NCBI GenBank assembly: GCA_021323675.1
Contig: JAJPKP010000027.1
Span: forward strand, 124,001 to 188,000
Length of the DNA stretch: 64,000 nt
Source: Pseudomonadota bacterium
Lineage (GTDB): Bacteria > Desulfobacterota > Binatia > Binatales > Binataceae
Direction of reading: 5' to 3'
In this document: piece by piece, positions 1 to 64,000 of the stretch
Layout: the number at the start of each line of letters is the position of its first letter
Numbering within the stretch: the stretch's first letter is position 1
The notes under the pieces: generated by a model
Told to the model about the DNA's origin: nothing
The model's input: only the letters and a program-made list of their open reading frames with translations
Databases searched by the model: none
Made by a program: the position numbers and the translations under genes

Positions 1-1089
1 GCTTGCGTGCTGCGCGCCCACATTGATGTTGCGAAAGGCGGTCTGCAGCGGGCCGGGCTCGTAAACCGAGTGCGCGCCCGAGCCCGAGAACATCCGCATC
101 GCCGCGCGCCTGCACAATTCCGCCGCATAGGCGGCCTGCCACTTCACGCGCATCCGGCTTTGCAGCGATTGGCCCTCTCCCGCCGCGATCAGGCGATCGA
201 ACTCGTCGAGCGCGTCATGAATCAGCAGATCCGCGCATCGAATCTCCGCTTCCGCTTCGGCGACCCGCACCTGGGTCGGCGCATGCTCGGCCTTGGCTGC
301 TCCGGTGAGGATGACCTTGCGATGGCGGGTTCTCTCGATGAACTGGTTGAGCGCGCATTTGCCCGATCCCAGCACCGCGGTCGCGACGCTCAGCGAGAGC
401 ATCGCCTCCGCGGACACGCGATACAGATTGGTTCGATGGTTTCGGGCGTGGGGGCTTGTTCCGCCGAACAGCGCGCGCGTATCGATCGCGCGATGGGCCG
501 GCACGAACAGATCGTTGGCTACCAGGTCTTTGCTGCCGGTGCCCTTGAGGCCCATGACATGCCAGGTGTCATCGACGGCAATCTCGCCGCGCGGAATGAC
601 GACGTGGACGCCGGGGCCTCCGGTCTCCGCATTCGCGCATCCCACCATCACCCATTCGGCGTGGTCGACGCCGCTCGCGAATTGCCATCGGCCGTTGATG
701 CGCCATCCGCCGGGAGCGGCGGCGGCCGTTCCCTGCCACGAGAGTGTGCCCGCGACCAGTCCGTCGCGGCCGGCTCCGAAGACATCCTCCTGCGCCGCTT
801 CGGAGAACGATCCCATGCACCAGTGATGCGCACCCATTACCATCAGAACCCATCCGCTCGAAGGGCACGCCTCGGAAAGTCCGCTGACCGCGTCCGCGAG
901 CGTGCGCAGGCTCAGTTCGAAGCCGCCAACGCGCGCGGGCTGGGGGATGCGGAACATCCCGGCCTCGACCATCGCGCGCATGCTGTCGGGCACGACCTGG
1001 CGGGCGCGATCGCAGGCGGGTGAATTTGCCGCAAGAAGGGGAGAAATCGCGGCAACGCGCCGCATCATTTCGTCGTGGTCAACCGTCAT
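1..1089 (-). CDS. Acyl-CoA-dehydrogenase-fold flavin monooxygenase (HsaA/DszC-like), 3' end cut by window edge
   Basis: Reading the reverse strand from the ATG at 1089 gives 363 codons open to the window edge. The protein starts MTVDHDEMMRRVAAISPL, has an N-terminal helical domain with FRIPQPARVGGFEL, a middle beta domain with the pattern GGWRINGRWQFASGVDHAEW, and ends near the edge with PLQTAFRNINVGAQHA. That last pattern is typical of the C-terminal domain of the flavin-dependent two-component monooxygenases built on the acyl-CoA dehydrogenase fold (HsaA, DszC and pigment hydroxylases). Members use reduced flavin delivered by a separate reductase to hydroxylate aromatic or sterol-derived substrates. 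Family members are about 370-400 aa, so only a few tens of residues are missing. No reductase is visible in the window. Substrate unknown. A long ORF on the opposite strand is a high-GC shadow. Confidence 0.85.
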   Translation of the reverse strand, partial: MTVDHDEMMRRVAAISPLLAANSPACDRARQVVPDSMRAMVEAGMFRIPQPARVGGFELSLRTLADAVSGLSEACPSSGWVLMVMGAHHWCMGSFSEAAQEDVFGAGRDGLVAGTLSWQGTAAAAPGGWRINGRWQFASGVDHAEWVMVGCANAETGGPGVHVVIPRGEIAVDDTWHVMGLKGTGSKDLVANDLFVPAHRAIDTRALFGGTSPHARNHRTNLYRVSAEAMLSLSVATAVLGSGKCALNQFIERTRHRKVILTGAAKAEHAPTQVRVAEAEAEIRCADLLIHDALDEFDRLIAAGEGQSLQSRMRVKWQAAYAAELCRRAAMRMFSGSGAHSVYEPGPLQTAFRNINVGAQHAS

Positions 1090-1204
1090 CGCGGCAGAAT
1101 CCTAGCATGCGCGGCGTCGCGCGAAAAAAACCGCCGCGGCGCATATGCATAAAAAGGGCTTTCCGGTATTCATATTCGGCACGGTCCGGCCTGGCGGCGA
1201 GACG

Positions 1205-2815
1205 ATGCCTGAAGAATTCGACGATTTCGAAGACGAAGAAGATCAACGACCGTCCCGCGGCCGCCTGGCACGATGGTTTTCGTTTTTGCCTTCGCTGAGT
1301 CCGGGCCTGCGCCTGGTCCGCAACATCATCGTCGTCATCCTGGTGCTGGCCCTGGGGTTCTTCGGGTTCGTCAAATGGTCGCTTCGCGCGCCGCGTCCGC
1401 TGATTCCGCCGGGGCGCAGCTTCGTTCTGACCGGCGTGACCATCGTCAACCCCGGACTGAACCGGATGCAGCGCAAGACGCTGATCGTCAAGGAAGGGCG
1501 GATCACCAAGATCGAAGACAACGTACCGGCGGATGCCGGCATCGTCGCGGCGCGCTACGCGGGATATTACGTGCTGCCGGGGCTCATCGACATGCACGTT
1601 CACACGCCGCCGCCGCCCGCCAACACCGATCGCCAGTACTTTTACCTCGAATATCTTTTGAACGGCGTCACCAGCATTCGCGACACCGGCAACAGCGGCT
1701 TTATGCTGCGAGATCGTATCGAGACGGCGGATGGCCAGGTGGCGGGTCCGCGGATTTTCACCTGCGGGCCCTACCTGGATGGCGCGCCGCCGGTGTGGCA
1801 GTTCTCCCACGTGGTGCGCGATCAGGCCGACGCCGATCACGTGGTCGATCGGCTGGCGGCGAACGGCGCCGATTTCGTGAAAGTTTACGATCGGCTGAGC
1901 CCCGAGGCGCTGGTGGCGATCGAAAACGCCGCTCGGCAACACAACCTTCCCGTGGTCGGCCATGTGCCGGAGCTGGTAGCGTTCGAAAACGCGCACATCG
2001 ATGACGTGCAGCATCTGACCGGCGTTCCGAATGTTCCCCTGCGGATATACCCGGACGTGACGTCGCTTTACGCCGCTCGCGCAAACGGCTGGCGCGATCT
2101 CGACGATCGCCGCATCAGGTTTGTCATCGAGACCTCTCTCAAGCAGCACATCGCGCACACGCCCACGATCGTCGCCAATGACCGAATCTCGCGGCTGTTT
2201 GACTTCGATCAGCAACTGGTCGATCCGGTCGCATCGGTTTTGCCGCATTGGTACCCCGAAATCGTGTGGCCGACCTTTTTCACGGGCACAGGCGGAGTTC
2301 CCGGCGAGCTGCAGCAGGCGATGCGCGTGATGCATGCGCAGATTCCCAGGATGAAGATGGTCGTGCGGCGCATGCACGAAGCCGGGGTGACGCTGCATCT
2401 CGGCACGGACACGCTGAATCCCTTCATAGTTCCAGGCGAGAGCCTGCATGAAGAGATGCAGAATTTCGTGGATGCGGGGTTTTCGCCGGAAGAAGTGTGG
2501 CGCGCGGCAACCGCGGGCAACGGCGAAGGGCTGCCGATGCCGGATTTGGGAATCCTCAAGGTCGGCGCGCCCGCCGACCTGCTGATCTTCAGGAACGATC
2601 CCACGCAAAGCCTCGATGCGTTCGATTCGCTGGAGGCGGTAGTAGTCGATGGCCGGTTCTATTTTCGCTCCCAGCTCGATGACGCCATCCTCCGTTACCA
2701 TCGGCGCTTCGACAGTTCGATGTACAGGTTCGTCACGATGACGGTGATGCGCGGGGTGATGCGGCGAATTCGTCCACGCGACGTGAGCGGCAAGATCCCC
2801 GCCGATGCCGACTGA
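1205..2815 (+). CDS. Membrane-anchored metal-dependent amidohydrolase
   Basis: 536 aa from the ATG at 1205 (MPEEFDDFEDEEDQRP). This start follows a GGCGAG ribosome-binding site; an in-frame ATG at 1145 has none and would add an unlikely N-terminus. After an acidic cytoplasmic stretch, one membrane segment (about residues 38-58, VRNIIVVILVLALGFFGF) anchors the enzyme, placing the catalytic domain outside the cytoplasm. The rest is an imidazolonepropionase/prolidase-like amidohydrolase: VLPGLIDMHVH gives the first metal-binding HxH, and LHLGTDTLNPFIVPGES and GILKVGAPADLLIF are the usual late motifs. It hydrolyses an unknown amide or ester-type bond. It sits just upstream of two ABC permeases on the same strand. 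Substrate cannot be predicted. Confidence 0.85.
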   Translation: MPEEFDDFEDEEDQRPSRGRLARWFSFLPSLSPGLRLVRNIIVVILVLALGFFGFVKWSLRAPRPLIPPGRSFVLTGVTIVNPGLNRMQRKTLIVKEGRITKIEDNVPADAGIVAARYAGYYVLPGLIDMHVHTPPPPANTDRQYFYLEYLLNGVTSIRDTGNSGFMLRDRIETADGQVAGPRIFTCGPYLDGAPPVWQFSHVVRDQADADHVVDRLAANGADFVKVYDRLSPEALVAIENAARQHNLPVVGHVPELVAFENAHIDDVQHLTGVPNVPLRIYPDVTSLYAARANGWRDLDDRRIRFVIETSLKQHIAHTPTIVANDRISRLFDFDQQLVDPVASVLPHWYPEIVWPTFFTGTGGVPGELQQAMRVMHAQIPRMKMVVRRMHEAGVTLHLGTDTLNPFIVPGESLHEEMQNFVDAGFSPEEVWRAATAGNGEGLPMPDLGILKVGAPADLLIFRNDPTQSLDAFDSLEAVVVDGRFYFRSQLDDAILRYHRRFDSSMYRFVTMTVMRGVMRRIRPRDVSGKIPADAD

Positions 2816-2904
2816 CGCCCGTCTTTGGCGCCGGCGCGAGGCGGGGTGCAGCTTGCTTAATTGCGCCGCTTGCGTGCGTGCTGTATTGGCTAATCTTCAG
2901 GCCG

Positions 2905-4068
2905 ATGATTCCCGTGCGCTACAACCTGCGTAGCCTGATGGTCCGCCGTGCGACTTCGGCGATGACCGCGCTGGTGGTCGCCCTGGTGGTGATGGTGCTG
3001 TTCATCCTGTCCGGCTTCATCGCGGGTATCCGCGGCACGGTGATGCAATCGGGGGCGAGCGGCAACTGGATCGTAACCAGCCGCGCCGCAAACTCCGAAC
3101 CGGCCAGCTACGTTTCCCGCGAACAGTACGAAATAATCAGGAGCCGTCCACAAGTTGTTACGGATACGCACGGAGACGCGCTGGTGTCGCCCGAGATGAT
3201 GACCGGGTTCTACCCGAACCCGGATGCGCCGCCGAGCAAAGTTGGATTCACGTTTTTGCGGGGCGTTCGTCCGGTTGCCTACAAAGTCCATCGCGACCTC
3301 AGGATTGTCAGCGGCCGATGGCCCGATCACGGCGCATCGGAGATGGTCGTAGGGCGCAAGCTCGCGGCGCGCTATCCCAATCTGGCGGTCGGCTCGAACG
3401 TGCATTTCGGGCATCGCGTCTGGCAGATCGTCGGAATCTTTTCCGACGCCGGCAGCGCGCGCGAATCCGAAGTCTGGACCGACCTGGACGTGCTGACGCA
3501 GGACATCCGCTATAACGCGGGGTTTGCCTCGCTGCACGTGGTCCTGAAGCCGGGCGCCGGCGAGGCTTTTCAGCAGTCGCTCACGACCGACAATCGGCTC
3601 AGGCTGGATGCGACGCCGGAGCGCGAGTTTTACGCGCGCGAAACCGGATTTGTCGATGAGCTCCGGATGCTCGGGCTGATTGTCGCATCGATTCTCGCAA
3701 TCGGTTCGATCTTCGGAGGAATGAACACGATGTACTCCGCGGTCGCGCGCCGCACCAGCGAGGTGGGCGTGCTGCGAGTGCTCGGGTTCAGCCGCCTCAA
3801 CGTGCTGACCAGCTTCATGATCGAAAGCGCTGTGATTGGCGCGGCGGGCGGCGTGGCCGGAATCATCCTTGGCCTTGCGGCCGTGGAACTGACCGGACTT
3901 GCGAGCCATCTGATGAATGTCGGGTCCTACATCTTTACCTTTCGCCTGGCCCCATCGGCTTTCGTCGCGGGGGTGGCGGCCGGCACGATCCTGGGCGCGC
4001 TCGGCGGGCTGTTGCCGGCGTGGCGAGCGTCGCGAATCGGGCTTGTCGATTCGCTGCGGGCCGCATAG
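2905..4068 (+). CDS. FtsX/MacB-type ABC transporter permease
   Basis: 387 aa from the ATG at 2905 (MIPVRYNLRSLMVRRATS); a GTG at 2878 would add nine residues. One N-terminal membrane segment (ALVVALVVMVLFILSGF) is followed by a periplasmic MacB-like domain and three C-terminal segments, including the FtsX core signature GGMNTMYSAVARRTSEVGVLRVLGFSR. The C-terminus LLPAWRASRIGLVDSLRAA is typical of this family, which does lipoprotein or lipid extraction and mechanotransmission rather than substrate channelling. The next gene is a paralogue of exactly the same length, 13 bases downstream, so the two probably form a heterodimer. No ATP-binding subunit lies next to them here; it would have to be encoded elsewhere. 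Confidence 0.87.
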   Translation: MIPVRYNLRSLMVRRATSAMTALVVALVVMVLFILSGFIAGIRGTVMQSGASGNWIVTSRAANSEPASYVSREQYEIIRSRPQVVTDTHGDALVSPEMMTGFYPNPDAPPSKVGFTFLRGVRPVAYKVHRDLRIVSGRWPDHGASEMVVGRKLAARYPNLAVGSNVHFGHRVWQIVGIFSDAGSARESEVWTDLDVLTQDIRYNAGFASLHVVLKPGAGEAFQQSLTTDNRLRLDATPEREFYARETGFVDELRMLGLIVASILAIGSIFGGMNTMYSAVARRTSEVGVLRVLGFSRLNVLTSFMIESAVIGAAGGVAGIILGLAAVELTGLASHLMNVGSYIFTFRLAPSAFVAGVAAGTILGALGGLLPAWRASRIGLVDSLRAA

Positions 4069-4081
4069 AGGGCAGCGTCTG

Positions 4082-5245
4082 ATGGGCGTTAACTTGTTCA
4101 AGCTGGTGGCGCGCAATGTGCGCCGCAATCTGCGCCGGACCATCCTTACTACCCTGACCGTAGCGCTGGCCACGTTTATCTTCACGGTCCTGGTTTCCGT
4201 GCCCGCATCGATGGATCGGATTATCGCCGATGCGTCCACGACGCTCAGGCTGGTGGTCAACAACAAGACCGCGCCCTGGTACGACCTTCCCGCCCGGTAC
4301 TGCGATGCGATTCGCAAGATGCCCGGATGCGCCGACTGCGTCGCGATCACCGGATGGCCGGCGACCTGGCGCAACGTAAGCGAGCCGGTGTTCGCCGCGG
4401 GGGCGGGACCCGAAATCGCCGACGTGTTTCCCGACTATGCGCTCAGCGCGGAGCATCAGCGGGCGATCGCGAAGGAGCGGCGCGCCGCGATCGTGGGCGA
4501 AGTCCTGATGAAGAAGTACGGCTGGAAGGTGGGCGATCAGGTCACGCTGCGCGCCTCCAATCCGCCGCCGATGGATCTGACCTTCGTCATCATGGGAGCA
4601 ATCCAATCGCGCCACTATCCCAACACCTTCCTGATCAACCGCAGCTATCTGATGGAGGCGTTCAAGGCGCACGGCATGGGCGACGTCGACTTCGCGTGGC
4701 AACTGATCGTGCGCGCCGACAATCCCGATCACGTGGCGATGCTGGCGAAGGAGATCGACGAGCACTTCGCCAACTCCGACGCCGAGACGCGCAGCGAAAC
4801 CGAGAGCGACGCGCTCTCGACCGGGCTGTCGTCGCTCGGCAACGTGCGGGGAATCGTGTTCAGCCTGTGCGCGATCGTGATTCTGACCGTGATGCTGATC
4901 GCCGCGAATTCGACCGCGATGATGGTGCGGGAGCGGATCAGCGAGGTGGCGGTGATGCGCGCGCTCGGCTTCAGCCGCGCGCTGACGGGCGAGTTGCTGT
5001 TCGCCGAATGCGCCGTGGTCGGCATCGTGGGCGGAACCATCGGAGCCGGACTCGCCTACTGGCTGTTCTCGGGCGGCGTCACGCTCGGCCCGGTGCTCAA
5101 CGGCAACGGCGCGCTGTACGTGATGGCGGCCCAGGCGATGTTCGGATTTGGCGCCGCGATCTTCGTAAGTCTGGCCAGCGCTCTGATTCCGGTCGCGGGA
5201 GCCTTGCGAATCGCTCCCGCGCTGGCATTCCGAAAGGTAATCTGA
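4082..5245 (+). CDS. FtsX/MacB-type ABC transporter permease, second of a pair
   Basis: 387 aa from the ATG at 4082, preceded by AGAGGG; the reading frame is open further upstream but that part overlaps the previous gene. Starts MGVNLFKLVARNVRRNLRR, then a membrane segment (TLTVALATFIFTVLVSV), a periplasmic domain and three C-terminal membrane segments. The FtsX-like core contains NSTAMMVRERISEVAVMRAL and the C-terminus ends PVAGALRIAPALAFRKVI. Same architecture and length as its upstream neighbour, so the pair likely arose by duplication. Expected to work with a LolD/MacB-type ATPase that is not in this cluster. Confidence 0.87.
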   Translation: MGVNLFKLVARNVRRNLRRTILTTLTVALATFIFTVLVSVPASMDRIIADASTTLRLVVNNKTAPWYDLPARYCDAIRKMPGCADCVAITGWPATWRNVSEPVFAAGAGPEIADVFPDYALSAEHQRAIAKERRAAIVGEVLMKKYGWKVGDQVTLRASNPPPMDLTFVIMGAIQSRHYPNTFLINRSYLMEAFKAHGMGDVDFAWQLIVRADNPDHVAMLAKEIDEHFANSDAETRSETESDALSTGLSSLGNVRGIVFSLCAIVILTVMLIAANSTAMMVRERISEVAVMRALGFSRALTGELLFAECAVVGIVGGTIGAGLAYWLFSGGVTLGPVLNGNGALYVMAAQAMFGFGAAIFVSLASALIPVAGALRIAPALAFRKVI

Positions 5246-5327
5246 AAGCGGAATTCCGCGGAAGCGCAGCTTCGGAGAAGCCGCGCGCCCGCTACAAAAC
5301 CGGCGCGCGCCGGTAGAATGCCTGGTT

Positions 5328-6518
5328 ATGGCAGAGACTATCGCGGAGAAAGTGGCCGGCGGATGCGCCGGCAGAATTCGAACGCTTATTGTCGGCGCCG
5401 GAATTGCCGGCGTCACCCTCGCCGCGCTGTTGCGCCAGCGCGGCGAATTCCCGGCATTGATCGAGCGCGCGTCCGATCTCGATCACGCCGGTTACAACCT
5501 CGCACTGTATCCGCTCGGAAGCCGCGTCCTTCACGGACTTGGCCTGTTCGACGATTTTATGCAAGTGAGCGTGCCCGGTTCCCACTACCGGCTCGGCAAT
5601 GGGCAAGGCGAGATAGTTCACGACTTTGACATGTCGAGCCTGCTCGAATCGTACGGGCCTATCCGTGGAATTCGCCGCGGCGAGCTTCTCGAGATCCTTC
5701 GTGGCGCTTTGCGCGACGTGCCGATCCACTTCAACTGCTCCGTCACCGCGCTCGAGAACCGCGGCCGAACGGTTATGGCGACTTTCAGCGATGGATCGTC
5801 GGCGGAATTCGGCCTGGTCGTGGGCGCCGACGGAATGCATTCGGAGACCCGCAGGATGATCCTGCGCGATCACGAATTCGCGTACTGGGACACTGGATGG
5901 GCGTGCTGGGTCGCATGGGCGCCGGAAGACGTTCTGCCGAAGGCAACGATGATGGAGTTCTGGGGCGCGGGCCGCGGCATCGGCATCTATCCGGTGCGAG
6001 GTGCGCAGGGGGTCGTGCTGGCCGGTCCACGGCGCATGATGCAAAAAGAGGGCAGGGTGGGGTTCGCGGAGCATGTACGCGCGCAATTCGGAATGATGAA
6101 AGGCCCGGTCAGCGCGGTGATCGAAGCGGTGACGAAAGCGCAGGACGCTTTTTTCTGGGACTTGCACGATTGCCGCACCAGCGAATGGTCGCGCGGCAGG
6201 ATTGTGCTGCTCGGCGATTCGGCGGCGGGATTTCTCCCGACTGCCGGAATCGGCGCATCGATGGCGATGCTGTCGGCGGCGGCGCTGGCCGACGAACTGT
6301 CGCGCGCCGATGCCGCGCATGTCGAGTACGCGCTGCGCCTGTATGAGCGGCGCGATCGCGCCAAGGTCGAAGCTGCGCAGGACAATTCGCGCCGGCTGGC
6401 AAAGCTCATGATGATCGAGTCCACGCCGCTTGCCTGGGGACGGGATCAGCTAATGAAGTTCTACACGCTCGACCGCGCGCTCAAGGAAATTGTCGGGATC
6501 ATGGAAGGCTCGCTCTGA
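5328..6518 (+). CDS. FAD-dependent monooxygenase (p-hydroxybenzoate hydroxylase fold)
   Basis: 396 aa. The dinucleotide-binding motif is RTLIVGAGIAGVTLAALLRQ near residue 20. The mid-protein LVVGADGMHSETRR is the DG motif that contacts FAD and NADPH. GRIVLLGDSAAGFLPTAG near residue 290 is the GD motif that binds the FAD ribityl chain. Together they define the single-component class A aromatic hydroxylase/UbiH-like family. The enzyme would use NAD(P)H and oxygen to hydroxylate or epoxidise an unknown substrate in the cytoplasm. It starts 82 bases after the ABC permease pair and may be read from its own promoter. A 16-base perfect palindrome lies at 5299-5314 just upstream. Confidence 0.85.
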   Translation: MAETIAEKVAGGCAGRIRTLIVGAGIAGVTLAALLRQRGEFPALIERASDLDHAGYNLALYPLGSRVLHGLGLFDDFMQVSVPGSHYRLGNGQGEIVHDFDMSSLLESYGPIRGIRRGELLEILRGALRDVPIHFNCSVTALENRGRTVMATFSDGSSAEFGLVVGADGMHSETRRMILRDHEFAYWDTGWACWVAWAPEDVLPKATMMEFWGAGRGIGIYPVRGAQGVVLAGPRRMMQKEGRVGFAEHVRAQFGMMKGPVSAVIEAVTKAQDAFFWDLHDCRTSEWSRGRIVLLGDSAAGFLPTAGIGASMAMLSAAALADELSRADAAHVEYALRLYERRDRAKVEAAQDNSRRLAKLMMIESTPLAWGRDQLMKFYTLDRALKEIVGIMEGSL

Positions 6519-6567
6519 TGCACGGGTCCGGCTCTGAGGACCAGACAAGGACGATCCGCACTAGCCG

Positions 6568-8058
6568 CTAATCGACCTGGGCGTCGAAGTCGGCGGTTTC
6601 GATTTTCCCGCCGCGCTTGAACTGGATGAACACTCGATAGCTGCCCGGCTTTGGAAAGCCGTAGGGCATCGATAGTTCCGGCCCGATTTTCTCCGGCATG
6701 GCCATCTTCATGCCGTCCGGCATGGTCATCGTCTGTCCGCCCTCGCTCTTGTCGTTGCTCGCGAGCATCATCGCCGCCATCGGCACCGACCCGGACGGAT
6801 GAATATGCGCGAAGACGCTCAGGTCGCTCCTGACTATTTCCAGGTGCGCGGCCATGCCCATGTAGGGTTCGAGGTCTGTCGCGGGCGAGCCGTCCGGATT
6901 TTGCACCTTGAAACGCAGAATCATGGGAACGTTTGCGCGGAGCGGATCATGCTGCCATACGACGCGCGTTCCATCCGGAAGGACGTCGACGTCCTCCTGT
7001 TTTGAGGCGTCGAGCGGCGGAAATGAACCTCCGGAGTCGTCGGGGCTGAGCGGAGAGCCTTTGATTTGAGGCAGATCGATCGCGCCCACCAGAGTCCAAG
7101 GGAATCCGCTCTCGTCCACCACGTCGGCAAACACCTGGTAGCGGCCGGCATCGAGCGGCGGCAGCGGCGTCTCGAAGCTTCCATCCGCCTGGCGGTCGGG
7201 ATGGAGATGCCAGAAGCGGTCGAAGCCGGGAGTGCGGATCAGGAACGCGTGCATCAGGTGATCGTGGTCCGGAAGCAGCTTGTTCATCACGCCGTACCTG
7301 GCCCACTCCGAGTCCGCGGCTTTGAGGCGGAGCCGATCGCCTTGCACGAGGGTGAGGGAGAGCGGCGGAGGCTTGAAAAGTTTCGTCGTTCGGGCGAACT
7401 GGATGGCGTCAGAGTTCCACCATGCAAACGCGAGATAGAAGATTGCGGCCACGACGGCCGCGCTTACCGCCATCGCGATCCGGCCGCTGCGCCGTCTCTT
7501 CCCGTCAACGATAGCGCCCGGCGAAAGCCTTGCTTCGCGCGCAGCGGCGCCAATTATGGAGATCGCGCCGATTGCCAGCCCGGTCGTCAGGACAAGCAGG
7601 ATTGCTCCAAGCCAGGGCGGCATCGCCAGCGTTTTCCGCGCATAGGACGGGACTGGAACGGACAACTCGGCGGTGCCGCGATCTCCGCTGACCTTCAACT
7701 CGACTTGCAGCGAGCCGTACTCCATCAGCCAGATGCTGGAGGTGAACAGACGCGGATCGGCGCTGGAACGGGTTGCGATGTCGGGGACGGGCGCGTACTT
7801 CGAGCCCGCTCCGGTCAGCCGCGCGACCGAGGTGCTGATCTGGCGGACGTCGTCGGGCGCGCGCACCTGCACTTCCGCCACGCCCGGGATTACCTGCGGA
7901 ACGATGACGGTTACGAACAGATGGTACGCGCCGGCATCACCTTCATAGAAAACATCCGGGCTGCCGACGTGCGCACGCGCGGGCGACGCGGCAAAGAACA
8001 CAAGCAGGATGATCGCAACCGCGCCAAGCGGCAGCCGCGAATCGGTCCGGCAGATCAT
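6568..8058 (-). CDS. Secreted/membrane protein with two HLHP-type domains, putative metal-binding
   Basis: 496 aa from the ATG at 8058, chosen because it begins a clear signal peptide (PLGAVAIILLVFFAASPARA) ending at the mature N-terminus HVGSPDVFYEGDAGAYHLFV. The first domain of about 120 residues is extracytoplasmic. Two membrane segments follow (around LGAILLVLTTGLAIGAISII and MAVSAAVVAAIFYLAFAW), then two related C-terminal beta domains carrying FWHLHPDRQADGSF and SVFAHIHPSGSVP, each followed by a glycine-rich, Y-x-V-F strand. A Met-rich stretch (MTMPDGMKMAMPEKIG) lies between the second motif and the end. This HLHP module is common in proteins associated with copper or other heavy metals; the role is inference. 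It lies 22 bases downstream of a membrane protein gene, so the two form an operon. Confidence 0.7.
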   Translation of the reverse strand: MICRTDSRLPLGAVAIILLVFFAASPARAHVGSPDVFYEGDAGAYHLFVTVIVPQVIPGVAEVQVRAPDDVRQISTSVARLTGAGSKYAPVPDIATRSSADPRLFTSSIWLMEYGSLQVELKVSGDRGTAELSVPVPSYARKTLAMPPWLGAILLVLTTGLAIGAISIIGAAAREARLSPGAIVDGKRRRSGRIAMAVSAAVVAAIFYLAFAWWNSDAIQFARTTKLFKPPPLSLTLVQGDRLRLKAADSEWARYGVMNKLLPDHDHLMHAFLIRTPGFDRFWHLHPDRQADGSFETPLPPLDAGRYQVFADVVDESGFPWTLVGAIDLPQIKGSPLSPDDSGGSFPPLDASKQEDVDVLPDGTRVVWQHDPLRANVPMILRFKVQNPDGSPATDLEPYMGMAAHLEIVRSDLSVFAHIHPSGSVPMAAMMLASNDKSEGGQTMTMPDGMKMAMPEKIGPELSMPYGFPKPGSYRVFIQFKRGGKIETADFDAQVD

Positions 8059-8080
8059 CGAAAGGCGCGGCACTTTGGAA

Positions 8081-9283
8081 CTAGCGCTGCACGGTCTTGA
8101 GCCACTTCCCGACCGCCATCCCGATGCAGCAAAACGCGATCGACCACAGGAGCGCCAAGCCCATTCCAGGCAAGAGATGCACGCTGCCGGGAGGTGTGAA
8201 GAACCGGTAGGGATTATAAGTGACGTTGGCCGGATCGAAGAAGCCGAAATAAATCGTTCCAAAAATCCGGTTGCGCGCGGCCGGCGACATCAGAAAATCC
8301 GCGAAAGGCCATTGCGCCGCGACGAATGCCGCCAGATAAACAAACCCGGCCGCGATTCCCGTCGCCATGCTCCCCCATCGCGCTCCCGTAAACCTCCGCA
8401 GCATGTCCAGCGCAAACGCCGGGACAATCAGCAGAAGCGGGAACCATAAAGGGACCATGTGCGTGACAGGTTGGTAGACCGGGCTGAGCTTGGGTTCGGC
8501 GGGAAACAGCGGAAAGATCCAAAGCAGCGCGACGAACAGGGCCATGTAGATTGCCGCAATCGTCGTCGCGGACCATCGCGATGCCGACACACATGAGATC
8601 GCGATCAGGGCTATCGGAAAGGCGTGGGCAACCGCTTCATAAAAGCCCGCGCTGTGCATGAACTCGATTGGGGTCGATTCAAGGATGAAGAGGGCCGAGC
8701 CCGCGGTCACGATTCCGCCGACATAGAGCAGCAGGCGATTGAGCTTGCGGCGATATTCACCGGAAGCGCGGTTGACGTGCGCGCTTACCAGCACAATCGC
8801 GCCGAAACTGATCATCGCCTCGCCGAATGCGAGGATCGAATGGGGCAGGCTCACGATCTTGACGTCCAGGCCGTAGGCGGCATGCCACCAGTTGTCGAAG
8901 GGCGCCGACGTGAGCATCGCAACTCCGCCCCACGCCGCGATGAAGCATCCGAGAGGTCCGCGAAACCCCCATACCGATACGGACGCATCCCGCGGCTGCT
9001 CAGCCGATCCGAACGTGGTAGCGAGAATCGTGTAGCCGCTGGCGATGCCGGCCAGGATTCCGGCCAGATAGACCATCATGTGCGCGGGCGTCCAGAACGT
9101 ATCGCGGCCGATCGAGATGTGCCACGAGATGTCCCAGTAGCCGCCGAACCAATCGCAGGTCGCTGCGGCGGCCAGGCACCATACATACCAGGGAATCGCG
9201 GCCACGCGCTCGGCCGCGGTCGGGATGGTGGCGGATACGGGCCGAGCTTCGAAGACGGAGGGTCGTGATATGGCGGTTTCCAC
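8081..9283 (-). CDS. Polytopic membrane protein of unknown function
   Basis: 400 aa from the GTG at 9283, which follows a strong AAGGAGAG site; a longer ATG-initiated version starting at 9400 would add a 39-residue tail of low quality. About ten hydrophobic segments, for example WYVWCLAAAATCDWFGGYWD, HMMVYLAGILAGIASGYTIL and LLYVGGIVTAGSALFILEST. Histidines and aromatic residues are frequent at segment ends (WDISWHISIGRDTFW, NWWHAAYG). I do not recognise the family. It is followed 22 bases later by the secreted HLHP protein, and the two are probably one functional unit; a membrane oxidase-like or metal-handling role is possible but not shown. Confidence 0.7.
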   Translation of the reverse strand: METAISRPSVFEARPVSATIPTAAERVAAIPWYVWCLAAAATCDWFGGYWDISWHISIGRDTFWTPAHMMVYLAGILAGIASGYTILATTFGSAEQPRDASVSVWGFRGPLGCFIAAWGGVAMLTSAPFDNWWHAAYGLDVKIVSLPHSILAFGEAMISFGAIVLVSAHVNRASGEYRRKLNRLLLYVGGIVTAGSALFILESTPIEFMHSAGFYEAVAHAFPIALIAISCVSASRWSATTIAAIYMALFVALLWIFPLFPAEPKLSPVYQPVTHMVPLWFPLLLIVPAFALDMLRRFTGARWGSMATGIAAGFVYLAAFVAAQWPFADFLMSPAARNRIFGTIYFGFFDPANVTYNPYRFFTPPGSVHLLPGMGLALLWSIAFCCIGMAVGKWLKTVQR

Positions 9284-9425
9284 CCTGGCTCTCCTTTCCC
9301 GCGCGGGCAGGTACTTCGATCGAGCTATATCACTGTATGGAACGCGTGGACATCGCGCGAGGCCGCAAAACTCGGCCATTCCAGCCAGTAGCAGGTTCAA
9401 CCGTCCTTGCGGGATTCGAGGAGAG

Positions 9426-9701
9426 TCAGACCAGCAGACCGATCGCGTCGCCTACTAGGCGGAACGGAAACAGGATGATAGTCCCAATCGCGTGAAAGGT
9501 CGCTCCGAGCACGCTGTCCGGCTCATCATCCTTGGTCGTGGTGGTTGTAGTGGTCGTGGTGGTGACCGGCGCTTGCGATTCGGTGGTGGTGGTTTCCTGT
9601 TTGGTCGTGGTTGTTTCCGAGTGGCTCGAACACCCTTGAATCGCCATCGGGCCGACCAAGGCAACAAGCAGCGCGACAATTGGCAAAATCCGGACTTTCA
9701 T
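9426..9701 (-). CDS. Small Thr-rich lipoprotein
   Basis: 91 aa. A lipoprotein signal (MKVRILPIVALLVALVGP) leads to a lipobox-like IQGCSS at residues 21-26. Then comes a low-complexity Thr-rich linker (SETTTTKQETTTTES and a run of ten threonines), and finally a short amphipathic or hydrophobic tail, AIGTIILFPFRLVGDAIGLL. A GAGGGG ribosome-binding site precedes the ATG. Likely an outer-membrane or periplasmic small lipoprotein of unknown role. The codon run for threonine makes a trinucleotide-like repeat at DNA level (about 9530-9600), a spot prone to length change. Confidence 0.7.
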   Translation of the reverse strand: MKVRILPIVALLVALVGPMAIQGCSSHSETTTTKQETTTTESQAPVTTTTTTTTTTKDDEPDSVLGATFHAIGTIILFPFRLVGDAIGLLV

Positions 9702-10084
9702 TCCATCCCCTCACTTTAGGCCACCAACCGGAAGTCTGTACGAGCGATCGTTTCAAAAGACACTCTCGGTTCGAGGCGCAGCAAGACTTGTACCGCTAAC
9801 AGGGCAGGATGGACTGCGGAGAGCAGAACAGCGAAGGAGCCATTTTTCTTGCCAAACAGCTTCGTGAGCCAGGCGAGGATATTGTCATTCGCATGGCAAT
9901 AATTGTAAAAGTTACAGACCTGTCGTTTCCGGGTCCGAAAATCACGCAACCAAGGTTAGTGCCGTTGGCGAGAATCGCTTAGGGATCGGTCGCTGAACAG
10001 CCGGCTGTGCATCTCCGCTTCGCCCCGCCACCCGGGGGATTGCTGAGGGGCAGGCCGCAGTGTTCCCCGAAGGGAGGAAATCAA
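9702..10084. other. 383-base intergenic region between divergent lipoprotein genes
   Basis: The stretch between the small Thr-rich lipoprotein (reverse) and the DUF4410 lipoprotein (forward) should hold both promoters. It is less GC-rich around 9880-9915 (TTGTCA at 9882, then an AT-rich patch), but I cannot assign a convincing -10. A 77-codon reverse ORF inside it (9716-9949) has no ribosome-binding site, no recognisable pattern and unusual composition, so I do not call it. The last bases before 10085 hold a good GGGAGGAAAT ribosome-binding site. Confidence 0.5.
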
Positions 10085-10807
10085 ATGACAACTTTTTGTA
10101 AGAAAATATTGCCGCTGGGATGCGCGTTGGTTCTCGCAGGATGTGCCGGCGCGACGGTCTCCCAGGAAAGCACCAGTGCTCCAGTCACCAACGCGCGGCC
10201 GCAGCAGATTGTCGTCTATCCATTTGCAACCAATCCGTCCGAAGTGACCCTTAACCAGGGACCTCTCCAGCGAGTGTTCCGGAACGTTTCCGGCGCCAAC
10301 GCTGACGCCGAGCAGAGCAAGATTGCCGATGAGACCGCGGAAGACGTCTGCCAGCAGGTAGCGGCGGCCTTGAACCAGAAAGGTTACAGCGCCCTTTGCC
10401 AAAAGCGGGGAGTTCCGGCCGGAACAGGAAACATCCTCGTCATCGATGGCCAGTTTACGAAGATAGACGAAGGCAATACCGCGCGCCGCCTGGTGATCGG
10501 ATTTGGCGCCGGGGCTGCCAGCCTCGATACCAGCGTCTATGTGGTGCAGCCCGCGCCTGACGGCGGCCAGCGCCAGATTCTATCCTTCGATACGCATGCC
10601 GATAGCGGAAAGATGCCGGGCGCCGCCGTCACAGGGCCGGTTGGAGCGGCGGGTGGCGCCAGTGCCGGCGTGGCTGCCGGCGCGAGCGTCGCGATGGGCG
10701 GCGCTAAGACGTATTCTTCTTCGATGGGCTACCTGGGCGGCAAGACGGCCGACCAGATCGTGCAGTCGCTGGTGAACTACTTTGCCGCGCAGGGCTGGGC
10801 TTCCTGA
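10085..10807 (+). CDS. DUF4410-like lipoprotein
   Basis: 240 aa from the ATG at 10085, preceded by GGGAGGAAATCAA. A lipoprotein signal (FCKKILPLGCALVLAGCAGA) gives lipidation at the Cys of AGCAG. The mature part has QQIVVYPFATNP, then a helical segment (AEQSKIADETAEDVCQQVAA), NILVIDGQFTKIDEGN and a glycine/alanine-rich hydrophobic region near residues 180-205 (GAAGGASAGVAAGASVAMGG). This order, a PF-x-AN-like strand then a helper helix then an L-x-V-x-G-x-F strand with a glycine-zipper-like segment, is that of the DUF4410 family. Function unknown in that family; outer-membrane association is likely. Confidence 0.75.
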   Translation: MTTFCKKILPLGCALVLAGCAGATVSQESTSAPVTNARPQQIVVYPFATNPSEVTLNQGPLQRVFRNVSGANADAEQSKIADETAEDVCQQVAAALNQKGYSALCQKRGVPAGTGNILVIDGQFTKIDEGNTARRLVIGFGAGAASLDTSVYVVQPAPDGGQRQILSFDTHADSGKMPGAAVTGPVGAAGGASAGVAAGASVAMGGAKTYSSSMGYLGGKTADQIVQSLVNYFAAQGWAS

Positions 10808-10822
10808 TCCCGCCCGCGCGGC

Positions 10823-12469
10823 TCAGGCCAGAATTTGCGACAGATGCTCGATCAGGCGCGGCGCGTCGGGCGGAAATGATCGGTACCCGATATAGCCGTC
10901 CGGTCGGATGATGTACGCGCACGCTCCTGCGGCGTGAAACGCACGATGGAGCAATTCGCCGTTGTCGAAGATGGTTTCGCCGTCCCATCCCACCGGCGCG
11001 GGCGTATTGCCTTGGGTTACGAGATAGGCCGTCACATTGGCGGCGAATTTCGCTGACACCTGCTTGCCCGCGGAAACCAGCCGCGCCATATCGTCCGCGC
11101 TCGGCTGCGCGCCCGATATCAGCAAAAGCTTGTGCGTATCGCCGCGAAGCAGGTCGAAAAGGCGAAGCGGCTTGCCGTCGCGCGATCTAAGCCGGGCCGC
11201 ATCGGGAGCGCGGTCGCCCGCGCGAGGACCGCCGATGACCGCGGCGATCGCGCCATACAGACCTTCGTTGTATTCGCCGACGATCGGGCTCTGGCGATAG
11301 TTCACCGCAAGTTGCGACATCTCCCGTCGTGCCACGCTTTCAAAGATCTCGCTCGATGACAGGGCGGAAATGATGCGATTGCGAATCGCGGCGGCGACCG
11401 GATTTCTGAGCTCCATCACCTGCGTCATCGTGTCGGTCATCCGGAGCACCTGCCGTCCGACTTCGTGCCGTTCGGGTGCGTAGCTGTCGAGCAGCGCGGG
11501 CTTTGCCGCGCCTTTGAGAGTCAACGCGAGCTTCCACGCCAGGTTGTACGCGTCCTGCAGGCCGGTATTCATGCCCTGTCCGCCGAAGGGCGAATGGATA
11601 TGGGCGGCATCGCCGGCAAGGAACACCCGGCCGATACGGTAGGAGACCGCCTGACGGCGATGGATCTTGAAATAGGCGGTCCACTTTGGATCGTGCAGCC
11701 GGATCGGGAAGTGGCACTGCTCGTCAACGATCTTCTGCAGATCCTCGACCGACGGATCGCCCGCCCGCACCTCGTCGACATCCGCGATCATCCGGTAGCG
11801 CCCGTGGGTGATTGGGAAGAAGAAGATGACTCCCTTCTCGCTGGCGAAGCCGCAAATCTCGTCGTCCGGCATGCTGGAATCCGCCGTGATGTCCGCGAGC
11901 GCGAAGTTTTCTTCGTATTCCTTTCCTTCGAACGGTACGTTCAGTACGTGGCGCACGGTGCTATGCGCCCCGTCGCAGCCGATCACATATTCGGCTCGGC
12001 ATTGCTCCTCGCGTCCATCCGCCGTTCGCAGCGTTGCAGTCACACAATCGGCATCCTGGACGAGAGATACCAGTTCGACCGGCCGTTCGGCCTTGAGCCC
12101 CAGGCTTTCCAGATGGTTATCGAGCAGCCGCTCGGTTTCATCCTGCGGGAGCATCAGCGCGTAGTCATACCTGCTGTCGAGGCCATCAAACAGAAAATGA
12201 GTGATACGCTTGCCGTCGGCATACAGGCTTCCGCCAGGAGCCTTGACTCCTGCGGTGACGAAGCGATCGACGATGCCGATGCTTTCGAAAATCTCGAGAG
12301 TACGGGCGTGCAGCGCGAGTGCTTTGGAGAGTTTGGAAGGCTGCGGCAACTTATCGATGACGCGGCAAGCGATGGACCGGCGCGCCATCTCCGATGCCGC
12401 CATCAGACCAGTTGGGCCCGCGCCGACCACCAGCACTCGCACGTCGATTGCCTTTTGGGAATCGCTCAT
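10823..12469 (-). CDS. FAD-dependent aromatic monooxygenase with C-terminal thioredoxin-like domain (PheA/TfdB type)
   Basis: 548 aa. VRVLVVGAGPTGLMAASEMA near residue 11 binds FAD-AMP, AEYVIGCDGAHSTVRHVL is the DG motif, and IGRVFLAGDAAHIHSPFGG is the GD motif with the conserved aromatic-hydroxylase continuation GQGMNTGLQDAYNLAWKL. The last 150 residues (from GDRAPDAARLRSRDGKPLRL, ending AYIIRPDGYIGYRS) form the thioredoxin-like C-terminal domain seen in phenol 2-monooxygenase, 2,4-dichlorophenol hydroxylase and MhpA-type enzymes. It would hydroxylate a phenolic substrate with NADPH and oxygen. It is a single gene on the reverse strand, convergent with the preceding lipoprotein. The true substrate cannot be read from sequence. 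Confidence 0.87.
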   Translation of the reverse strand: MSDSQKAIDVRVLVVGAGPTGLMAASEMARRSIACRVIDKLPQPSKLSKALALHARTLEIFESIGIVDRFVTAGVKAPGGSLYADGKRITHFLFDGLDSRYDYALMLPQDETERLLDNHLESLGLKAERPVELVSLVQDADCVTATLRTADGREEQCRAEYVIGCDGAHSTVRHVLNVPFEGKEYEENFALADITADSSMPDDEICGFASEKGVIFFFPITHGRYRMIADVDEVRAGDPSVEDLQKIVDEQCHFPIRLHDPKWTAYFKIHRRQAVSYRIGRVFLAGDAAHIHSPFGGQGMNTGLQDAYNLAWKLALTLKGAAKPALLDSYAPERHEVGRQVLRMTDTMTQVMELRNPVAAAIRNRIISALSSSEIFESVARREMSQLAVNYRQSPIVGEYNEGLYGAIAAVIGGPRAGDRAPDAARLRSRDGKPLRLFDLLRGDTHKLLLISGAQPSADDMARLVSAGKQVSAKFAANVTAYLVTQGNTPAPVGWDGETIFDNGELLHRAFHAAGACAYIIRPDGYIGYRSFPPDAPRLIEHLSQILA

Positions 12470-12689
12470 TTTAACCCCTTGTCCTTGGGCGAACTTCGCA
12501 CGCCTACCTTTCTCACGGCAAATTCCCTTATGTCAACGCATCGGAAGCTGGATGCTTCGAGAGTTCATCAAGGGAGTTTCAGAATTCATCGAAAAATCGA
12601 TTGCCTGCAACAAATTCGATCGCATCATCCAATCGTTCGGGACACTTCTGTGACAGCCCCGGGATGATCCAGATGGTGCGGGTTCATCT

Positions 12690-13106
12690 ATGAACAACCT
12701 ACAGCTTGCGGGAGAAAGATTCGCCTTGCGCGACGGCGAGGCGCTTCGGATGCAAGGTTTCATCGTGTACGTCCGGGGCCGAGTCAGCGTTGTGCCCGGA
12801 GACGGATATCTGACCACGCGCCGATTCGTCTTCTGCCGCAAGCCGCGGCTGCCGATGGGACTCGGCCGGTTCCTTCGCGGCAAGAAAATCGTGTTCGCAT
12901 TCGCGCTCGAAGAACTCCAGTCGGTGACTCAGCAAAAGCACGGCTTCAGCAGGATGCATGTGTTTCGGCTGCGCAACACCGCCGAATTCGGAATCCAGTT
13001 CGGATCGCGGCGCGAGGCATGGCTGCTGGCGTTGGGCGCCGCGATAAGACAGATTCGCCCGGGAGTCGCGCCCCGCTATCGCAAGGAGCTGATCGAATTC
13101 GCGTAG
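12690..13106 (+). CDS. Small PH/GRAM-like domain protein
   Basis: 138 aa, no signal peptide. Alternating short strands with FIVYVRGRVSVVPGDGYLTT, TRRFVFCRKP, KIVFAFALEELQSV and FGIQFGSRREAWLLALGAAI match the seven-strand-plus-helix pattern of bacterial PH/GRAM-like proteins: an L-T-x-x-R-x-x-F strand, an I-P/E-L-x-S-V strand and a final helix starting with W or A. No catalytic residues are visible. It may bind lipid or a protein partner at the membrane. The gene stands alone between two reverse-strand groups. Confidence 0.6.
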   Translation: MNNLQLAGERFALRDGEALRMQGFIVYVRGRVSVVPGDGYLTTRRFVFCRKPRLPMGLGRFLRGKKIVFAFALEELQSVTQQKHGFSRMHVFRLRNTAEFGIQFGSRREAWLLALGAAIRQIRPGVAPRYRKELIEFA

Positions 13107-13112
13107 AGCCGG

Positions 13113-13133
13113 GCGCGCCGAAGCGCGGCGCGC
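13113..13133. terminator. Hairpin between convergent genes
   Basis: Perfect 8-bp inverted repeat GCGCGCCG / CGGCGCGC with a five-base loop, placed seven bases after the stop of the PH/GRAM-like gene and ten bases before the stop of the convergent lipoprotein gene. No T-run follows on either strand, so it is at best a weak or factor-assisted bidirectional terminator. Confidence 0.35.
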
Positions 13134-13142
13134 TGGCAAACG

Positions 13143-13673
13143 TTACTTCGCCGGCTGCGGCATCGGCCTGATCGGCCGATCGACCGTAACGGCTGTTGCG
13201 ACTGCGTCGATGCTGTAGCGGATGCGGTAGAACGTGAGCTGCTTGCGCAGCGCTTCGAGGCGGGGCGAATCGGCGGCGCTTGCCGCGCTGTGGGAAAAGA
13301 ACCGCGGTCCGACGCCCGGATTCACGAATTTGCCCCCGTCAGGGAAGAATGCATAAAGCGCTTCCATCCGTTCGTCTCCCAGGTCCAGAACCGCATCGGG
13401 CGGTCCCAGAACTGATTCGACCTCCGAGCGCGGCACCCCGGGTTTCGCTACCGCCGGATTGAACCTTATCGAGAAGTCTTCAAGCTCCGCATCGCGCGCC
13501 CTGGCGTCCTGCCGCGCTCCCGCCGTGGAGGACGGCGGCGGCTGCGGCGGGCGCGAGAGCCCGGAGCATCCGGCGACCATCAGCAACGGGATTATCGCGG
13601 AGATTGGCGAAAGGCCGGCGCGCTGCTCAGCCGATCGCCGTCTTGCGCTCCGATTCGCGAACGGCCGAGCCAT
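13143..13673 (-). CDS. BamE/SmpA-like small lipoprotein
   Basis: 176 aa from the ATG at 13673 (a GTG at 13688 is also in frame). A charged N-terminus and hydrophobic stretch (LSPISAIIPLLMVAGCSG) end in a lipobox at VAGC. After a Pro-rich linker, the segment KPGVPRSEVESVLGPPDAV has the G-x-x-x-x-E-V-x-x-x-L-G-x-P-D pattern of the SmpA/OmlA (BamE) fold. This suggests an outer-membrane lipoprotein, although BamE itself lies in other contexts. The gene overlaps the end of the upstream membrane-protein gene by 47 bases, so it is translated from the same message as the RND efflux operon. Confidence 0.6.
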   Translation of the reverse strand: MARPFANRSARRRSAEQRAGLSPISAIIPLLMVAGCSGLSRPPQPPPSSTAGARQDARARDAELEDFSIRFNPAVAKPGVPRSEVESVLGPPDAVLDLGDERMEALYAFFPDGGKFVNPGVGPRFFSHSAASAADSPRLEALRKQLTFYRIRYSIDAVATAVTVDRPIRPMPQPAK

Positions 13674-14262
13674 CGGCGGAAATCCCACGCCTGCGGAAGA
13701 AAAGTTCGTACATCGATCCTTTGCCGTGCTCGCGCTCGATCTCGCGAATCACGAAGTAGGCGGCAAAGACAATCGCGACGCACAGCATCGTTCCAAGAAA
13801 ACGGTCGCGATTGATCCGATGGAAAAAGAACGCGATTCCGTCCGCGAGCGAGCCGGTTTCGCGATAGCCGTGGATTACGCGCTCAACAATTCCGAACATC
13901 AACACCACGAGGACATAGATCACCGTCTTGCCGACCACCGCATAGACGCGCGGAAGGTGCCGCAAACGGGCGTAGTCGCGATGGTCCAGAACGATGACGG
14001 CTTTCGCGGCCAGCAACGCGCCGATTACGGCCGCCGGCACCGGGGAGAAGCCGATATCGTACTGCGCGAGAAAGAGCTTGATGACGAGCAGGACGAGCAA
14101 AAACCCGATCAGGAAAAACAGAAAAGCGGGCGCGGTGGAGATTACTTCCTCGGCTATTCTCTTCGACACTCGCGCCGCCGTCGAAAACATGCCGCGCGGC
14201 TCGGTCGCGCCGGACTGTACGCTCGTGGGTTCCACTTGGGCCAGGTCGCCGACGTATAGCAC
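13627..14262 (-). CDS. Four-helix integral membrane protein of unknown function
   Basis: 211 aa. Hydrophobic segments at TAPAFLFFLIGFLLVLLVIK, VPAAVIGALLAAKAVIVLDH, VGKTVIYVLVVLMFGIVERV and FLGTMLCVAIVFAAYFVIRE. The loop DHRDYARLRHLPRVYAV after the second segment and the E-R-V-I-H at the end of the third are the most conserved-looking parts. I do not recognise a functional family, though similar proteins are often labelled only as hypothetical. It follows the RND pump gene after 40 bases and overlaps the BamE-like lipoprotein. Confidence 0.65.
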   Translation of the reverse strand: MLYVGDLAQVEPTSVQSGATEPRGMFSTAARVSKRIAEEVISTAPAFLFFLIGFLLVLLVIKLFLAQYDIGFSPVPAAVIGALLAAKAVIVLDHRDYARLRHLPRVYAVVGKTVIYVLVVLMFGIVERVIHGYRETGSLADGIAFFFHRINRDRFLGTMLCVAIVFAAYFVIREIEREHGKGSMYELFFRRRGISADGSAVRESERKTAIG

Positions 14263-14302
14263 AGGCGCCGAAAGGAATCAGCCGCGAGAACCCAGCGCCC
14301 GG

Positions 14303-17300
14303 TCAGGCATCGTGAGAGCTTCGCGTGCCGAGCAGATAAATTCCGCCCGCGATTTGCATCGAGAGCAGCATCGCGAACACCAGCCCGCCGATCACCGCTA
14401 CGCTGAGCGGTTGCTGGACCTTTGCTCCCGCGCCCAGTCCGAGCGCCAGGGGGAGCAATCCCGCGGCGGTCGCCAGCGTGGTCATCAGGATGGGGCGCAG
14501 GCGAATTTTCGCCGCCGCCATCAGCGCGGCGGCGGGAGTCGTGCCGGCGGCGACATCGCGTTCCGCGTGATCGAGGAGGAGGATTCCGTTTTTCGCGGTA
14601 ATTCCGGCGACCATGATTATTCCCATGAAGGACGAGATGTTAAGCGTGATGCCGGCCAGCACGAGCGCGGCGAAGCTGCCCGCCAGGCACAGAAGCGCCG
14701 CCGTCATGCATCCGATCGCCGGCGTAATCCTGCGGAACTCCCACACCAGCACCAGGAACATCAGGGCAATCCCCGCAATCAGCACCATCGAAAGCTCGTG
14801 GAACGCCTCTTCCTGCTGCGCGTAGAGGCCTCCATATTCGATCGACACCCCGGCCGGAAGCATCATCGCGCCGATGCTCCCGCGCACGCGCGCCATCGCG
14901 GTTCCGAGGTCGATATTCGAAAGCCGCGCCGTGACGTGGATGACGAGCCGCAGTCTTTCGCGATCGATTTCGGCGCGCTCGCCAAGGTAGTTGAACCGGG
15001 CCACGGCCGAGAGCGGGACATGACCGTTGCCCGAAGTCCGAAGCAATATTTCCGACAGGGAACTCAGACTGCGATGGAACGAGTCGGGGTAGCGCACGCG
15101 CACCGCCACCAGGCGATCGTTCGCGAGCACGTTCGTGGCGACCTTGCCCTCGACCGCCGCCCGGAGCGCATCGTAGATGTCGGAAGCGTTGAGCCCGTAG
15201 CGCGCGGCCGCTGCCTCATCGACGACAATCTCCTGCTGGGGGTTGCTCAGCACCACGCCGTCAAAGACGTCCACGAGGCCCGGAATCGAGCGCAACCGCG
15301 CGGCCACCAGGCGCGCCGTTTTCTCGAGTTCCTTCTGATCGGCGCCGAAAATTTTCACTTCTATCGGTTCCGGCACGCCCGAAAGGTCGGCGATCAGGTC
15401 CTGAAGCATCTGGGAGAATTCGATATTGACGCCCGGAACCGAGGCGAGAATGCGATCGCGGACCGAATCGATCACCTCGTCTATCGAACGATCGCGGCGC
15501 GCTTTCAGGCGCACCGAAATGTCACCACGGTTTGACTCGGTGAGAAAGAAGCCCAGTTGAGTGCCGGTCCGGCGCGAGAAGGCGGCCACCTCGGGCGTCG
15601 CCACAAGCACCTGCTGAATCTGATCCACCAGCGCATCCGTATCGGCGAGCGTGCCCTCGGGCGGAGTCAGGTAGTCCAGGATGAATTCGCCTTCATCAAG
15701 CTCCGGCAGATAGTCAGTGCCGACCGATCGATACAGAAAGATGCCGATCGCGGCCGCAAACCCGGCCAGAACAAGCGTGAGCGCGGGAGCGCGGACGAGC
15801 GGGCGCAAGGTTGCCGCGTAAATGGAGGCGATCGCCCGCAGTACGGCGCCGGCCGGGCGGCTCGGTCGCCGCACGCGGTCCAGCATCATCTCCAGCGCGG
15901 GCGTGAAGTAAAGCGCCAATCCCAGCGACACGGCCAGGCCCGTTCCAAGCGTGAGCGCGAGCGCGCGGAAGAACACGCCGGTCACGCCGCTCATGAAAAC
16001 CAGCGGCAGGAATACCACGATCACGGTGAGCGTCGATGCAACCAGGGCGCGCGACAATTCGGAGAGCGCGGCGGGAATCGCCTCGCGCGTCGAGGCTCCC
16101 GCCGACCGGGCGCGATGAATCGCCTCGATCATCACGATGGCGTCGTCGATGAACAGTCCGATTCCCGCCGCCAGCCCGCCCAGCGTCATCATGTTGAAGG
16201 TAAGGCCCACCGCTCGCATCGCGGCGAAGGTGATCGCGATCGTGCAGGGCACCACCACCGCGGCCACGGCGGCGCTGGCGAGGCTTCGAGTGAAGGCGAG
16301 CACGATCAGCACCGCGAGGGCGAGTCCGAGCACGATCGCGTCGCGCACGCTCCGAAACGATTCATTCACGAGCGCCGACTGATCGTATGACAAAGAAAAG
16401 CGGACGTCGGGATAGCGGCGCTGGAACTCGCCAACCAGCCGGCGGGCCTGCTCCGCTATCTGCGCGGTGTTCCCGCTCGCCTGGCGCGAGATGCTCACGA
16501 GGACCGCGGGCCCGCTCTCGGATGCGGTGCGGATGTAATCTTCGCGAATGCCGAGTTCGACCGTCGCGACATCGCTCACCCGGACCGGCACTCCGTCCAT
16601 GGTCGCGATGGTTAATCCCGCGAGCTTCTCGGCGCCGCGCACGTCGGTCGTCACCACGGTCAGCAACGTCCGATGCGAATCGAGGACGCGGCCGGCGGAT
16701 GCGATCACGTTGGCGCGCGCGAGGCCGTCCACCACATCCTGGGGCGAAAGCCCATGGGCCAGCATCCGGGCCGGGTCGAGCCTCACCACGAACTCGCGGT
16801 ATTTTCCGCCAACGATGTCAACGCGATAGACGCCGGGGATGCGATGGAAGCTTGGAACGATATCGTAGAACGCGATGTCGGTAAGCTCGGCGAGGCTTCG
16901 CGTGCGCGAACTGATGCTGGTATCGACGATGGGGAATGTCGCCGTCGTAAGCAGCCGCGTCGCGACATCCGTGCCGTCGGGCAGCTTGGGCCGAACCTCG
17001 GCGATCGCGGCGTTAAGGAACTGAAAGCTGGTAGTGACCGATGCCGACGGGCTGAAGGTCACGTCAACTTCCGATTCGCCGCGGGTTGTGGTCGATCGGA
17101 CCAGCGCGACGCCGGGCACACCGTATGCGGCCTCTTCCAGAGGCCGGGTGACCGAGATCAGCATCTGATCGGCGGGAATGTCGCCGGTTTCGGTAAGAAT
17201 AATCGCGCGGCTGAACGTGACCTCCGGAAAAACCGCGCTGGGGATACCGAAGGCAAGCATCACGCCCAGCGCGCTTGCACCCGCCACCGCCAGCATCACC

Positions 17301-17323
17301 AGCGTGTAGTTGGCGCGTTTCAC
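14303..17323 (-). CDS. RND-family efflux pump, inner-membrane permease
   Basis: 1006 aa, close to the 1020-1050 of classic RND pumps. The first membrane helix (ANYTLVMLAVAGASALGVML) is followed by a large periplasmic porter loop, then a helix bundle with GLAAGIGLFIDDAIVMIEAI. The double Asp in this helix is the proton-relay signature of HAE1-type pumps; metal pumps of the CzcA/CusA type carry a different arrangement. A second periplasmic loop and second bundle (FMGIIMVAGITAKNGILLLD) complete the duplicated fold. It exports lipophilic or organic compounds through a trimer with the adaptor and TolC encoded just upstream. Its start overlaps the adaptor stop by four bases. Confidence 0.93.
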   Translation of the reverse strand: MKRANYTLVMLAVAGASALGVMLAFGIPSAVFPEVTFSRAIILTETGDIPADQMLISVTRPLEEAAYGVPGVALVRSTTTRGESEVDVTFSPSASVTTSFQFLNAAIAEVRPKLPDGTDVATRLLTTATFPIVDTSISSRTRSLAELTDIAFYDIVPSFHRIPGVYRVDIVGGKYREFVVRLDPARMLAHGLSPQDVVDGLARANVIASAGRVLDSHRTLLTVVTTDVRGAEKLAGLTIATMDGVPVRVSDVATVELGIREDYIRTASESGPAVLVSISRQASGNTAQIAEQARRLVGEFQRRYPDVRFSLSYDQSALVNESFRSVRDAIVLGLALAVLIVLAFTRSLASAAVAAVVVPCTIAITFAAMRAVGLTFNMMTLGGLAAGIGLFIDDAIVMIEAIHRARSAGASTREAIPAALSELSRALVASTLTVIVVFLPLVFMSGVTGVFFRALALTLGTGLAVSLGLALYFTPALEMMLDRVRRPSRPAGAVLRAIASIYAATLRPLVRAPALTLVLAGFAAAIGIFLYRSVGTDYLPELDEGEFILDYLTPPEGTLADTDALVDQIQQVLVATPEVAAFSRRTGTQLGFFLTESNRGDISVRLKARRDRSIDEVIDSVRDRILASVPGVNIEFSQMLQDLIADLSGVPEPIEVKIFGADQKELEKTARLVAARLRSIPGLVDVFDGVVLSNPQQEIVVDEAAAARYGLNASDIYDALRAAVEGKVATNVLANDRLVAVRVRYPDSFHRSLSSLSEILLRTSGNGHVPLSAVARFNYLGERAEIDRERLRLVIHVTARLSNIDLGTAMARVRGSIGAMMLPAGVSIEYGGLYAQQEEAFHELSMVLIAGIALMFLVLVWEFRRITPAIGCMTAALLCLAGSFAALVLAGITLNISSFMGIIMVAGITAKNGILLLDHAERDVAAGTTPAAALMAAAKIRLRPILMTTLATAAGLLPLALGLGAGAKVQQPLSVAVIGGLVFAMLLSMQIAGGIYLLGTRSSHDA

Positions 17324-18303
17324 GATTCGGTACCGGTGGCGATGCGCACCCGCAGGCCGTCCGACAGCGCATAGCCGCCCGAGGTGATTACGCGATCGCC
17401 GGCTTTGAGGCCGCTTAGAATCTGCACCTCCGTCCCATCGCGAATTCCGACCGCGACCGGGACGCGACGGGCGATCTCGTCCGCGCCCGCGACGAAGACG
17501 TGGTAACGATTATCTCCGAGGTCCTGAAAGAGAGCGCTCTCGGGAATTACGATTGCGTGAGGATCGGTTGCGATCACGATGTGAGCTTCGACCGGAGCGC
17601 CAATCTCTCTGATCGATTCGGGACCGGTGAAGTCAAGACGAATCGGCGCCGTCGCGCCTCCGGCATTGAAGCTCGGGATCAGCGCGCCCACCCTTGCCGA
17701 GAACGAAGCCCCGGGGTCCAGTCCCGAAGTTACGATCGCGTTCATGCCGGGAGAAATCAGGTGAAGCTTGTCGACCGGAATCGATGCCTCAACGTAGATG
17801 CTGGCGGGATCGACCAGTTCCGCGATCGGGTCGAGGTCGGCGACCATCTGCCCGCTGGCGACCGGCGGACGAAACACCACGCCGGATTCCGGCGCGACGA
17901 TCGGAATGCCGGCGCCTTTCGCATATCGATTCACCGATTGCTCCAGCTCGGCGGCCTGGTCGGGCTCGATTCCACGCGCGATCGCGAGCCCCGCGCGCGC
18001 GGCTTCGATTTCGCGGTTGATGACGTAGCCGATCACCTGTCCCTTGCGGACCATGTCGCCGTTCTTGAGGCTGATGCCGGTAACGCGGCCGGAGGCGGGC
18101 GAACGGATGGTGACGTGATGAGTGGCGACGGTGGTGCCGAGCACGCGCAGAGTGTTCCTGATCGGAGCGATCGCAGCGGTCGCCGCCGTCACCAGCATCA
18201 CCGGCGCTGCCTGCTGGGGGCTTTCCTCCGGCGCCTGCGCCGAGCGGCATCCGGAGCTCAGCAGGAGCGCCGCCACGATCAGCGCTGCGAAGCGCCGGCT
18301 CAT
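17320..18303 (-). CDS. RND efflux periplasmic adaptor (HlyD/AcrA family lipoprotein)
   Basis: 327 aa from the ATG at 18303, which overlaps the TolC stop (ATGA) and starts a lipoprotein signal (MSRRFAALIVAALLLSSGCR). The biotinyl-lipoyl-like half motifs are VRSPASGRVTGI-type (TIRSPASGRVTGISLKNGDM) and IVAPESGVVFRPPVASGQMV, separated by a very short helical hairpin (about 45 residues, GLAIARGIEPDQAAELEQSV), shorter than in AcrA. A beta-barrel domain (IYVEASIPVDKLHLISPGMN) and the membrane-proximal domain (VQILSGLKAGDRVITSGGYA) follow. Links pump to outer-membrane channel. Confidence 0.9.
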   Translation of the reverse strand: MSRRFAALIVAALLLSSGCRSAQAPEESPQQAAPVMLVTAATAAIAPIRNTLRVLGTTVATHHVTIRSPASGRVTGISLKNGDMVRKGQVIGYVINREIEAARAGLAIARGIEPDQAAELEQSVNRYAKGAGIPIVAPESGVVFRPPVASGQMVADLDPIAELVDPASIYVEASIPVDKLHLISPGMNAIVTSGLDPGASFSARVGALIPSFNAGGATAPIRLDFTGPESIREIGAPVEAHIVIATDPHAIVIPESALFQDLGDNRYHVFVAGADEIARRVPVAVGIRDGTEVQILSGLKAGDRVITSGGYALSDGLRVRIATGTES

Positions 18304-19559
18304 GGGATCTGTCCGTAGAGAAGGGCGGTCTCGGCCGCGGCCTCGCGCGCGGCGAATTCGTGATTCAGCCGTTCGATTCGAAGCTGCTCCGCCTGTTCGT
18401 ACGCATCCAGCACCTCGAGCAGGGTGGCGCCGCCTCCGCCGAGAAAACGCGTCCACGTAAGCGCGAACGCATCGTCGGCGGTCGGCTGCGATCGCGTGAT
18501 TATCGCGAGCGCTTCGCGCGCCTCGGTATACCGCGTTGCCGCGTCCTTGAGCCGGCGCTCGAGGAGATACTGCGTCTGCCGATACTGCGCCCTGGCTGAG
18601 TTGACTCTCGCCTTCGCCTGATCGATACGCGCCGAGATTGCCCCGCCGTCGAACAGCGGCATCGAGAGCACGCCATCATAGGATGCGCCGTAATTGCGGT
18701 TTACGGTTTCAGGCGGATCGATTCCGAGAGCGCCTGTGGTCAGCGCCACCTGGAAGGTGGGCAGACGGGCGGCTTCTTCCGCCTGAGCCTGGAGATTCGC
18801 GGACGCGATCGCGCGAGCGGCGGCCTGCATCGCGGGGCTTTCCTCGAGCTTGCCCGCCGGCAGCGGCGGAATTCCGGCGGGCTCCGCAATCTCGAGGTCA
18901 GCGGCGTTGAAGTCGCCGATCAGCGAGCCGAGGTTGGCGATTGCGCGCAACCTGGCGTTGCGCGCCGACGATAGCATCAACTCGGCCGAATCGCGCGCGC
19001 TGCGGATTTTGAGGACATCGTTGGTGATCGCGCGTCCGCTCGCCTTAAGTTCCTCGATCGTCGCGACATAGCGCGAGAGCCGATCGAAATTGCGCGCGAG
19101 CTCGCGCTCCGTCTGCCGCTGATGCATCAGATCGTAAAACGCGACGCTGGCATCGAAAGCGATCTGCGCGCGCGCCGCCGCAACGCCAAGCGTCGCCGCC
19201 TCGCTCACGTAGCGCGCGGCGCGGTATTGCGCTTCACGCCGGCCCCAGTCCCACATCGTGTAGTTGAGCGCAACCAGTCCGGCCGACAGCCCCCGGTTGG
19301 TCACGACCGTGTTGTACCCTGGCGCCTGGTAGTATTCGGTTCCCGCGGATATTGAAGGGTAAAGCGGCGCACGCTGCTCGCGCGCCCGCGCGTTGCTCGC
19401 GTCGCTGTCCGCCGAAGCCATCGAGACCGAGGGAGCGAATGCGAGCGCCCGATTGATCGCATCGGCGAGCGTGAGCGGCGCCGCGTGCGCCGGCTCGGCG
19501 GCGAACAAGACCGCGACGAGCGCAAACGCAATCACTGCGGCAATCCTCCGCGCCATCAT
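18300..19559 (-). CDS. TolC-family outer-membrane efflux channel
   Basis: 419 aa with a signal peptide (RRIAAVIAFALVAVLFAAEPAHA) and the TolC start LTLADAINRALAFAPSVSMA. The two structural repeats are visible: long alpha-helical stretches around FDRLSRYVATIEELKASG and YRQTQYLLERRLKDAATRYT, each preceded by short beta strands with an L-x-x-P-L-F-D-G-G motif (GVLSMPLFDGGAISARIDQA). C-terminal LEVLDAYEQAEQLRIERL is typical. It forms a trimeric outer-membrane duct. First gene of the pump set, starting 119 bases after the histidine kinase gene, with four-base overlap to the adaptor. Confidence 0.92.
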   Translation of the reverse strand: MMARRIAAVIAFALVAVLFAAEPAHAAPLTLADAINRALAFAPSVSMASADSDASNARAREQRAPLYPSISAGTEYYQAPGYNTVVTNRGLSAGLVALNYTMWDWGRREAQYRAARYVSEAATLGVAAARAQIAFDASVAFYDLMHQRQTERELARNFDRLSRYVATIEELKASGRAITNDVLKIRSARDSAELMLSSARNARLRAIANLGSLIGDFNAADLEIAEPAGIPPLPAGKLEESPAMQAAARAIASANLQAQAEEAARLPTFQVALTTGALGIDPPETVNRNYGASYDGVLSMPLFDGGAISARIDQAKARVNSARAQYRQTQYLLERRLKDAATRYTEAREALAIITRSQPTADDAFALTWTRFLGGGGATLLEVLDAYEQAEQLRIERLNHEFAAREAAAETALLYGQIP

Positions 19560-19678
19560 CCGAAAAAAATAGCAGCGCCCGGCCGCGCCGCCTAATTAAC
19601 GACCGTTAAGGTTCCGGGCGGCGCTTGCGCGTCAGAGGTGCGCCAACTGTTGTCGCAGGGCCGTGGAAGAAGGACGCG

Positions 19679-21064
19679 CTACGCGGACCTCCGCTTCTGA
19701 TCCGCGGCGGATTGCGCCGGCAGGGTCGGGAGCGTGACGACAAACTCGCTTCCGCCGCCTGTCCGATTTGCGGCCGAAATTTCGCCGCCATGAAGCCGCG
19801 CTATCTCGCGGCACAGGCTGAGGCCGAGTCCGCTGCCGTCGCCGTTTGCGTGAGCGCCGCGAAAGAATCGCTCGAAGATCATCGGAAGCTCGGCGGGATC
19901 GATTCCGGGGCCGGTGTCTGAGACTCGAAGCACTGCTCCGCGGCTGTCGTCGCATCCGAGCGCGATTTCAATTTTCCCGCCGGGCGGCGTGAACTTGAGC
20001 GCATTGTCGACGAGATTGATGACCAGGCGGCGCAGATGGGGAGCGCTGCCGTTGACTGTGGCGGGCTCGGCCATCGCGGTTTCAAGCGCGATGTTTTTGG
20101 CGGTCGCAAGCGGTTCGACCGCGGCCGCGACCTCGCTCACGATCTCCGCGAGATCCGCGGGTTTGCGATCGATCGCGGTTTCACCGTTGAGGCGCGCAAG
20201 CATCAGCAATTCTTCCGCGATTTTGCACAGCTTGATCACGTCGCGATGGGCGTTCTCGAGCGCGATGCGGCTTTGATCGGGTGACCGCTCGCGAGCCAGC
20301 GCGACTTCGAGTCCCGATCGCAGCACCGCCAGCGGGGTCCTCAATTCGTGGGCCGCATCGGAAGCGAACCGCCGTTCCGCCGCCGATGCGCGTTCGAGAC
20401 GATCGAGGAGCGCGTTGATTGTTTCCGTAAGCCGGCCAATCTCGTCGCGCACCTTCGGCGCGTGGAGACGGCGGCGCAAATCGCTCGGCTGGATGGCGGC
20501 CAGCGCCTGGCCCACAGCCGCGATTGGAGCGAGCGCGCGTCCCGCAAGCACGTAACCGCCCGCCACGCACAACAGCAGGACCATCGGCACCGTCAGCAGC
20601 AGGGCGCGGCGCAACTGATCGATCGAGCGGCGCACCGGGCGCACATCAATCCCGTCCAGCAGCATCGCGCGTTCGCCCTGGAAGCTGAGCGGAATAATCG
20701 CGAAGCGGAAGGAGCGATTCGCTCCCATCCGAAGGCCCCGAAATCCGCTTTCCACCGAAACTCGCGGAGGGATGTCCTGATGGTCGCCGAAGTCGGCGAC
20801 GACGCGATGGGCGGTGATAAGCACCGCGCGCCGATGAGGTCCCACGTCGGTTTCAAGGCTCAAGCGCCGCACGATGTCGATCGCGTCCTTCAGATTCGCA
20901 TGCGCGATTTCGTCGGCACTTGTATCGGCCTCTTCAAGCAAGGCGGCGTCCATCGGGCGCCACTGTTCGTAGGCAAACAACTTCGAGAGTGCGTATGCGG
21001 AGGAAAAGAGAATCGCGGCCAGCACCAGCGCCCAATAAAGGGTCAAGCGAAGCCGGATGCTCAT
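19679..21064 (-). CDS. Two-component sensor histidine kinase
   Basis: 461 aa. Two membrane segments (YWALVLAAILFSSAYAL and LLLTVPMVLLLCVAGGYVLA) bracket a periplasmic sensor of about 130 residues. HAMP follows (LAPIAAVGQALAAIQPSDLRRRL), then the H-box RRFASDAAHELRTPLAVLRS with phospho-acceptor His about residue 239. The catalytic domain has the N-box LVINLVDNALKFTPPGG, G1 SDTGPGID, F-box MIFERFFRG and G2 GSGLGLSLCREIARLHGG. Group of OmpR-linked kinases such as CusS or QseC. Its start overlaps the response-regulator stop by four bases, and the pump operon lies directly downstream, so it probably controls efflux in response to a periplasmic signal. Confidence 0.93.
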   Translation of the reverse strand: MSIRLRLTLYWALVLAAILFSSAYALSKLFAYEQWRPMDAALLEEADTSADEIAHANLKDAIDIVRRLSLETDVGPHRRAVLITAHRVVADFGDHQDIPPRVSVESGFRGLRMGANRSFRFAIIPLSFQGERAMLLDGIDVRPVRRSIDQLRRALLLTVPMVLLLCVAGGYVLAGRALAPIAAVGQALAAIQPSDLRRRLHAPKVRDEIGRLTETINALLDRLERASAAERRFASDAAHELRTPLAVLRSGLEVALARERSPDQSRIALENAHRDVIKLCKIAEELLMLARLNGETAIDRKPADLAEIVSEVAAAVEPLATAKNIALETAMAEPATVNGSAPHLRRLVINLVDNALKFTPPGGKIEIALGCDDSRGAVLRVSDTGPGIDPAELPMIFERFFRGAHANGDGSGLGLSLCREIARLHGGEISAANRTGGGSEFVVTLPTLPAQSAADQKRRSA

Positions 21065-21744
21065 GGCGCTGCCTTCATCGAATAGCCGGCGCCGCGGATG
21101 GTCGCGATCATCGAGTTTTTGGGATCGAGGTCGATCTTCTGCCGCAGCCGGTTTACGAACACCTCGATCAGATTTGTGAATACGTTGTAATCGGAGTCCC
21201 AGACCGCTTCGACTATCATGTCGCGCGTGACGACTTCGCCCGCGCGGCGCATCAGCAGCTCGAGAAGCATCGCTTCCTTCGGCGAGAGCGCGATCGCTTT
21301 GCCGCCGCGGCGCGCGCGCCGCTTGACGGTATCGAATTCCAGGTCACCGACCTTCAGGACGGGGGTCTGGGCCGCGGGCCTGCGGCGCGAGATGGCGTGG
21401 ATTCGAGCCAGGAGCTCCGCGAATGCGAACGGCTTCACCAGGTAGTCATCGCCGCCGCCTTCGAGTCCCGCCACTCGATCCTCGATCGAGCCCCGGGCGG
21501 TGAGAAACAGCACCGGCGTCGAGTCTTTGCCCTTGCGCCGGTCGCGGAGGAAGTCGATGCCGTTTTTTCCGGGCAGCCCGACGTCCACGACCATCACGTC
21601 GTAGCTCTTGCGGGCAAGGATGGCCTCGGCCTGCTCGGCCGACTTTACCCAATCGAGCGCGATGCCTTCCTCGGAAAGTCCCTGGCGCAGGTTTCCCGCC
21701 AGGCGTTCCTCGTCTTCAACCAGCAGCAGGCGCAACGGCTGCAT
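21061..21744 (-). CDS. OmpR-family response regulator
   Basis: 227 aa. Receiver domain with acidic pocket LLLVEDEERL, phospho-acceptor Asp about residue 54 (MVVDVGLPGKNG), Thr in PVLFLTARG and Lys in GGDDYLVKPFAFAEL. The C-terminal winged helix has ALSPKEAMLLELLMRRAGEV, TRDMIVEAVWDSDYNVFTN and the recognition/wing region VFVNRLRQKIDL with GAGYSMK at the end. Partner of the kinase that overlaps it; likely activates the TolC-adaptor-pump genes downstream. The upstream P450 gene ends 58 bases before this start on the same strand, so read-through is possible. Confidence 0.94.
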   Translation of the reverse strand: MQPLRLLLVEDEERLAGNLRQGLSEEGIALDWVKSAEQAEAILARKSYDVMVVDVGLPGKNGIDFLRDRRKGKDSTPVLFLTARGSIEDRVAGLEGGGDDYLVKPFAFAELLARIHAISRRRPAAQTPVLKVGDLEFDTVKRRARRGGKAIALSPKEAMLLELLMRRAGEVVTRDMIVEAVWDSDYNVFTNLIEVFVNRLRQKIDLDPKNSMIATIRGAGYSMKAAP

Positions 21745-21802
21745 GCCGTCAATGCTGGCATGGCGCCGCGGGCAATTGAAGCGCGCCTGAGGTGCGCACG
21801 GT

Positions 21803-23080
21803 TCAGGTTCTTGCCGCGTCGCCGGCGCTCGCGCGTGCCGGACTGAAGCGCACGGGCATGTGCTTGATGCCGGCGACGAAATTGGAGCGCAAGCGCTCGA
21901 TGGGGCCGGCCAAGGCGATATCGGGAATGCGCCGCGTCACCTCATCGAGGATCACGCGCAACTCGAGGCGCGCCAGGTTGGCGCCGAGGCAGAAATGTTC
22001 GCCGTGGCCGAAGGCCAGATGGTCGTTAGGGGCGCGGGTCAGATCGAAGACCTCCGGCCGCGCGAACGCGGTTTCATCGCGATTGGCGGAGATATTCCAG
22101 ATGACGACGCGATCGCCGCGGCGAATCTTCTGGCCGTGCAGATCGCCGTCGCGCTTCGCCACGCGCAGGATGTGCGTTACCGGAGTCGTGTAGCGAAGAA
22201 CTTCCTCGATCGCCGAGTCCGTGATCGAGCGATCGGTTTTGAAGCGCGCCGCCTCGCGCGGATTTTCGATCAGCGCCAGCATCCCGCCCGAGGTCGCGTT
22301 TCGGGTGGTTTCCTGGCCGGCGACGATGAGCAGAAAACAGTTGAACAGGACTTCCAGTTCGTTCAGTTTGCTTCCCTCGACTTCGCCATGCACGAACGCG
22401 CTCACCAGGTCGTCGCCGGGGTTTTTCTTGCGGTCTTCGATTAGCTGCGAAAAGTAGCTGAAGACCTGGGCCTGCGCGGCTTGTCCCGTCTCCTGCGCGG
22501 TGCGGCCCTGCTGGTACTCCGGGTCTTCGGTGCCGATCGACATGTTCGTCAGCTCGAACATCATCGACCAGTACTCGCGCGGAATTCCCATCATCTCGCA
22601 CGTCACCGCGGTGGGGAGCTTGGCGGCGATATCGACCACGAAATCGCATTCTCCTTTTTCGATGACCGCGTCGATGATCTCCGAAGCGATCTTGCGGATG
22701 TGCGGTTCGTACACGCTCACCGCGCGCGGCGTGAAGCGCCGGTTGATGATCTGGCGCACCCGGCTGTGGCGCGGCGGATCCGTCGTGATCATCATCATCC
22801 CGAAGCCGTACTCGGGCGCGGGCTCGTCGGGACTCTCCTGTCCGTCCTGCGCGCCGGCCGCGTTGAATTGAAGCGAAATGCCGCGCTCGGAACTGTACGT
22901 CGCCGGATCGTGATAGACCTTGAGCGCGTCTTCATAACCGGCCACGCACCAGAAGCCCTGGCGGGGCTTGCGTTCGTGCCAGTACACGGGCGCTTCGGCG
23001 CGCATCAGCCGAAACGCGGCATGAGGATCGCCGTGAACGAAGAAATCGGGATCGGTCAGGTCGATTTCGCTCAGCTTCAT
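21803..23080 (-). CDS. Cytochrome P450
   Basis: 425 aa from the ATG at 23080, preceded by AAGGGTGA; a longer in-frame start at 23212 lacks support. I-helix AGQETTRNATSGG at residues 254-266, ExxR motif in IEEVLRYTTP about residues 291-300, and heme-binding loop HLAFGHGEHFCLGANLARLE with the axial Cys near residue 364. DPPRHSRVRQIINRRFTPRA is the usual helix C motif. The length and motifs are those of soluble bacterial class I P450s, of the group that includes the steroid and terpene hydroxylases CYP125, CYP124 and CYP142. Needs a ferredoxin and reductase, not seen here. It follows an acyl-CoA dehydrogenase on the same strand, hinting at catabolism of a lipid-like or branched substrate. Confidence 0.93.
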   Translation of the reverse strand: MKLSEIDLTDPDFFVHGDPHAAFRLMRAEAPVYWHERKPRQGFWCVAGYEDALKVYHDPATYSSERGISLQFNAAGAQDGQESPDEPAPEYGFGMMMITTDPPRHSRVRQIINRRFTPRAVSVYEPHIRKIASEIIDAVIEKGECDFVVDIAAKLPTAVTCEMMGIPREYWSMMFELTNMSIGTEDPEYQQGRTAQETGQAAQAQVFSYFSQLIEDRKKNPGDDLVSAFVHGEVEGSKLNELEVLFNCFLLIVAGQETTRNATSGGMLALIENPREAARFKTDRSITDSAIEEVLRYTTPVTHILRVAKRDGDLHGQKIRRGDRVVIWNISANRDETAFARPEVFDLTRAPNDHLAFGHGEHFCLGANLARLELRVILDEVTRRIPDIALAGPIERLRSNFVAGIKHMPVRFSPARASAGDAART

Positions 23081-23255
23081 CGCGTCACCCTTCGCCGTTG
23101 GAGTTAGCAGTGGCCGGCGCAAAACCCAACGCGACCGATCGGAATTCAAGCAAAACCACGGCCGCGTTTCTAACCAATGATCGGCATCGAAGGGCCGGAC
23201 GGTTACGTCCATTTGGACTAGGAAAGCCGCGGGGTTGAGTGAACGCGCCCCGGCT

Positions 23256-24467
23256 TCAGCCCTTCGGAAGTTTCAAAACGCGCTCGCCGATGATGTTGTG
23301 CTGGATCTCGCTGGAGCCCGCCGCGATCGTCAGGCCGCGCGCCGCCAGCGTGCGATGGGTCCATCGGCCGCCTTCGATCGCCCCCATCGAACCGTGATCC
23401 AGCGATGCGTATGGCCCCAGCAATTCGTCCGCGAACATCGCCACTCGCAGGTTCAGCTCCGTGGCGAACAGCTTGCCGAACGAGCTTTCCGGACCGGGCA
23501 CCTTGCCTTTGAGCTGCGAAGTCAGCGATCGGTAGCGGCTCAGCCTGAGACATCGCGCTTCGCTCACGAAGGTCGCGAGCTTCTGGCGGACGTAGGGATG
23601 CCGATGCGCGGGAACGCCCTGGAAATCGACGTGTTTCGCCAACTCGACGAGTTCGTTGATCGTGCGTTCGACAGGATGGCGCGTTCCGCCGGAGACCCGC
23701 TCGAACATCAGCGTCGCGATCGATACCTGCCATCCCTGATTCAGCTCCCCGACCAGATTTTCCTTGGGGACGCGGACATTGTCGTAAAAGACCTCGTTGA
23801 ATCCCGCGTCGCCGGTGATCTGGACCAGGGGGCGAATCGTGATGCCGGGAGTGCGCATGTCCACCAGCAGATATGAGATTCCGCGATGCTTGGGCGCCTG
23901 AGGGTCGGTGCGCACCAGCAGCACCTGCCAGTCGGCGCGATGCGCCAGGCTGGTCCACACCTTCTGGCCGTTGACGACGAAGTCATCTCCATCCAGCACG
24001 GCGCGGGTTTGCAGGCCCGCAAGGTCGGAACCCGCGTTGGGTTCCGAATATCCCTGACACCAGATTTTCTCGCCCGTGAGCATCGGCTCCAGATGCCGGC
24101 GCTTCTGGTCCTCGGTGCCCATCAATATGATGGTTGGACCGATTCGATCGATCGCGAGCTGATTCGCGCCGTAGAGCGGAAGGCCAAGCCTTAGCACTTC
24201 GTCCTGGTAGATCGCCTGATCGACCAGGCTTGCACCGCCACCGCCCCATTCTTTGGGCCAGTGAAGGGCCACGTAGCCGGCGTGATGGAGGCGGCGATGA
24301 TACTCGAGCATCTGCGCCCATCGGGCGTCATCGCGGGCATCCATCAGGCCGACGTTGGAGCCTGCGTTCTCGCCGCGATGGCCGAAAACCTCGGCGGAAG
24401 TCTTCTCGAGCCATCCGCGCAGAGTCGCGCGGAAAGCTTCCTGTTCCGGCGTATAGCTGAAGTCCAT
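23256..24467 (-). CDS. Acyl-CoA dehydrogenase
   Basis: 403 aa. N-terminal helical domain starting MDFSYTPEQEAFRATLRGWL, middle beta domain with CQGYSEPNAGSDLAGLQTRA and VVNGQKVWTSLAHRADWQVL (FAD-binding signature), and C-terminal domain ending TIAAGSSEIQHNIIGERVLK, which contacts the adenine of FAD. Members of this subgroup (FadE-like, about 400 aa) act on acyl-CoA esters including those of sterol or terpene side chains. It is divergent from icd across a 195-base gap and lies 175 bases upstream of the P450 gene. Confidence 0.92.
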   Translation of the reverse strand: MDFSYTPEQEAFRATLRGWLEKTSAEVFGHRGENAGSNVGLMDARDDARWAQMLEYHRRLHHAGYVALHWPKEWGGGGASLVDQAIYQDEVLRLGLPLYGANQLAIDRIGPTIILMGTEDQKRRHLEPMLTGEKIWCQGYSEPNAGSDLAGLQTRAVLDGDDFVVNGQKVWTSLAHRADWQVLLVRTDPQAPKHRGISYLLVDMRTPGITIRPLVQITGDAGFNEVFYDNVRVPKENLVGELNQGWQVSIATLMFERVSGGTRHPVERTINELVELAKHVDFQGVPAHRHPYVRQKLATFVSEARCLRLSRYRSLTSQLKGKVPGPESSFGKLFATELNLRVAMFADELLGPYASLDHGSMGAIEGGRWTHRTLAARGLTIAAGSSEIQHNIIGERVLKLPKG

Positions 24468-24662
24468 ACGGCGCTCCGATGACGAGTGAAACGCCCGCAG
24501 TATAACCCCGCGGGACGCGGCGCGGGTAATCCGTGCAGGGATGACGGCGGATCTGGTATCGGCGGGCGGTTCCTATATTATTAGCCGCTGAATACCAGGC
24601 GTGTGCGACACGATTAGCTGACCTGAAACGGCATCGAGCGCGCAAATTCAGTTCTGGGGTGG

Positions 24663-25922
<1,260 letters not shown>

Positions 25923-25946
25923 TCTAAGGCAAAATAGCTTCAGCGC

Positions 25947-25995
25947 AAGGCCGATCTGGAGGTTTTAGATGCCTCGAGGTCGGCCTTTCCTTTTG
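25947..25995 (+). terminator. Intrinsic terminator after icd
   Basis: Eleven-base stem AAGGCCGATCT (25947-25957) with AGGTCGGCCTT (25977-25987), one G-T wobble, 19-base loop, followed by a T-rich tail TCCTTTTG. It begins 25 bases after the icd stop. Confidence 0.8.
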
Positions 25996-26072
25996 CAATT
26001 CCACGTTCCACCAAGTCACTATCCAGAAATTGGCACGATTTTTCGCAAATTCGTGCACTTCTTCTTCTTTTC

Positions 26073-26102
26073 TTGACAAGATTTGCTTTTTCTCTCTATA
26101 AG
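26073..26102 (+). promoter_or_regulatory. Near-consensus housekeeping promoter for the SBBP-exosortase pair
   Basis: TTGACA at 26073-26078, an 18-base pyrimidine-rich spacer, and TATAAG at 26097-26102. Perfect -35, five of six at -10. The start site would fall near 26109, leaving a 39-base leader with a strong GGGGGAGAG ribosome-binding site before the ATG at 26148. The same -10 hexamer and spacer length are found at the sdhC and mdh promoters. Confidence 0.75.
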
Positions 26103-26147
26103 CATCTAATTTACGAAGCTTCCGACAGGGCGGGGGAGAGCAAAAGA

Positions 26148-28409
26148 ATGAAGAAATCTTGGGTCGTTGTGGGCGCGACGACTGCGATTGCAGCGGTCGT
26201 CGCCGTGGGATGGCATCGGGGCAAAGCCGCGCTTGCCGTTCGGAAACCCGATGCGAGAAAGGTGATGGCGAATTTGCCTCTCGCATTCGAGCCAAACCAG
26301 GGGCAGACGGCCGCGGAAGTCCGGTACATGGCCAAAGGGTCCGGGTTCCGCCTGTTTTTGACTCCAACCGAAGCGGTCATCACGATGGACAAGCGGTTTG
26401 GCGAAGCCGCCGAAACAACGAAACCTGCTTCGCAGGCGAACGGGCCGATCGAACGGTCGGTGGTCAGAGTCAGGCTCGAGGGTTCCAATCCGAATGCCGA
26501 GATCTCGGGGCAGGGACGGCTTGCCGGCAAGATCAACTACTTGATCGGAAGAGACTCTTCGCGATGGCATCGGGGGATTCCGATCTTCGCATCGGTTTCC
26601 TATCGCCAGGTCTATCCTGGAATCGACCTCGTCTATCACGGCAGCGACCAGCAGCGGCTCGAGTACGATTTCGTGGTCGCTCCCAAGGCGGACCCCTCGT
26701 CGATCAGGATGGACATCGCCGGAGCGGACAAGCTTTCGGTCAATGCCGCGGGCGACTTGGTAATCGCGCTCAATGGGGCCGATCTGACGGAGCATCGGCC
26801 GGTCGCATATCAAACCATGAACGGTCAGCGACATCCGGTTGCCGCATCGTATGACCTGCACGGCGGCGAGGTGGGAATTCGCCTGGGCTCGTACGACCGC
26901 GCGCAGCCGCTGGTAATCGACCCGACCATCACGTATGCGAGCTACCTCGGAGGCAGCCAGAACGATATCGCGACGGGGGTGTTCCAGGACTCATCGGGAA
27001 ACATCTTTTTGGGCGGGTCCACGGCTTCGCCGAACTTTCCCACGAGCTCGGGTGCGTTTCAGACTTCGCTCAGCGGCACCCAGGATGCCTTTGTTACGAA
27101 GATAGCTCCCAATGGCACGGATCTGGTGTTTTCCACGTACCTGGGCGGCGACAATTCCACCTCGGGCGTCTCGATGGTGGTTGACCAGAACGACATTCCC
27201 ACGATCGTGGGAACGACCAGCTCTCCGGATTTTCCGGTGGTCAACGGGTTTCAGGTCTCCCTCAATGGAGAAAGCGACGGATTCGTTTCGCAGTTTAATC
27301 CGGACACAGGCGCTGACCTGTTGTTTTCCACCTACATCGGCGGAAGCGGCACAGATTGCGTAAACTCGGTTACGATAAACTCCGCGGGAAACCTGTTGCT
27401 GGGCGGCGTGACTTCTTCAGACGATTTTCCCGTGACCGAGGGTGCCTTTCAAACCACCTACGGTGGAGGAGCCACCGATGGGTTCTTCTCGGTCATCACG
27501 TCGGGCACCTTCAGTCTCGATATCTCCACCTACCTTGGCGGAAACAACGCGGACGCGGTAAACGGCATCGCGGTCGACTCCCAAAACAACGCCTATCTCA
27601 CCGGCAACACCGGGTCGAACAATTTTCCGACCACCAGCGGCGTCTTTCAGGCCAGCTTGAAAGGGACGGAGAACGCGTTTGTAACCAAGACCAACGGGCA
27701 GACCCTGACCTACTCGACGTTTCTTGGAGGCTCCAGCGCGGACTTCGGTACCAGCATCGCCGTGCCCGTCGACACTCCCTTCGAAGCGGCGGTGACCGGC
27801 GGGACCTCATCCGCCGATTTCCCGACCACCACGAATGCCACGCAGAAAAGCTTTGGGGGCGTTCAGGATGCCTTTGTTACGCAGATATCCGAGGACGGAA
27901 CGGGTCTGGAATTTTCCACCTACCTTGGCGGCAGCCAGAGCGACGCCGGCGCGTCGGTCAAGTATGTCACCCAATTTGACGCCGCCGTGGTTGGAAACAC
28001 TCAGTCAAGCGACTTTCCATTAAAGTCGTCAATTCAGGGCTCATTCTCCGGAAGCCAGGATGCCTTCCTGACCGATTTTCACCTGAGTGAGTCCAAGGTG
28101 GTGAGCTCGAGCGTGTTCGGAGGCAATCAGGCGACTGCCGGCACGTCGCTGTTCATCACTACCGGTGGAAGCGGCGCGTTGTTCGCCGGCTTCACCACCT
28201 CCGACAACCTGCAGGTGACCAGCAACGCGTTTCAGAAGACCCTTGCGGGCGGCAGCGATGCTTTCGTCGTTGGCGTCAAGTTCAGCTCCAGCGAACAGCA
28301 ACAGCAGAGCAAAAAGGGACCGAATCTCACGACCACTACGATCGGCCTTGGGCTCATCGCGATCTGGATCACCGCGGTGATGATCCGGAGGTATCGATTC
28401 GAGGCCTGA
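26148..28409 (+). CDS. SBBP-repeat beta-propeller surface protein with C-terminal sorting-like tail
   Basis: 753 aa from the ATG at 26148 (GGGGGAGAG upstream). An N-terminal hydrophobic segment (SWVVVGATTAIAAVVAVGW) serves for export. The N-terminal domain LAFEPNQGQTAAEVRYMAKG is the module that usually precedes SBBP repeats. From about residue 260 there are seven repeats marked by FSTYLGG-type motifs (YASYLGG, FSTYLGG, FSTYIGG, ISTYLGG, YSTFLGG, FSTYLGG, SSVFGG), each with DFP and DAFVTK strands, forming a propeller. After a Gln-rich linker, the tail is KKGPNLTTTTIG, about 17 hydrophobic residues, then RRYRFEA at the very end. This is the three-part layout of exosortase/archaeosortase sorting signals. 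The stop overlaps the start of the next gene, an exosortase-like protein. Cleavage site and anchoring are inference. Confidence 0.85.
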   Translation: MKKSWVVVGATTAIAAVVAVGWHRGKAALAVRKPDARKVMANLPLAFEPNQGQTAAEVRYMAKGSGFRLFLTPTEAVITMDKRFGEAAETTKPASQANGPIERSVVRVRLEGSNPNAEISGQGRLAGKINYLIGRDSSRWHRGIPIFASVSYRQVYPGIDLVYHGSDQQRLEYDFVVAPKADPSSIRMDIAGADKLSVNAAGDLVIALNGADLTEHRPVAYQTMNGQRHPVAASYDLHGGEVGIRLGSYDRAQPLVIDPTITYASYLGGSQNDIATGVFQDSSGNIFLGGSTASPNFPTSSGAFQTSLSGTQDAFVTKIAPNGTDLVFSTYLGGDNSTSGVSMVVDQNDIPTIVGTTSSPDFPVVNGFQVSLNGESDGFVSQFNPDTGADLLFSTYIGGSGTDCVNSVTINSAGNLLLGGVTSSDDFPVTEGAFQTTYGGGATDGFFSVITSGTFSLDISTYLGGNNADAVNGIAVDSQNNAYLTGNTGSNNFPTTSGVFQASLKGTENAFVTKTNGQTLTYSTFLGGSSADFGTSIAVPVDTPFEAAVTGGTSSADFPTTTNATQKSFGGVQDAFVTQISEDGTGLEFSTYLGGSQSDAGASVKYVTQFDAAVVGNTQSSDFPLKSSIQGSFSGSQDAFLTDFHLSESKVVSSSVFGGNQATAGTSLFITTGGSGALFAGFTTSDNLQVTSNAFQKTLAGGSDAFVVGVKFSSSEQQQQSKKGPNLTTTTIGLGLIAIWITAVMIRRYRFEA

Positions 28410-28996
28410 TGAGCACCGCGTCGGCGATAAGCGGAAGGGGATTCGTTCAAACGATCCCCTTCCGCTCGCTTCTTGTGCCGCTCGATCTCGCGCAGATCGC
28501 GATGGCCTTTATTGTGCTGTACTTCGCGATGAACTGGCAGATGCTGTGGCTGAGATCGTTCACGATGCACACGGTTATCCGGGTGGGCAGCCTGCTCGGG
28601 ATGCATCTGCAGCCCGTCGGTCCCGACGTCTTGTATTACAAGGACAAGCTGCACAAGTTCACCCTTAACTGCACGTTCGTTCACATGTACCTGGCGACGA
28701 GCTGCATCCTGTGGAACCGCCGCCGCTCGCTTAGCCACAATCTGATCCGGCTATGCGCCTACGCCATCTTCATGTTCGTTCTGAACATCGTGCGCCTCGA
28801 GATCGTTTTTCTTCTGCCCGACGATCCGCAGGAATGGGCGCATACACTGGTGACGGGCGCGTGCGGACTGATTGTGTATCTGGCGGTCGTGTACCAGATT
28901 GAACATCCGTTCGCGTGGTTCCTGACGCACGGGCCGGAACCGTTTCGCCCGTATCATCCCGACAGTCTGCTGCACGTCGCGTTTCCCAGTCTCTGA
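28409..28996 (+). CDS. Exosortase/archaeosortase-like integral membrane protein (candidate dedicated sortase)
   Basis: 195 aa; its ATG overlaps the TGA of the SBBP gene (TGATG), so the two are translationally coupled. The first membrane helix is QIAMAFIVLYFAMNWQMLW. An outside loop follows with VGSLLGMHLQPVGPDVLYY and then FTLNCTFVHMYLATSC. In exosortases this stretch reads as a helix with a late L-G, a G in the loop, and then a strand entering the active-site Cys; here Cys88. Next helix ends NIVRLEIV with Arg129, and EWAHTLVTG supplies His145. The Cys-Arg distance of 41 and the N-x-x-R and following His are those of the transpeptidase family EpsH/ArtA. The usual Cys-Ser-Gly or Cys-Thr-Gly is Cys-Thr-Phe here, so this is a divergent member. 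It lacks the extra domains of EpsH-type exosortases. Could be something else, but the order of features is hard to explain otherwise. Confidence 0.65.
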   Translation: MSTASAISGRGFVQTIPFRSLLVPLDLAQIAMAFIVLYFAMNWQMLWLRSFTMHTVIRVGSLLGMHLQPVGPDVLYYKDKLHKFTLNCTFVHMYLATSCILWNRRRSLSHNLIRLCAYAIFMFVLNIVRLEIVFLLPDDPQEWAHTLVTGACGLIVYLAVVYQIEHPFAWFLTHGPEPFRPYHPDSLLHVAFPSL

Positions 28997-29111
28997 GGCG
29001 CTTCGGCCTTCTCTCGAATCTCCTGCGGGCGGGCGCCGTCCTTCTATTCGCGGTTGCGCTGTTTTGCCAGACTGACGGCTTCTTCTGTCTGAAGGAGAAC
29101 CGAAACACCCA

Positions 29112-30581
29112 ATGCTAACCAGGTTGAGGGCGTGCCGTACGGTCGCCGCGGCGTTGATGGCGATCGGACTGGCGGGATGCGCCACGAACCCCGCCACCGG
29201 CAAAGTTGTTCCAGTCGGGATGACCGGCAGTGCGGCCGAAAAGCAGGCCGGCCGCGAGCAGCATCCCGAGGTCCTCGAAGCGTTCGGCGGCTCCTACGAC
29301 AACCCTGCCCTGCAGTCGTACGTAAACGAAGTCGGCCAGAGGGTCGCAGCTCAAAGCGAGCGCAAGGGAATTGCCTACACCTTCACCGTGCTTGACACTC
29401 CGATCGTCAACGCGCTGGCGATTCCCGGCGGGTACATCTATGTCACCCGCGGCCTGCTCGCGCTCGTCAATGACGAATCAGAGCTGGCCGGCGTGCTGGG
29501 ACATGAAGTCGGACACGTAGCCGCGATGCATCACGCGCAGGCGCGGGCGCGGCAAACGCTGGGAGCGGTAGGGATGGCGGCGGGATCGATCGCGATGGGA
29601 CGAACGCCGCTCACCCGGGTCACGCAGGTCGCCGCCGTCGGCTACCTGCAGGCGTTCTCGCGCGAGGATGAGTACGAAGCGGACGCACTCGGCATCCGCT
29701 ACGCCGCCCGCGCCGGCTACGATCCTCGTTCGATGGCGACATTTTTGGCGTCGTTGCGCGAATACACGCGGCTGGAAGCGATCGAAGATGGGCGTTCGCC
29801 GGACTCGACCGACGAATTCGACTACATGGCGACGCATCCCACCGCGATCGACCGTTTTCAACGCGCTCTCGAAGAAGCCTCGAATCAAATTCCCGCCCAG
29901 CCGATCGTCGGCCGCAGGCCTTATTTCGCGAAGATCGACGGATTACTCTACGGCGATTCTCCCGCGCAGGGATTCGTCCGCGGCCGCGCCTTCGAGCATC
30001 CGATTCTGCGCGTAAGGTTCGAGGTTCCGCCCGGCTTTACCCTGTTCGACACGGCCGAGCGCGTATTTGCGGTCGGCCCTTCGAAATCGCTCATAGTATT
30101 CGACGCAACCGCCGAGAAGACGGGGATGGCGATGACCGAATATCTGAAGCAGGTCTGGGCCAGGGGCGTCGTTCTGATGGAAGTGAGGAAGGGGCAGGTT
30201 GGCGGTCTCGAAGCGGCCACCGGAACCACGATGGTTTCGACGCCGCGCGGACCGATGAATATCCGGCTGGTCGCAATCCGCACCGACGCCGAACATATAT
30301 ACCGCTTCCGTTTCGAGTCGCCTCCCAGCATCACCGCCCAGCTCACTCCCATGTTCGCGCAGACGACGGCGAGCTTCCGGGTTCTGACGGCGGAACAGGC
30401 GGCCGCGCTTAAGCCATGGAAAATCAGGGTGGTGATGGTCGGGAGCGGCGATACTGTGGGAGGACTCGCGCGCAGGCTGCCGTTTCAAACATACAAGCTC
30501 GAGCGCTTTCGCGTCCTGAACGGCCTGACTCCGGAAAGTAAAATCACCCCTGGTCAACAGCTCAAGACGATTGTCGAGTAG
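29112..30581 (+). CDS. M48-family metalloprotease lipoprotein with C-terminal LysM-like domain
   Basis: 489 aa. Lipoprotein signal ends at IGLAGCATNPATGK. The protease domain has GYIYVTRGLLALVNDESELA, the zinc motif HEVGHVAAMHHAQ and the third ligand EDEYEADALGIRYAARAGYD. This is the BepA/YcaL/LoiP arrangement of periplasmic M48 enzymes that survey outer-membrane proteins. Unlike BepA, it has no TPR tail. Instead the last 50 residues (VMVGSGDTVGGLARRLPF, then LNGLTPESKITPGQQLK) resemble a LysM-type murein-binding repeat. It begins 115 bases after the exosortase-like gene, so it may be read from the same promoter, but a link is not shown. Confidence 0.9.
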   Translation: MLTRLRACRTVAAALMAIGLAGCATNPATGKVVPVGMTGSAAEKQAGREQHPEVLEAFGGSYDNPALQSYVNEVGQRVAAQSERKGIAYTFTVLDTPIVNALAIPGGYIYVTRGLLALVNDESELAGVLGHEVGHVAAMHHAQARARQTLGAVGMAAGSIAMGRTPLTRVTQVAAVGYLQAFSREDEYEADALGIRYAARAGYDPRSMATFLASLREYTRLEAIEDGRSPDSTDEFDYMATHPTAIDRFQRALEEASNQIPAQPIVGRRPYFAKIDGLLYGDSPAQGFVRGRAFEHPILRVRFEVPPGFTLFDTAERVFAVGPSKSLIVFDATAEKTGMAMTEYLKQVWARGVVLMEVRKGQVGGLEAATGTTMVSTPRGPMNIRLVAIRTDAEHIYRFRFESPPSITAQLTPMFAQTTASFRVLTAEQAAALKPWKIRVVMVGSGDTVGGLARRLPFQTYKLERFRVLNGLTPESKITPGQQLKTIVE

Positions 30582-30624
30582 CTGCGCGGTGCGGGTGGTT
30601 TCGCCCGCGCGGGGTCCGCGGCGA

Positions 30625-31407
30625 TCACGGAGAGGCCGGCGATGAACCCGCGAACAGCCGGCGGACATCGTGCTCGAGCCGCTCGGTAAGAGCGCGACGG
30701 CCCATCCGCGCGAGTTCGTCGGGCTCGATCGGCGATCCGATCGAAATCGTCATCGAGCGGCCGGGATGCCCGATTCTGGCCCTGGGCGGAAGTATGTCGC
30801 CTCCGCCGTTCACGGCGATCGGCACGCAGGGCAGCCCGGCTCGAATCGCCAGCCACGCGGCGCCCGGGCGGAAACGATGCACGGCTCCATCGACGAACCT
30901 GTGCCCTTCCGGGAAAACCACGATGGAGAAGCCGAGACGGCCGGCGACCAGGGCGCGGCGAATCGCGCGGCCATTCTCAAGATTGATGAGTATGTGGCGG
31001 GAGCGGCGGACGGCAAACCCGAAAAATGGAATCCTTGAAACCTGCAGCTTCGCTACGAAGCGCAGTTGATAGGGCAGCGAAGCCGCCAGCGCGATTATGT
31101 CCATCACGCTCTGATGATTCGCGACAAATACGTACTGCGTGCCGGGCTGCAGATGATGCAGGCCGGTCAGCCGCACGCGTGTGGCGGTCGTGCGCAGGAT
31201 AAACCGCGCGCCGAAGATGCCCAGCCGGTTCGCCGCGCGTCCCTCGTCGATATTGGCGATCAAGGCGCCGACCGGCGACATCACGATCGCGAAGGTCGCG
31301 CACACGATCGTCGCGCCGAGCCCCCACAATCGATAAAGAATCCGCTTCGCTATCGGGGGGCCAAGCCTGCCCGACCGCGCATTCGTGTCTTCGCGGATTT
31401 CACTCAT
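30625..31407 (-). CDS. 1-acyl-sn-glycerol-3-phosphate acyltransferase (PlsC family)
   Basis: 260 aa. N-terminal membrane segment (LWGLGATIVCATFAIVMSPV), acyltransferase motif I VANHQSVMDI (H-x-x-x-x-D), motif II around RIPFFGFAVRRSRHI, motif III VVFPEGHRF and motif IV GLPCVPIAVNG. The usual E-G-T-R of motif III is E-G-H-R here. Transfers an acyl chain to lysophosphatidic acid at the inner membrane face. A Walker motif or other fusion is absent. Convergent with the M48 gene (43-base gap) and divergent from the Met/His-rich protein gene. Confidence 0.88.
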   Translation of the reverse strand: MSEIREDTNARSGRLGPPIAKRILYRLWGLGATIVCATFAIVMSPVGALIANIDEGRAANRLGIFGARFILRTTATRVRLTGLHHLQPGTQYVFVANHQSVMDIIALAASLPYQLRFVAKLQVSRIPFFGFAVRRSRHILINLENGRAIRRALVAGRLGFSIVVFPEGHRFVDGAVHRFRPGAAWLAIRAGLPCVPIAVNGGGDILPPRARIGHPGRSMTISIGSPIEPDELARMGRRALTERLEHDVRRLFAGSSPASP

Positions 31408-31598
31408 CCATTGATGGCGCTGCGGGCGCCGGGCCTGCCAGTGTACTGGCGCGAAACGCGATCGGGTAGCGCCGCTCGAACCAAGGGCAGCCCTGGTAAC
31501 CGGTTTTCGATTGCTTTCGTCTTATCGTAATGGCCGAGGTCAACGGTATTCGGCTTTTGGCATAACGATTTCTCGGGCTTAGACTTGGTGGCGGGGCA

Positions 31599-32339
31599 AT
31601 GAAGAACGCAAGAATGGTCCTGGCAGGAGTGGCCGGGGCGATCCTGGCGATCGTCTCAGCCGGTGTCGCGCACGCAACCGGAATGTCCGGGATGGACATG
31701 GGTTCTGGCGCGGGCATGGAGGCGTCGATGGGCGATATGGAGATGCACGACTCGCACATTGCCCACGGCAAGAACATGGCGATGCACATGCGATGGACCG
31801 AGCTTGCGCCGCCGAGCGCCGCCGACCAGGCGCGCGCGGACGAACTGGTCGCGACTCTTCGCACCGCGCTCGCGCGCTACAAGGACTACCGCGCCGCCGA
31901 GGCTGACGGCTACAAGCCGTTCCATCCGGAATTCACGCACAATCCAATCGTCCATTTCACGAAGTGGTCCTACGCGCTCAAGGCTCAATTTGTATTCAAT
32001 CCGGCCGAGCCGACCTCGCTTCTCTATCGGCGCACGCCGAACGGCGGTTACGAGCTGATCGGGGCGATGTACACGGCGCCGAAACGATGGAGCGAGGACA
32101 AGCTTGACCAGCGGGTGCCGCTCAGCATCGCGCGATGGCACAAGCACGTGAACCTGTGCTTTCCGAAAAAAGGAGCCGATCCATCCACGGTTGACTGGAC
32201 CAAATTCGGACCCGACGGTTCGATCGCCACGGAGCAGGAGTGCGACGCGGCGGGCGGACGGTTCTATCCTTCTTTGTTCGGATGGATGGTTCACGTGTAT
32301 CCGTGGGAAACCGACCCGCAGGAGGTTTGGGCGCGTTAG
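31599..32339 (+). CDS. Secreted Met/His-rich protein of unknown function, putative copper handling
   Basis: 246 aa with a signal peptide (MVLAGVAGAILAIVSAGVAHA). The mature N-terminus is a Met/His run of about 40 residues (GMSGMDMGSGAGMEASMGD, then MEMHDSHIAHGKNMAMHM) of the kind that binds Cu(I). The globular domain has YKDYRAAEADGYKPFHPEF, NPIVHFTKWSYALKAQF, RWHKHVNLCFPKKGADP and FPSLFGW-type (FYPSLFGWMVHVYPWE) motifs. Conserved-looking His and Trp residues suggest metal or heme contact, but I do not recognise the family. Six bases separate it from a NatA-like ATPase gene, so the three genes 31599-34137 look like one operon. Confidence 0.7.
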   Translation: MKNARMVLAGVAGAILAIVSAGVAHATGMSGMDMGSGAGMEASMGDMEMHDSHIAHGKNMAMHMRWTELAPPSAADQARADELVATLRTALARYKDYRAAEADGYKPFHPEFTHNPIVHFTKWSYALKAQFVFNPAEPTSLLYRRTPNGGYELIGAMYTAPKRWSEDKLDQRVPLSIARWHKHVNLCFPKKGADPSTVDWTKFGPDGSIATEQECDAAGGRFYPSLFGWMVHVYPWETDPQEVWAR

Positions 32340-32345
32340 CCTCGG

Positions 32346-33251
32346 ATGGGTGCGACCCTTGAACTGGACCGCGTCAGCAAGTCCTTTGACGGCGTGTGCG
32401 CCGTCGATGAGCTGTCATTCTCCATAGCTCCCGGCACGATTTTCGGCCTGCTCGGCCCGAACGGGGCGGGCAAAAGCAGCGCAATCCGGATGATGATCGG
32501 AATTCTCGCGCCCGATTCCGGAAGCGTGCGCGCGTTCGGCGTCCCGATAAGCCGCTCCATCACCAGGCGCATCGGTTATCTGCCCGAGGAACGCGGGCTA
32601 TACCGGACGATGACGGTGAGCGAGAACCTGGCCTTTATCGGCGAACTGGCCGGCGTGTCGGTGCGCGACGCGCGCGGGCGCGGCCTCGAGTGGTCGAGAC
32701 GGCTTGGGCTTGAAGGATGCTTCGACCGCAAGGTCGAAGAGCTGTCCAAGGGCATGCAGCAGAAGGTCCAGTTGATCGCCGCGCTGATTCACGACCCCGA
32801 GCTGGTGATCATGGACGAGCCCTTCGCCGGGCTCGATCCGGTGAATGTCAACGAACTGCGGGATGTTCTCACCGGGCTCAGAAGCAGGGGCCGAACGCTG
32901 CTCCTTTCGACGCATCGCATGGATCAGGCGGAACGGCTGTGCGATGAGATCTGCCTGATTCATCGCGGACGGTCGGTGCTGCGCGGCTCGCTTCGGGAAG
33001 CCAAGGAATCGTGCGCGACGCGTTCGATCAGGATCGAGCTGGACCGCGCGGCGGCGTTTCTGGCTTCGAGTCCGATGGTCGAGACCTTTCGCGACCTCGG
33101 AAACAGCGCCGACATAACGATCCGATCCGGCGCTGACTCTCAGGACCTGCTGCGCGAAGCGATGGAACGGGCGCGCGTGTTGCGCTTCGAGGTGCGGGAG
33201 CCTTCGCTCGAAGACGTTTTCATAACCACCGTCGGAAATCGCAATGTCTAA
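32346..33251 (+). CDS. ABC transporter ATP-binding protein (NatA/ABC-2 type)
   Basis: 301 aa. Walker A GLLGPNGAGKSSAIRMMIGI, signature LSKGMQQKVQLIAALIHDPE, Walker B LVIMDEPFAGLDPVN and switch His in LLLSTHRMDQAERLC. RIGYLPEERGLYRTMTVSEN with its E-E-R-G-L-Y is typical of the NatA/YhaQ subfamily. The C-terminal 70 residues form the usual regulatory extension. It energises the permease whose start it overlaps by eight bases. Substrate unknown; Na+ or a metal-related cargo has been proposed for relatives. Confidence 0.93.
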   Translation: MGATLELDRVSKSFDGVCAVDELSFSIAPGTIFGLLGPNGAGKSSAIRMMIGILAPDSGSVRAFGVPISRSITRRIGYLPEERGLYRTMTVSENLAFIGELAGVSVRDARGRGLEWSRRLGLEGCFDRKVEELSKGMQQKVQLIAALIHDPELVIMDEPFAGLDPVNVNELRDVLTGLRSRGRTLLLSTHRMDQAERLCDEICLIHRGRSVLRGSLREAKESCATRSIRIELDRAAAFLASSPMVETFRDLGNSADITIRSGADSQDLLREAMERARVLRFEVREPSLEDVFITTVGNRNV

Positions 33252-34137
33252 GGCGTCGCTCAGGCGAATCGCGATCATCATCAAGCGAGAGTACCTGCAG
33301 CGCGTGTTCACCCGATCGTTCGCCGGCTCGACGCTGCTCATCCCGGTGCTGCTGGTCGGGATGGTCGCGGTTCCGGCGTACCTGATCGGGGTGCGGCCGA
33401 AGCCGGCTGCCCCGGGCGTCCTGGAGCACGCGGCGACGATCGGCGGCGCCGTCGCGGCGGGAATTCTGCTCTATATTCTTTTCGTTTCGCTCTTTTCCTG
33501 GGGGGCGATCGTGATGCGAGCGGTGCTGGACGAAAAGCAATCGCGCGTCCTCGAAATTCTGCTTTGTTTCGCTTCTCCCAACGAATTGATGGCGGGAAAA
33601 ATTCTGGGTATCGGCGCATTGGCGCTGACGCAGGTGATGGTGTGGATTGCGATGGCGGGAGCGTTTGTCGCCACCAGCGCGCTTTTGCGCGGCGTTCTCG
33701 TGGCGCTGCATCTCGGCTCCGCCGCCCTGGCCTATTTCATCGTGTTCGACGTGCTTGGCTATCTCTTGTACAGCGCGATGTTCTGCGCGATCGGGGCCGC
33801 GTTCAATTCGGTCGATGAAGCGCAGCAGTGGACCCTGATCCTGGTTCTTCCGCTGATCGCGACCGGGATGCTCCTTACGACCGTGCTTACGCGGCCCGAC
33901 TCGCCCGCATCGGTTACGTTCTCGATCGTTCCGTTCACGTCGCCTGCCCTGATGTACGCGCGCGTGATGATCGGTCATCCGCCGGTCTGGCAAGTGGCGT
34001 TTTCGTTCGCCGCGCTGATCGCCGCCATCGTCATCGCAATCCGAATCTGCGCGCGAATCTATCGCGTTGGTATATTGATGTATGGGCGGCGTCCGGGCGC
34101 GAGGGAGATTCTGCGCTGGATGCGCTACGCTTCGTGA
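33244..34137 (+). CDS. ABC-2 type permease (NatB-like)
   Basis: 297 aa. Starts with the positively charged RIAIIIKREYLQRVFTRSFA typical of NatB-like permeases, then six hydrophobic segments (STLLIPVLLVGMVAVPAYLI, IGGAVAAGILLYILFVSLFS, ALALTQVMVWIAMAGAFVAT and others). It contains the ABC-2 motif VLDEKQSRVLEILLCFASPN-ELMAGKILG, where the helix EKQSRVLEIL is the coupling region. Overlaps the ATPase gene by eight bases and the convergent GNAT gene by 13 bases. The large extracytoplasmic domain of classic NatB is missing, making this a short version. Confidence 0.9.
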   Translation: MSKASLRRIAIIIKREYLQRVFTRSFAGSTLLIPVLLVGMVAVPAYLIGVRPKPAAPGVLEHAATIGGAVAAGILLYILFVSLFSWGAIVMRAVLDEKQSRVLEILLCFASPNELMAGKILGIGALALTQVMVWIAMAGAFVATSALLRGVLVALHLGSAALAYFIVFDVLGYLLYSAMFCAIGAAFNSVDEAQQWTLILVLPLIATGMLLTTVLTRPDSPASVTFSIVPFTSPALMYARVMIGHPPVWQVAFSFAALIAAIVIAIRICARIYRVGILMYGRRPGAREILRWMRYAS

Positions 34138-34667
34138 GCGCGCAGGTATTCGTCGCGGGAGAGCCGGTACAGGACGTGCGGCAAACCGGCGTGGATGGTA
34201 TCGCGAACGTAACGAAACCCGCATTTCTCCATCACACGCCGCGATCCCGTATTGCTCGGAAGCGCCATCGCGATGACCTCGGTCAGGCCCGCCTTCTCGA
34301 AGCCAAATCGCAGCACCGCCTCGCTCATCTCGGTCGCATAGCCGGCGCGCCAGAACTCCGGGCGAATTGCGTACATCAGCTCAGTATCCGCCGCTACCTG
34401 CGATGCCGGACGCCTGAGTCCCGCATACCCGACGAATTCGCCGTCCCGTAGATGAAACATCCACACGCCGAAACCGTTTTCGTCCCAATGCCGAACCCAT
34501 TCGCGAAGCGATCGCCGCGTATGGGCGGGCGAGAACGGAAGCCGGTCGGCGGAAAGGGTTGCGGTCGCGCGGGGGTCGGAATGAATAGCGCGCAGCCGTT
34601 GGAAATCCGAGGGGGCAATGGCTCTGCCGAGCAGGCGCTCGGTGTTCAAGGTGGATGCGTCCGCCAT
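34125..34667 (-). CDS. GNAT acetyltransferase (RimJ/RimL type)
   Basis: 180 aa from the ATG at 34667; an in-frame GTG at 34706 would add 13 mostly basic residues. N-terminal LNTERLLGRAIAPSDFQRLRAIHSDP is the usual start of ribosomal-protein-alanine acetyltransferase-like proteins. GYAGLRRP, ELMYAIRPEFWRAGYATEMS (acetyl-CoA loop with R-x-x-G-Y-A-T) and IAMALPSNTGSRRVMEKCGF follow as motifs A and B. Acceptor unknown. Its 3' end overlaps the ABC permease gene tail to tail. Confidence 0.87.
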   Translation of the reverse strand: MADASTLNTERLLGRAIAPSDFQRLRAIHSDPRATATLSADRLPFSPAHTRRSLREWVRHWDENGFGVWMFHLRDGEFVGYAGLRRPASQVAADTELMYAIRPEFWRAGYATEMSEAVLRFGFEKAGLTEVIAMALPSNTGSRRVMEKCGFRYVRDTIHAGLPHVLYRLSRDEYLRAHEA

Positions 34668-34773
34668 CGACTGCGATTTTACAGGTTTTTTCGCGCTTCG
34701 CTTCACTTCCTTGCGAAACGTTGCTATTTACACTTCCGATTGCGAATGCGCGGGGAGTTGGCCGAGCCCTCAA

Positions 34774-34821
34774 CTTAAGTTTGCCTCATCAGTAGCGTCT
34801 CAAGTATAAGATTGACTTCAG
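34774..34821 (+). promoter_or_regulatory. Promoter of sdhCAB, twin of the mdh promoter
   Basis: CTTAAG (34774-34779), TTGCCT as -35 (34781-34786), 18-base spacer, TATAAG as -10 (34805-34810), and GACTTCAG at 34814-34821 around the expected start. A near-identical arrangement, with the same blocks at the same spacing, lies upstream of mdh at 38571-38618. Conservation extends beyond the two hexamers (CATNNG after the -35 and GACTTCAG after the -10), so an activator or shared leader function is likely. Confidence 0.75.
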
Positions 34822-34877
34822 AAGGGCACTGCGGCAGAGAAGCCGCAAGCTGCGCATTTGCGGGCGGGCAGATGGTC

Positions 34878-34895
34878 GCGGCGGGCAACCGCCGC
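34878..34895 (+). other. Hairpin in the sdhC leader
   Basis: Within the roughly 160-base leader between the promoter and sdhC, GCGGCGG pairs with CCGCCGC around a GCAA tetraloop. A second, smaller stem (GCGGC / GCCGC) lies around 34832-34847. The leader also holds other GC-rich self-complementary stretches. I cannot name a riboswitch class from it. Confidence 0.4.
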
Positions 34896-34980
34896 CAGGG
34901 GTGGCGCCCCGGACCCGGCAGCGTTGGCAATTGAGCTTGGCCCGTGTAGCGGGCAGATCGAAGAAGGCAGGAATCCTTAG

Positions 34981-35742
34981 ATGGAAGCGTCGAGTGCGGC
35001 AACGAGCTCCGTACAGCGAACGGCCCAGGCGGCGGAGAGGCACGTTATCCCCGTGACCAATCCGCTGGCGGTATTTTGGGCCACCGCGATCGGAAAAAAG
35101 GTCGTAATGGCGATAACCGGCGTGATCATGATCGGCTTCGTGATCCTGCACATGCTGGGCAACCTCAAGATTTTCGCCGGGCCTGATCAGATTAACGCCT
35201 ATTCGCGGTTCCTCCGCACTGTCGGCGAGCCCGAGCTCGGCTACGGCGATGCGCTCTGGATTGTGCGAATCGTGCTGCTTACCGCGGTCACGCTCCATAT
35301 CATCGCGGCCGTGCAGCTCAGCCGGATGAGTTGGGCGGCGCGTCCGACCCAGTACTACGATCACCGGAACGTCGAGACCACGTTTGCGGCGCGGACGATG
35401 AGATGGGGCGGGCTGCTGCTCGCAATCTTCATCGTCTTTCATATCCTTCATTTCACGCTCGGCGCGGTGGGCTTTGCGCCGGGTCAGTACGAGGATCTGC
35501 ACGTATACCAGAACGTGGTGGCGGGATTTTCGGTCTGGCCGGTGGCGGTCTTCTACATCATCGCGATGGCCGCGCTATGCCTGCATCTGGACCACGGCAT
35601 CTGGAGCTTTATCCAAACTCTGGGCTGGAGCACGGCGCGCAACGAGGCGAAGCTCAAGGTCATTTCGCGAATCATCGCAATCGTAATTTTCGCGGGATTC
35701 ATTTCGGTTCCGCTCGCAGTGATGACGGGGCTGGTGCACTGA
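34981..35742 (+). CDS. sdhC: Succinate dehydrogenase cytochrome b subunit (type B, single anchor)
   Basis: 253 aa. Five membrane segments: [79 protein letters not shown] and [20 protein letters not shown]. Histidines at [27 protein letters not shown] and CLHLDHG are candidate ligands for two b hemes. A single five-helix anchor without SdhD is the type B complex II of Bacillus, Wolinella and deltaproteobacteria. The fused N-terminal 30 residues are poorly conserved. TGATG overlap with sdhA couples translation. Confidence 0.92.
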
Positions 35743-37664
35743 TGGGGACGACAATGCTTGACGCCAGAATTCCATCGGGACCGATCGAGCAGAAGTGGGA
35801 CAACTGCCGCTTCGAAATGAAGCTGGTGAACCCCGCCAATCGCCGCAAATTCTCGATCATCATCGTCGGCTCCGGTCTGGCCGGAGCGGCGGCGGCCGCT
35901 TCGCTCGGACAGCAGGGGTACCAGGTTCACTGCTTTTCGTATCATGACAGCCCGCGCCGCGCGCATTCGATCGCGGCGCAGGGCGGAATCAACGCGGCCA
36001 AGAACTATCGCAACGACGGCGACAGCATCTACCGCCTCTTCTACGACACCGTCAAAGGAGGCGACTTCCGCGCGCGCGAGGCGAATGTGTATCGCCTGGC
36101 GCAATTGAGCGTGAACATCATCGATCAGTGCGTGGCGCAGGGCGTCCCCTTTGCGCGCGAATACGGAGGCTTGCTCGACACGCGATCGTTCGGCGGCGTC
36201 CAGGTGTCGCGCACGTTCTACGCCCGCGGCCAGACCGGCCAGCAACTTCTGCTCGGCGCCTATCAGGCGCTGGAGGAGCAGATCGCGGCCGGCACCGTGA
36301 AGATGCATTCACGGTGCGAGATGCTCGATCTGGTGGTTGTGGATGGCCGGGCGCGCGGGATCGTAACGCGCAATCTCGTAACCGGCGCTATCGAGTGCCA
36401 CGCCGCGGACGTTGTGGTGCTGGCGACCGGCGGCTACTCCAACGTTTTCAACCTCTCCACCAACGCCAAGGCATCGAACTGCACCGCGATCTGGCGGGCT
36501 CATCGCCGCGGCGCGTTTTTCGCCAATCCCTGCTTCACACAAATCCATCCCACCTGCATCCCGCTGACCAGCGAGCATCAGTCCAAGCTCACCCTGATGT
36601 CGGAATCGCTGCGCAATGACGGCAGAGTGTGGGTGCCGAAAAAGAAAGGCGATCAGCGTTCGCCCAACGAGATTCCGGAAGAGGATCGCGACTATTACCT
36701 CGAACGGCGCTACCCCAGCTTCGGCAACCTGGTTCCGCGCGATATCGCTTCTCGCGCCGCCAAGGAGATCTGCGACGAGGGGCGCGGCGTGGGTTCCTCG
36801 GGACAGGGCGTGTACCTTGATTTTCGCGATGCGATCCAGCGGATGGGCCTCGAGGTCGTTCGCGAGAAGTACGGCAACCTGTTCGAGATTTACGAGAAGA
36901 TCACCGGCGAAGACGCCTACAAGGTGCCGATGCGCATTTATCCGGCGCCGCACTACACGATGGGCGGCCTTTGGGTCGATTACCATCTGATGTCCAACGT
37001 TCCGGGGCTGTTCGTCGGCGGGGAGGCCAACTTCTCCGATCACGGAGCGAATCGGCTCGGGGCGAGCGCCCTCATGCAGGGCCTGGCGGACGGCTATTTC
37101 ATCATTCCCGCGACCGTTCCCAACTACATCGCTGCAAACCCGCTCGCCAAGGTCGATACTTCCCATCCCGCTTTTCAGGCGGTGAAGGCGGACGTGGAGA
37201 AGCGGATTTCCACGATGCTCTCGATAAACGGCAAGCGGAGCGCCGAGTCGTTCCTGCGCGAGCTCGGCAAGCTGGTATGGGACGACTGCGGGATGGCGCG
37301 TTCCGAGCAGAGCCTCCAGCATGCGCTCGCGGAAATTCCCAAGCTGCGCGACGAGTTCTGGCACAATCTCCGCGTGATCGGCACCGGCGAGGAACTCAAC
37401 CAGTCGCTGGAGAAAGCCGGACGTGTCGCGGATTTCTTCGAGTTGGCGGAACTCTTGTGCATCGACGCGCTCCATCGCAAGGAATCGTGCGGCGGCCATT
37501 TCCGCGTCGAATACCAGACTCCCGACGGCGAAGCGCGGCGCGACGATGAGAACTTCTCGTATTGCGCGGCCTGGGAATGGAAGGGTGAGGGGGTGGCGCC
37601 GGAGCTGCACAAGGAGCCGCTGACCTTCGAATACGTGCACCTGACCCAACGGAGCTACAAGTAG
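35742..37664 (+). CDS. sdhA: Succinate dehydrogenase flavoprotein subunit
   Basis: 640 aa from the ATG at 35742 that overlaps the sdhC stop; an ATG at 35754 is possible. FAD-binding [20 protein letters not shown], then [19 protein letters not shown] with the His that binds FAD covalently. Active site contains [36 protein letters not shown] and [20 protein letters not shown]. The C-terminal helical domain contains [20 protein letters not shown]. The size (about 640) and [19 protein letters not shown] match type B enzymes rather than the E. coli type. Oxidises succinate to fumarate on the cytoplasmic side. Confidence 0.95.
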
Positions 37665-37666
37665 CC

Positions 37667-38455
37667 ATGAACCTATTTCTAAAAATCTGGCGGCAGAGCA
37701 GGAAAGACGCTCCCGGCGAGTTCAAGGAGTACCAGGTCAGGGACATCACGCCCGATATGTCGTTTCTGGAGATGCTCGATGCGCTCAACGAGGATTTGAA
37801 CGCGCGCGGCGAGCCTCCGGTTGCCTTCGAGCACGATTGCCGTGAAGGCATCTGCGGGTCCTGCGGCTTTCTGATCAACGGCGTCGCGCACGGCGGACAG
37901 CGCGGCACCACCGTGTGCCAGCTTTCGATGCGGTTTTTCAAGGACGGCGACAGACTGACGCTCGAGCCGTGGCGCGCAAGCGCTTTCCCGATAATTCGCG
38001 ACCTGGTCGTGGACCGATCCGCATTCGACCGGATTCTGCAGGCCGGCGGCTTTATCAGCGCTCCGACGGGAAGCGCCCCCGATGCGAACGCGATCCTGGT
38101 TCCGAAGGAAGCCGCGGACACGGCCTTCGATGCCGCCGCGTGCATCGGATGCGGCGCATGCGTCGCGGCCTGCCCCAACGCGGCGGCGATGCTTTTCACT
38201 TCGGCCAAGCTGACGCATCTGAACAAGCTTCCGCAGGGACAGCCCCAGCGCGATCAGCGGACGCTGAACATGGCGGCCGCGATGTCGCGCGAAGGCTTCG
38301 GCAGTTGCACCAATCACGGCGAGTGCGAGGCGGTTTGTCCGAAGGAAATTCCGATCGAGTTCATCGGCAACATGAATCGCGATCTGATTCGCGCGGCCTG
38401 GAAGCGCCGCCGTGAACCGCTGACTCTGTCGGAGAGTCCCAAGGATGAACGGTAG
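37667..38455 (+). CDS. sdhB: Succinate dehydrogenase iron-sulfur subunit
   Basis: 262 aa, starting two bases after sdhA. The [2Fe-2S] ligands lie in [17 protein letters not shown] and a later TTVCQL. The second domain has [15 protein letters not shown] and [16 protein letters not shown], together giving the ligands for the [4Fe-4S] and [3Fe-4S] centres. Passes electrons from SdhA FAD to the quinone site of SdhC. Extra residues in the linker ([19 protein letters not shown]) are common in the type B family. Followed by 190 bases holding the promoter for mdh. Confidence 0.95.
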
Positions 38456-38570
38456 AAGCAGTTGGCGGTGAGCGGCGAGTCGCCGCTGCCAGCCGATGAC
38501 CGGCGGCGCGCGCGTTGAGGTTCGCCCGCGCCGGCTGGAGTTATGTTTTTCGCGGCGGTCCGCCGGCCAG

Positions 38571-38618
38571 CTTAAGATTGCCTCATTGGCGGATTCGCGT
38601 TTATAAGAGGGACTTCAG
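38571..38618 (+). promoter_or_regulatory. Promoter of mdh-sucCD-ndk, twin of the sdhC promoter
   Basis: CTTAAG (38571-38576), TTGCCT (38578-38583), an 18-base spacer, TATAAG (38602-38607) and GACTTCAG (38611-38618). All blocks match the sdhC promoter with equal spacing. The expected leader to the mdh ATG is short (about 30 bases), unlike the 160 bases at sdhC. Upstream, an AGCGGCGA / TCGCCGCT inverted repeat after sdhB may slow read-through but has no T-run. Confidence 0.75.
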
Positions 38619-38645
38619 GATCGGCTTTATTACGGGAGACCAGCA

Positions 38646-39590
38646 ATGGCTCGAAGGAAAATTGCCTTTATCGGCGCCGGCAATGTAGGCGCGACCTGCG
38701 CGCATCTCTGCTTTCTGCGCGGACTCGGCGACATCGTCCTCTACGACATCATCGACGGCCTGCCTCAGGGCAAGGCGCTCGATATGGCGGAAAGCGCGCC
38801 GGTGCTCGGAATCGATGCCACCGTCATCGGAACCACCAACATCAGCGACATCGCGGGCGCGGATTGCTGCGTCGTAACCTCGGGATCGCCGCGCAAGCCC
38901 GGCATGAGCCGCGACGATCTGCTCAAGATCAACGCCAAGGTGATGTCCGATGTTGGCGGTGCGATCAAGCAGCACGCGCCCAACGCCTTTATCATCGCCG
39001 TCACCAATCCGCTGGATGCGATGGTGACGCAGCTCAAGCGCGTGACCGGCTTCGACAAGCATCGGATCGTCGGCCAGGCGGGCGTGCTCGACTCGGCGCG
39101 CTACCGCACCTTCCTTGCGATGGAACTCGGAATGTCGGTCGAGAGCGTGAGCGCGATGGTCCTTGGCGGTCATGGCGATGACATGGTGCCCGTGCGCAGC
39201 TACACCACCGCGGGCGGAGTACCGGTCGATCGGCTGATTTCCGCCAAGCGCCTCGAGGAAATCGAAGTTCGCACCCGAAACGGCGGCGGCGAGATCGTGA
39301 ACCTGATGAAAACCTCGTCCTACTACGCGGCGGGAACCGCGGTGTTCAAGATGGTCGAAGCGTACATGCTCGACAAAAAAGAAGTCATGCCGTGCGCCGC
39401 ATACCTCGAAGGCGAATACGGCGTGCGCGGCCTGTTCGCCGGCGTTCCGGTTGTAATCGGCGCGGGCGGCGTCGAGCGTGTGGTCGAAATTCAGCTCACG
39501 CCTCAAGAAAAGAAGGCCTTTGACAGCTCCGTCGCCCACGTGAAGGAGTTGGTCGATGCGATGGACAAGGTCATCGCGCAGGGGAACTAG
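38646..39590 (+). CDS. mdh: Malate dehydrogenase (LDH-like type)
   Basis: 314 aa. NAD-binding KIAFIGAGNVGATCAHLCFL with Asp at the end of strand 2 (IVLYDI), selecting NAD. The loop GSPRKPGMSRDDLLKIN carries the Arg pair that recognises malate/oxaloacetate instead of lactate. VTNPLDAMVT, GQAGVLDSARYRTF and catalytic GGHGDDMVPV follow. The family is the tetrameric LDH-like malate dehydrogenase of many non-enteric bacteria. First gene after the second copy of the TCA promoter, followed by sucC after 21 bases. Confidence 0.96.
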   Translation: MARRKIAFIGAGNVGATCAHLCFLRGLGDIVLYDIIDGLPQGKALDMAESAPVLGIDATVIGTTNISDIAGADCCVVTSGSPRKPGMSRDDLLKINAKVMSDVGGAIKQHAPNAFIIAVTNPLDAMVTQLKRVTGFDKHRIVGQAGVLDSARYRTFLAMELGMSVESVSAMVLGGHGDDMVPVRSYTTAGGVPVDRLISAKRLEEIEVRTRNGGGEIVNLMKTSSYYAAGTAVFKMVEAYMLDKKEVMPCAAYLEGEYGVRGLFAGVPVVIGAGGVERVVEIQLTPQEKKAFDSSVAHVKELVDAMDKVIAQGN

Positions 39591-39611
39591 CTCGAACAAG
39601 AAGCGTACACA

Positions 39612-40775
39612 ATGAATATCCACGAATTTCAGGCCAAACAGATACTCGGCCGCTTTGGCGCGCCGGTCCCGAAGGGACAGCCCGCTTCAACCGCCGATGA
39701 GGCCGCGGCCGCTTTCAAGGCGCTCGGCCAGCCAAAGGCTGTCGTCAAGGCGCAGATTCACGCCGGAGGCCGCGGCAAGGCCGGCGGCGTAAAGCTGGTG
39801 TCCTCCGCCGATGAGGCGCGAGATTTCGCCGCCAAACTGCTCGGCAAAACCCTGGTTACCCATCAGACCGGACCGCAGGGCCGAGTGGTCCGGCGCGTGT
39901 ACGTCGAGGAGGCAAGCCAGGTCGCCCGCGAGCTGTATCTCGGAATGCTGGTCGATCGCAAAGCCGGGATGGTCTCGGTGATCGCGAGCACCGAGGGCGG
40001 GATGGATATCGAAGAGGTCGCCGCCAAAACGCCCGAAAAGATCATCACCGAGCCGATCAATCCGCTGCTCGGGATGTCCTCGTTTCTGGGGCGAAAAATC
40101 GCCTTCGCGCTCGGCCTCAAGGACAAGCAGGTCAATCAGTTCGCCTCCCTGCTCGGGTCGATGTACAAAGCCTTCCTCGAAACCGACGCGTCGCTGGTCG
40201 AGATCAATCCGCTGGTGGTCACGCAGGACGGAAAGGTGCTCTGCCTCGACGCGAAGATGTCGTTCGACGACAACGGCCTGTTCCGCCATCCCGATATTCG
40301 CGAACTGCGCGATCCCAACGAGGAGGATCCCGCGGAGACCGAGGCCGCCAAGTACGATCTCAGCTACGTCCATCTCGACGGCAACATCGGATGCATGGTC
40401 AACGGCGCGGGTCTGGCGATGGCGACGATGGACATCGTCAAATTCTACGGCGCCGAGCCGGCGAACTTCCTCGATGTGGGCGGCGGGGCGAACACCGAAA
40501 AGGTCGCCGCCGCTTTCCGCATCCTGCTCTCCGACGAACGCGTCAAGGGCGTGCTGATTAACATCTTCGGCGGAATCATGCGATGCGACGTGCTGGCGCA
40601 GGGCGTGGTCGAGGCCGCCCGCCAGGTTAACCTCAAGGTTCCTCTGGTGGTCAGGATGGAAGGGACCAACGTCGAGCAGGGCAAGAAGATCCTCGCCGAA
40701 TCCGGCATCAAGGTGATCGCGGCGGCCGACATGGCCGATGCCGCGCGCCGCGTGACGGAAGCGATCCGCGCTTAG
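39612..40775 (+). CDS. sucC: Succinyl-CoA synthetase beta subunit (ADP-forming)
   Basis: 387 aa. ATP-grasp N-terminus [20 protein letters not shown] and [40 protein letters not shown] provides Mg-nucleotide ligands, and the C-terminal flavodoxin-like domain has [38 protein letters not shown] and [16 protein letters not shown]. Ten bases upstream of sucD. Converts succinyl-CoA to succinate with formation of ATP (or GTP). Confidence 0.97.
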
Positions 40776-40785
40776 GAAATTTGCA

Positions 40786-41670
40786 ATGAGCATTCTCGTC
40801 AACAAGAACACTCGCGTCCTTACGCAGGGAATTACCGGAGCGACCGGACAGCTCCATACCCGCGCGTGCAAGGAGTACGGCACGCAGATGGTGGGAGGCG
40901 TGGTGCCCGGAAGGGGCGGCACCGACTTCGAGGGTATTCCGATCTTCGACACCGTGGAGCAGGCGCGCAAAGCGACCGGCGCCAACGCGACGGTTATCTA
41001 CGTTCCGCCCCCGTTCGCGGCCGATGCGATCCTGGAAGCCGCCGCCGCCGGAATCGAGCTGATCATCTGCATCACCGAAGGCGTGCCGGTGCTGGATATG
41101 GTGAAGGTCAAGGCGTACCTGGCCGGAACCAAATCGCGCCTGATCGGTCCCAACTGTCCGGGCATCATCACACCCGGCGAGTGCAAAATCGGCATCATGC
41201 CGGGCTACATCCACAAGCCCGGTGATATCGGCGTCGTGTCTCGCTCGGGAACTCTCACGTACGAGGCGGTCTATCAGCTAACGCAGCTCGGTCTCGGCCA
41301 ATCGACGTGCATCGGAATCGGCGGAGACCCGATAATCGGAACCACGCACATCGACGCGCTCGAGCTGTTCAACCAAGACCCCAAGACCCGCGCGGTGATC
41401 ATGATCGGCGAGATTGGCGGCACGGCGGAAGAAGAGGCTGCCGAGTACATCAAGCGGAATTTCAAGAAGCCGGTGGTTGCCTTTATCGCCGGGCAGACCG
41501 CGCCCAAAGGGCGGCGCATGGGCCATGCCGGCGCGATCATCTCCGGAGGCCGCGGCACCGCCGCCGACAAGATCGCCGCGCTCAAGGCGGCGGGCATCAC
41601 GGTTGCGATGAGCCCCGCAGAACTGGGCATCACGATGAAGCACGCGCTGGACGGCAAGGCGGCCCGCTAA
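40786..41670 (+). CDS. sucD: Succinyl-CoA synthetase alpha subunit
   Basis: 294 aa. CoA-binding domain starts [40 protein letters not shown] is the conserved helix, [18 protein letters not shown] and [15 protein letters not shown] precede the phosphohistidine motif [20 protein letters not shown]. Forms the catalytic heterodimer with SucC. The arrangement mdh-sucC-sucD is common in deltaproteobacteria and relatives. Confidence 0.97.
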
Positions 41671-41731
41671 TTGTTCTCTGCGGTTCCACTTCACCGAAGC
41701 AGACCGGGCGCTTGACGAGGAAAAAACATCG

Positions 41732-42148
41732 ATGGAACGAACGCTAGCGATCGTAAAGCCGGATGCGGTGTCTCGAGGCCTGACCGGCGAGATTTTGAAG
41801 CGGATTGAAACGAGCGGCCTCGCGGTTTGCGCATTGAAGAAGCTGCAGCTCACGCGCGCGCAGGCCGAACGCTTTTACGACGTCCACAAGGAAAGGCCAT
41901 TCTACAAGTCGCTGTGCGACTACATGACCTCAGGGCCGGTCGTCATCGCCGTTCTCGGCGGCGACAAGGCGATCACACGATGGCGTGAGCTGATGGGAGC
42001 GACGGACCCGGCGAAAGCGGCGCCCGGCACGATACGCAAAGACCTGGGAGTCGATGTGGAGAAGAACGCGGTGCACGGTTCGGACGCGCCGGAGACGGCC
42101 GCGCGCGAGAATTCGTTCTTTTTCAGCGGCACTGAGATTTTGGCCTGA
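41732..42148 (+). CDS. ndk: Nucleoside diphosphate kinase
   Basis: 138 aa, full length. Starts MERTLAIVKPDAVSRGLTGE; the GDKAITRWRELMGATDPAKA, GTIRKDLGVDVEKNAVHGSD segment contains the active-site His that is phosphorylated (NAVHGSD). FFFSGTEI closes the fold. Balances nucleotide triphosphates; its location after sucCD fits use of the nucleotide triphosphate made by SucCD, an arrangement seen in several phyla. Convergent with a membrane-protein gene. Confidence 0.97.
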   Translation: MERTLAIVKPDAVSRGLTGEILKRIETSGLAVCALKKLQLTRAQAERFYDVHKERPFYKSLCDYMTSGPVVIAVLGGDKAITRWRELMGATDPAKAAPGTIRKDLGVDVEKNAVHGSDAPETAARENSFFFSGTEILA

Positions 42149-42183
42149 CCCGCCCAAGCCGAGGGGCTTATGCGGCAGGCGTT

Positions 42184-42837
42184 TTAGATCGCAAACGAAA
42201 GGACGCCTGCCGCGACCAGCGCGCCGGACCAGATGATGTCGAGGTTGATCCAGGCGCTGCGCAGGATCGCGAGACCCACTCTCTCATAAACCACAAGCGC
42301 GATCGCGCCCATAACCGCGACCATCGCGCTCGTATGCAGTATCACCACGGCGACCGCCTGCGCGGCGGAAGCGCCGTGCGCCATCGCGGCCATATGATGC
42401 GCGTGCGGGCCGGCGCTCGCCGGATTCATCCCGAGCAGAATCGGAAACAGCATCAGGCCCGCGCCGTGCGCCGACGCCATCAGGAACGACCACAGCGCGA
42501 GCTCGCCAAAGTTCACCCGCATCGCAACCCATCGCGGATGCGCCCGCGGGCGCAGAAAGCGAAACACGCCGAACAGGATCAGTGCGAGCGCGCCGGCAGG
42601 TCGAAGCCATTCAACCGCCACGGTGGTTTGAAGGCTCGCTACGATCGCCACGACCACGCCGATTGACACCAGATGGCCGAGCGCGATCGGCGCAAGCGCC
42701 CACACGACGCGCGAGCTGCGCTTCTCCTGCAGCCCCAGCGCGACCGCGAACAGCCAGCCCATAGACGGGTCGATGCCGTGGTAGGCGCCGAGCGCGGCAA
42801 CCGCCAGCCACGGCCATACGCCGCTCACGGATAGCAA
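42184..42837 (-). CDS. Six-helix membrane protein, UreH/NiCoT-like pattern
   Basis: 217 aa. About six hydrophobic segments. The first contains WLAVAALGAYHGIDPSMGWL, similar in position to the His-x-x-x-Asp helix of nickel/cobalt transporters and UreH-like proteins, and another carries LMASAHGAGLMLFPILL. A His-rich loop, GPHAHHMAAMAHG, is present. Metal transport is a guess from these His residues. Its start lies inside the end of the methanethiol-oxidase-like gene (13-base overlap), so they are co-translated and probably work together. Confidence 0.65.
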   Translation of the reverse strand: MLSVSGVWPWLAVAALGAYHGIDPSMGWLFAVALGLQEKRSSRVVWALAPIALGHLVSIGVVVAIVASLQTTVAVEWLRPAGALALILFGVFRFLRPRAHPRWVAMRVNFGELALWSFLMASAHGAGLMLFPILLGMNPASAGPHAHHMAAMAHGASAAQAVAVVILHTSAMVAVMGAIALVVYERVGLAILRSAWINLDIIWSGALVAAGVLSFAI

Positions 42838-44216
42838 TATGAGTCGGACGAGGCGTCGCCGCCTTCGAGGCGGATCTGATGCGGCCGCTCGCCCTCGAAC
42901 TTGATGAAGAACTCGTTGTCGAGCGTCATCCCGCCCGACGGGTTCGCATCAACCTTCGCGACCCATCCCTTCACCCCTTCGGGATAGAACTGCGCGTCCC
43001 ATGCGCCGTACAGCGAATTGCTGAAGTAGATGCGCTTGCCGTCGCGGCTCATCTCGACCATCTGCGGCGCGCCGTTGAGCGCTCCGCCCCTGGGATGCGC
43101 GGCGTGAGAGACGATTCCGCCCAGCCGGATGTTGCCGGTGAGCTTCGGATTGTAGGGATCGCTCACGTCGTATTGTTTGAAATCGCCGGTGCCCCAGCAC
43201 GAAATGTAAAGAAAGCGATCGTCGAGGCTCAGGTTGATATCGGTGATGAGCGGCGGCACCGCCTTGAACGGCTTGAGCGCCGGCGGCAGCGCCGCGGGGT
43301 CGGCCGGCTCGGAGGGAATTTCGATCACCTTGCGAATCGACCAGTCGTCTCCCTTGCGATCCCAAAGCCATATCGACGCGGACAGATCCTTGGTCGAGAT
43401 GACCACTCCGGCGAAACCGTAGGTCTTGGTCGGATCGTGCGAGGGCCGCAGTTCGAGCACCATCTGGTTTTCGGCGCCGATATCGAGCGACTTTACATGC
43501 TTGCGCCTGCGCAAATCCCAGACATGCAGGGCGTGGCCATACTTTCCGCCGAGCAGCAGGTCAGGCACCACGCCGTTTTCGATCATATTCGGCGTGCCCC
43601 ATTCGCTCGTGACGACCACGTCGTGGCCCAGATGCCACCAGAAATCGTAGGCGAAGTACTGCGGGCCGCGATCCACTTCCCATCGCCCGAGCACGTCGAA
43701 GCTCTCGTGATCGAGCAGAAAGATTCCGCCGGGCCCGTCGCCGGCCGGTGTGCCCAGCGCGCTCACATAGATGGCATCGGGTCCGCAATGGATGGTGTGC
43801 GGACGGCTGTAGCCGGTGCGTTCGGCGATCTCTTCGGGTTCAATCACGCGCACGATGCGCGGACTGCGCGGGTCGGGCTTGGTATCGAAAACGTACATGC
43901 GCGAGGAACGCAGTCCCGGAACGATCAGGTAGCGGCGTTCGATATGCGGATGCGGCGCGTAGGGGCACAGCGCGGCGCTGCACGCGTTCCATCCGAAATG
44001 ATGGAGTTCATCGCCGACGCCGGTGACCTCGGTTCGGCCCACGATCTGCCCGTAGGTCCTCGATCCCGGGTCCAGATCCAGGACGCATAACGCATCGTGC
44101 TTTCCGTTGCGCGCATCCGGATTGAACGCGACGACGTAAGCGAGCTTCTCGCGCGGCGCGCTCATCGCCATCTTCGGAGAGGGATAGAAGGTCTGATCAG
44201 GTTTCCAAAGCGCCAT
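42825..44216 (-). CDS. Selenium-binding protein / methanethiol oxidase family (SBP56)
   Basis: 463 aa from the ATG at 44216 (MALWKPDQTFYPSPKMAM), the usual start of this family; an in-frame ATG at 44297 is less likely. SBP56 motifs include VVAFNPDARNGKHDALCVLD, HHFGWNACSAALCPYAPHPH, RPHTIHCGPDAIYVSALG, WHLGHDVVVTSEWGTPN, LITDINLSLDDRFLYISCWG and RLGGIVSHAAHPRGG. Homologues in Hyphomicrobium (MtoX) and human SELENBP1 are copper-dependent methanethiol oxidases that yield formaldehyde, H2S and H2O2. No signal peptide is visible, unlike periplasmic MtoX. The overlap with a His-rich membrane protein supports a metal link. Confidence 0.9.
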   Translation of the reverse strand: MALWKPDQTFYPSPKMAMSAPREKLAYVVAFNPDARNGKHDALCVLDLDPGSRTYGQIVGRTEVTGVGDELHHFGWNACSAALCPYAPHPHIERRYLIVPGLRSSRMYVFDTKPDPRSPRIVRVIEPEEIAERTGYSRPHTIHCGPDAIYVSALGTPAGDGPGGIFLLDHESFDVLGRWEVDRGPQYFAYDFWWHLGHDVVVTSEWGTPNMIENGVVPDLLLGGKYGHALHVWDLRRRKHVKSLDIGAENQMVLELRPSHDPTKTYGFAGVVISTKDLSASIWLWDRKGDDWSIRKVIEIPSEPADPAALPPALKPFKAVPPLITDINLSLDDRFLYISCWGTGDFKQYDVSDPYNPKLTGNIRLGGIVSHAAHPRGGALNGAPQMVEMSRDGKRIYFSNSLYGAWDAQFYPEGVKGWVAKVDANPSGGMTLDNEFFIKFEGERPHQIRLEGGDASSDSYCYP

Positions 44217-44316
44217 AGCCTTTACCCGCGTTCTGAGAGATAAGTGTGAACTTAGCCCAGCCGCAAAGATGCCGCAAAGACGCACGAGGGCAGGCATCGC
44301 GCGCGCGGAGGATAGG

Positions 44317-45123
44317 ATGGCTTACAAGCAGATTGAATATCAAAAGAACGATCGCATCGCGCGCGTCATCCTCAATCGCCCCCAATACCGCAACGCGCAG
44401 TCGCGCGTTCTGCTGGAAGAGATGGATGACGCCTTCAACGACGCGAACGCCGACGACGACATCCGCGTTATCGTCCTCTCCGGCAAAGGCGATCATTTTT
44501 CATCCGGGCACGACCTCGGCACCCCCGACGAGAAGGCGGATGCGGAGAAGCGTCCGTACGGCAAGGGTCTGCGCTCCATCTACGAACGATCACGACGGCT
44601 GTTTCTCGACAACACGCTCAGATGGCGCGACCTGGACAAGCCGACCATCGCGCAGGTGCAGGGCTACTGCATTTTTGGGGGATGGATGTTCGCGGCGGCG
44701 ATGGACCTGATTGTCGCATCGGACGACGCGATGTTTTTGCCGTCGCTCCTGCAGTACTTCTCGATCCCGTGGGATCTTCCGATGCGCAAAGCCAAGGAGA
44801 TCCTGTTTCAAAGCCGGTTCGTGACCGCCGCCGAGGCTGAGCGTCTCGGGTTCGTGAATATCGTCGTTCCCCGCGCGAAACTCGAAGAGGAAACGATCGC
44901 GCTTGCGAGGCGAATCGCCGAGACCGATCGGATGACGCTGAAGATGCTCAAGTTCGCGCTCAACAACGCCCAGGACGCGATGGGATTCAGGACCGCGGTT
45001 CGCAATGCGCATTCCCATCACATGCTGCTTGGCGTTGCCGGCTACCTGCGCGACGTGCAGGAAGGCAAACTGCCCAAGCGGATGGCGGGAGTCGGGCAAG
45101 CCCTCAAGAAGCTGGAGAAGTAG
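44317..45123 (+). CDS. Enoyl-CoA hydratase/isomerase family protein
   Basis: 268 aa from the ATG at 44317 after GGAGGATAGG. Crotonase fold: ILNRPQYRNAQSRVLLEEMD, oxyanion-hole segment IVLSGKGDHFSSGHDLGTPD, and IAQVQGYCIFGGWMFAAAMD with the second oxyanion glycine. The typical Glu pair of true hydratases is not evident: the segment after the second motif reads LIVASDDAMFLPSLLQYFSI. The protein may therefore be an isomerase, hydrolase or dehalogenase-type relative. Substrate unknown. Divergent from the SBP56 gene. Confidence 0.87.
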   Translation: MAYKQIEYQKNDRIARVILNRPQYRNAQSRVLLEEMDDAFNDANADDDIRVIVLSGKGDHFSSGHDLGTPDEKADAEKRPYGKGLRSIYERSRRLFLDNTLRWRDLDKPTIAQVQGYCIFGGWMFAAAMDLIVASDDAMFLPSLLQYFSIPWDLPMRKAKEILFQSRFVTAAEAERLGFVNIVVPRAKLEEETIALARRIAETDRMTLKMLKFALNNAQDAMGFRTAVRNAHSHHMLLGVAGYLRDVQEGKLPKRMAGVGQALKKLEK

Positions 45124-45136
45124 AAGCGCGCGGCCT

Positions 45137-46960
45137 TTACGACGACGGTGCGGATGCCGGCGTCTCGATCGGGCTTGACGATGGCGTCGCGGTTCCGATC
45201 GGCGGCGACTGCTCGACCGGGGTCATCGTCGGCGTTTCAGTAGCGGTCGCGGTTTCACTCGGAGTCTCTGTCGCGGACGCAGTCGCGGTCGCGCTCACGG
45301 TCTCGGTCGGGCCTGGCGAGGGACGCGGACTCGCGCTTGCGCTCACCGTCGTGACGGGTGTCGCAGCGGCGGATCGCGTTGGGGTCGCCGTCGGCAAAGG
45401 GGTTTTCGACTCACGAGGAGCCGGAGTTTCGGTTGGATTCCGATTCGGTGACCTGGTTTCTGACGGCGCCGGTCCGGAGGTGTTTCGAGGCGACGGCGCC
45501 GCGGTTTCGCTGGGCTTCGGCGTTGCGCTTGCTCCAGCGCCGCGAACGGGTGGTGCCGGCGCGGCGGGATTATGGGTCGCGGTCGGCGACGACGTGTGTG
45601 TGCCCGGCGCAGTCGGCGTGTGGGTAGCGCTGGGAGCCGGCGTTTCCGTGCGCGTGGCGGTCGGTGTCTGCGTCGGTGTGGAGGTAGGCGTGGCCGTTGG
45701 AGTGGGAGTGGGCGTTGGAGTCGGCGTGGGCGTGGGAAGTATCCATTTCACCGGCCAACGCACGAAGATCAGGGTTGCGGTATGCCCCGCTCGCGCGGCT
45801 GTCATCTTGCCGGCCGGTCCGAACTTGTTGCTTTCGGGATCGTAGAGCTCGGCGCTATCGAGCGGTTTGAAAGTTATGTCGAGTCCACCGGCGATTAGAA
45901 CCTTGCCGTCGGGCAGGAGCGTCGCGGAATGGCCGAAGCGGCCGGCGTTCATGTCCGAAGTCGAGCTAAACATTCCCTTGGCCGGATCGAATATCTCCGC
46001 CGAGTTGTCGCTGTGACCGCCCGTAATCAGGACCCGGCCGTCCTTCAGGAGCGTTGCCGTATGCCCGGCGCGCGTTTCCTTCATCCTGGGCCCCGGCTTA
46101 AAGAGTCCCGTTTTTGGATTGTAGATCTCGGTCGTGTCGAGGGCGGCGTTGCGCGAATAGGGACTTCCGCCGGCAATCAATACACGGCCGTCCTCGAGCA
46201 GTGTCGCGGTATGGTAGATGCGGTCGGTGCTCATCGATCCGGTTGATGAAAATTTTCCGGTGGCCGGATTGTAAAGCTCGGCCTTGCGGTCGCCGCCGCC
46301 GGCGATCAGCACTCTGCCGTCGTCGAGCAACGTTGCGCTCTGCCGGTAACGGCTTATTGCCATTTTGCCTGTGGCGGCGAAGGTCTTGGTTTCGGGATTG
46401 AACAATTCCGCCGCGTCGGTGCTTCCGCCGACGATCAGCACCATGCCGTTTTTGAGCAGAGTGGCGGTCGGCTCATCGCGCGCCTCCGTCATCGAGGCCG
46501 TCTTTGAAAATCCTTCGACGGGCGAGAAAATTTCGGCGGACTTGAGAATCCACGGCATCACCGGCCCCGGAAACATTATCGTCGGCACCAGGACGGCATC
46601 GACTCCGCCCACGACGAGCACGCTGCCGTCGGGCAGGAGAGAGGCGGCATGATGGTCGCGCCTCGAATCCATCTTTCCGATCGGAAGAAACTGGCCGGTC
46701 TCGACGTCGTAGATTTCAGCGGTCTCCAGCACCGCCGGGCTCTCTCCGGTCGGGACCTTGATAGTGCCGGTGCCGCCGGTAATCAGCACGACCGGGCGCA
46801 GGACCACGGTCGGAGTGGCGGTTGGCGTCAGCGTGGGGGTGGGCTTTTTGCGAGATCGCCGGCTGCGCGCGGCCGCGCCATTGACGCACAGGCCGACGAA
46901 CATCGCGGCGGCCGCGAAAACGGCGAGAAAGCGCAGGGTTCTTCCGCAGCGGGTCATCAT
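45137..46960 (-). CDS. Kelch-repeat secreted protein with Pro/Thr/Ser-rich stalk
   Basis: 607 aa from the ATG at 46960, which overlaps the MFS stop (ATGATGA). Signal peptide around LRFLAVFAAAAMFVGLCVNG, then a short TP-rich linker (KKPTPTLTPTATPT). Residues about 55-395 hold seven kelch-like repeats ending in DGRVLIAGG-type strands (LPDGSVLVVGG, LKNGMVLIVGG, LDDGRVLIAGG, LEDGRVLIAGG, LKDGRVLITGG, LPDGKVLIAGG, preceded by PVVLITGG), each with H-x-A-T/S-L-L. A galactose-oxidase-like propeller without the oxidase copper residues is expected. The last 210 residues are almost only Thr, Pro, Ser and Ala, with no membrane anchor or sorting tail at the end. Confidence 0.82.
   Translation of the reverse strand: MMTRCGRTLRFLAVFAAAAMFVGLCVNGAAARSRRSRKKPTPTLTPTATPTVVLRPVVLITGGTGTIKVPTGESPAVLETAEIYDVETGQFLPIGKMDSRRDHHAASLLPDGSVLVVGGVDAVLVPTIMFPGPVMPWILKSAEIFSPVEGFSKTASMTEARDEPTATLLKNGMVLIVGGSTDAAELFNPETKTFAATGKMAISRYRQSATLLDDGRVLIAGGGDRKAELYNPATGKFSSTGSMSTDRIYHTATLLEDGRVLIAGGSPYSRNAALDTTEIYNPKTGLFKPGPRMKETRAGHTATLLKDGRVLITGGHSDNSAEIFDPAKGMFSSTSDMNAGRFGHSATLLPDGKVLIAGGLDITFKPLDSAELYDPESNKFGPAGKMTAARAGHTATLIFVRWPVKWILPTPTPTPTPTPTPTATPTSTPTQTPTATRTETPAPSATHTPTAPGTHTSSPTATHNPAAPAPPVRGAGASATPKPSETAAPSPRNTSGPAPSETRSPNRNPTETPAPRESKTPLPTATPTRSAAATPVTTVSASASPRPSPGPTETVSATATASATETPSETATATETPTMTPVEQSPPIGTATPSSSPIETPASAPSS
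45142..45745 (-). repeat. Low-complexity Pro/Thr-coding tract
   Basis: The DNA for the stalk of the kelch protein is a degenerate short-period repeat (ACN-CCN and ACN-GCN codons), densest at 45640-45735 where units of six bases coding Thr-Pro occur in a row. Such tracts change length readily and are hard to assemble. Confidence 0.7.
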
Positions 46961-48306
46961 CGGTTTTTCTGCACCGGGGTCGCCAGCGTCGTGCGATGCG
47001 GGACCTTTTCCCACTCGTCTTCCTTGGCGGCAACGCTGAGAGGCAGGCCGCGGGTTTCATCGATGAACAGCCCGAAAATAAGCGCGCTGGGCAATCCAAG
47101 CAGCGCGAGATAGCCGATCACGTTGGTGAGTCCGCCGAGCGGGCGGATTAAAGCGGCGATCATCGCCTGCGCCAGCATCGAAAACACCGCGCCGACGATC
47201 ATCTGCCAGCCCATCATCGTCGAGCGCAGCGCGGCGGGGAAAAGCTCAGTGGCGGACGCATTCGCGCCGACGGTCATGATGCCCGAGCCGACTTTGAACC
47301 AGCAGTAGATCGACGTAAGCCAGACCATCGGCCATACGAACGAGACGTTGGGCCACCAGTAGAATGCGATCGCGCCGAGCCATGCCGCCCCGCCGAAGTA
47401 GGTGACGGTCGGAACCCGGCCGAACCGTTCCGACGTCCACGCGCCGATCGGGAAACCCACCATCCCGACCAGCATCCCGGTGACTACCAGTGTACTGGCT
47501 TTTTCAGGCGAAAGTCCGATTATCGAGACCGCTTCGTAGTAGAGCCATCCGTTGACCGCCGTGCCCGCGACCGTCGCGAGCGCGGCATTGGAAATCAGCG
47601 CGAGCGCGCGCCGGCGGTAGATGGGATTGAAGACGTCGTAGATACGGCTTTTGGTGATGGTGCCCTTCGAGCGCTGCTCCGCCCACTGCGTCTCCGGCAG
47701 CATCCGCGCCACCGGAAAAACCAGCGCGATTCCCGCAACCGACGGCGCAAACAGCCATCGCCACGAGTAGCCGACCCTGAGCAACACCGGAATTACGAAA
47801 TAGCCAAGCACGCCGCCGATCGCGCTTGCGGTCGCCGCTGCGGCCTGCCCTCGCGCGCGCTGATTGACCGGAAGCTCTTCGGCGAGCAGGGCGATTCCAG
47901 AAGTTACCGAGCCGCCGAGCAGCGCGGAGATGAGGATTTGATAGACGGCAAAGGACACGGCGCCTTGTGCGACTGCGCTGCCCAGCGACAGCAACGGCGC
48001 CAGGACGAGGCTCAGCAGGATGATTCGGCGGCGGCCGACCCGGTCGGCCCATCGAGAAAGCGCGAGAGATCCGAACGCCGACACCGACATCCAGGCAAAG
48101 AGTTTCGCGAGCGCCGATTGATCGAGGGCGAAGCTCTTGGAGATCCAGGGGGAGGCGATTCCGGCAATCGACAGGGTGTAGCCCTGGTAGATCTGGAGGA
48201 TGACGATAGCGGCGATGATGGCAGCGATTTCGCGCAGAGAATCGCCGGTGCGCGAGGAGACGGCGCTGGCCTGCGGGGTCCGGCTTTGGACGGCGGTCGT
48301 GTCCAT
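46957..48306 (-). CDS. MFS transporter
   Basis: 449 aa, twelve membrane segments. Between the second and third is the MFS signature SRWADRVGRRRIILLSLVLA; the conserved E-E-L-P-x-x-x-R (LLAEELPVNQRARGQAAAAT) after the fifth is typical of sugar/aromatic-acid porters of the metabolite-H+ symporter group. GAWTSERFGRVPTVTYFG repeats the signature in the second half. C-terminal EKVPHRTTLATPVQKNR is cytoplasmic. Substrate unknown. First gene of an apparent two-gene operon with the kelch protein. Confidence 0.88.
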   Translation of the reverse strand: MDTTAVQSRTPQASAVSSRTGDSLREIAAIIAAIVILQIYQGYTLSIAGIASPWISKSFALDQSALAKLFAWMSVSAFGSLALSRWADRVGRRRIILLSLVLAPLLSLGSAVAQGAVSFAVYQILISALLGGSVTSGIALLAEELPVNQRARGQAAAATASAIGGVLGYFVIPVLLRVGYSWRWLFAPSVAGIALVFPVARMLPETQWAEQRSKGTITKSRIYDVFNPIYRRRALALISNAALATVAGTAVNGWLYYEAVSIIGLSPEKASTLVVTGMLVGMVGFPIGAWTSERFGRVPTVTYFGGAAWLGAIAFYWWPNVSFVWPMVWLTSIYCWFKVGSGIMTVGANASATELFPAALRSTMMGWQMIVGAVFSMLAQAMIAALIRPLGGLTNVIGYLALLGLPSALIFGLFIDETRGLPLSVAAKEDEWEKVPHRTTLATPVQKNR

Positions 48307-48598
48307 CTAGCAGGGAGTCGCCGCTGGAAGATTCGCTAAATTACTGTTTTGTTTTTGCGAATTAGCCGTCGCCAAGCTGCCCCTCCCTGGCCACCCCAAA
48401 ACGGCTGCACCAGTTACGCTATTCGCGCTTACGAAATGCGTTATTCCAACCGCGTTATCGGAGTGCAGGTCCAAGAAATATTCCTTGTATTCCGCGGATA
48501 TTTCAACCCGAGGGATGTGGAATTTTGGGGCACGCCGATTGCACATTGAGAGGTAAGCATTCAGGCGGGGGAGCCACAGGAAAATCGAAAGGCGTTTT

Positions 48599-50491
48599 AT
48601 GAATTCAGGCGACAAGCTCGGCGAGACCTCGATGCATCCACTGCTCAGGTTTCTGTCCTATCTCAGACCGCACGCGCGGCTGGTCGTCGGAGCGGCCCTG
48701 ACGGGCATTGGGAAGTTTACCCTTCCGCTCGCCTTTCCGCTTGCGTTCCGATACGTCGTGGACGTTCTGGTCGCGTCGCATCCCCATCCCGATGCGATCA
48801 GCGGGACGATCGACCACTGGTGCGCCACAGTCTCCAGCCTGCTGGGACTGGGCACGGCGGTGCAGGGCAAGCTGGCCGCATTGAGCATCGTCCTGCTGCT
48901 GCTCTACACGCTGCAGGCGGTCGCCAGCTACTACCGCAACTACTGGGCGGGCCTGGCGGGCCATCGGCTCATCTTCGACCTTCAGTGCAAGCTGTTCGCC
49001 CATCTGCAGAGGCTCCCGCATTCGTTTTTCGATCGCAATCCCTCGGGTGCGATTGTTTCGCGCGTGCTGAATGACGTTTCGCGCGCCAACGAGCTGATCG
49101 ATTCGGCGTTCGTGGACGTGTGGATGGACGCGACGTCGCTGGCGATTGTCATCGGCCTTTTGTTCGCGATGGATTGGCGGCTTGCGCTGGTTGCCCTGGC
49201 AATCGCGCCGTTCTGGGTCGCCTTCATGCGCATCTACTCGCCTCGCATCAAGGCCGTAAGCCATCGGATGCAGGAAAAGGTCGAGGAGATTACCGGCGAG
49301 GTTCATGAGCGCGTGGTCGGCGCGACCACGGTCAAATCGTTCGGCGGCGAAGACCGCGAGGTCAGCCGTTTTCGCCAGCGCGGCAGCGAAATGTACGATC
49401 GCTCGATCGACAAGGTTCGCCTTGCCGCGTCACAGGAGATGCTCATTCAGCTCCTGACCCGCTCCGCGCCCGCCGTGGTGCTGTGGGTTGGCGCCGTGAT
49501 GATCGTGCATGGCACGCTCACGCTCGGCACCCTGATGGCGTTCTTCTTCTACGTGCAGTTCCTGTATCTGCCGCTGGAACGCTTCGCGCAGCTTTCGATC
49601 GTGGTCTCGGGATCGCTCGCGGCCATCGAACGGATGTTTGGTTTCCTCGACCTGCGGCCGGAGATCGCGGACCATCCGCTGAGCCGTCCGTTCCAGGTGA
49701 AGCGCGGTTCGGTGGATTTCGAAGGAGTGCATTTCGGCTACCCGCCGCGCGAAGGCGCTGAACGCCGCGAGGTCCTCAAAGGAATAGACCTGCACATTCC
49801 GGGCGGCTATCGCGTCGCGCTGGTTGGCCGCTCAGGCGCGGGCAAAACCACCCTGGCAAGCCTGATTCCGCGCTTTTACGACGTAACCGGCGGGCGCGTG
49901 ATGGTGGACGGCAAGGACGTGCGTCACTACACGCTCAAGTCGCTGCGCCAGGCCGTGAGCCTGGTGACCCAGGATGCGCTCCTGTTCAGCGCGAGCATCC
50001 GCGACAACCTGCTCTATGCGCGCCCGGATGCGACCGACGAGATGATGTGGCAGGCGCTCGAACAGGCCAACCTGCGCGAGTTCGTCGAGCAGGCGCCCGA
50101 CAAGCTCGACACCATTATCGGCGAGCGCGGAATGAAGGTCTCCGGCGGCCAGCGCCAGCGCCTCGCAATCGCGCGCGCCTTCCTCAAGGACTCGAAGATC
50201 GTCATCCTCGATGAGGCGACCTCGGCTGTGGATTCGGAGTCTGAGAACCTGATTCACGAGGCGATGGAGCGGCTGATGGAAGGCCGCACAGTGTTCCTGA
50301 TCGCGCATCGCCTGCGCAGCGCCGTGACTGCCGATCTGATCATCGCGCTCGACAACGGAACGGTGTCCGAAGTTGGCACGCATACCGACCTGCTCCGTCG
50401 CAACGGCACCTATGCCCGGCTGTATCGCGAACAGACCCGCGGCCTGATCCTGAATCCGCGCGATACCGAGGCTCAGCAAGTCGCCTTCTAA
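48599..50491 (+). CDS. ABC exporter, fused membrane and ATPase domains (MsbA/lipid A type)
   Basis: 630 aa from the ATG at 48599 preceded by GAAAGG; an ATG at 48632 is an alternative. Six membrane helices in the first 330 residues include ALQAVASYYRNYWAGLAGHR with intracellular loop RLPHSFFDRNPSGAIVSRVL. ATPase: Walker A VALVGRSGAGKTTLASLIPR, Q-loop LVTQDALLFSASIRDNL, signature VSGGQRQRLAIARAFLKDSK, Walker B IVILDEATSAVD and His FLIAHRLRSAVTADLI. Homodimeric exporter of lipid or drug-like substrates. Closed by a strong intrinsic terminator. Confidence 0.93.
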   Translation: MNSGDKLGETSMHPLLRFLSYLRPHARLVVGAALTGIGKFTLPLAFPLAFRYVVDVLVASHPHPDAISGTIDHWCATVSSLLGLGTAVQGKLAALSIVLLLLYTLQAVASYYRNYWAGLAGHRLIFDLQCKLFAHLQRLPHSFFDRNPSGAIVSRVLNDVSRANELIDSAFVDVWMDATSLAIVIGLLFAMDWRLALVALAIAPFWVAFMRIYSPRIKAVSHRMQEKVEEITGEVHERVVGATTVKSFGGEDREVSRFRQRGSEMYDRSIDKVRLAASQEMLIQLLTRSAPAVVLWVGAVMIVHGTLTLGTLMAFFFYVQFLYLPLERFAQLSIVVSGSLAAIERMFGFLDLRPEIADHPLSRPFQVKRGSVDFEGVHFGYPPREGAERREVLKGIDLHIPGGYRVALVGRSGAGKTTLASLIPRFYDVTGGRVMVDGKDVRHYTLKSLRQAVSLVTQDALLFSASIRDNLLYARPDATDEMMWQALEQANLREFVEQAPDKLDTIIGERGMKVSGGQRQRLAIARAFLKDSKIVILDEATSAVDSESENLIHEAMERLMEGRTVFLIAHRLRSAVTADLIIALDNGTVSEVGTHTDLLRRNGTYARLYREQTRGLILNPRDTEAQQVAF

Positions 50492-50518
50492 AGGTCGGCT
50501 GAAACCGGCAAAGAGTCA

Positions 50519-50550
50519 GGGGCGAGCAGCAATGCTCGCCCCTTTTTTTT
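50519..50550 (+). terminator. Strong intrinsic terminator
   Basis: Perfect ten-base stem GGGGCGAGCA / TGCTCGCCCC with a GCAA tetraloop and eight T residues, 28 bases after the ABC exporter stop. Confidence 0.95.
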
Positions 50551-50607
50551 CTGGGCAAAGTCAGCTTGTTTTATGCGCGTGATTAGTAAAGAATTTTGCA
50601 CTACGCC

Positions 50608-50632
50608 AAACTAGTGACAACATAACTAGTTT
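50608..50632. promoter_or_regulatory. Operator-like inverted repeat upstream of the thaumatin-like gene
   Basis: AAACTAGT at 50608-50615 and its exact complement ACTAGTTT at 50625-50632, nine bases apart, in an AT-rich stretch 73 bases before the start codon. A TTGCAC at 50596 and TTAAAT at 50631 could be promoter parts but spacing is poor. Arm length and spacing suit a dimeric helix-turn-helix repressor. Confidence 0.5.
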
Positions 50633-50704
50633 AAATATTTCTTGTTAGGCGGAAACCCTTGCTCTGAAGGACGCGCTCGAAAAAGGGATCGGTGAGAGCA
50701 GCAG

Positions 50705-53467
50705 ATGGAAATTCGCAAGCTCATGCAATGGATGCGCTTCATCACGTCCGCTAAGACCAGAATTGCGATTGTTTCAGGGATTGCGACCGTTGCGATCATG
50801 GCAATTGCGATAAGTGCCGCAGTCGGTGGACGAACCAAAACCGCCAGCGCATCCAGCGCCCCGGCGTTCGGATCGTCGTCGCAATGCCCGGCCGGCTCCC
50901 GCGCGCTGACGTTCACCAACAAATGCAATTTCGATGTGTATCTCGCGGAGCTGCCCGCCAGTCCCCAGCTACAGGGAACGCCAACCTGCTCAACTGACGC
51001 CGACTGCAACACCAACGCCGGGGATCCCACCGGTCCGGTGCTCTGCGTGAACGGCAAGTGCACCGAGACGTGTTCATCCGACTCGGATTGCGGCGCCAAT
51101 CAGACCTGCTGGCCTACGAACAACATGAATACTCCCGTGTCGGGGCCGGGCCACACGGTCAGTAACTGCGTGTTCTCGAACTTTGAGCCGACGAGTCTGT
51201 CGAGCCCTGCTCCAAGTTCGGGCTCTCCCTGGCAGCTTCCGGCAAACGGCGGAGAATCCGTGATCTGCGTACCGGAGGGACCCATCAATGGCCAGAAGGG
51301 CCCCCAGGGAGGGACCGTGCCATCCGGCGGCTCGTGCACGCAGAACTCGGATTGCGTGAGCAACACCTGCGCGGGAGATTCGCCCACATTTGATCGACTT
51401 TGCAAAACAGGGGAAGCGAATTGCCAGTGCAAGCCGGTGTTCACCTGGGGCGGCACGTTCTGGGGGCGGACCGAATGCACGGGCGCGAACACCTCGAGCA
51501 ATCAATTGACCTGCCAAACCGGCAACTGCGGCGCCGCCAATGGAGTGCAGGGATCGCTGGATTGCAACGGGACCGCTACTGTCCTCAATCCCTTTGCGCC
51601 GCAACCGCCTACTTATGTCGGCGAGTTTACGCTGGAAGTTCCACCTGTCCCGGCGACCTATAACGCCGGAGCTCAGGACTTTTACGACATCAGCAACGTG
51701 AGCGGCTTCAATGTCGGCTTTTCGATGGTCCCGGTCCAGGGGACGTTTTCTCCGCCATTTACCAACTCCAACATCTATCAATGCGGCCCCGCTGGCGCGG
51801 TGTCCTGGGATTCCTCCGGCAATCCGTTGACCTATTGTTCTTTTGATCTCGTCGATTCCAGCACCTGTCCATCCGTCCTTCAGTATCTCGATTCGAGCAG
51901 CAACCTCGCGGCGTGTTGGAATCCGAGCCAGGGCTGTTCCACCGGAGCGCTGACCACAGAACTGGGATGCAACAACCAGGTGCCGTTCCTCTGCCAGACG
52001 AGCGCTGATTGCCCATACAATCAGAACAATCCGCAAACCCAGACGATGACCTGCAACAAGGCTGGCGGTCAGAGTTTTGGCCAGTGTCAATGCAGCACGA
52101 CCAGCGACTGTCCGTCGGGTTTCACTTGCAACGGCGGCACCTGCCAGAACTCCAGCGCGACGTGGGCGGAGTTGTACGGTTGTTCGGGCTACTACAATCT
52201 CTCGCCTTACAACGGAAGCACCACCACTACGAAGGACGTCGGTATCGTGTGCGGCTGCCCGTCGTGGTCCAATCCGGGAACCTGCATCACCCACAACATC
52301 AACTGGGAGCAGATTCCTGCGGGGAGCAATGGCGTGCCGTCATCGACCGCGACGCCCTCAACCAACAATCTGTTTCTCGCATTTCACAACTCCTGTCCGT
52401 ACGCGTACTCCTACGCCTACGACGATCTGGCCGCGACCTACGGATGTACGAACGACCAGAGCACCGGTCCTTCCTACAATATGACCTTCTGTCCGGGAAC
52501 CAGCGGGCCGACCCCGACCGCTACGGCGACCCCGACCGCTACGGCGACAGCGACAGGGACGGCCACGGCGACGGCAAGCCGAACGCCGACGCCGACGGTC
52601 ACGGCGACGGCGACCGCGAGCGCTTCGCCGACCGCGACGGCCACGGCAACAGCCACCCGAACCCCGACCCCGACTTCGACTCCGAGCCGAACTCCGACGC
52701 CGACGGTTACGGCGACCGCCACCTCCAGCCCTTCGCCCACGGTGACCACTACGGCAACCGCGACCGTCAGTCCCTCGGCTACGCCGACGGCTACTCCAAC
52801 CGTTCAGGGCAAGACAGAGGTGCTGACGCAGGGGAGCGGCAAGTACAGTCCGGGTGACACTGCCGATCTGGGCAGCTTTGGCTATCAGCCATTGGGCAAC
52901 AACGGGCAACAGATCGAGTCAGTGACAGTAGAGATCGGCAAGCCGCGCGATTTCAGCTCGTTGACTTTGACGGCATCGATCGATGGATCCCAGGTCGCTT
53001 CGGTCACCGTCAACTCACCCAATATTGCCAAGGAGACGGTGTTTACCTTCTCGCCGGCTATCGATGTTCCAGCGGCATCGTCCGTCACCTTTGCGCTGAG
53101 CGGAGTGATTTCCAGCAGTTCGTCAAGCCGGCTTGATCTTTCCCGCCCCGTGAAGCTTGCGGGCATTTTGGGCGGCGGAAAGACGGGATCGATGAAAGGC
53201 GCGGGTCCGCTGATGTTCGCGTTGAGTTTGCTTGGGATGGTGATTGCGCCGTTCAGCACCACCGCGCGCAGGCGTCGGAGCGCGATATTCGCCGCCGCGA
53301 TCCTAATGCTTGCCACCGGGCTTGCCGGATGCGGCGGCTCTTCGTCAGGCGGCCCGGTCTCGACCGCCTCGACTCAGCATGTCATCGCGATGGATGTCAC
53401 CGAGGGCGGCGGTCAGGTCAACATAAGCGGGTTGCCCCTGAACCTCGGTACTATCAGCAAGAAGTAA
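50705..53467 (+). CDS. Thaumatin-like secreted protein with Thr/Ala/Pro stalk and double hydrophobic C-terminus
   Basis: 920 aa. A signal-anchor-like segment (residues 20-40, IAIVSGIATVAIMAIAISAA) leads to a thaumatin domain from about 66 to 597: ALTFTNKCNFDVYLAEL, FWGRTECTGANTSSNQLTCQ, TGNCGAANG, YVGEFTLEV, DFYDISNVSGFNVGFSMVP, CPYAYSYAYDDLAATYGC and YNMTFCP. Of the acidic-cleft set (Arg, Glu, three Asp), the Asp of the usual VDGFN is Ser. Large Cys-rich inserts (repeats of the CSTDADC, CSSDSDC, CTQNSDC, CSTTSDC type) enlarge it well beyond the 200-230 aa of plant proteins. A low-complexity stalk spans about 600-699, a beta domain 700-835, then two hydrophobic segments separated by ARRRRS and a lipobox-like GLAGCGG near residue 876, with 45 further residues. 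Secreted or surface-bound; substrate unknown. Confidence 0.82.
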   Translation: MEIRKLMQWMRFITSAKTRIAIVSGIATVAIMAIAISAAVGGRTKTASASSAPAFGSSSQCPAGSRALTFTNKCNFDVYLAELPASPQLQGTPTCSTDADCNTNAGDPTGPVLCVNGKCTETCSSDSDCGANQTCWPTNNMNTPVSGPGHTVSNCVFSNFEPTSLSSPAPSSGSPWQLPANGGESVICVPEGPINGQKGPQGGTVPSGGSCTQNSDCVSNTCAGDSPTFDRLCKTGEANCQCKPVFTWGGTFWGRTECTGANTSSNQLTCQTGNCGAANGVQGSLDCNGTATVLNPFAPQPPTYVGEFTLEVPPVPATYNAGAQDFYDISNVSGFNVGFSMVPVQGTFSPPFTNSNIYQCGPAGAVSWDSSGNPLTYCSFDLVDSSTCPSVLQYLDSSSNLAACWNPSQGCSTGALTTELGCNNQVPFLCQTSADCPYNQNNPQTQTMTCNKAGGQSFGQCQCSTTSDCPSGFTCNGGTCQNSSATWAELYGCSGYYNLSPYNGSTTTTKDVGIVCGCPSWSNPGTCITHNINWEQIPAGSNGVPSSTATPSTNNLFLAFHNSCPYAYSYAYDDLAATYGCTNDQSTGPSYNMTFCPGTSGPTPTATATPTATATATGTATATASRTPTPTVTATATASASPTATATATATRTPTPTSTPSRTPTPTVTATATSSPSPTVTTTATATVSPSATPTATPTVQGKTEVLTQGSGKYSPGDTADLGSFGYQPLGNNGQQIESVTVEIGKPRDFSSLTLTASIDGSQVASVTVNSPNIAKETVFTFSPAIDVPAASSVTFALSGVISSSSSSRLDLSRPVKLAGILGGGKTGSMKGAGPLMFALSLLGMVIAPFSTTARRRRSAIFAAAILMLATGLAGCGGSSSGGPVSTASTQHVIAMDVTEGGGQVNISGLPLNLGTISKK
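52503..52801 (+). repeat. Low-complexity Thr/Ala/Pro-coding tract
   Basis: About 300 bases of ACN, GCN and CCN codons in imperfect repeats such as ACGGCGACG and CCGACG units, coding the stalk of the thaumatin-like protein. Similar in style to the tract in the kelch gene at 45142-45745. Confidence 0.7.
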
Positions 53468-53505
53468 GGCCGAGCTCGGAACGGCTCCTTCACGAGAGAT
53501 CGAAA

Positions 53506-53550
53506 GCGCCGCCGCTTCCATGGCAATGAAGCGGCGGCGCGTATTTTCGC
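53506..53550 (+). terminator. Intrinsic terminator between convergent genes
   Basis: Thirteen-base perfect stem GCGCCGCCGCTTC / GAAGCGGCGGCGC (53506-53518 and 53528-53540), nine-base loop, then GTATTTTCGC. It ends the thaumatin-like gene and may also stop transcription of the opposing MFS gene. Confidence 0.8.
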
Positions 53551-53593
53551 TCCTTCGGACTGGTCCGCGGAATCGGCGAATTCCGGGGGTTGG

Positions 53594-54871
53594 CTACTCG
53601 GGGAGAGGAGCTTTTGCCGTTTCCTGCAGGGTCAGTATGAAGACGATCGATATCACCGCCGCCACCATCAGGTAGATTGGCGGGGCCATTTCGCTGCCTG
53701 TGCGGTCGATCAGGTAGGTTGCGACCATCGGGGCGGTGCCGCCGAATAGCGCCATGCAGAGGTTATGGCTGATTGCCACGCCGCTGCATCGCACTCCCGC
53801 CGGAAACGCCTCGACCGCCGCGGCCGGCGCGGCGCCGTTGTAGCTCGCGATGATCAGCGCGAAGCCCAACTGTCCGATGAGCGGCACCGAGAACACCGGA
53901 TGCCACAGCAAGTCGAACAATCGCGTCGAAAACAAAATTATCGCGGCCGCCGCCGCGAGCAACACCGGCTTGCGGCCGAACCGGTCCGACAACCGGCCGG
54001 CTATCGGAAGGACCAGCAGCACACCGGCCATCCCGATCGTGTTAATCGCCATCGCCTTGCCGCGGGCGATTCCCACGATCTCCTCGAGATAAGTCGTCGA
54101 ATACACGAACATCAGGTAGAAGCCGACCGCGTCCAGGATCTTGAAGCCCGTGACCTTGAGAATGAGGGCCCAGTGCGCGCGAACCACATCGAGCAGGGGC
54201 GGTGCTTCTCGCCGCGGCGAATCCGCGAAGTGCAGTTCGCGGCGCAGGAAATAGCCGGCGATGCCGATCGAGATGCCCAGTAGAAACGGGATGCGCCATC
54301 CCCACGCCAGCAGCGCCGCGGTAGGCATGTGCCAGGCGACCAACGTGCCCACCGCGGAACCCAGCATCACACCCGCGAAGGCGCCGCCGACTCCCATCGC
54401 GCCCATCCTTCCGCGTTGCCCGGTCGGAGCCTGTTCGATAAGCACGACGACAGAAGTCGTGTATTCGCCGCCAACCGACAATCCCTGCACCAGCCGAAGC
54501 AGGACGATCAATACCGCGGCGAGATCGCCAATCTGCGCGTGGGTCGGCAAAAGGCCGATCAGAAAGGTCGGCACCGCCATCGCAAGCACCGACAGCATCA
54601 AGGCCCTCTCGCGGCTGCGATGGTCTCCGATATAGCCGAAGAGCAGCGCTCCGATCGGGCGCATCAGAAAGCCCGCCGCGAATACTCCGAAGGCGGCGAT
54701 CAGCTCGGCTGACTTGCTTTGCGAGGGGAAGAAATTTTCACCGATGGCCGGCGCGAAGAAGCCGTAAACGGAGAAATCGTACCATTCCAGGACATTGCCG
54801 ATAACGCCGGCAACGACGAGCCGCCTGCGGCCGGGTTCGGGTGACTTCCAGTGGTCAATCGCCGCGGTCAT
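53594..54871 (-). CDS. MFS transporter, metabolite:H+ symporter (MHS) family
   Basis: 425 aa, twelve membrane segments. Starts WKSPEPGRRRLVVAGVIGNV-LEWYDFSVYGFFAPAIGENF, a hallmark of the MHS family (shikimate, proline/betaine, alpha-ketoglutarate and aromatic-acid porters). GALLFGYIGDHRSRERALML is the loop 2-3 signature. R-L-V-Q-G-L-S-V-G-G-E-Y-T in segment 4 (RLVQGLSVGGEYTTSVV) is also typical. Ends next to the intradiol dioxygenase gene on the same strand (63 bases), so it may be the last gene of the hydroquinone operon and import an aromatic acid. Confidence 0.9.
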   Translation of the reverse strand: MTAAIDHWKSPEPGRRRLVVAGVIGNVLEWYDFSVYGFFAPAIGENFFPSQSKSAELIAAFGVFAAGFLMRPIGALLFGYIGDHRSRERALMLSVLAMAVPTFLIGLLPTHAQIGDLAAVLIVLLRLVQGLSVGGEYTTSVVVLIEQAPTGQRGRMGAMGVGGAFAGVMLGSAVGTLVAWHMPTAALLAWGWRIPFLLGISIGIAGYFLRRELHFADSPRREAPPLLDVVRAHWALILKVTGFKILDAVGFYLMFVYSTTYLEEIVGIARGKAMAINTIGMAGVLLVLPIAGRLSDRFGRKPVLLAAAAAIILFSTRLFDLLWHPVFSVPLIGQLGFALIIASYNGAAPAAAVEAFPAGVRCSGVAISHNLCMALFGGTAPMVATYLIDRTGSEMAPPIYLMVAAVISIVFILTLQETAKAPLPE

Positions 54872-54934
54872 CGCCGCGACACTCTAGCAGCCGAGAATCG
54901 CAAGACAAAGCAGTCGCGGAATGCCGCCGAGATG

Positions 54935-55804
54935 TCACCGCTTCTTCTTTGGCGCTTTGGTTCTTTTGTCGGATGCGAGCACGAAGTCGAACTCGATAGT
55001 ATCCGCTGAGGCGCCGTTGGCGCCGGAATGACTATAGCCCACGACCAGCGATTTTTTTGCCCCGAACACGACGTCGGAATCGAGATAGCGATCGCCCCCG
55101 ATATACAGCGCGGTGGTCAGAGGCCGGACGCCGGACGCCGCGATTTTGAAGTGAACATGGGCGGGACGGTAGGGATGGCGCGCCAGGGCGCGCAGCATCC
55201 TGCCCACCGGACCGTCGTCGGGAACCGGATAGCTGGAGGGCTTGACGGATCGGAAGCTGAAACGGCCGTTTGCGTCAGTTCGGAATCGGCCGCGAAGATT
55301 CATTTGATCGGAGTCCGTCTGCTGCAGGTCGTACTCGCCTTCGGAAGAGGCTTGCCAGGTATCGACGATTGCGTTTCGGATCGGCGCGCCGGCGCTGTCG
55401 ATCACTCTTCCCTTCACGATCATTTTTTCGCCCGGCGCGCCGTTTGATATGTCCGCGCCGTCGGGAAAAAACGGAGCGCCTTCGCGAAAGAAGGGGCCCA
55501 GAAGGCTCGACTCGGTGGCGCCTGACGGGGCGTCGCGGTTCGCCATCAGATCCACCATCGCGCTCAGCCCCAAAGTATCGGACAGGAGGATGAACTCCTG
55601 CCGTTTGTCGCTGGTGATGCGGCCGACCTCGGTCAGGAACTGAATTCCCGCAAGCCATTCGTCCGGGGTCAGCTCCACTTCGCGCGCGAAGGCGTGCAGA
55701 TGCTGCGTCAACGCGCGAACCACTTCCTTCAGCCGCGAGTTGGGGCATCCGGAGATGCGCGAAAGCGCGCTGCGCGTGATCCCATCTTCGGTAAGATTTT
55801 TCAT
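54935..55804 (-). CDS. Intradiol ring-cleavage dioxygenase (hydroxyquinol 1,2-dioxygenase-like)
   Basis: 289 aa from the ATG at 55804, after GGAGG. N-terminal dimerisation domain (SRLKEVVRALTQHLHAFARE, VELTPDEWLAGIQFLTEVGR) then the catalytic beta sandwich. Iron ligands: Tyr in SSEGEYDLQQTDSDQ, Tyr in KPSSYPVPDDGPVG and two His in RHPYRPAHVHFKIA. GPFFREGAPFFPDG and IVKGRVIDSAGAPIRNAIVD are standard. The enzyme cleaves hydroxyquinol (or catechol) between the two hydroxyls, giving maleylacetate directly. In the P. fluorescens ACB hap cluster, an intradiol dioxygenase also accompanies the hydroquinone genes. Confidence 0.9.
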   Translation of the reverse strand: MKNLTEDGITRSALSRISGCPNSRLKEVVRALTQHLHAFAREVELTPDEWLAGIQFLTEVGRITSDKRQEFILLSDTLGLSAMVDLMANRDAPSGATESSLLGPFFREGAPFFPDGADISNGAPGEKMIVKGRVIDSAGAPIRNAIVDTWQASSEGEYDLQQTDSDQMNLRGRFRTDANGRFSFRSVKPSSYPVPDDGPVGRMLRALARHPYRPAHVHFKIAASGVRPLTTALYIGGDRYLDSDVVFGAKKSLVVGYSHSGANGASADTIEFDFVLASDKRTKAPKKKR

Positions 55805-55820
55805 CGCACTCTGGCCTCCG

Positions 55821-57278
55821 TCAGCGGGCGGCCGCCGCGGCGGATGGCCGCGATGCGGCGAGGATGCGGGCCACGTCGGCTTCGACCCGCGTGCCCTTGA
55901 AGAAATCCGGGTTGACATCCGCCTTCGCCCGCACGGGGTTGATGAATACGAAATCGCGGAAGTCGTCGTCGGTGATTAGTCCGTCTTCGACCATCTCGTA
56001 CGCCTCTTTGGCGGCATCGCGCATGTCGGGCAAATCGAAATGGCCGATATCGGAGCTGTAGAGAGCGCCAAGCCGCGTGCCCATCGGATTTTTCTTCGCG
56101 TCAAAGGCGATCGCCGTCATCCGGTCGTCGCCTTCGCATCCGAAGAAAAACTTCTCCGCGAACAGGGCGCGGATGTCTTCTTTGCATTCGATTCCGCAGC
56201 GTGCGAATTCGTCGAGATCGGCGGGGTCTTCCGGCGCGCCCCAGAGCAGATGCGATTTTTCCTGACCCAGCCGAGCCAGAGCGGAGTCGCCGTAGTCGCG
56301 GCCGTATTCGAGGAACAGTTTGCGCATCAGCGGGAAATCGAGCTTGTCAGGCGCCAGGTTCATGATCGCCTCGCGATTGCGCTTTTCCCAGTGGCCTATC
56401 AGATCGTTGAACAGAGCCGCGGCCCATCCGATGCCGCCCTCCATGAAGGCGAAGCGCAATTGCGGAAACCGGCGCGTCACGCCGCCCAAAAAAAGCGCCT
56501 TGCAGATCGATTCCGCCGAAGCCGCGAAATGGCCGATATGGTTGTAAACGAAGTTGGAGATCGAGGTGCGGAACCCGATTCCGCCGCTCGGCGAATGAAA
56601 CGTCGGCGCGACCTTGAGCTCCAGGCACTTCGACCACACCGGGTCGTAGTCGTAGGCGCTGTCGATGCAGAGATTGTCGAACCAGAAACCGTGCGAGCCG
56701 GAGACCGGCCGGCGCACGAACGACGGCATCAGAACCGCCTTGAGCTTCAGGTCGCGCACCGCGTGCTCCAGCTCCGCGATCGCCTCGCTCGGCGTGTGCA
56801 TCGGAATCATCGCCGCCGGCGTCATCCGGTCGCCGTACTCGCGAAAGAGCTGCGCATGCATGTCGTTGTAAGCGCGGCACAGGGCGGGGCGCATCTCATC
56901 GTCGCCCATGTGCAGCATGAACATCCCCATGCTCGGATAGATGATCGTGAAGTCCAGGCCCATCTCGTCGAGCCGGCGATGGAGCAGCTTCGGGAGCGAG
57001 CTGGTGGCGCGGTCGAGCGTCTGGCCCGTCGGATGCACCCACCATTGCATTCGCGGCACGCGGAGATCGCGCCGCTGCTCTGGCGTGAGCCGGTACCATC
57101 GGAAAAAGTACGGACTGTCGGCGAGCGACTTGAACCGCTCGACCATCCCTCCTCCCGCGCTGGCTTTCAGAAAATCGAAGAAAGCGGGTTCAAACTCCGC
57201 GATGTGGCCGTCGGAATCGATGATCGGATGGCTGAGGCGCGCGCGAATTTCCGCCGACTTTGAAATTCCGTTGTTCAT
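55821..57278 (-). CDS. Amidohydrolase-2 family protein (ACMSD/decarboxylase-like)
   Basis: 485 aa. PIIDSDGHIAEFEPAFFDFL near the start contains the usual D-x-H-x-H region in altered form (D-S-D-G-H). The core includes IIYPSMGMFMLHMGDDEMRP, FDNLCIDSAYDYDPVWSKCL, LRFAFMEGGIGWAAALFNDL and ALYSSDIGHFDLPDM, where the late D-x-G-H supplies the metal-binding Asp. This group includes gamma-resorcylate and 2-amino-3-carboxymuconate-semialdehyde decarboxylases, usually 320-350 aa; this longer type is frequent in actinobacteria and Binatota-like genomes. Its placement between maleylacetate reductase (four-base overlap) and the intradiol dioxygenase suggests decarboxylation or hydrolysis of a ring substrate that enters the pathway. 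Confidence 0.82.
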   Translation of the reverse strand: MNNGISKSAEIRARLSHPIIDSDGHIAEFEPAFFDFLKASAGGGMVERFKSLADSPYFFRWYRLTPEQRRDLRVPRMQWWVHPTGQTLDRATSSLPKLLHRRLDEMGLDFTIIYPSMGMFMLHMGDDEMRPALCRAYNDMHAQLFREYGDRMTPAAMIPMHTPSEAIAELEHAVRDLKLKAVLMPSFVRRPVSGSHGFWFDNLCIDSAYDYDPVWSKCLELKVAPTFHSPSGGIGFRTSISNFVYNHIGHFAASAESICKALFLGGVTRRFPQLRFAFMEGGIGWAAALFNDLIGHWEKRNREAIMNLAPDKLDFPLMRKLFLEYGRDYGDSALARLGQEKSHLLWGAPEDPADLDEFARCGIECKEDIRALFAEKFFFGCEGDDRMTAIAFDAKKNPMGTRLGALYSSDIGHFDLPDMRDAAKEAYEMVEDGLITDDDFRDFVFINPVRAKADVNPDFFKGTRVEADVARILAASRPSAAAAAR

Positions 57279-58363
57279 GGCTCGCCTCCATTTGGGCGCG
57301 GCGCCGGTGGGCGCCCGCGAAATGCGTCATCAAGCAGCGCGCGAATCGCCTCGCGCGTGATCGCGCGAGGATTGTAATAGGGATTTAGAACCGCAAGCTC
57401 GGCGGCGCGATCGAGGTCGCCTTCCTTCATTCCGATCTGGCTGAGCGCGGTCGGCGCGCCCATCGACGATGAAAGCGCGAAGAGCCCCGCCGCCGCATCG
57501 CGCGTCCCGAGCGCGCGCGCCACGCGCGCCATCGCCTCCGGCGCGGCAGGCGCATTGAAAGCCGCGGCGTAGGGCAAAACGACGGTGTGAGTTTCGGCAT
57601 GCGGCAAATTGAAGGTGCCGCCCAGCACGTGGCAGAGCTTGTGATGAAGCGCCATGCCGACCGCGCCCAGCGATGAACCGCCGAGCCACGCCCCATAGAG
57701 CGCTTCGGCTCGAGCTTCGAGGTCGATGGGATTCTTCACGACGGCTGGAAGGCTCGCGGCGAGCGCGCGAATTCCCTCTTCCGCCATCAGCGAGACGATC
57801 GGATTTGCGTCTTCCGCGTACAGCGCTTCGACGCAATGCGCGATCGCATTCATTCCGCTTGTCGCTGACAGCATCGCCGGCATCGTCAGCGTCAGGACCG
57901 GATCATAGATGACGGTTCGCGGCAGTACGCGGAGATCGCGGCCGGTCTTCTTGATGCCGCCTTCGGTCAGTCCCCAAATGGGAGTCATCTCCGAGCCGGC
58001 GTAAGTGGTCGGCACGGCGAGAATCGGCAGCTCCGACACGAGTGCAATCGCCTTGGCGAGTCCGGTCGTCGAACCTCCGCCGACCGCGATGCAGCAATCG
58101 GCGCCGAGCCGCTTTGCCTCTTCGCGCGCGGCCTGCGCCGTGTCGATCGGCACGTGCATGACCGCTCTATCGAACAGGCCCGCGGCGCGAGGTCCGATCC
58201 GATCGGCGACCGCTTGCGCCTGGCCGCGCTGCTCGGGCGTGCACAGCACCAGCGCGCGCGATGCGCCCAGGCGCTGGATTTCCTCGGGCAGGCGATCGAG
58301 GCTGTGCGCGCCGAAAATTACACGCGCGGGCTGCGATTGATAGATGAAGCTGCGCATCGGCAA
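57275..58363 (-). CDS. Maleylacetate reductase
   Basis: 362 aa of the iron-containing alcohol dehydrogenase superfamily, in the maleylacetate reductase subgroup. NAD-binding GADCCIAVGGGSTTGLAKAI and PTTYAGSEMTPIWGLTEGGI are characteristic of this subgroup. The metal-site region is SGMNAIAHCVEALYA, MALHHKLCHVLGGTFNLPHA and ETHTVVLPYAAAF. Reduces maleylacetate to 3-oxoadipate with NAD(P)H. Its stop overlaps the start of the amidohydrolase gene, and it follows the dehydrogenase gene after three bases, an order (C-D-E-F) also seen in the hap cluster. Confidence 0.93.
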   Translation of the reverse strand: MPMRSFIYQSQPARVIFGAHSLDRLPEEIQRLGASRALVLCTPEQRGQAQAVADRIGPRAAGLFDRAVMHVPIDTAQAAREEAKRLGADCCIAVGGGSTTGLAKAIALVSELPILAVPTTYAGSEMTPIWGLTEGGIKKTGRDLRVLPRTVIYDPVLTLTMPAMLSATSGMNAIAHCVEALYAEDANPIVSLMAEEGIRALAASLPAVVKNPIDLEARAEALYGAWLGGSSLGAVGMALHHKLCHVLGGTFNLPHAETHTVVLPYAAAFNAPAAPEAMARVARALGTRDAAAGLFALSSSMGAPTALSQIGMKEGDLDRAAELAVLNPYYNPRAITREAIRALLDDAFRGRPPAPRPNGGEP

Positions 58364-58366
58364 CCG

Positions 58367-59848
58367 TCAGCGCCGATAAAACGGCGCAATCTGTGCCTCG
58401 ACGTTGACCCACACCGACTTCGGCGTCGTGTAGTCAAGCATCGCCTCAAACCCCATGTCGCGTCCATAGCCGGAACCGCGCACACCGCCGAACGGCGATC
58501 CCGGGTTTACGCGTTTGTAGCAGTTGATCCAGACCATCCCGGTGATCAAGCGATTGGCGATCCGATGCGCACGTTGCAGGTCGCGCGTCCACAGCCCGCC
58601 GCCGAGGCCGTAAACCGTGTCGTTGGCGATCGCGAGCACCTCCTCTTCGTCCTTGAAGGTCGTCACGGTCACGAACGGACCGAACACCTCTTCCTGGCAG
58701 ACGCGATCGCGCGGGCGCGCGCGCACCACCGTCGGCATCACGTAGCATCCGCCGGCAAGCGCGGGGTCCGAAGGCGCGGCGCCGCCAATCAGGACCTCTC
58801 CGCCTTCCTCACGCGCTACTCTGCAGTAATTGAGCACGCGGTCGCGATGCATCATCGAGGTAAGCGGGCCCATCTCGGTCGCGGGATCGAGCGGATCGCC
58901 GAGCTTGATCGATGAAGCCAGCTTGAGAAATCCGTCGAGGAATCGGTCCGCGATTCGCTCGTGCAGGAGGAGCCGCGAGCCGGCGATACAGGCCTGTCCC
59001 TGGTTGTGAAAAATCGCGAATGCGCTGCCGCCGATCGCCGCGGGCAAATCGGCGTCGTCAAAGACGATATTCGCGCCCTTGCCGCCCAGCTCGAGTTGCA
59101 CGCGCTTCAGATTGCCGGCAGAGGCCTGCGCGATCTTCCGGCCCGTCGCGGTCGAGCCCGTAAAAGCGATCTTCGTGATGCCCGGATGCTCGGCGAGATA
59201 CTGTCCGGCGACGGGACCGAAGCCGGGAACGATATTGACCACCCCGCGCGGAAACCCGACCTCGCGCATCAGCTCGGCGATCTTGAGCGAGCTGAGCGGA
59301 GTGAGTTCGGCCGGTTTCAGGACTACGCAATTGCCGGCGGCGAGCGCGGGGCCCATCTTCCAGCTCGTGAACATCACCGGAAAATTCCAGGGCACGATCT
59401 GCCCGACTACCCCGACCGGTTCACGCGCCACGTAGTTTAGAAAACCCTGTTCGACCGGAACCACGCTTCCGTGCAGCTTGTCCGCCATCCCGCCGAAATA
59501 ACGGAAAGTCGCCGCCGTGCGGGGCACGTCGAGGCCGCGCGTATCGCGAATCGGATGGCCGGTGTCGAGCGACTCGATGCGCGCAAGCTCGTCCGTGTGC
59601 GCCTCGATCGCATCGGCGAACTTGAGCAGCAGGCGTCCGCGGTCGGCGGCCGCCATCGCGCGCCACGCGGGAAACGCTTTCCACGCCGCGGCGACGGCTT
59701 TGTCGATGTCGGCGGAGCGGGCCTCCGCGACCTCGGCGAGGCGCGAATTGTTGTGCGGGTTCAGTACCTCGATTCTGCCGCCATCGGCACAATCGACGAA
59801 CTCGCCATCGATGAAGAGCCTGGTCTGAAACTGCATGGTCGATGCCAT
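58367..59848 (-). CDS. Aldehyde dehydrogenase, probable 4-hydroxymuconic semialdehyde dehydrogenase
   Basis: 493 aa. Starts FQTRLFIDGEFVDCADGGRI. VVGQIVPWNFPVMFTSWKMG and KIAFTGSTATGRKIAQASAG form the NAD site, LELGGKGANIVFDD carries the catalytic Glu, and FAIFHNQGQACIAGSRLLLH contains the catalytic Cys. RVCQEEVFGPFVTVTTFKDE and GSPFGGVRGSGYGRDMGFEA are the later motifs. Sequence alone places it in the broad ALDH family close to hydroxymuconic semialdehyde and betaine aldehyde types. Its place between the hydroquinone dioxygenase and maleylacetate reductase genes indicates oxidation of 4-hydroxymuconic semialdehyde to maleylacetate. Confidence 0.92.
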   Translation of the reverse strand: MASTMQFQTRLFIDGEFVDCADGGRIEVLNPHNNSRLAEVAEARSADIDKAVAAAWKAFPAWRAMAAADRGRLLLKFADAIEAHTDELARIESLDTGHPIRDTRGLDVPRTAATFRYFGGMADKLHGSVVPVEQGFLNYVAREPVGVVGQIVPWNFPVMFTSWKMGPALAAGNCVVLKPAELTPLSSLKIAELMREVGFPRGVVNIVPGFGPVAGQYLAEHPGITKIAFTGSTATGRKIAQASAGNLKRVQLELGGKGANIVFDDADLPAAIGGSAFAIFHNQGQACIAGSRLLLHERIADRFLDGFLKLASSIKLGDPLDPATEMGPLTSMMHRDRVLNYCRVAREEGGEVLIGGAAPSDPALAGGCYVMPTVVRARPRDRVCQEEVFGPFVTVTTFKDEEEVLAIANDTVYGLGGGLWTRDLQRAHRIANRLITGMVWINCYKRVNPGSPFGGVRGSGYGRDMGFEAMLDYTTPKSVWVNVEAQIAPFYRR

Positions 59849-60012
59849 CCGAGGATGTTGTGCTCCGCGCGGTTCATTCGCGCCCGCAAGAACAACTCCG
59901 CTTATCCACAGGCCGGCGGGCTACGGCTGGACTCGGCGGGGTCAATGATTTGCGGCGCGAAATTCTACGCCCGCGGTTGCCAGCATGCCTCGAAAAGCCG
60001 GATGGGCTTTGC

Positions 60013-60978
60013 TCAAAAGTCCACCGGGTTCGGTTTCAATTTCTTTTTCGCGTACAGATCCGGCAATGTCGCGTCGTTGTTTTCCCACACCAGGAGCATC
60101 GAGCGCTTGGGCGAGTATCCTTGATGGCGAATGTCGGCCGGCATCGCGGCTACATCGCCCGGCTTCATCACGACCCGCGCGCGCGGCGCGCCGCTCTCGC
60201 GATCCTGGATGTCCCAGTGAATCTCGTCGCTGAGCTGCACGAACCATTCGACCCGATCGTTGCCGTGGATGATCGGCAGGATGAATTCCTCGGTGGTCGC
60301 ACAGACCTGGCTGTACTTCACCGCGGAGCATACCGACGGATTCCACGTTACATCGGAGCGAGACACGTAGCCGAAGAAATTGAACGCGTGGACCTCGTTC
60401 TCGAATCCCGGCTCCGCATGAACTTCGGGTTCGTCCTGGGATACGTCGGCAAACTGCCGGTTCACCGGATTTCCGGCTGCGTCGGTGCGAAGCGGAATGT
60501 CGCCCTTCATTCCCGTCATCCGGTTCGCGACCAGGCGCTTGCGGGTGATCGCCGCGCGATTGCCGCCGCGCTTGGGTCCGAAAGGAGTTCCGGTCTCTTC
60601 GGGCGCGGCAAACGGATCGAACCCTTCGTTGGTCCAGTCATCGAGCATCGCCTCGAACACCGCTCGCACCTCTTCGGTCTTGAAGTTCTCGACGTGGTGC
60701 TTGTTCTGGGCGCGGTAGCCGGCGTTGTAGAGGCCCGCGAACACATCGACGTTGCCGTAATGGTTGGTGGTGCCGAAGACCTGATCGAAATTCACGATGC
60801 CGTAGAAGAAGCTCCACGAGATGTCGCGCATGAGCGCGCGCAGGAACGCATCCATGGGCATTGTATGCGAACCGCCGGGCCATTTGATGTGCGCGAAGTA
60901 CTCGTCGCGTTCGAAGGAAAATCCGCCGACCGAAAAGGAGCGGTATCCGTATTCATTGGATGCGTTCGTTTGCGGCAT
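60013..60978 (-). CDS. Hydroquinone 1,2-dioxygenase large (iron-binding) subunit, HapD/PnpD-like
   Basis: 321 aa from the ATG at 60978, which has GGAGGGTC eight bases upstream; a GTG at 61008 has no site. EFILPIIHGNDRVEWFVQLS and AAMPADIRHQGYSPKRSMLL contain the residues that bind ferrous iron in the PnpCD structure, His, Asn (+2), Glu (+6) and a second His at exactly +47, matching His256/Asn258/Glu262/His303 of PnpD. Cupin-like strands such as ARVVMKPGDVAAMPAD surround them. The heterotetramer with the next subunit opens hydroquinone between C1 and C2 to 4-hydroxymuconic semialdehyde. The N-terminal half (MRDISWSFFYGIVNFDQVFG, GLYNAGYRAQNKHHVENFK) is the large-subunit-specific helical domain. 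Confidence 0.92.
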   Translation of the reverse strand: MPQTNASNEYGYRSFSVGGFSFERDEYFAHIKWPGGSHTMPMDAFLRALMRDISWSFFYGIVNFDQVFGTTNHYGNVDVFAGLYNAGYRAQNKHHVENFKTEEVRAVFEAMLDDWTNEGFDPFAAPEETGTPFGPKRGGNRAAITRKRLVANRMTGMKGDIPLRTDAAGNPVNRQFADVSQDEPEVHAEPGFENEVHAFNFFGYVSRSDVTWNPSVCSAVKYSQVCATTEEFILPIIHGNDRVEWFVQLSDEIHWDIQDRESGAPRARVVMKPGDVAAMPADIRHQGYSPKRSMLLVWENNDATLPDLYAKKKLKPNPVDF

Positions 60979-61033
60979 TGGTTGACCCTCCGCTGAAATC
61001 CGTTTCACGCCGTGGCGGCCGGGATAACGGCAA

Positions 61034-61525
61034 CTATTTCTGGCAAATGTCCTTCCATCGTTCCGCCGTCAAATCGCCGCGGATCGTTTGGAGCAGGATG
61101 ACGCCGGGCTTCGATGCGTGAAACTGGTAAGCGGCGCCTTTGGGCAGCAGCGCCATATGGCCGCGGCGCGCGACGATATAGCCCATCTTTTTCCCCTTGG
61201 GGTTCCCTTCCAGCATCGTAGTGCCTTCGTGATCTTCGGCGACGAGCTTGTCTTCCAGCTTCACCAGCCGAATCTCGATTTCGCCGTCCATCACGATCGC
61301 CGCCTCGTCATGCGATGCGGCGTACCAGGGAGAGGTCCCTTCGGCGCGGATGGCTTCGAGCACGTACTTCAGGTTTTTGCCGACCGCGACCTTTTCGTAA
61401 GGTTCGGACTTCGAGGCGACCTCGAAGATATTCGAGAACGCGTAGTTGCGCGGGTCGTCGTTGATGACCTCGACGCCGCCCTTCTCATAATGTTCCAGCG
61501 AGCCGAAACGGGTCTCCCGTCGCAT
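61034..61525 (-). CDS. Hydroquinone 1,2-dioxygenase small subunit, HapC/PnpC-like
   Basis: 163 aa, about 18-19 kDa, the size of HapC. GGAGGACGATCCGACG precedes the ATG. A cupin barrel is visible: WYAASHDEAAIVMDGEIEIR, KKMGYIVARRGHMALLPKGA and YQFHASKPGVILLQTIRGDL. No iron-binding triad is evident, in keeping with the catalytic iron sitting in the larger subunit. Located 55 bases before the large subunit gene and 16 bases after the LLM oxidoreductase gene. Confidence 0.88.
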   Translation of the reverse strand: MRRETRFGSLEHYEKGGVEVINDDPRNYAFSNIFEVASKSEPYEKVAVGKNLKYVLEAIRAEGTSPWYAASHDEAAIVMDGEIEIRLVKLEDKLVAEDHEGTTMLEGNPKGKKMGYIVARRGHMALLPKGAAYQFHASKPGVILLQTIRGDLTAERWKDICQK

Positions 61526-61541
61526 CGTCGGATCGTCCTCC

Positions 61542-62747
61542 TCAATGATGCCCGGCGGCGCGGACGATCGTCGGCACGGTGGGCGCCTTGGGCATGACCT
61601 TGCGTTTCATCGCTTTTTCGGTGAGCCGCTCGACCAGCGCGGCCTTTTCCTTCGCGCGCTTCTGATCGCGTTCCTTTATTTCCGGCAGCACTTCGCGGCC
61701 GAACAAGTCAATCGAGGACATCAGCAACTCGTGCGGAATCTTGCCGGCCTGCGAGAGGAACAACACCTGATCGACACCGGACTCCTCGAACCCGAGCAGC
61801 GTATCGCGAATCTGTGCGGGCGTTCCAACGCAGTTCTGCACATGGGAGGCCGATGCCAGCGGATCGTCGATTTTGATCTTGGTCGGCTGGTTCTTGTAGC
61901 TCTCCCAAAGGTTGGTCTTGCCCGGCTCGTGCTGGCCGAAAAACGCGTAGTGGCCGAGGCCGTACATGAAGAAGCCCTGATGCTCGTGCGACATGTCGCG
62001 CACCAGCTTTTCGTTGCGATCGCACAGGAACGGACACGCCATCGCGATCTGCGGGTTGATCGCGTAACCCACCGGCTCGCACTCGTTTTCGATCGTCGCG
62101 TAGTAGTCGCGCACCCATTGGCGCGATTCATCCGGCGAGACGAACGCGAACGTCAGCGCTCCCAGCCCGAGCCGCGCGGCAAGCAGGATGGTTTCGCGGC
62201 GCGAGCACGCCAGCCATAGGGGAGGATGCGGCTGCTGCAGGGGTTTGGGCACGACGTTGCGGCAGGGCGCGACGACATACTTGCCCTCGAAACCGGTGAA
62301 CGGCTCTTCCACCAGCATCCGCACCGCCACCTGCAAGCCTTCCAGCCATTGCGCGCGCTTCTCTTCCTGCGCAACCGAGAACCCGCCGAGCTCGACCTCG
62401 GTCGCCCCTTCACCCGTGCCGAAGTCGCAGCGTCCGTCGCTGATCAGATCGAGCGTCGCAATCCGCTCGGCGACGCGCGCCGGCTGATTGATGTACGGCG
62501 GCATCTGCACGATGCCGTGGCCGATCCTGACATTCTTTGTCCGCGCCGCGCACGCGGCGAGAAAAATCTCCGGCGCGGACGAATGCGCATATTCCTCGAG
62601 GAAATGATGCTCGGTCGCCCATACATAGTCGTAGCCGTGCCGATCGGCGAGTTCGACCTGTTCGAGAGCGTTCTTCAGCAGTCGATGCTCTGATTCGCGC
62701 GTCCAGGGTCGCGGGAGCTGATGTTCGTAAAAGCCGCCAATCTTCAT
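61542..62747 (-). CDS. LLM-class flavin-dependent oxidoreductase (luciferase-like monooxygenase)
   Basis: 401 aa. TIM-barrel pattern of bacterial luciferase-like enzymes: MKIGGFYEHQLPRPWTRESE, YDYVWATEHHFLEEYAHSSA, IGHGIVQMPPYINQPARVAE, IATLDLISDGRCDFGTGEGA, QQPHPPLWLACSRRETILLA, and NCVGTPAQIRDTLLGFEESG near the end. The W-A-T-E-H-H-F loop is a classic signature. It uses reduced FMN from a partner reductase (not in the window). It is the first gene of the hydroquinone operon and may make the ring substrate, for example by oxidative removal of a side chain. AAAGGACAT precedes the ATG. Confidence 0.9.
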   Translation of the reverse strand: MKIGGFYEHQLPRPWTRESEHRLLKNALEQVELADRHGYDYVWATEHHFLEEYAHSSAPEIFLAACAARTKNVRIGHGIVQMPPYINQPARVAERIATLDLISDGRCDFGTGEGATEVELGGFSVAQEEKRAQWLEGLQVAVRMLVEEPFTGFEGKYVVAPCRNVVPKPLQQPHPPLWLACSRRETILLAARLGLGALTFAFVSPDESRQWVRDYYATIENECEPVGYAINPQIAMACPFLCDRNEKLVRDMSHEHQGFFMYGLGHYAFFGQHEPGKTNLWESYKNQPTKIKIDDPLASASHVQNCVGTPAQIRDTLLGFEESGVDQVLFLSQAGKIPHELLMSSIDLFGREVLPEIKERDQKRAKEKAALVERLTEKAMKRKVMPKAPTVPTIVRAAGHH

Positions 62748-62799
62748 TGCGATGTCCTTTGCGCGCCGGCGCCGGCCGCAAGTGTACGGCGCTGGATTC

Positions 62800-62838
62800 T
62801 TGTCCGCGTGATTATCGATCGTTATTATCAGAACAATC
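62800..62838 (+). promoter_or_regulatory. marR promoter overlapped by an imperfect operator palindrome
   Basis: TTGTCC at 62800-62805, a 17-base spacer and TATTAT at 62823-62828 make a promoter for the marR gene. GATCGTT (62817-62823) and AACAATC (62832-62838), arms of an imperfect inverted repeat eight bases apart, cover the -10. Such overlap is typical for a self-repressing MarR protein. The reverse strand also offers GATAAT hexamers for the divergent operon. Confidence 0.6.
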
Positions 62839-62862
62839 TCGAAATCTCAAAAGGCCAACCGG

Positions 62863-63327
62863 ATGCCCGTAACGCGTGTTAACCGGCTCGATGTCGAACG
62901 CCTCAGGCGCGAGGAGGACTACGCGCTCAACGACGATATCGGCTACTTGCTCGCGCGCGGCTTTACCGAGGCGCATCGCAACCTCTATCGGCGGCTCGCG
63001 GATCTCGACCTGACGCCGCGCCAGTACGTGGTGCTCATCAAGCTGTTCGAGGAAGGCGAGGCTTCCCAGAATCGTCTGGGCCGGCTGGCCGGGATGAAGC
63101 CGGTGACGATTCACGGCATCATCCAGCGCCTCGCGGCGCGCGGGTTCATCGAAACGCGCTACGACGAATCGGATCAGCGCCTGTCACTGCATTCATTGTC
63201 ACCCGCCGGCCGGGCGATCATTCCGGAACTGGTGCGGCGGGCAAAGCTCGGATTGCTGCAGACGCTCGGTCCGCTCACGCGGGAAGAGCAGGCGGTCCTT
63301 CGCCGGCTGCTGAAGAAGCTGTTCTAA
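62863..63327 (+). CDS. MarR-family transcriptional regulator
   Basis: 154 aa. Dimerisation helices at both ends (YALNDDIGYLLARGFTEAHR and ALLRR-type LTREEQAVLRRLLKKLF). The winged helix contains LTPRQYVVLIKLFEEGEASQ, helix-turn-helix NRLGRLAGMKPVTIHGIIQR and wing RGFIETRYDESDQRLSLHSL with the conserved D-x-R. Divergent from the hydroquinone operon by 115 bases and with a palindrome in that gap, so it most likely represses the operon until an aromatic ligand binds. Confidence 0.93.
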   Translation: MPVTRVNRLDVERLRREEDYALNDDIGYLLARGFTEAHRNLYRRLADLDLTPRQYVVLIKLFEEGEASQNRLGRLAGMKPVTIHGIIQRLAARGFIETRYDESDQRLSLHSLSPAGRAIIPELVRRAKLGLLQTLGPLTREEQAVLRRLLKKLF

Positions 63328-63329
63328 CT

Positions 63330-63364
63330 GCAAAGGGCGCCGCCGCAATGGCGGCGCCCTTTGC
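63330..63364. terminator. Hairpin between convergent marR and HpaB-family genes
   Basis: Fifteen-base perfect inverted repeat GCAAAGGGCGCCGCC / GGCGGCGCCCTTTGC with a five-base loop, three bases after the marR stop. T residues lie only within the stem (CCCTTTGC and, on the other strand, the same), so it may work in both directions. Confidence 0.65.
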
Positions 63365-63410
63365 GCTCTGATGCCTGGTCTTGCGGCGAGGGAGATCCGC
63401 TGGGCGAGTT

Positions 63411-64000
63411 CTAGTTGCCTGCGGGCTTGTCCTTGATGCCCGCGATTTCGAGCGCCTTCTCCTTTGCGCCCTTCAGGTCGTAGTACTTGCGGGTCACGAT
63501 GCGCTGGGCATAGAGGCCGCCGCCCGCTTGCACGTTGGTGACCGCTTTCCATCCGCCGAAGGCATCGGCGGTGAGGTCGCGAATCGCATGGAACAGGCGC
63601 GCGCGATATTCGCCATCGACCCCGTTCATCGTGCCCATGTACTTGCGCACCAGCGGCCCTGTCACCTCGTTTTCGAAATCGGCAATCGAAGGCGCCGTCA
63701 GGACCGATCCGCCCGAGATGTCGTGCAGATGCCGCACCATCGCGTTGTAGTTCGCCGCCGCATGATATTTGCCCGCGTTGGTGTACAGCTCGTCGGGGAA
63801 TGCGCCCTCGGAGGTCACCTGGCAGTTGGCGATTGCGGCTTCCAAAGCGGCCCGCACCAGCGTCGCATGGATTATCATCTCGGAGATTTTCTCCCGGATG
63901 TGGCTTTCGTTGGCCAGTCCGTTGGCCTCGGCGACGAGTTGCGCGAAGCCAACAAGCTGATCGGCTTCCTCCGCCATCCCCGAGAGTCCGCCAAGCCGCT
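63411..64000 (-). CDS. HpaB-family flavin-dependent hydroxylase, 5' end cut by window edge
   Basis: The frame is open to the right edge; 196 codons are seen, reading LGGLSGMAEEADQLVGFAQL from the edge. C-terminal HpaB-like domain: SHIREKISEMIIHATLVRAA, TNAGKYHAAANYNAMVRHLH, DISGGSVLTAPSIADFENEV and GPLVRKYMGTMNGVDGEYRA, where H-D-I-S-G-G is the flavin-contacting loop of the 4-hydroxyphenylacetate 3-hydroxylase family. The same domain is found in 4-hydroxybutyryl-CoA dehydratase, but the Cys ligands of that enzyme lie outside this part, so I cannot exclude it. As an aromatic hydroxylase it could supply the neighbouring hydroquinone pathway. Confidence 0.75.
   Translation of the reverse strand, partial: RLGGLSGMAEEADQLVGFAQLVAEANGLANESHIREKISEMIIHATLVRAALEAAIANCQVTSEGAFPDELYTNAGKYHAAANYNAMVRHLHDISGGSVLTAPSIADFENEVTGPLVRKYMGTMNGVDGEYRARLFHAIRDLTADAFGGWKAVTNVQAGGGLYAQRIVTRKYYDLKGAKEKALEIAGIKDKPAGN

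Follow-up and report, generated by a model that had tools for sequence, protein, structure and literature searches.

Within the window, the whole stretch of 64,000 nucleotides that was analyzed, a gene encoding a protein with SBBP repeats and a small open reading frame, ORF2, were located one after the other downstream of icd (24663-25922) and upstream of an M48 peptidase gene (29112-30581) (Table 1). The 195-aa frame of ORF2, whose ATG the initial annotation had described as overlapping the SBBP stop codon, was confirmed, with TGA and ATG overlapping in TGATG. The start of the SBBP gene, which had been placed at TTG 26073, was replaced by ATG 26148. This is likely the better start: GGGGGAG lies ahead of it, the N-terminus that it gives is signal-peptide-like, and the TTG forms the first three letters of a TTGACA hexamer. 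The two hexamers of what had been called a strong promoter, TTGACA-18 nt-TATAAG, are present and make up a possible promoter, but the site fails a consensus scan, in which about one chance site was expected in the region, since its second hexamer ends in G. ORF2 looks coding, as its GC3 of 0.79 is similar to that of the neighbouring genes, and the composition gave no clear sign of a recent transfer.

Table 1 Features of the SBBP gene and ORF2, with positions in the window.
Feature	Position	Strand	Description or basis
Possible promoter	26073..26102	+	TTGACA-18 nt-TATAAG; sequence only
SBBP gene	26148..28409	+	753 aa from ATG 26148, chosen instead of TTG 26073; N-terminus signal-peptide-like
DUF7948 domain (PF25778)	26286..26927	+	E 1.3e-68
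Seven SBBP repeats	26940..28271	+	PF06739 1e-20; about 63-67 residues apart; repeat starts and seven DAFV-type motifs
Candidate sorting signal of the SBBP protein	28317..28406	+	GPNLTTTT, hydrophobic helix IGLGLIAIWITAVMI (28341-28385), basic end RRYRFEA (28386-28406); sequence and tail scan
TGATG	28407..28411	+	SBBP stop overlapping ORF2 start; sequence; candidate translational coupling
ORF2, divergent exosortase/archaeosortase-like membrane protein	28409..28996	+	195 aa; TIGR04178 E 3e-4
Cys88, candidate nucleophile	28670..28672	+	Invariant column of alignment A1
Asn126-Ile-Val-Arg129, NxxR motif	28784..28795	+	N126 and R129 in invariant columns of A1
His145, candidate catalytic His	28841..28843	+	In A1, two residues short of the conserved His column

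The seven SBBP repeats probably form a seven-bladed beta-propeller. DUF7948 proteins were found in 33 of the 96 relatives, and SBBP/DUF7948 propeller proteins have the same domain order as the window protein. One relative (L073, in genome G019) is 40% identical to the window protein over 765 aligned columns; the alignment extends to residue 748 of the 778-residue query, after which the ends differ. A genome-collection search for the SBBP protein returned no match, with patterns that probably lay on poorly conserved stretches.

The tail of motif, hydrophobic helix and basic end that had been read at the end of the SBBP protein is present as its last 30 residues. None of the known sorting-signal families matches this tail, and tblastn of the own genome with the tail returned only the tail itself. 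Among about 45 SBBP homologues at the fetched loci of the class, a few of them in genes cut by contig ends, none had a helix-plus-basic tail or an exosortase-motif gene downstream or nearby. As the initial annotation had stated, no EPS locus or PEP-CTERM genes are near: no EPS gene was observed among the flanking genes examined, and PF07589, the model of PEP-CTERM substrates, had no match in the source genome at E<=1.

Comparison with NCBIfam (18950 models) showed that ORF2 matches TIGR04178, a profile named in advance, with an E of 3e-4, although its 21 bits as a protein are under the cut-off of 23. The match covers profile positions 14-84 and, on the ORF2 side, starts only past Cys88. Apart from TIGR04178, ORF2 matched none of the exosortase or archaeosortase models of NCBIfam at E<=10, and the Pfam search returned nothing useful; ten short exosortases of the class matched 9-18 exosortase/archaeosortase models each. 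When the genome was searched with TIGR04178, ORF2 scored 22.9 bits (E 3.3e-4), or 23.2 bits with its neighbours in frame. Over 148 class genomes, the inspected non-exosortase matches (L162, L163, L164, the ABC transporter in L018/L175 and its relative in L174) scored at most 19.1 bits, in an inspection of the weaker matches that left out G087, at 16.5 bits. In the same search, a real exosortase K (L161) scored 24.7 bits and a decayed-looking exosortase (L173) 20.5 bits. The latter (G003:C38:5046-5234) appears frameshifted or decayed, and keeps NLFR and a His in a frame without the Cys motif. TIGR04178 matches at E<=0.005 were present in 163 of the 395 phylum genomes, and in 160 of these 163 they were above the cut-off.

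Two further comparisons were less favourable. A home-built exosortase profile, from which a wrongly collected frame (L008) was left out, gave ORF2 6.4 bits and an E of 1.1 among about 3630 sequences, which we counted against an exosortase; 12 of 3000 shuffles of ORF2 scored equally or better. In single-sequence hhalign, the ORF2 score of 25 was above 100 shuffles and below eleven of 150 membrane decoys, some of which were real exosortases or overlapping frames. Single-sequence hhalign was thus unable to separate ORF2 from membrane decoys, and is not used as evidence.

The initial annotation had read a full exosortase layout from Cys88, Arg129 and His145, and the residues it listed (G64, G71, C88, N126-I-V-R129 and H145) are all in place. 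In A1, a MAFFT alignment of ORF2 with 41 class exosortases (42 rows), C88, N126, R129 and W170 are invariant and the stretch from C88 to D139 is free of gaps, at an identity of 11-19% for ORF2. Cys and Arg are 41 residues apart, a distance shared by 42 of the 61 exosortases of the class with readable spacing. The Cys, Asn and Arg of this layout are in register, but His145 is two residues off. The motifs of the exosortase family are Cys-x-Gly, Asn-x-x-Arg and His-x3-Gly (PMC1569441). ORF2 contains the Cys (C88) and the whole Asn-x-x-Arg (N126-I-V-R129), and reads C88-T-F without the Gly, which is not universal since two class exosortases (L009 and L129) read C-T-A. Its His region reads H145-x4-G150; many class exosortases carry HEYxxQG in place of His-x3-Gly. 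Besides ORF2, the motif C[STNAD]-x36-N-x2-R-x14-21-H occurs in 42 of 63 exosortases of the class, in none of 3582 other ORFs and in 6 of 20000 shuffles of ORF2; because it was drawn up with ORF2 already in view, these counts are supportive but not independent.

Variation at the catalytic positions was also observed elsewhere. An exosortase-like protein, L160 (G038:C22:54960-55241), has CDG and NLLR and no His at the usual position. In the exosortase homologue L010 (G044:C1:36071-36334), Ser replaces the Cys (EASKGIRS) and Gln the His (GIFQVFSGW), and from these substitutions it is probably catalytically dead.

AlphaFold2 on ORF2 alone was uninformative (pLDDT 49.2, pTM 0.33). With A1 the values rose to 79.8 and 0.68, a gain driven by an alignment that was chosen on the exosortase hypothesis. 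The A1-based model has helices at 91-102, 108-135 and 140-165 and has C88, R129 and H145 all lying towards one end of its bundle, as judged from helix boundaries only and again driven by the alignment. Foldseek against the PDB found no relative of ORF2. In the phylogeny, the ORF2 branch had a length of about 9-10 changes per column, which is too long for ORF2 to be placed in the tree. Taken with the TIGR04178 match and the in-register Cys, Asn and Arg at family spacing, the alignment-dependent gain in AlphaFold2 points to membership in the exosortase superfamily; ORF2 is thus probably an exosortase/archaeosortase, though a very divergent one.

Homologues of ORF2 were not found by tblastn in the 96 relatives and 395 phylum genomes, where all non-self matches had E>=0.005 and at most 18.6 bits, nor in the genome, viral and plasmid collections. 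In a genome of the same genus (G001), the searches run found neither the SBBP gene nor ORF2. The gene order in G010 is icd, a 254-codon frame (lipoprotein-like), M48, a homologue of the 31599 gene and an ABC transporter. The interval between icd and M48 holds a different gene there, which indicates that the pair sits in a slot that is filled otherwise in G010. For the M48 peptidase gene itself, the search of 12 family genomes gave a single strong homologue, in G010 (58% identity).

These results bear on the possibility that ORF2 is a small membrane protein with no relation to exosortases, that the C-terminal tail of the SBBP protein does no more than anchor it in the membrane and that the likeness arose by chance or convergence. 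The sub-threshold TIGR04178 score, the weak result of the home-built profile, the similar hhalign scores of decoys and the failure to find any ORF2 homologue would all fit such a protein, whereas a profile named in advance did match, the motif is absent from the other ORFs and the tail occurs only where the exosortase-like gene is; we regard this explanation as unlikely. Slightly less probable still, in our judgement, is that ORF2 belongs to the exosortase superfamily but has lost its transpeptidase action on the SBBP tail, and works as a protease only, with a changed chemistry or as partner to a second enzyme. The missing Gly of Cys-x-Gly, the His out of register and the extreme branch are compatible with such a change, and relatives such as L010 show that catalytic residues are lost in some cases, but ORF2 keeps Cys88, N126 and R129 at family spacing, and the tail is encoded next door.

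Comparable pairs were identified in the same class. In L122, the gene of a confirmed IPTL-CTERM protein precedes that of a confirmed XrtH by about 110 bases, and in L113 and L004 tailed proteins are located just upstream of exosortases, with tails that we take to carry PEP-type and VPEID-type motifs, respectively. The protein at L004 (G019:C102), which ends in VPEIDPDMAKSGLAFSILMLLLLAERFRRR, lies directly 5' of a long exosortase, and the two are a candidate second dedicated pair. The XrtH/IPTL-CTERM system shares with the window pair a short single-domain exosortase, the 41-residue spacing between Cys and Arg and a substrate gene directly upstream (L122), and differs in having IPTLxxWG instead of GPNLTTTT and CTG instead of CTF. 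In EpsH/XrtA with PEP-CTERM, Cys, NxxR and His follow one another as they do in ORF2, and the tail shows the same succession of motif, helix and basic end, whereas the window tail is without a PEP motif and ORF2 has only 195 aa. It is very improbable that the pair represents an XrtH/IPTL-CTERM system that has diverged strongly, as the window proteins match neither TIGR04177 (XrtH) nor TIGR04174 (IPTL-CTERM) at E<=10, and the echo of PTLS in PNLT, even with the tail IPTLSEWG adjoining XrtH in L122 and an identical Cys-Arg spacing, amounts to a few shared letters, which are weak evidence.

The pair resembles known exosortase/substrate pairs and matches no named type. The best account, which we hold to be reasonably probable, is that ORF2 is an orphan enzyme of the exosortase superfamily dedicated to a single substrate, the propeller protein, and that the two form a two-gene sorting unit. 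The idea of a dedicated pair is supported in that only the SBBP protein with an exosortase-like neighbour carries the tail, in that the pair sits in one syntenic slot and in that a substrate-exosortase pair is confirmed in the class. The initial proposal of a one-substrate, one-sortase operon is supported in part: the gene arrangement, the tail, a profile match that is weak but specific, the register and spacing of the residues and a compatible fold model are shown, and the strong promoter is not. More tentatively, and with somewhat greater doubt than belief on our part, ORF2 may found an exosortase class that has no name yet, with a signal peculiar to it (GPNL and a Thr run, helix, RRYR) and one seven-bladed SBBP substrate, a proposal that rests on one sequence.

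In the two-gene sorting unit that we favour, the SBBP/DUF7948 propeller would be exported through its N-terminal signal, and ORF2 would probably be co-translated with it. The layout of the tail suggests that the C-terminal helix and basic end would keep the propeller in the inner membrane, placed such that GPNLTTTT faces the periplasm. By the mechanism of the superfamily, Cys88, with Arg129 and probably His145, would cut at or near GPNLTTTT, after which the propeller would be transferred to an acceptor or released; cleavage, an acceptor and a surface location of the SBBP protein are what we infer by analogy.

If this account is right, the sequence range of exosortases extends past the current profiles, and the locus would provide a minimal system of one enzyme and one substrate, in which cleavage and attachment could be traced on a single protein. 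It would also suggest that SBBP/DUF7948 propellers, which are common without a tail in the class, may come under the control of a sorting enzyme by the gain of a tail.
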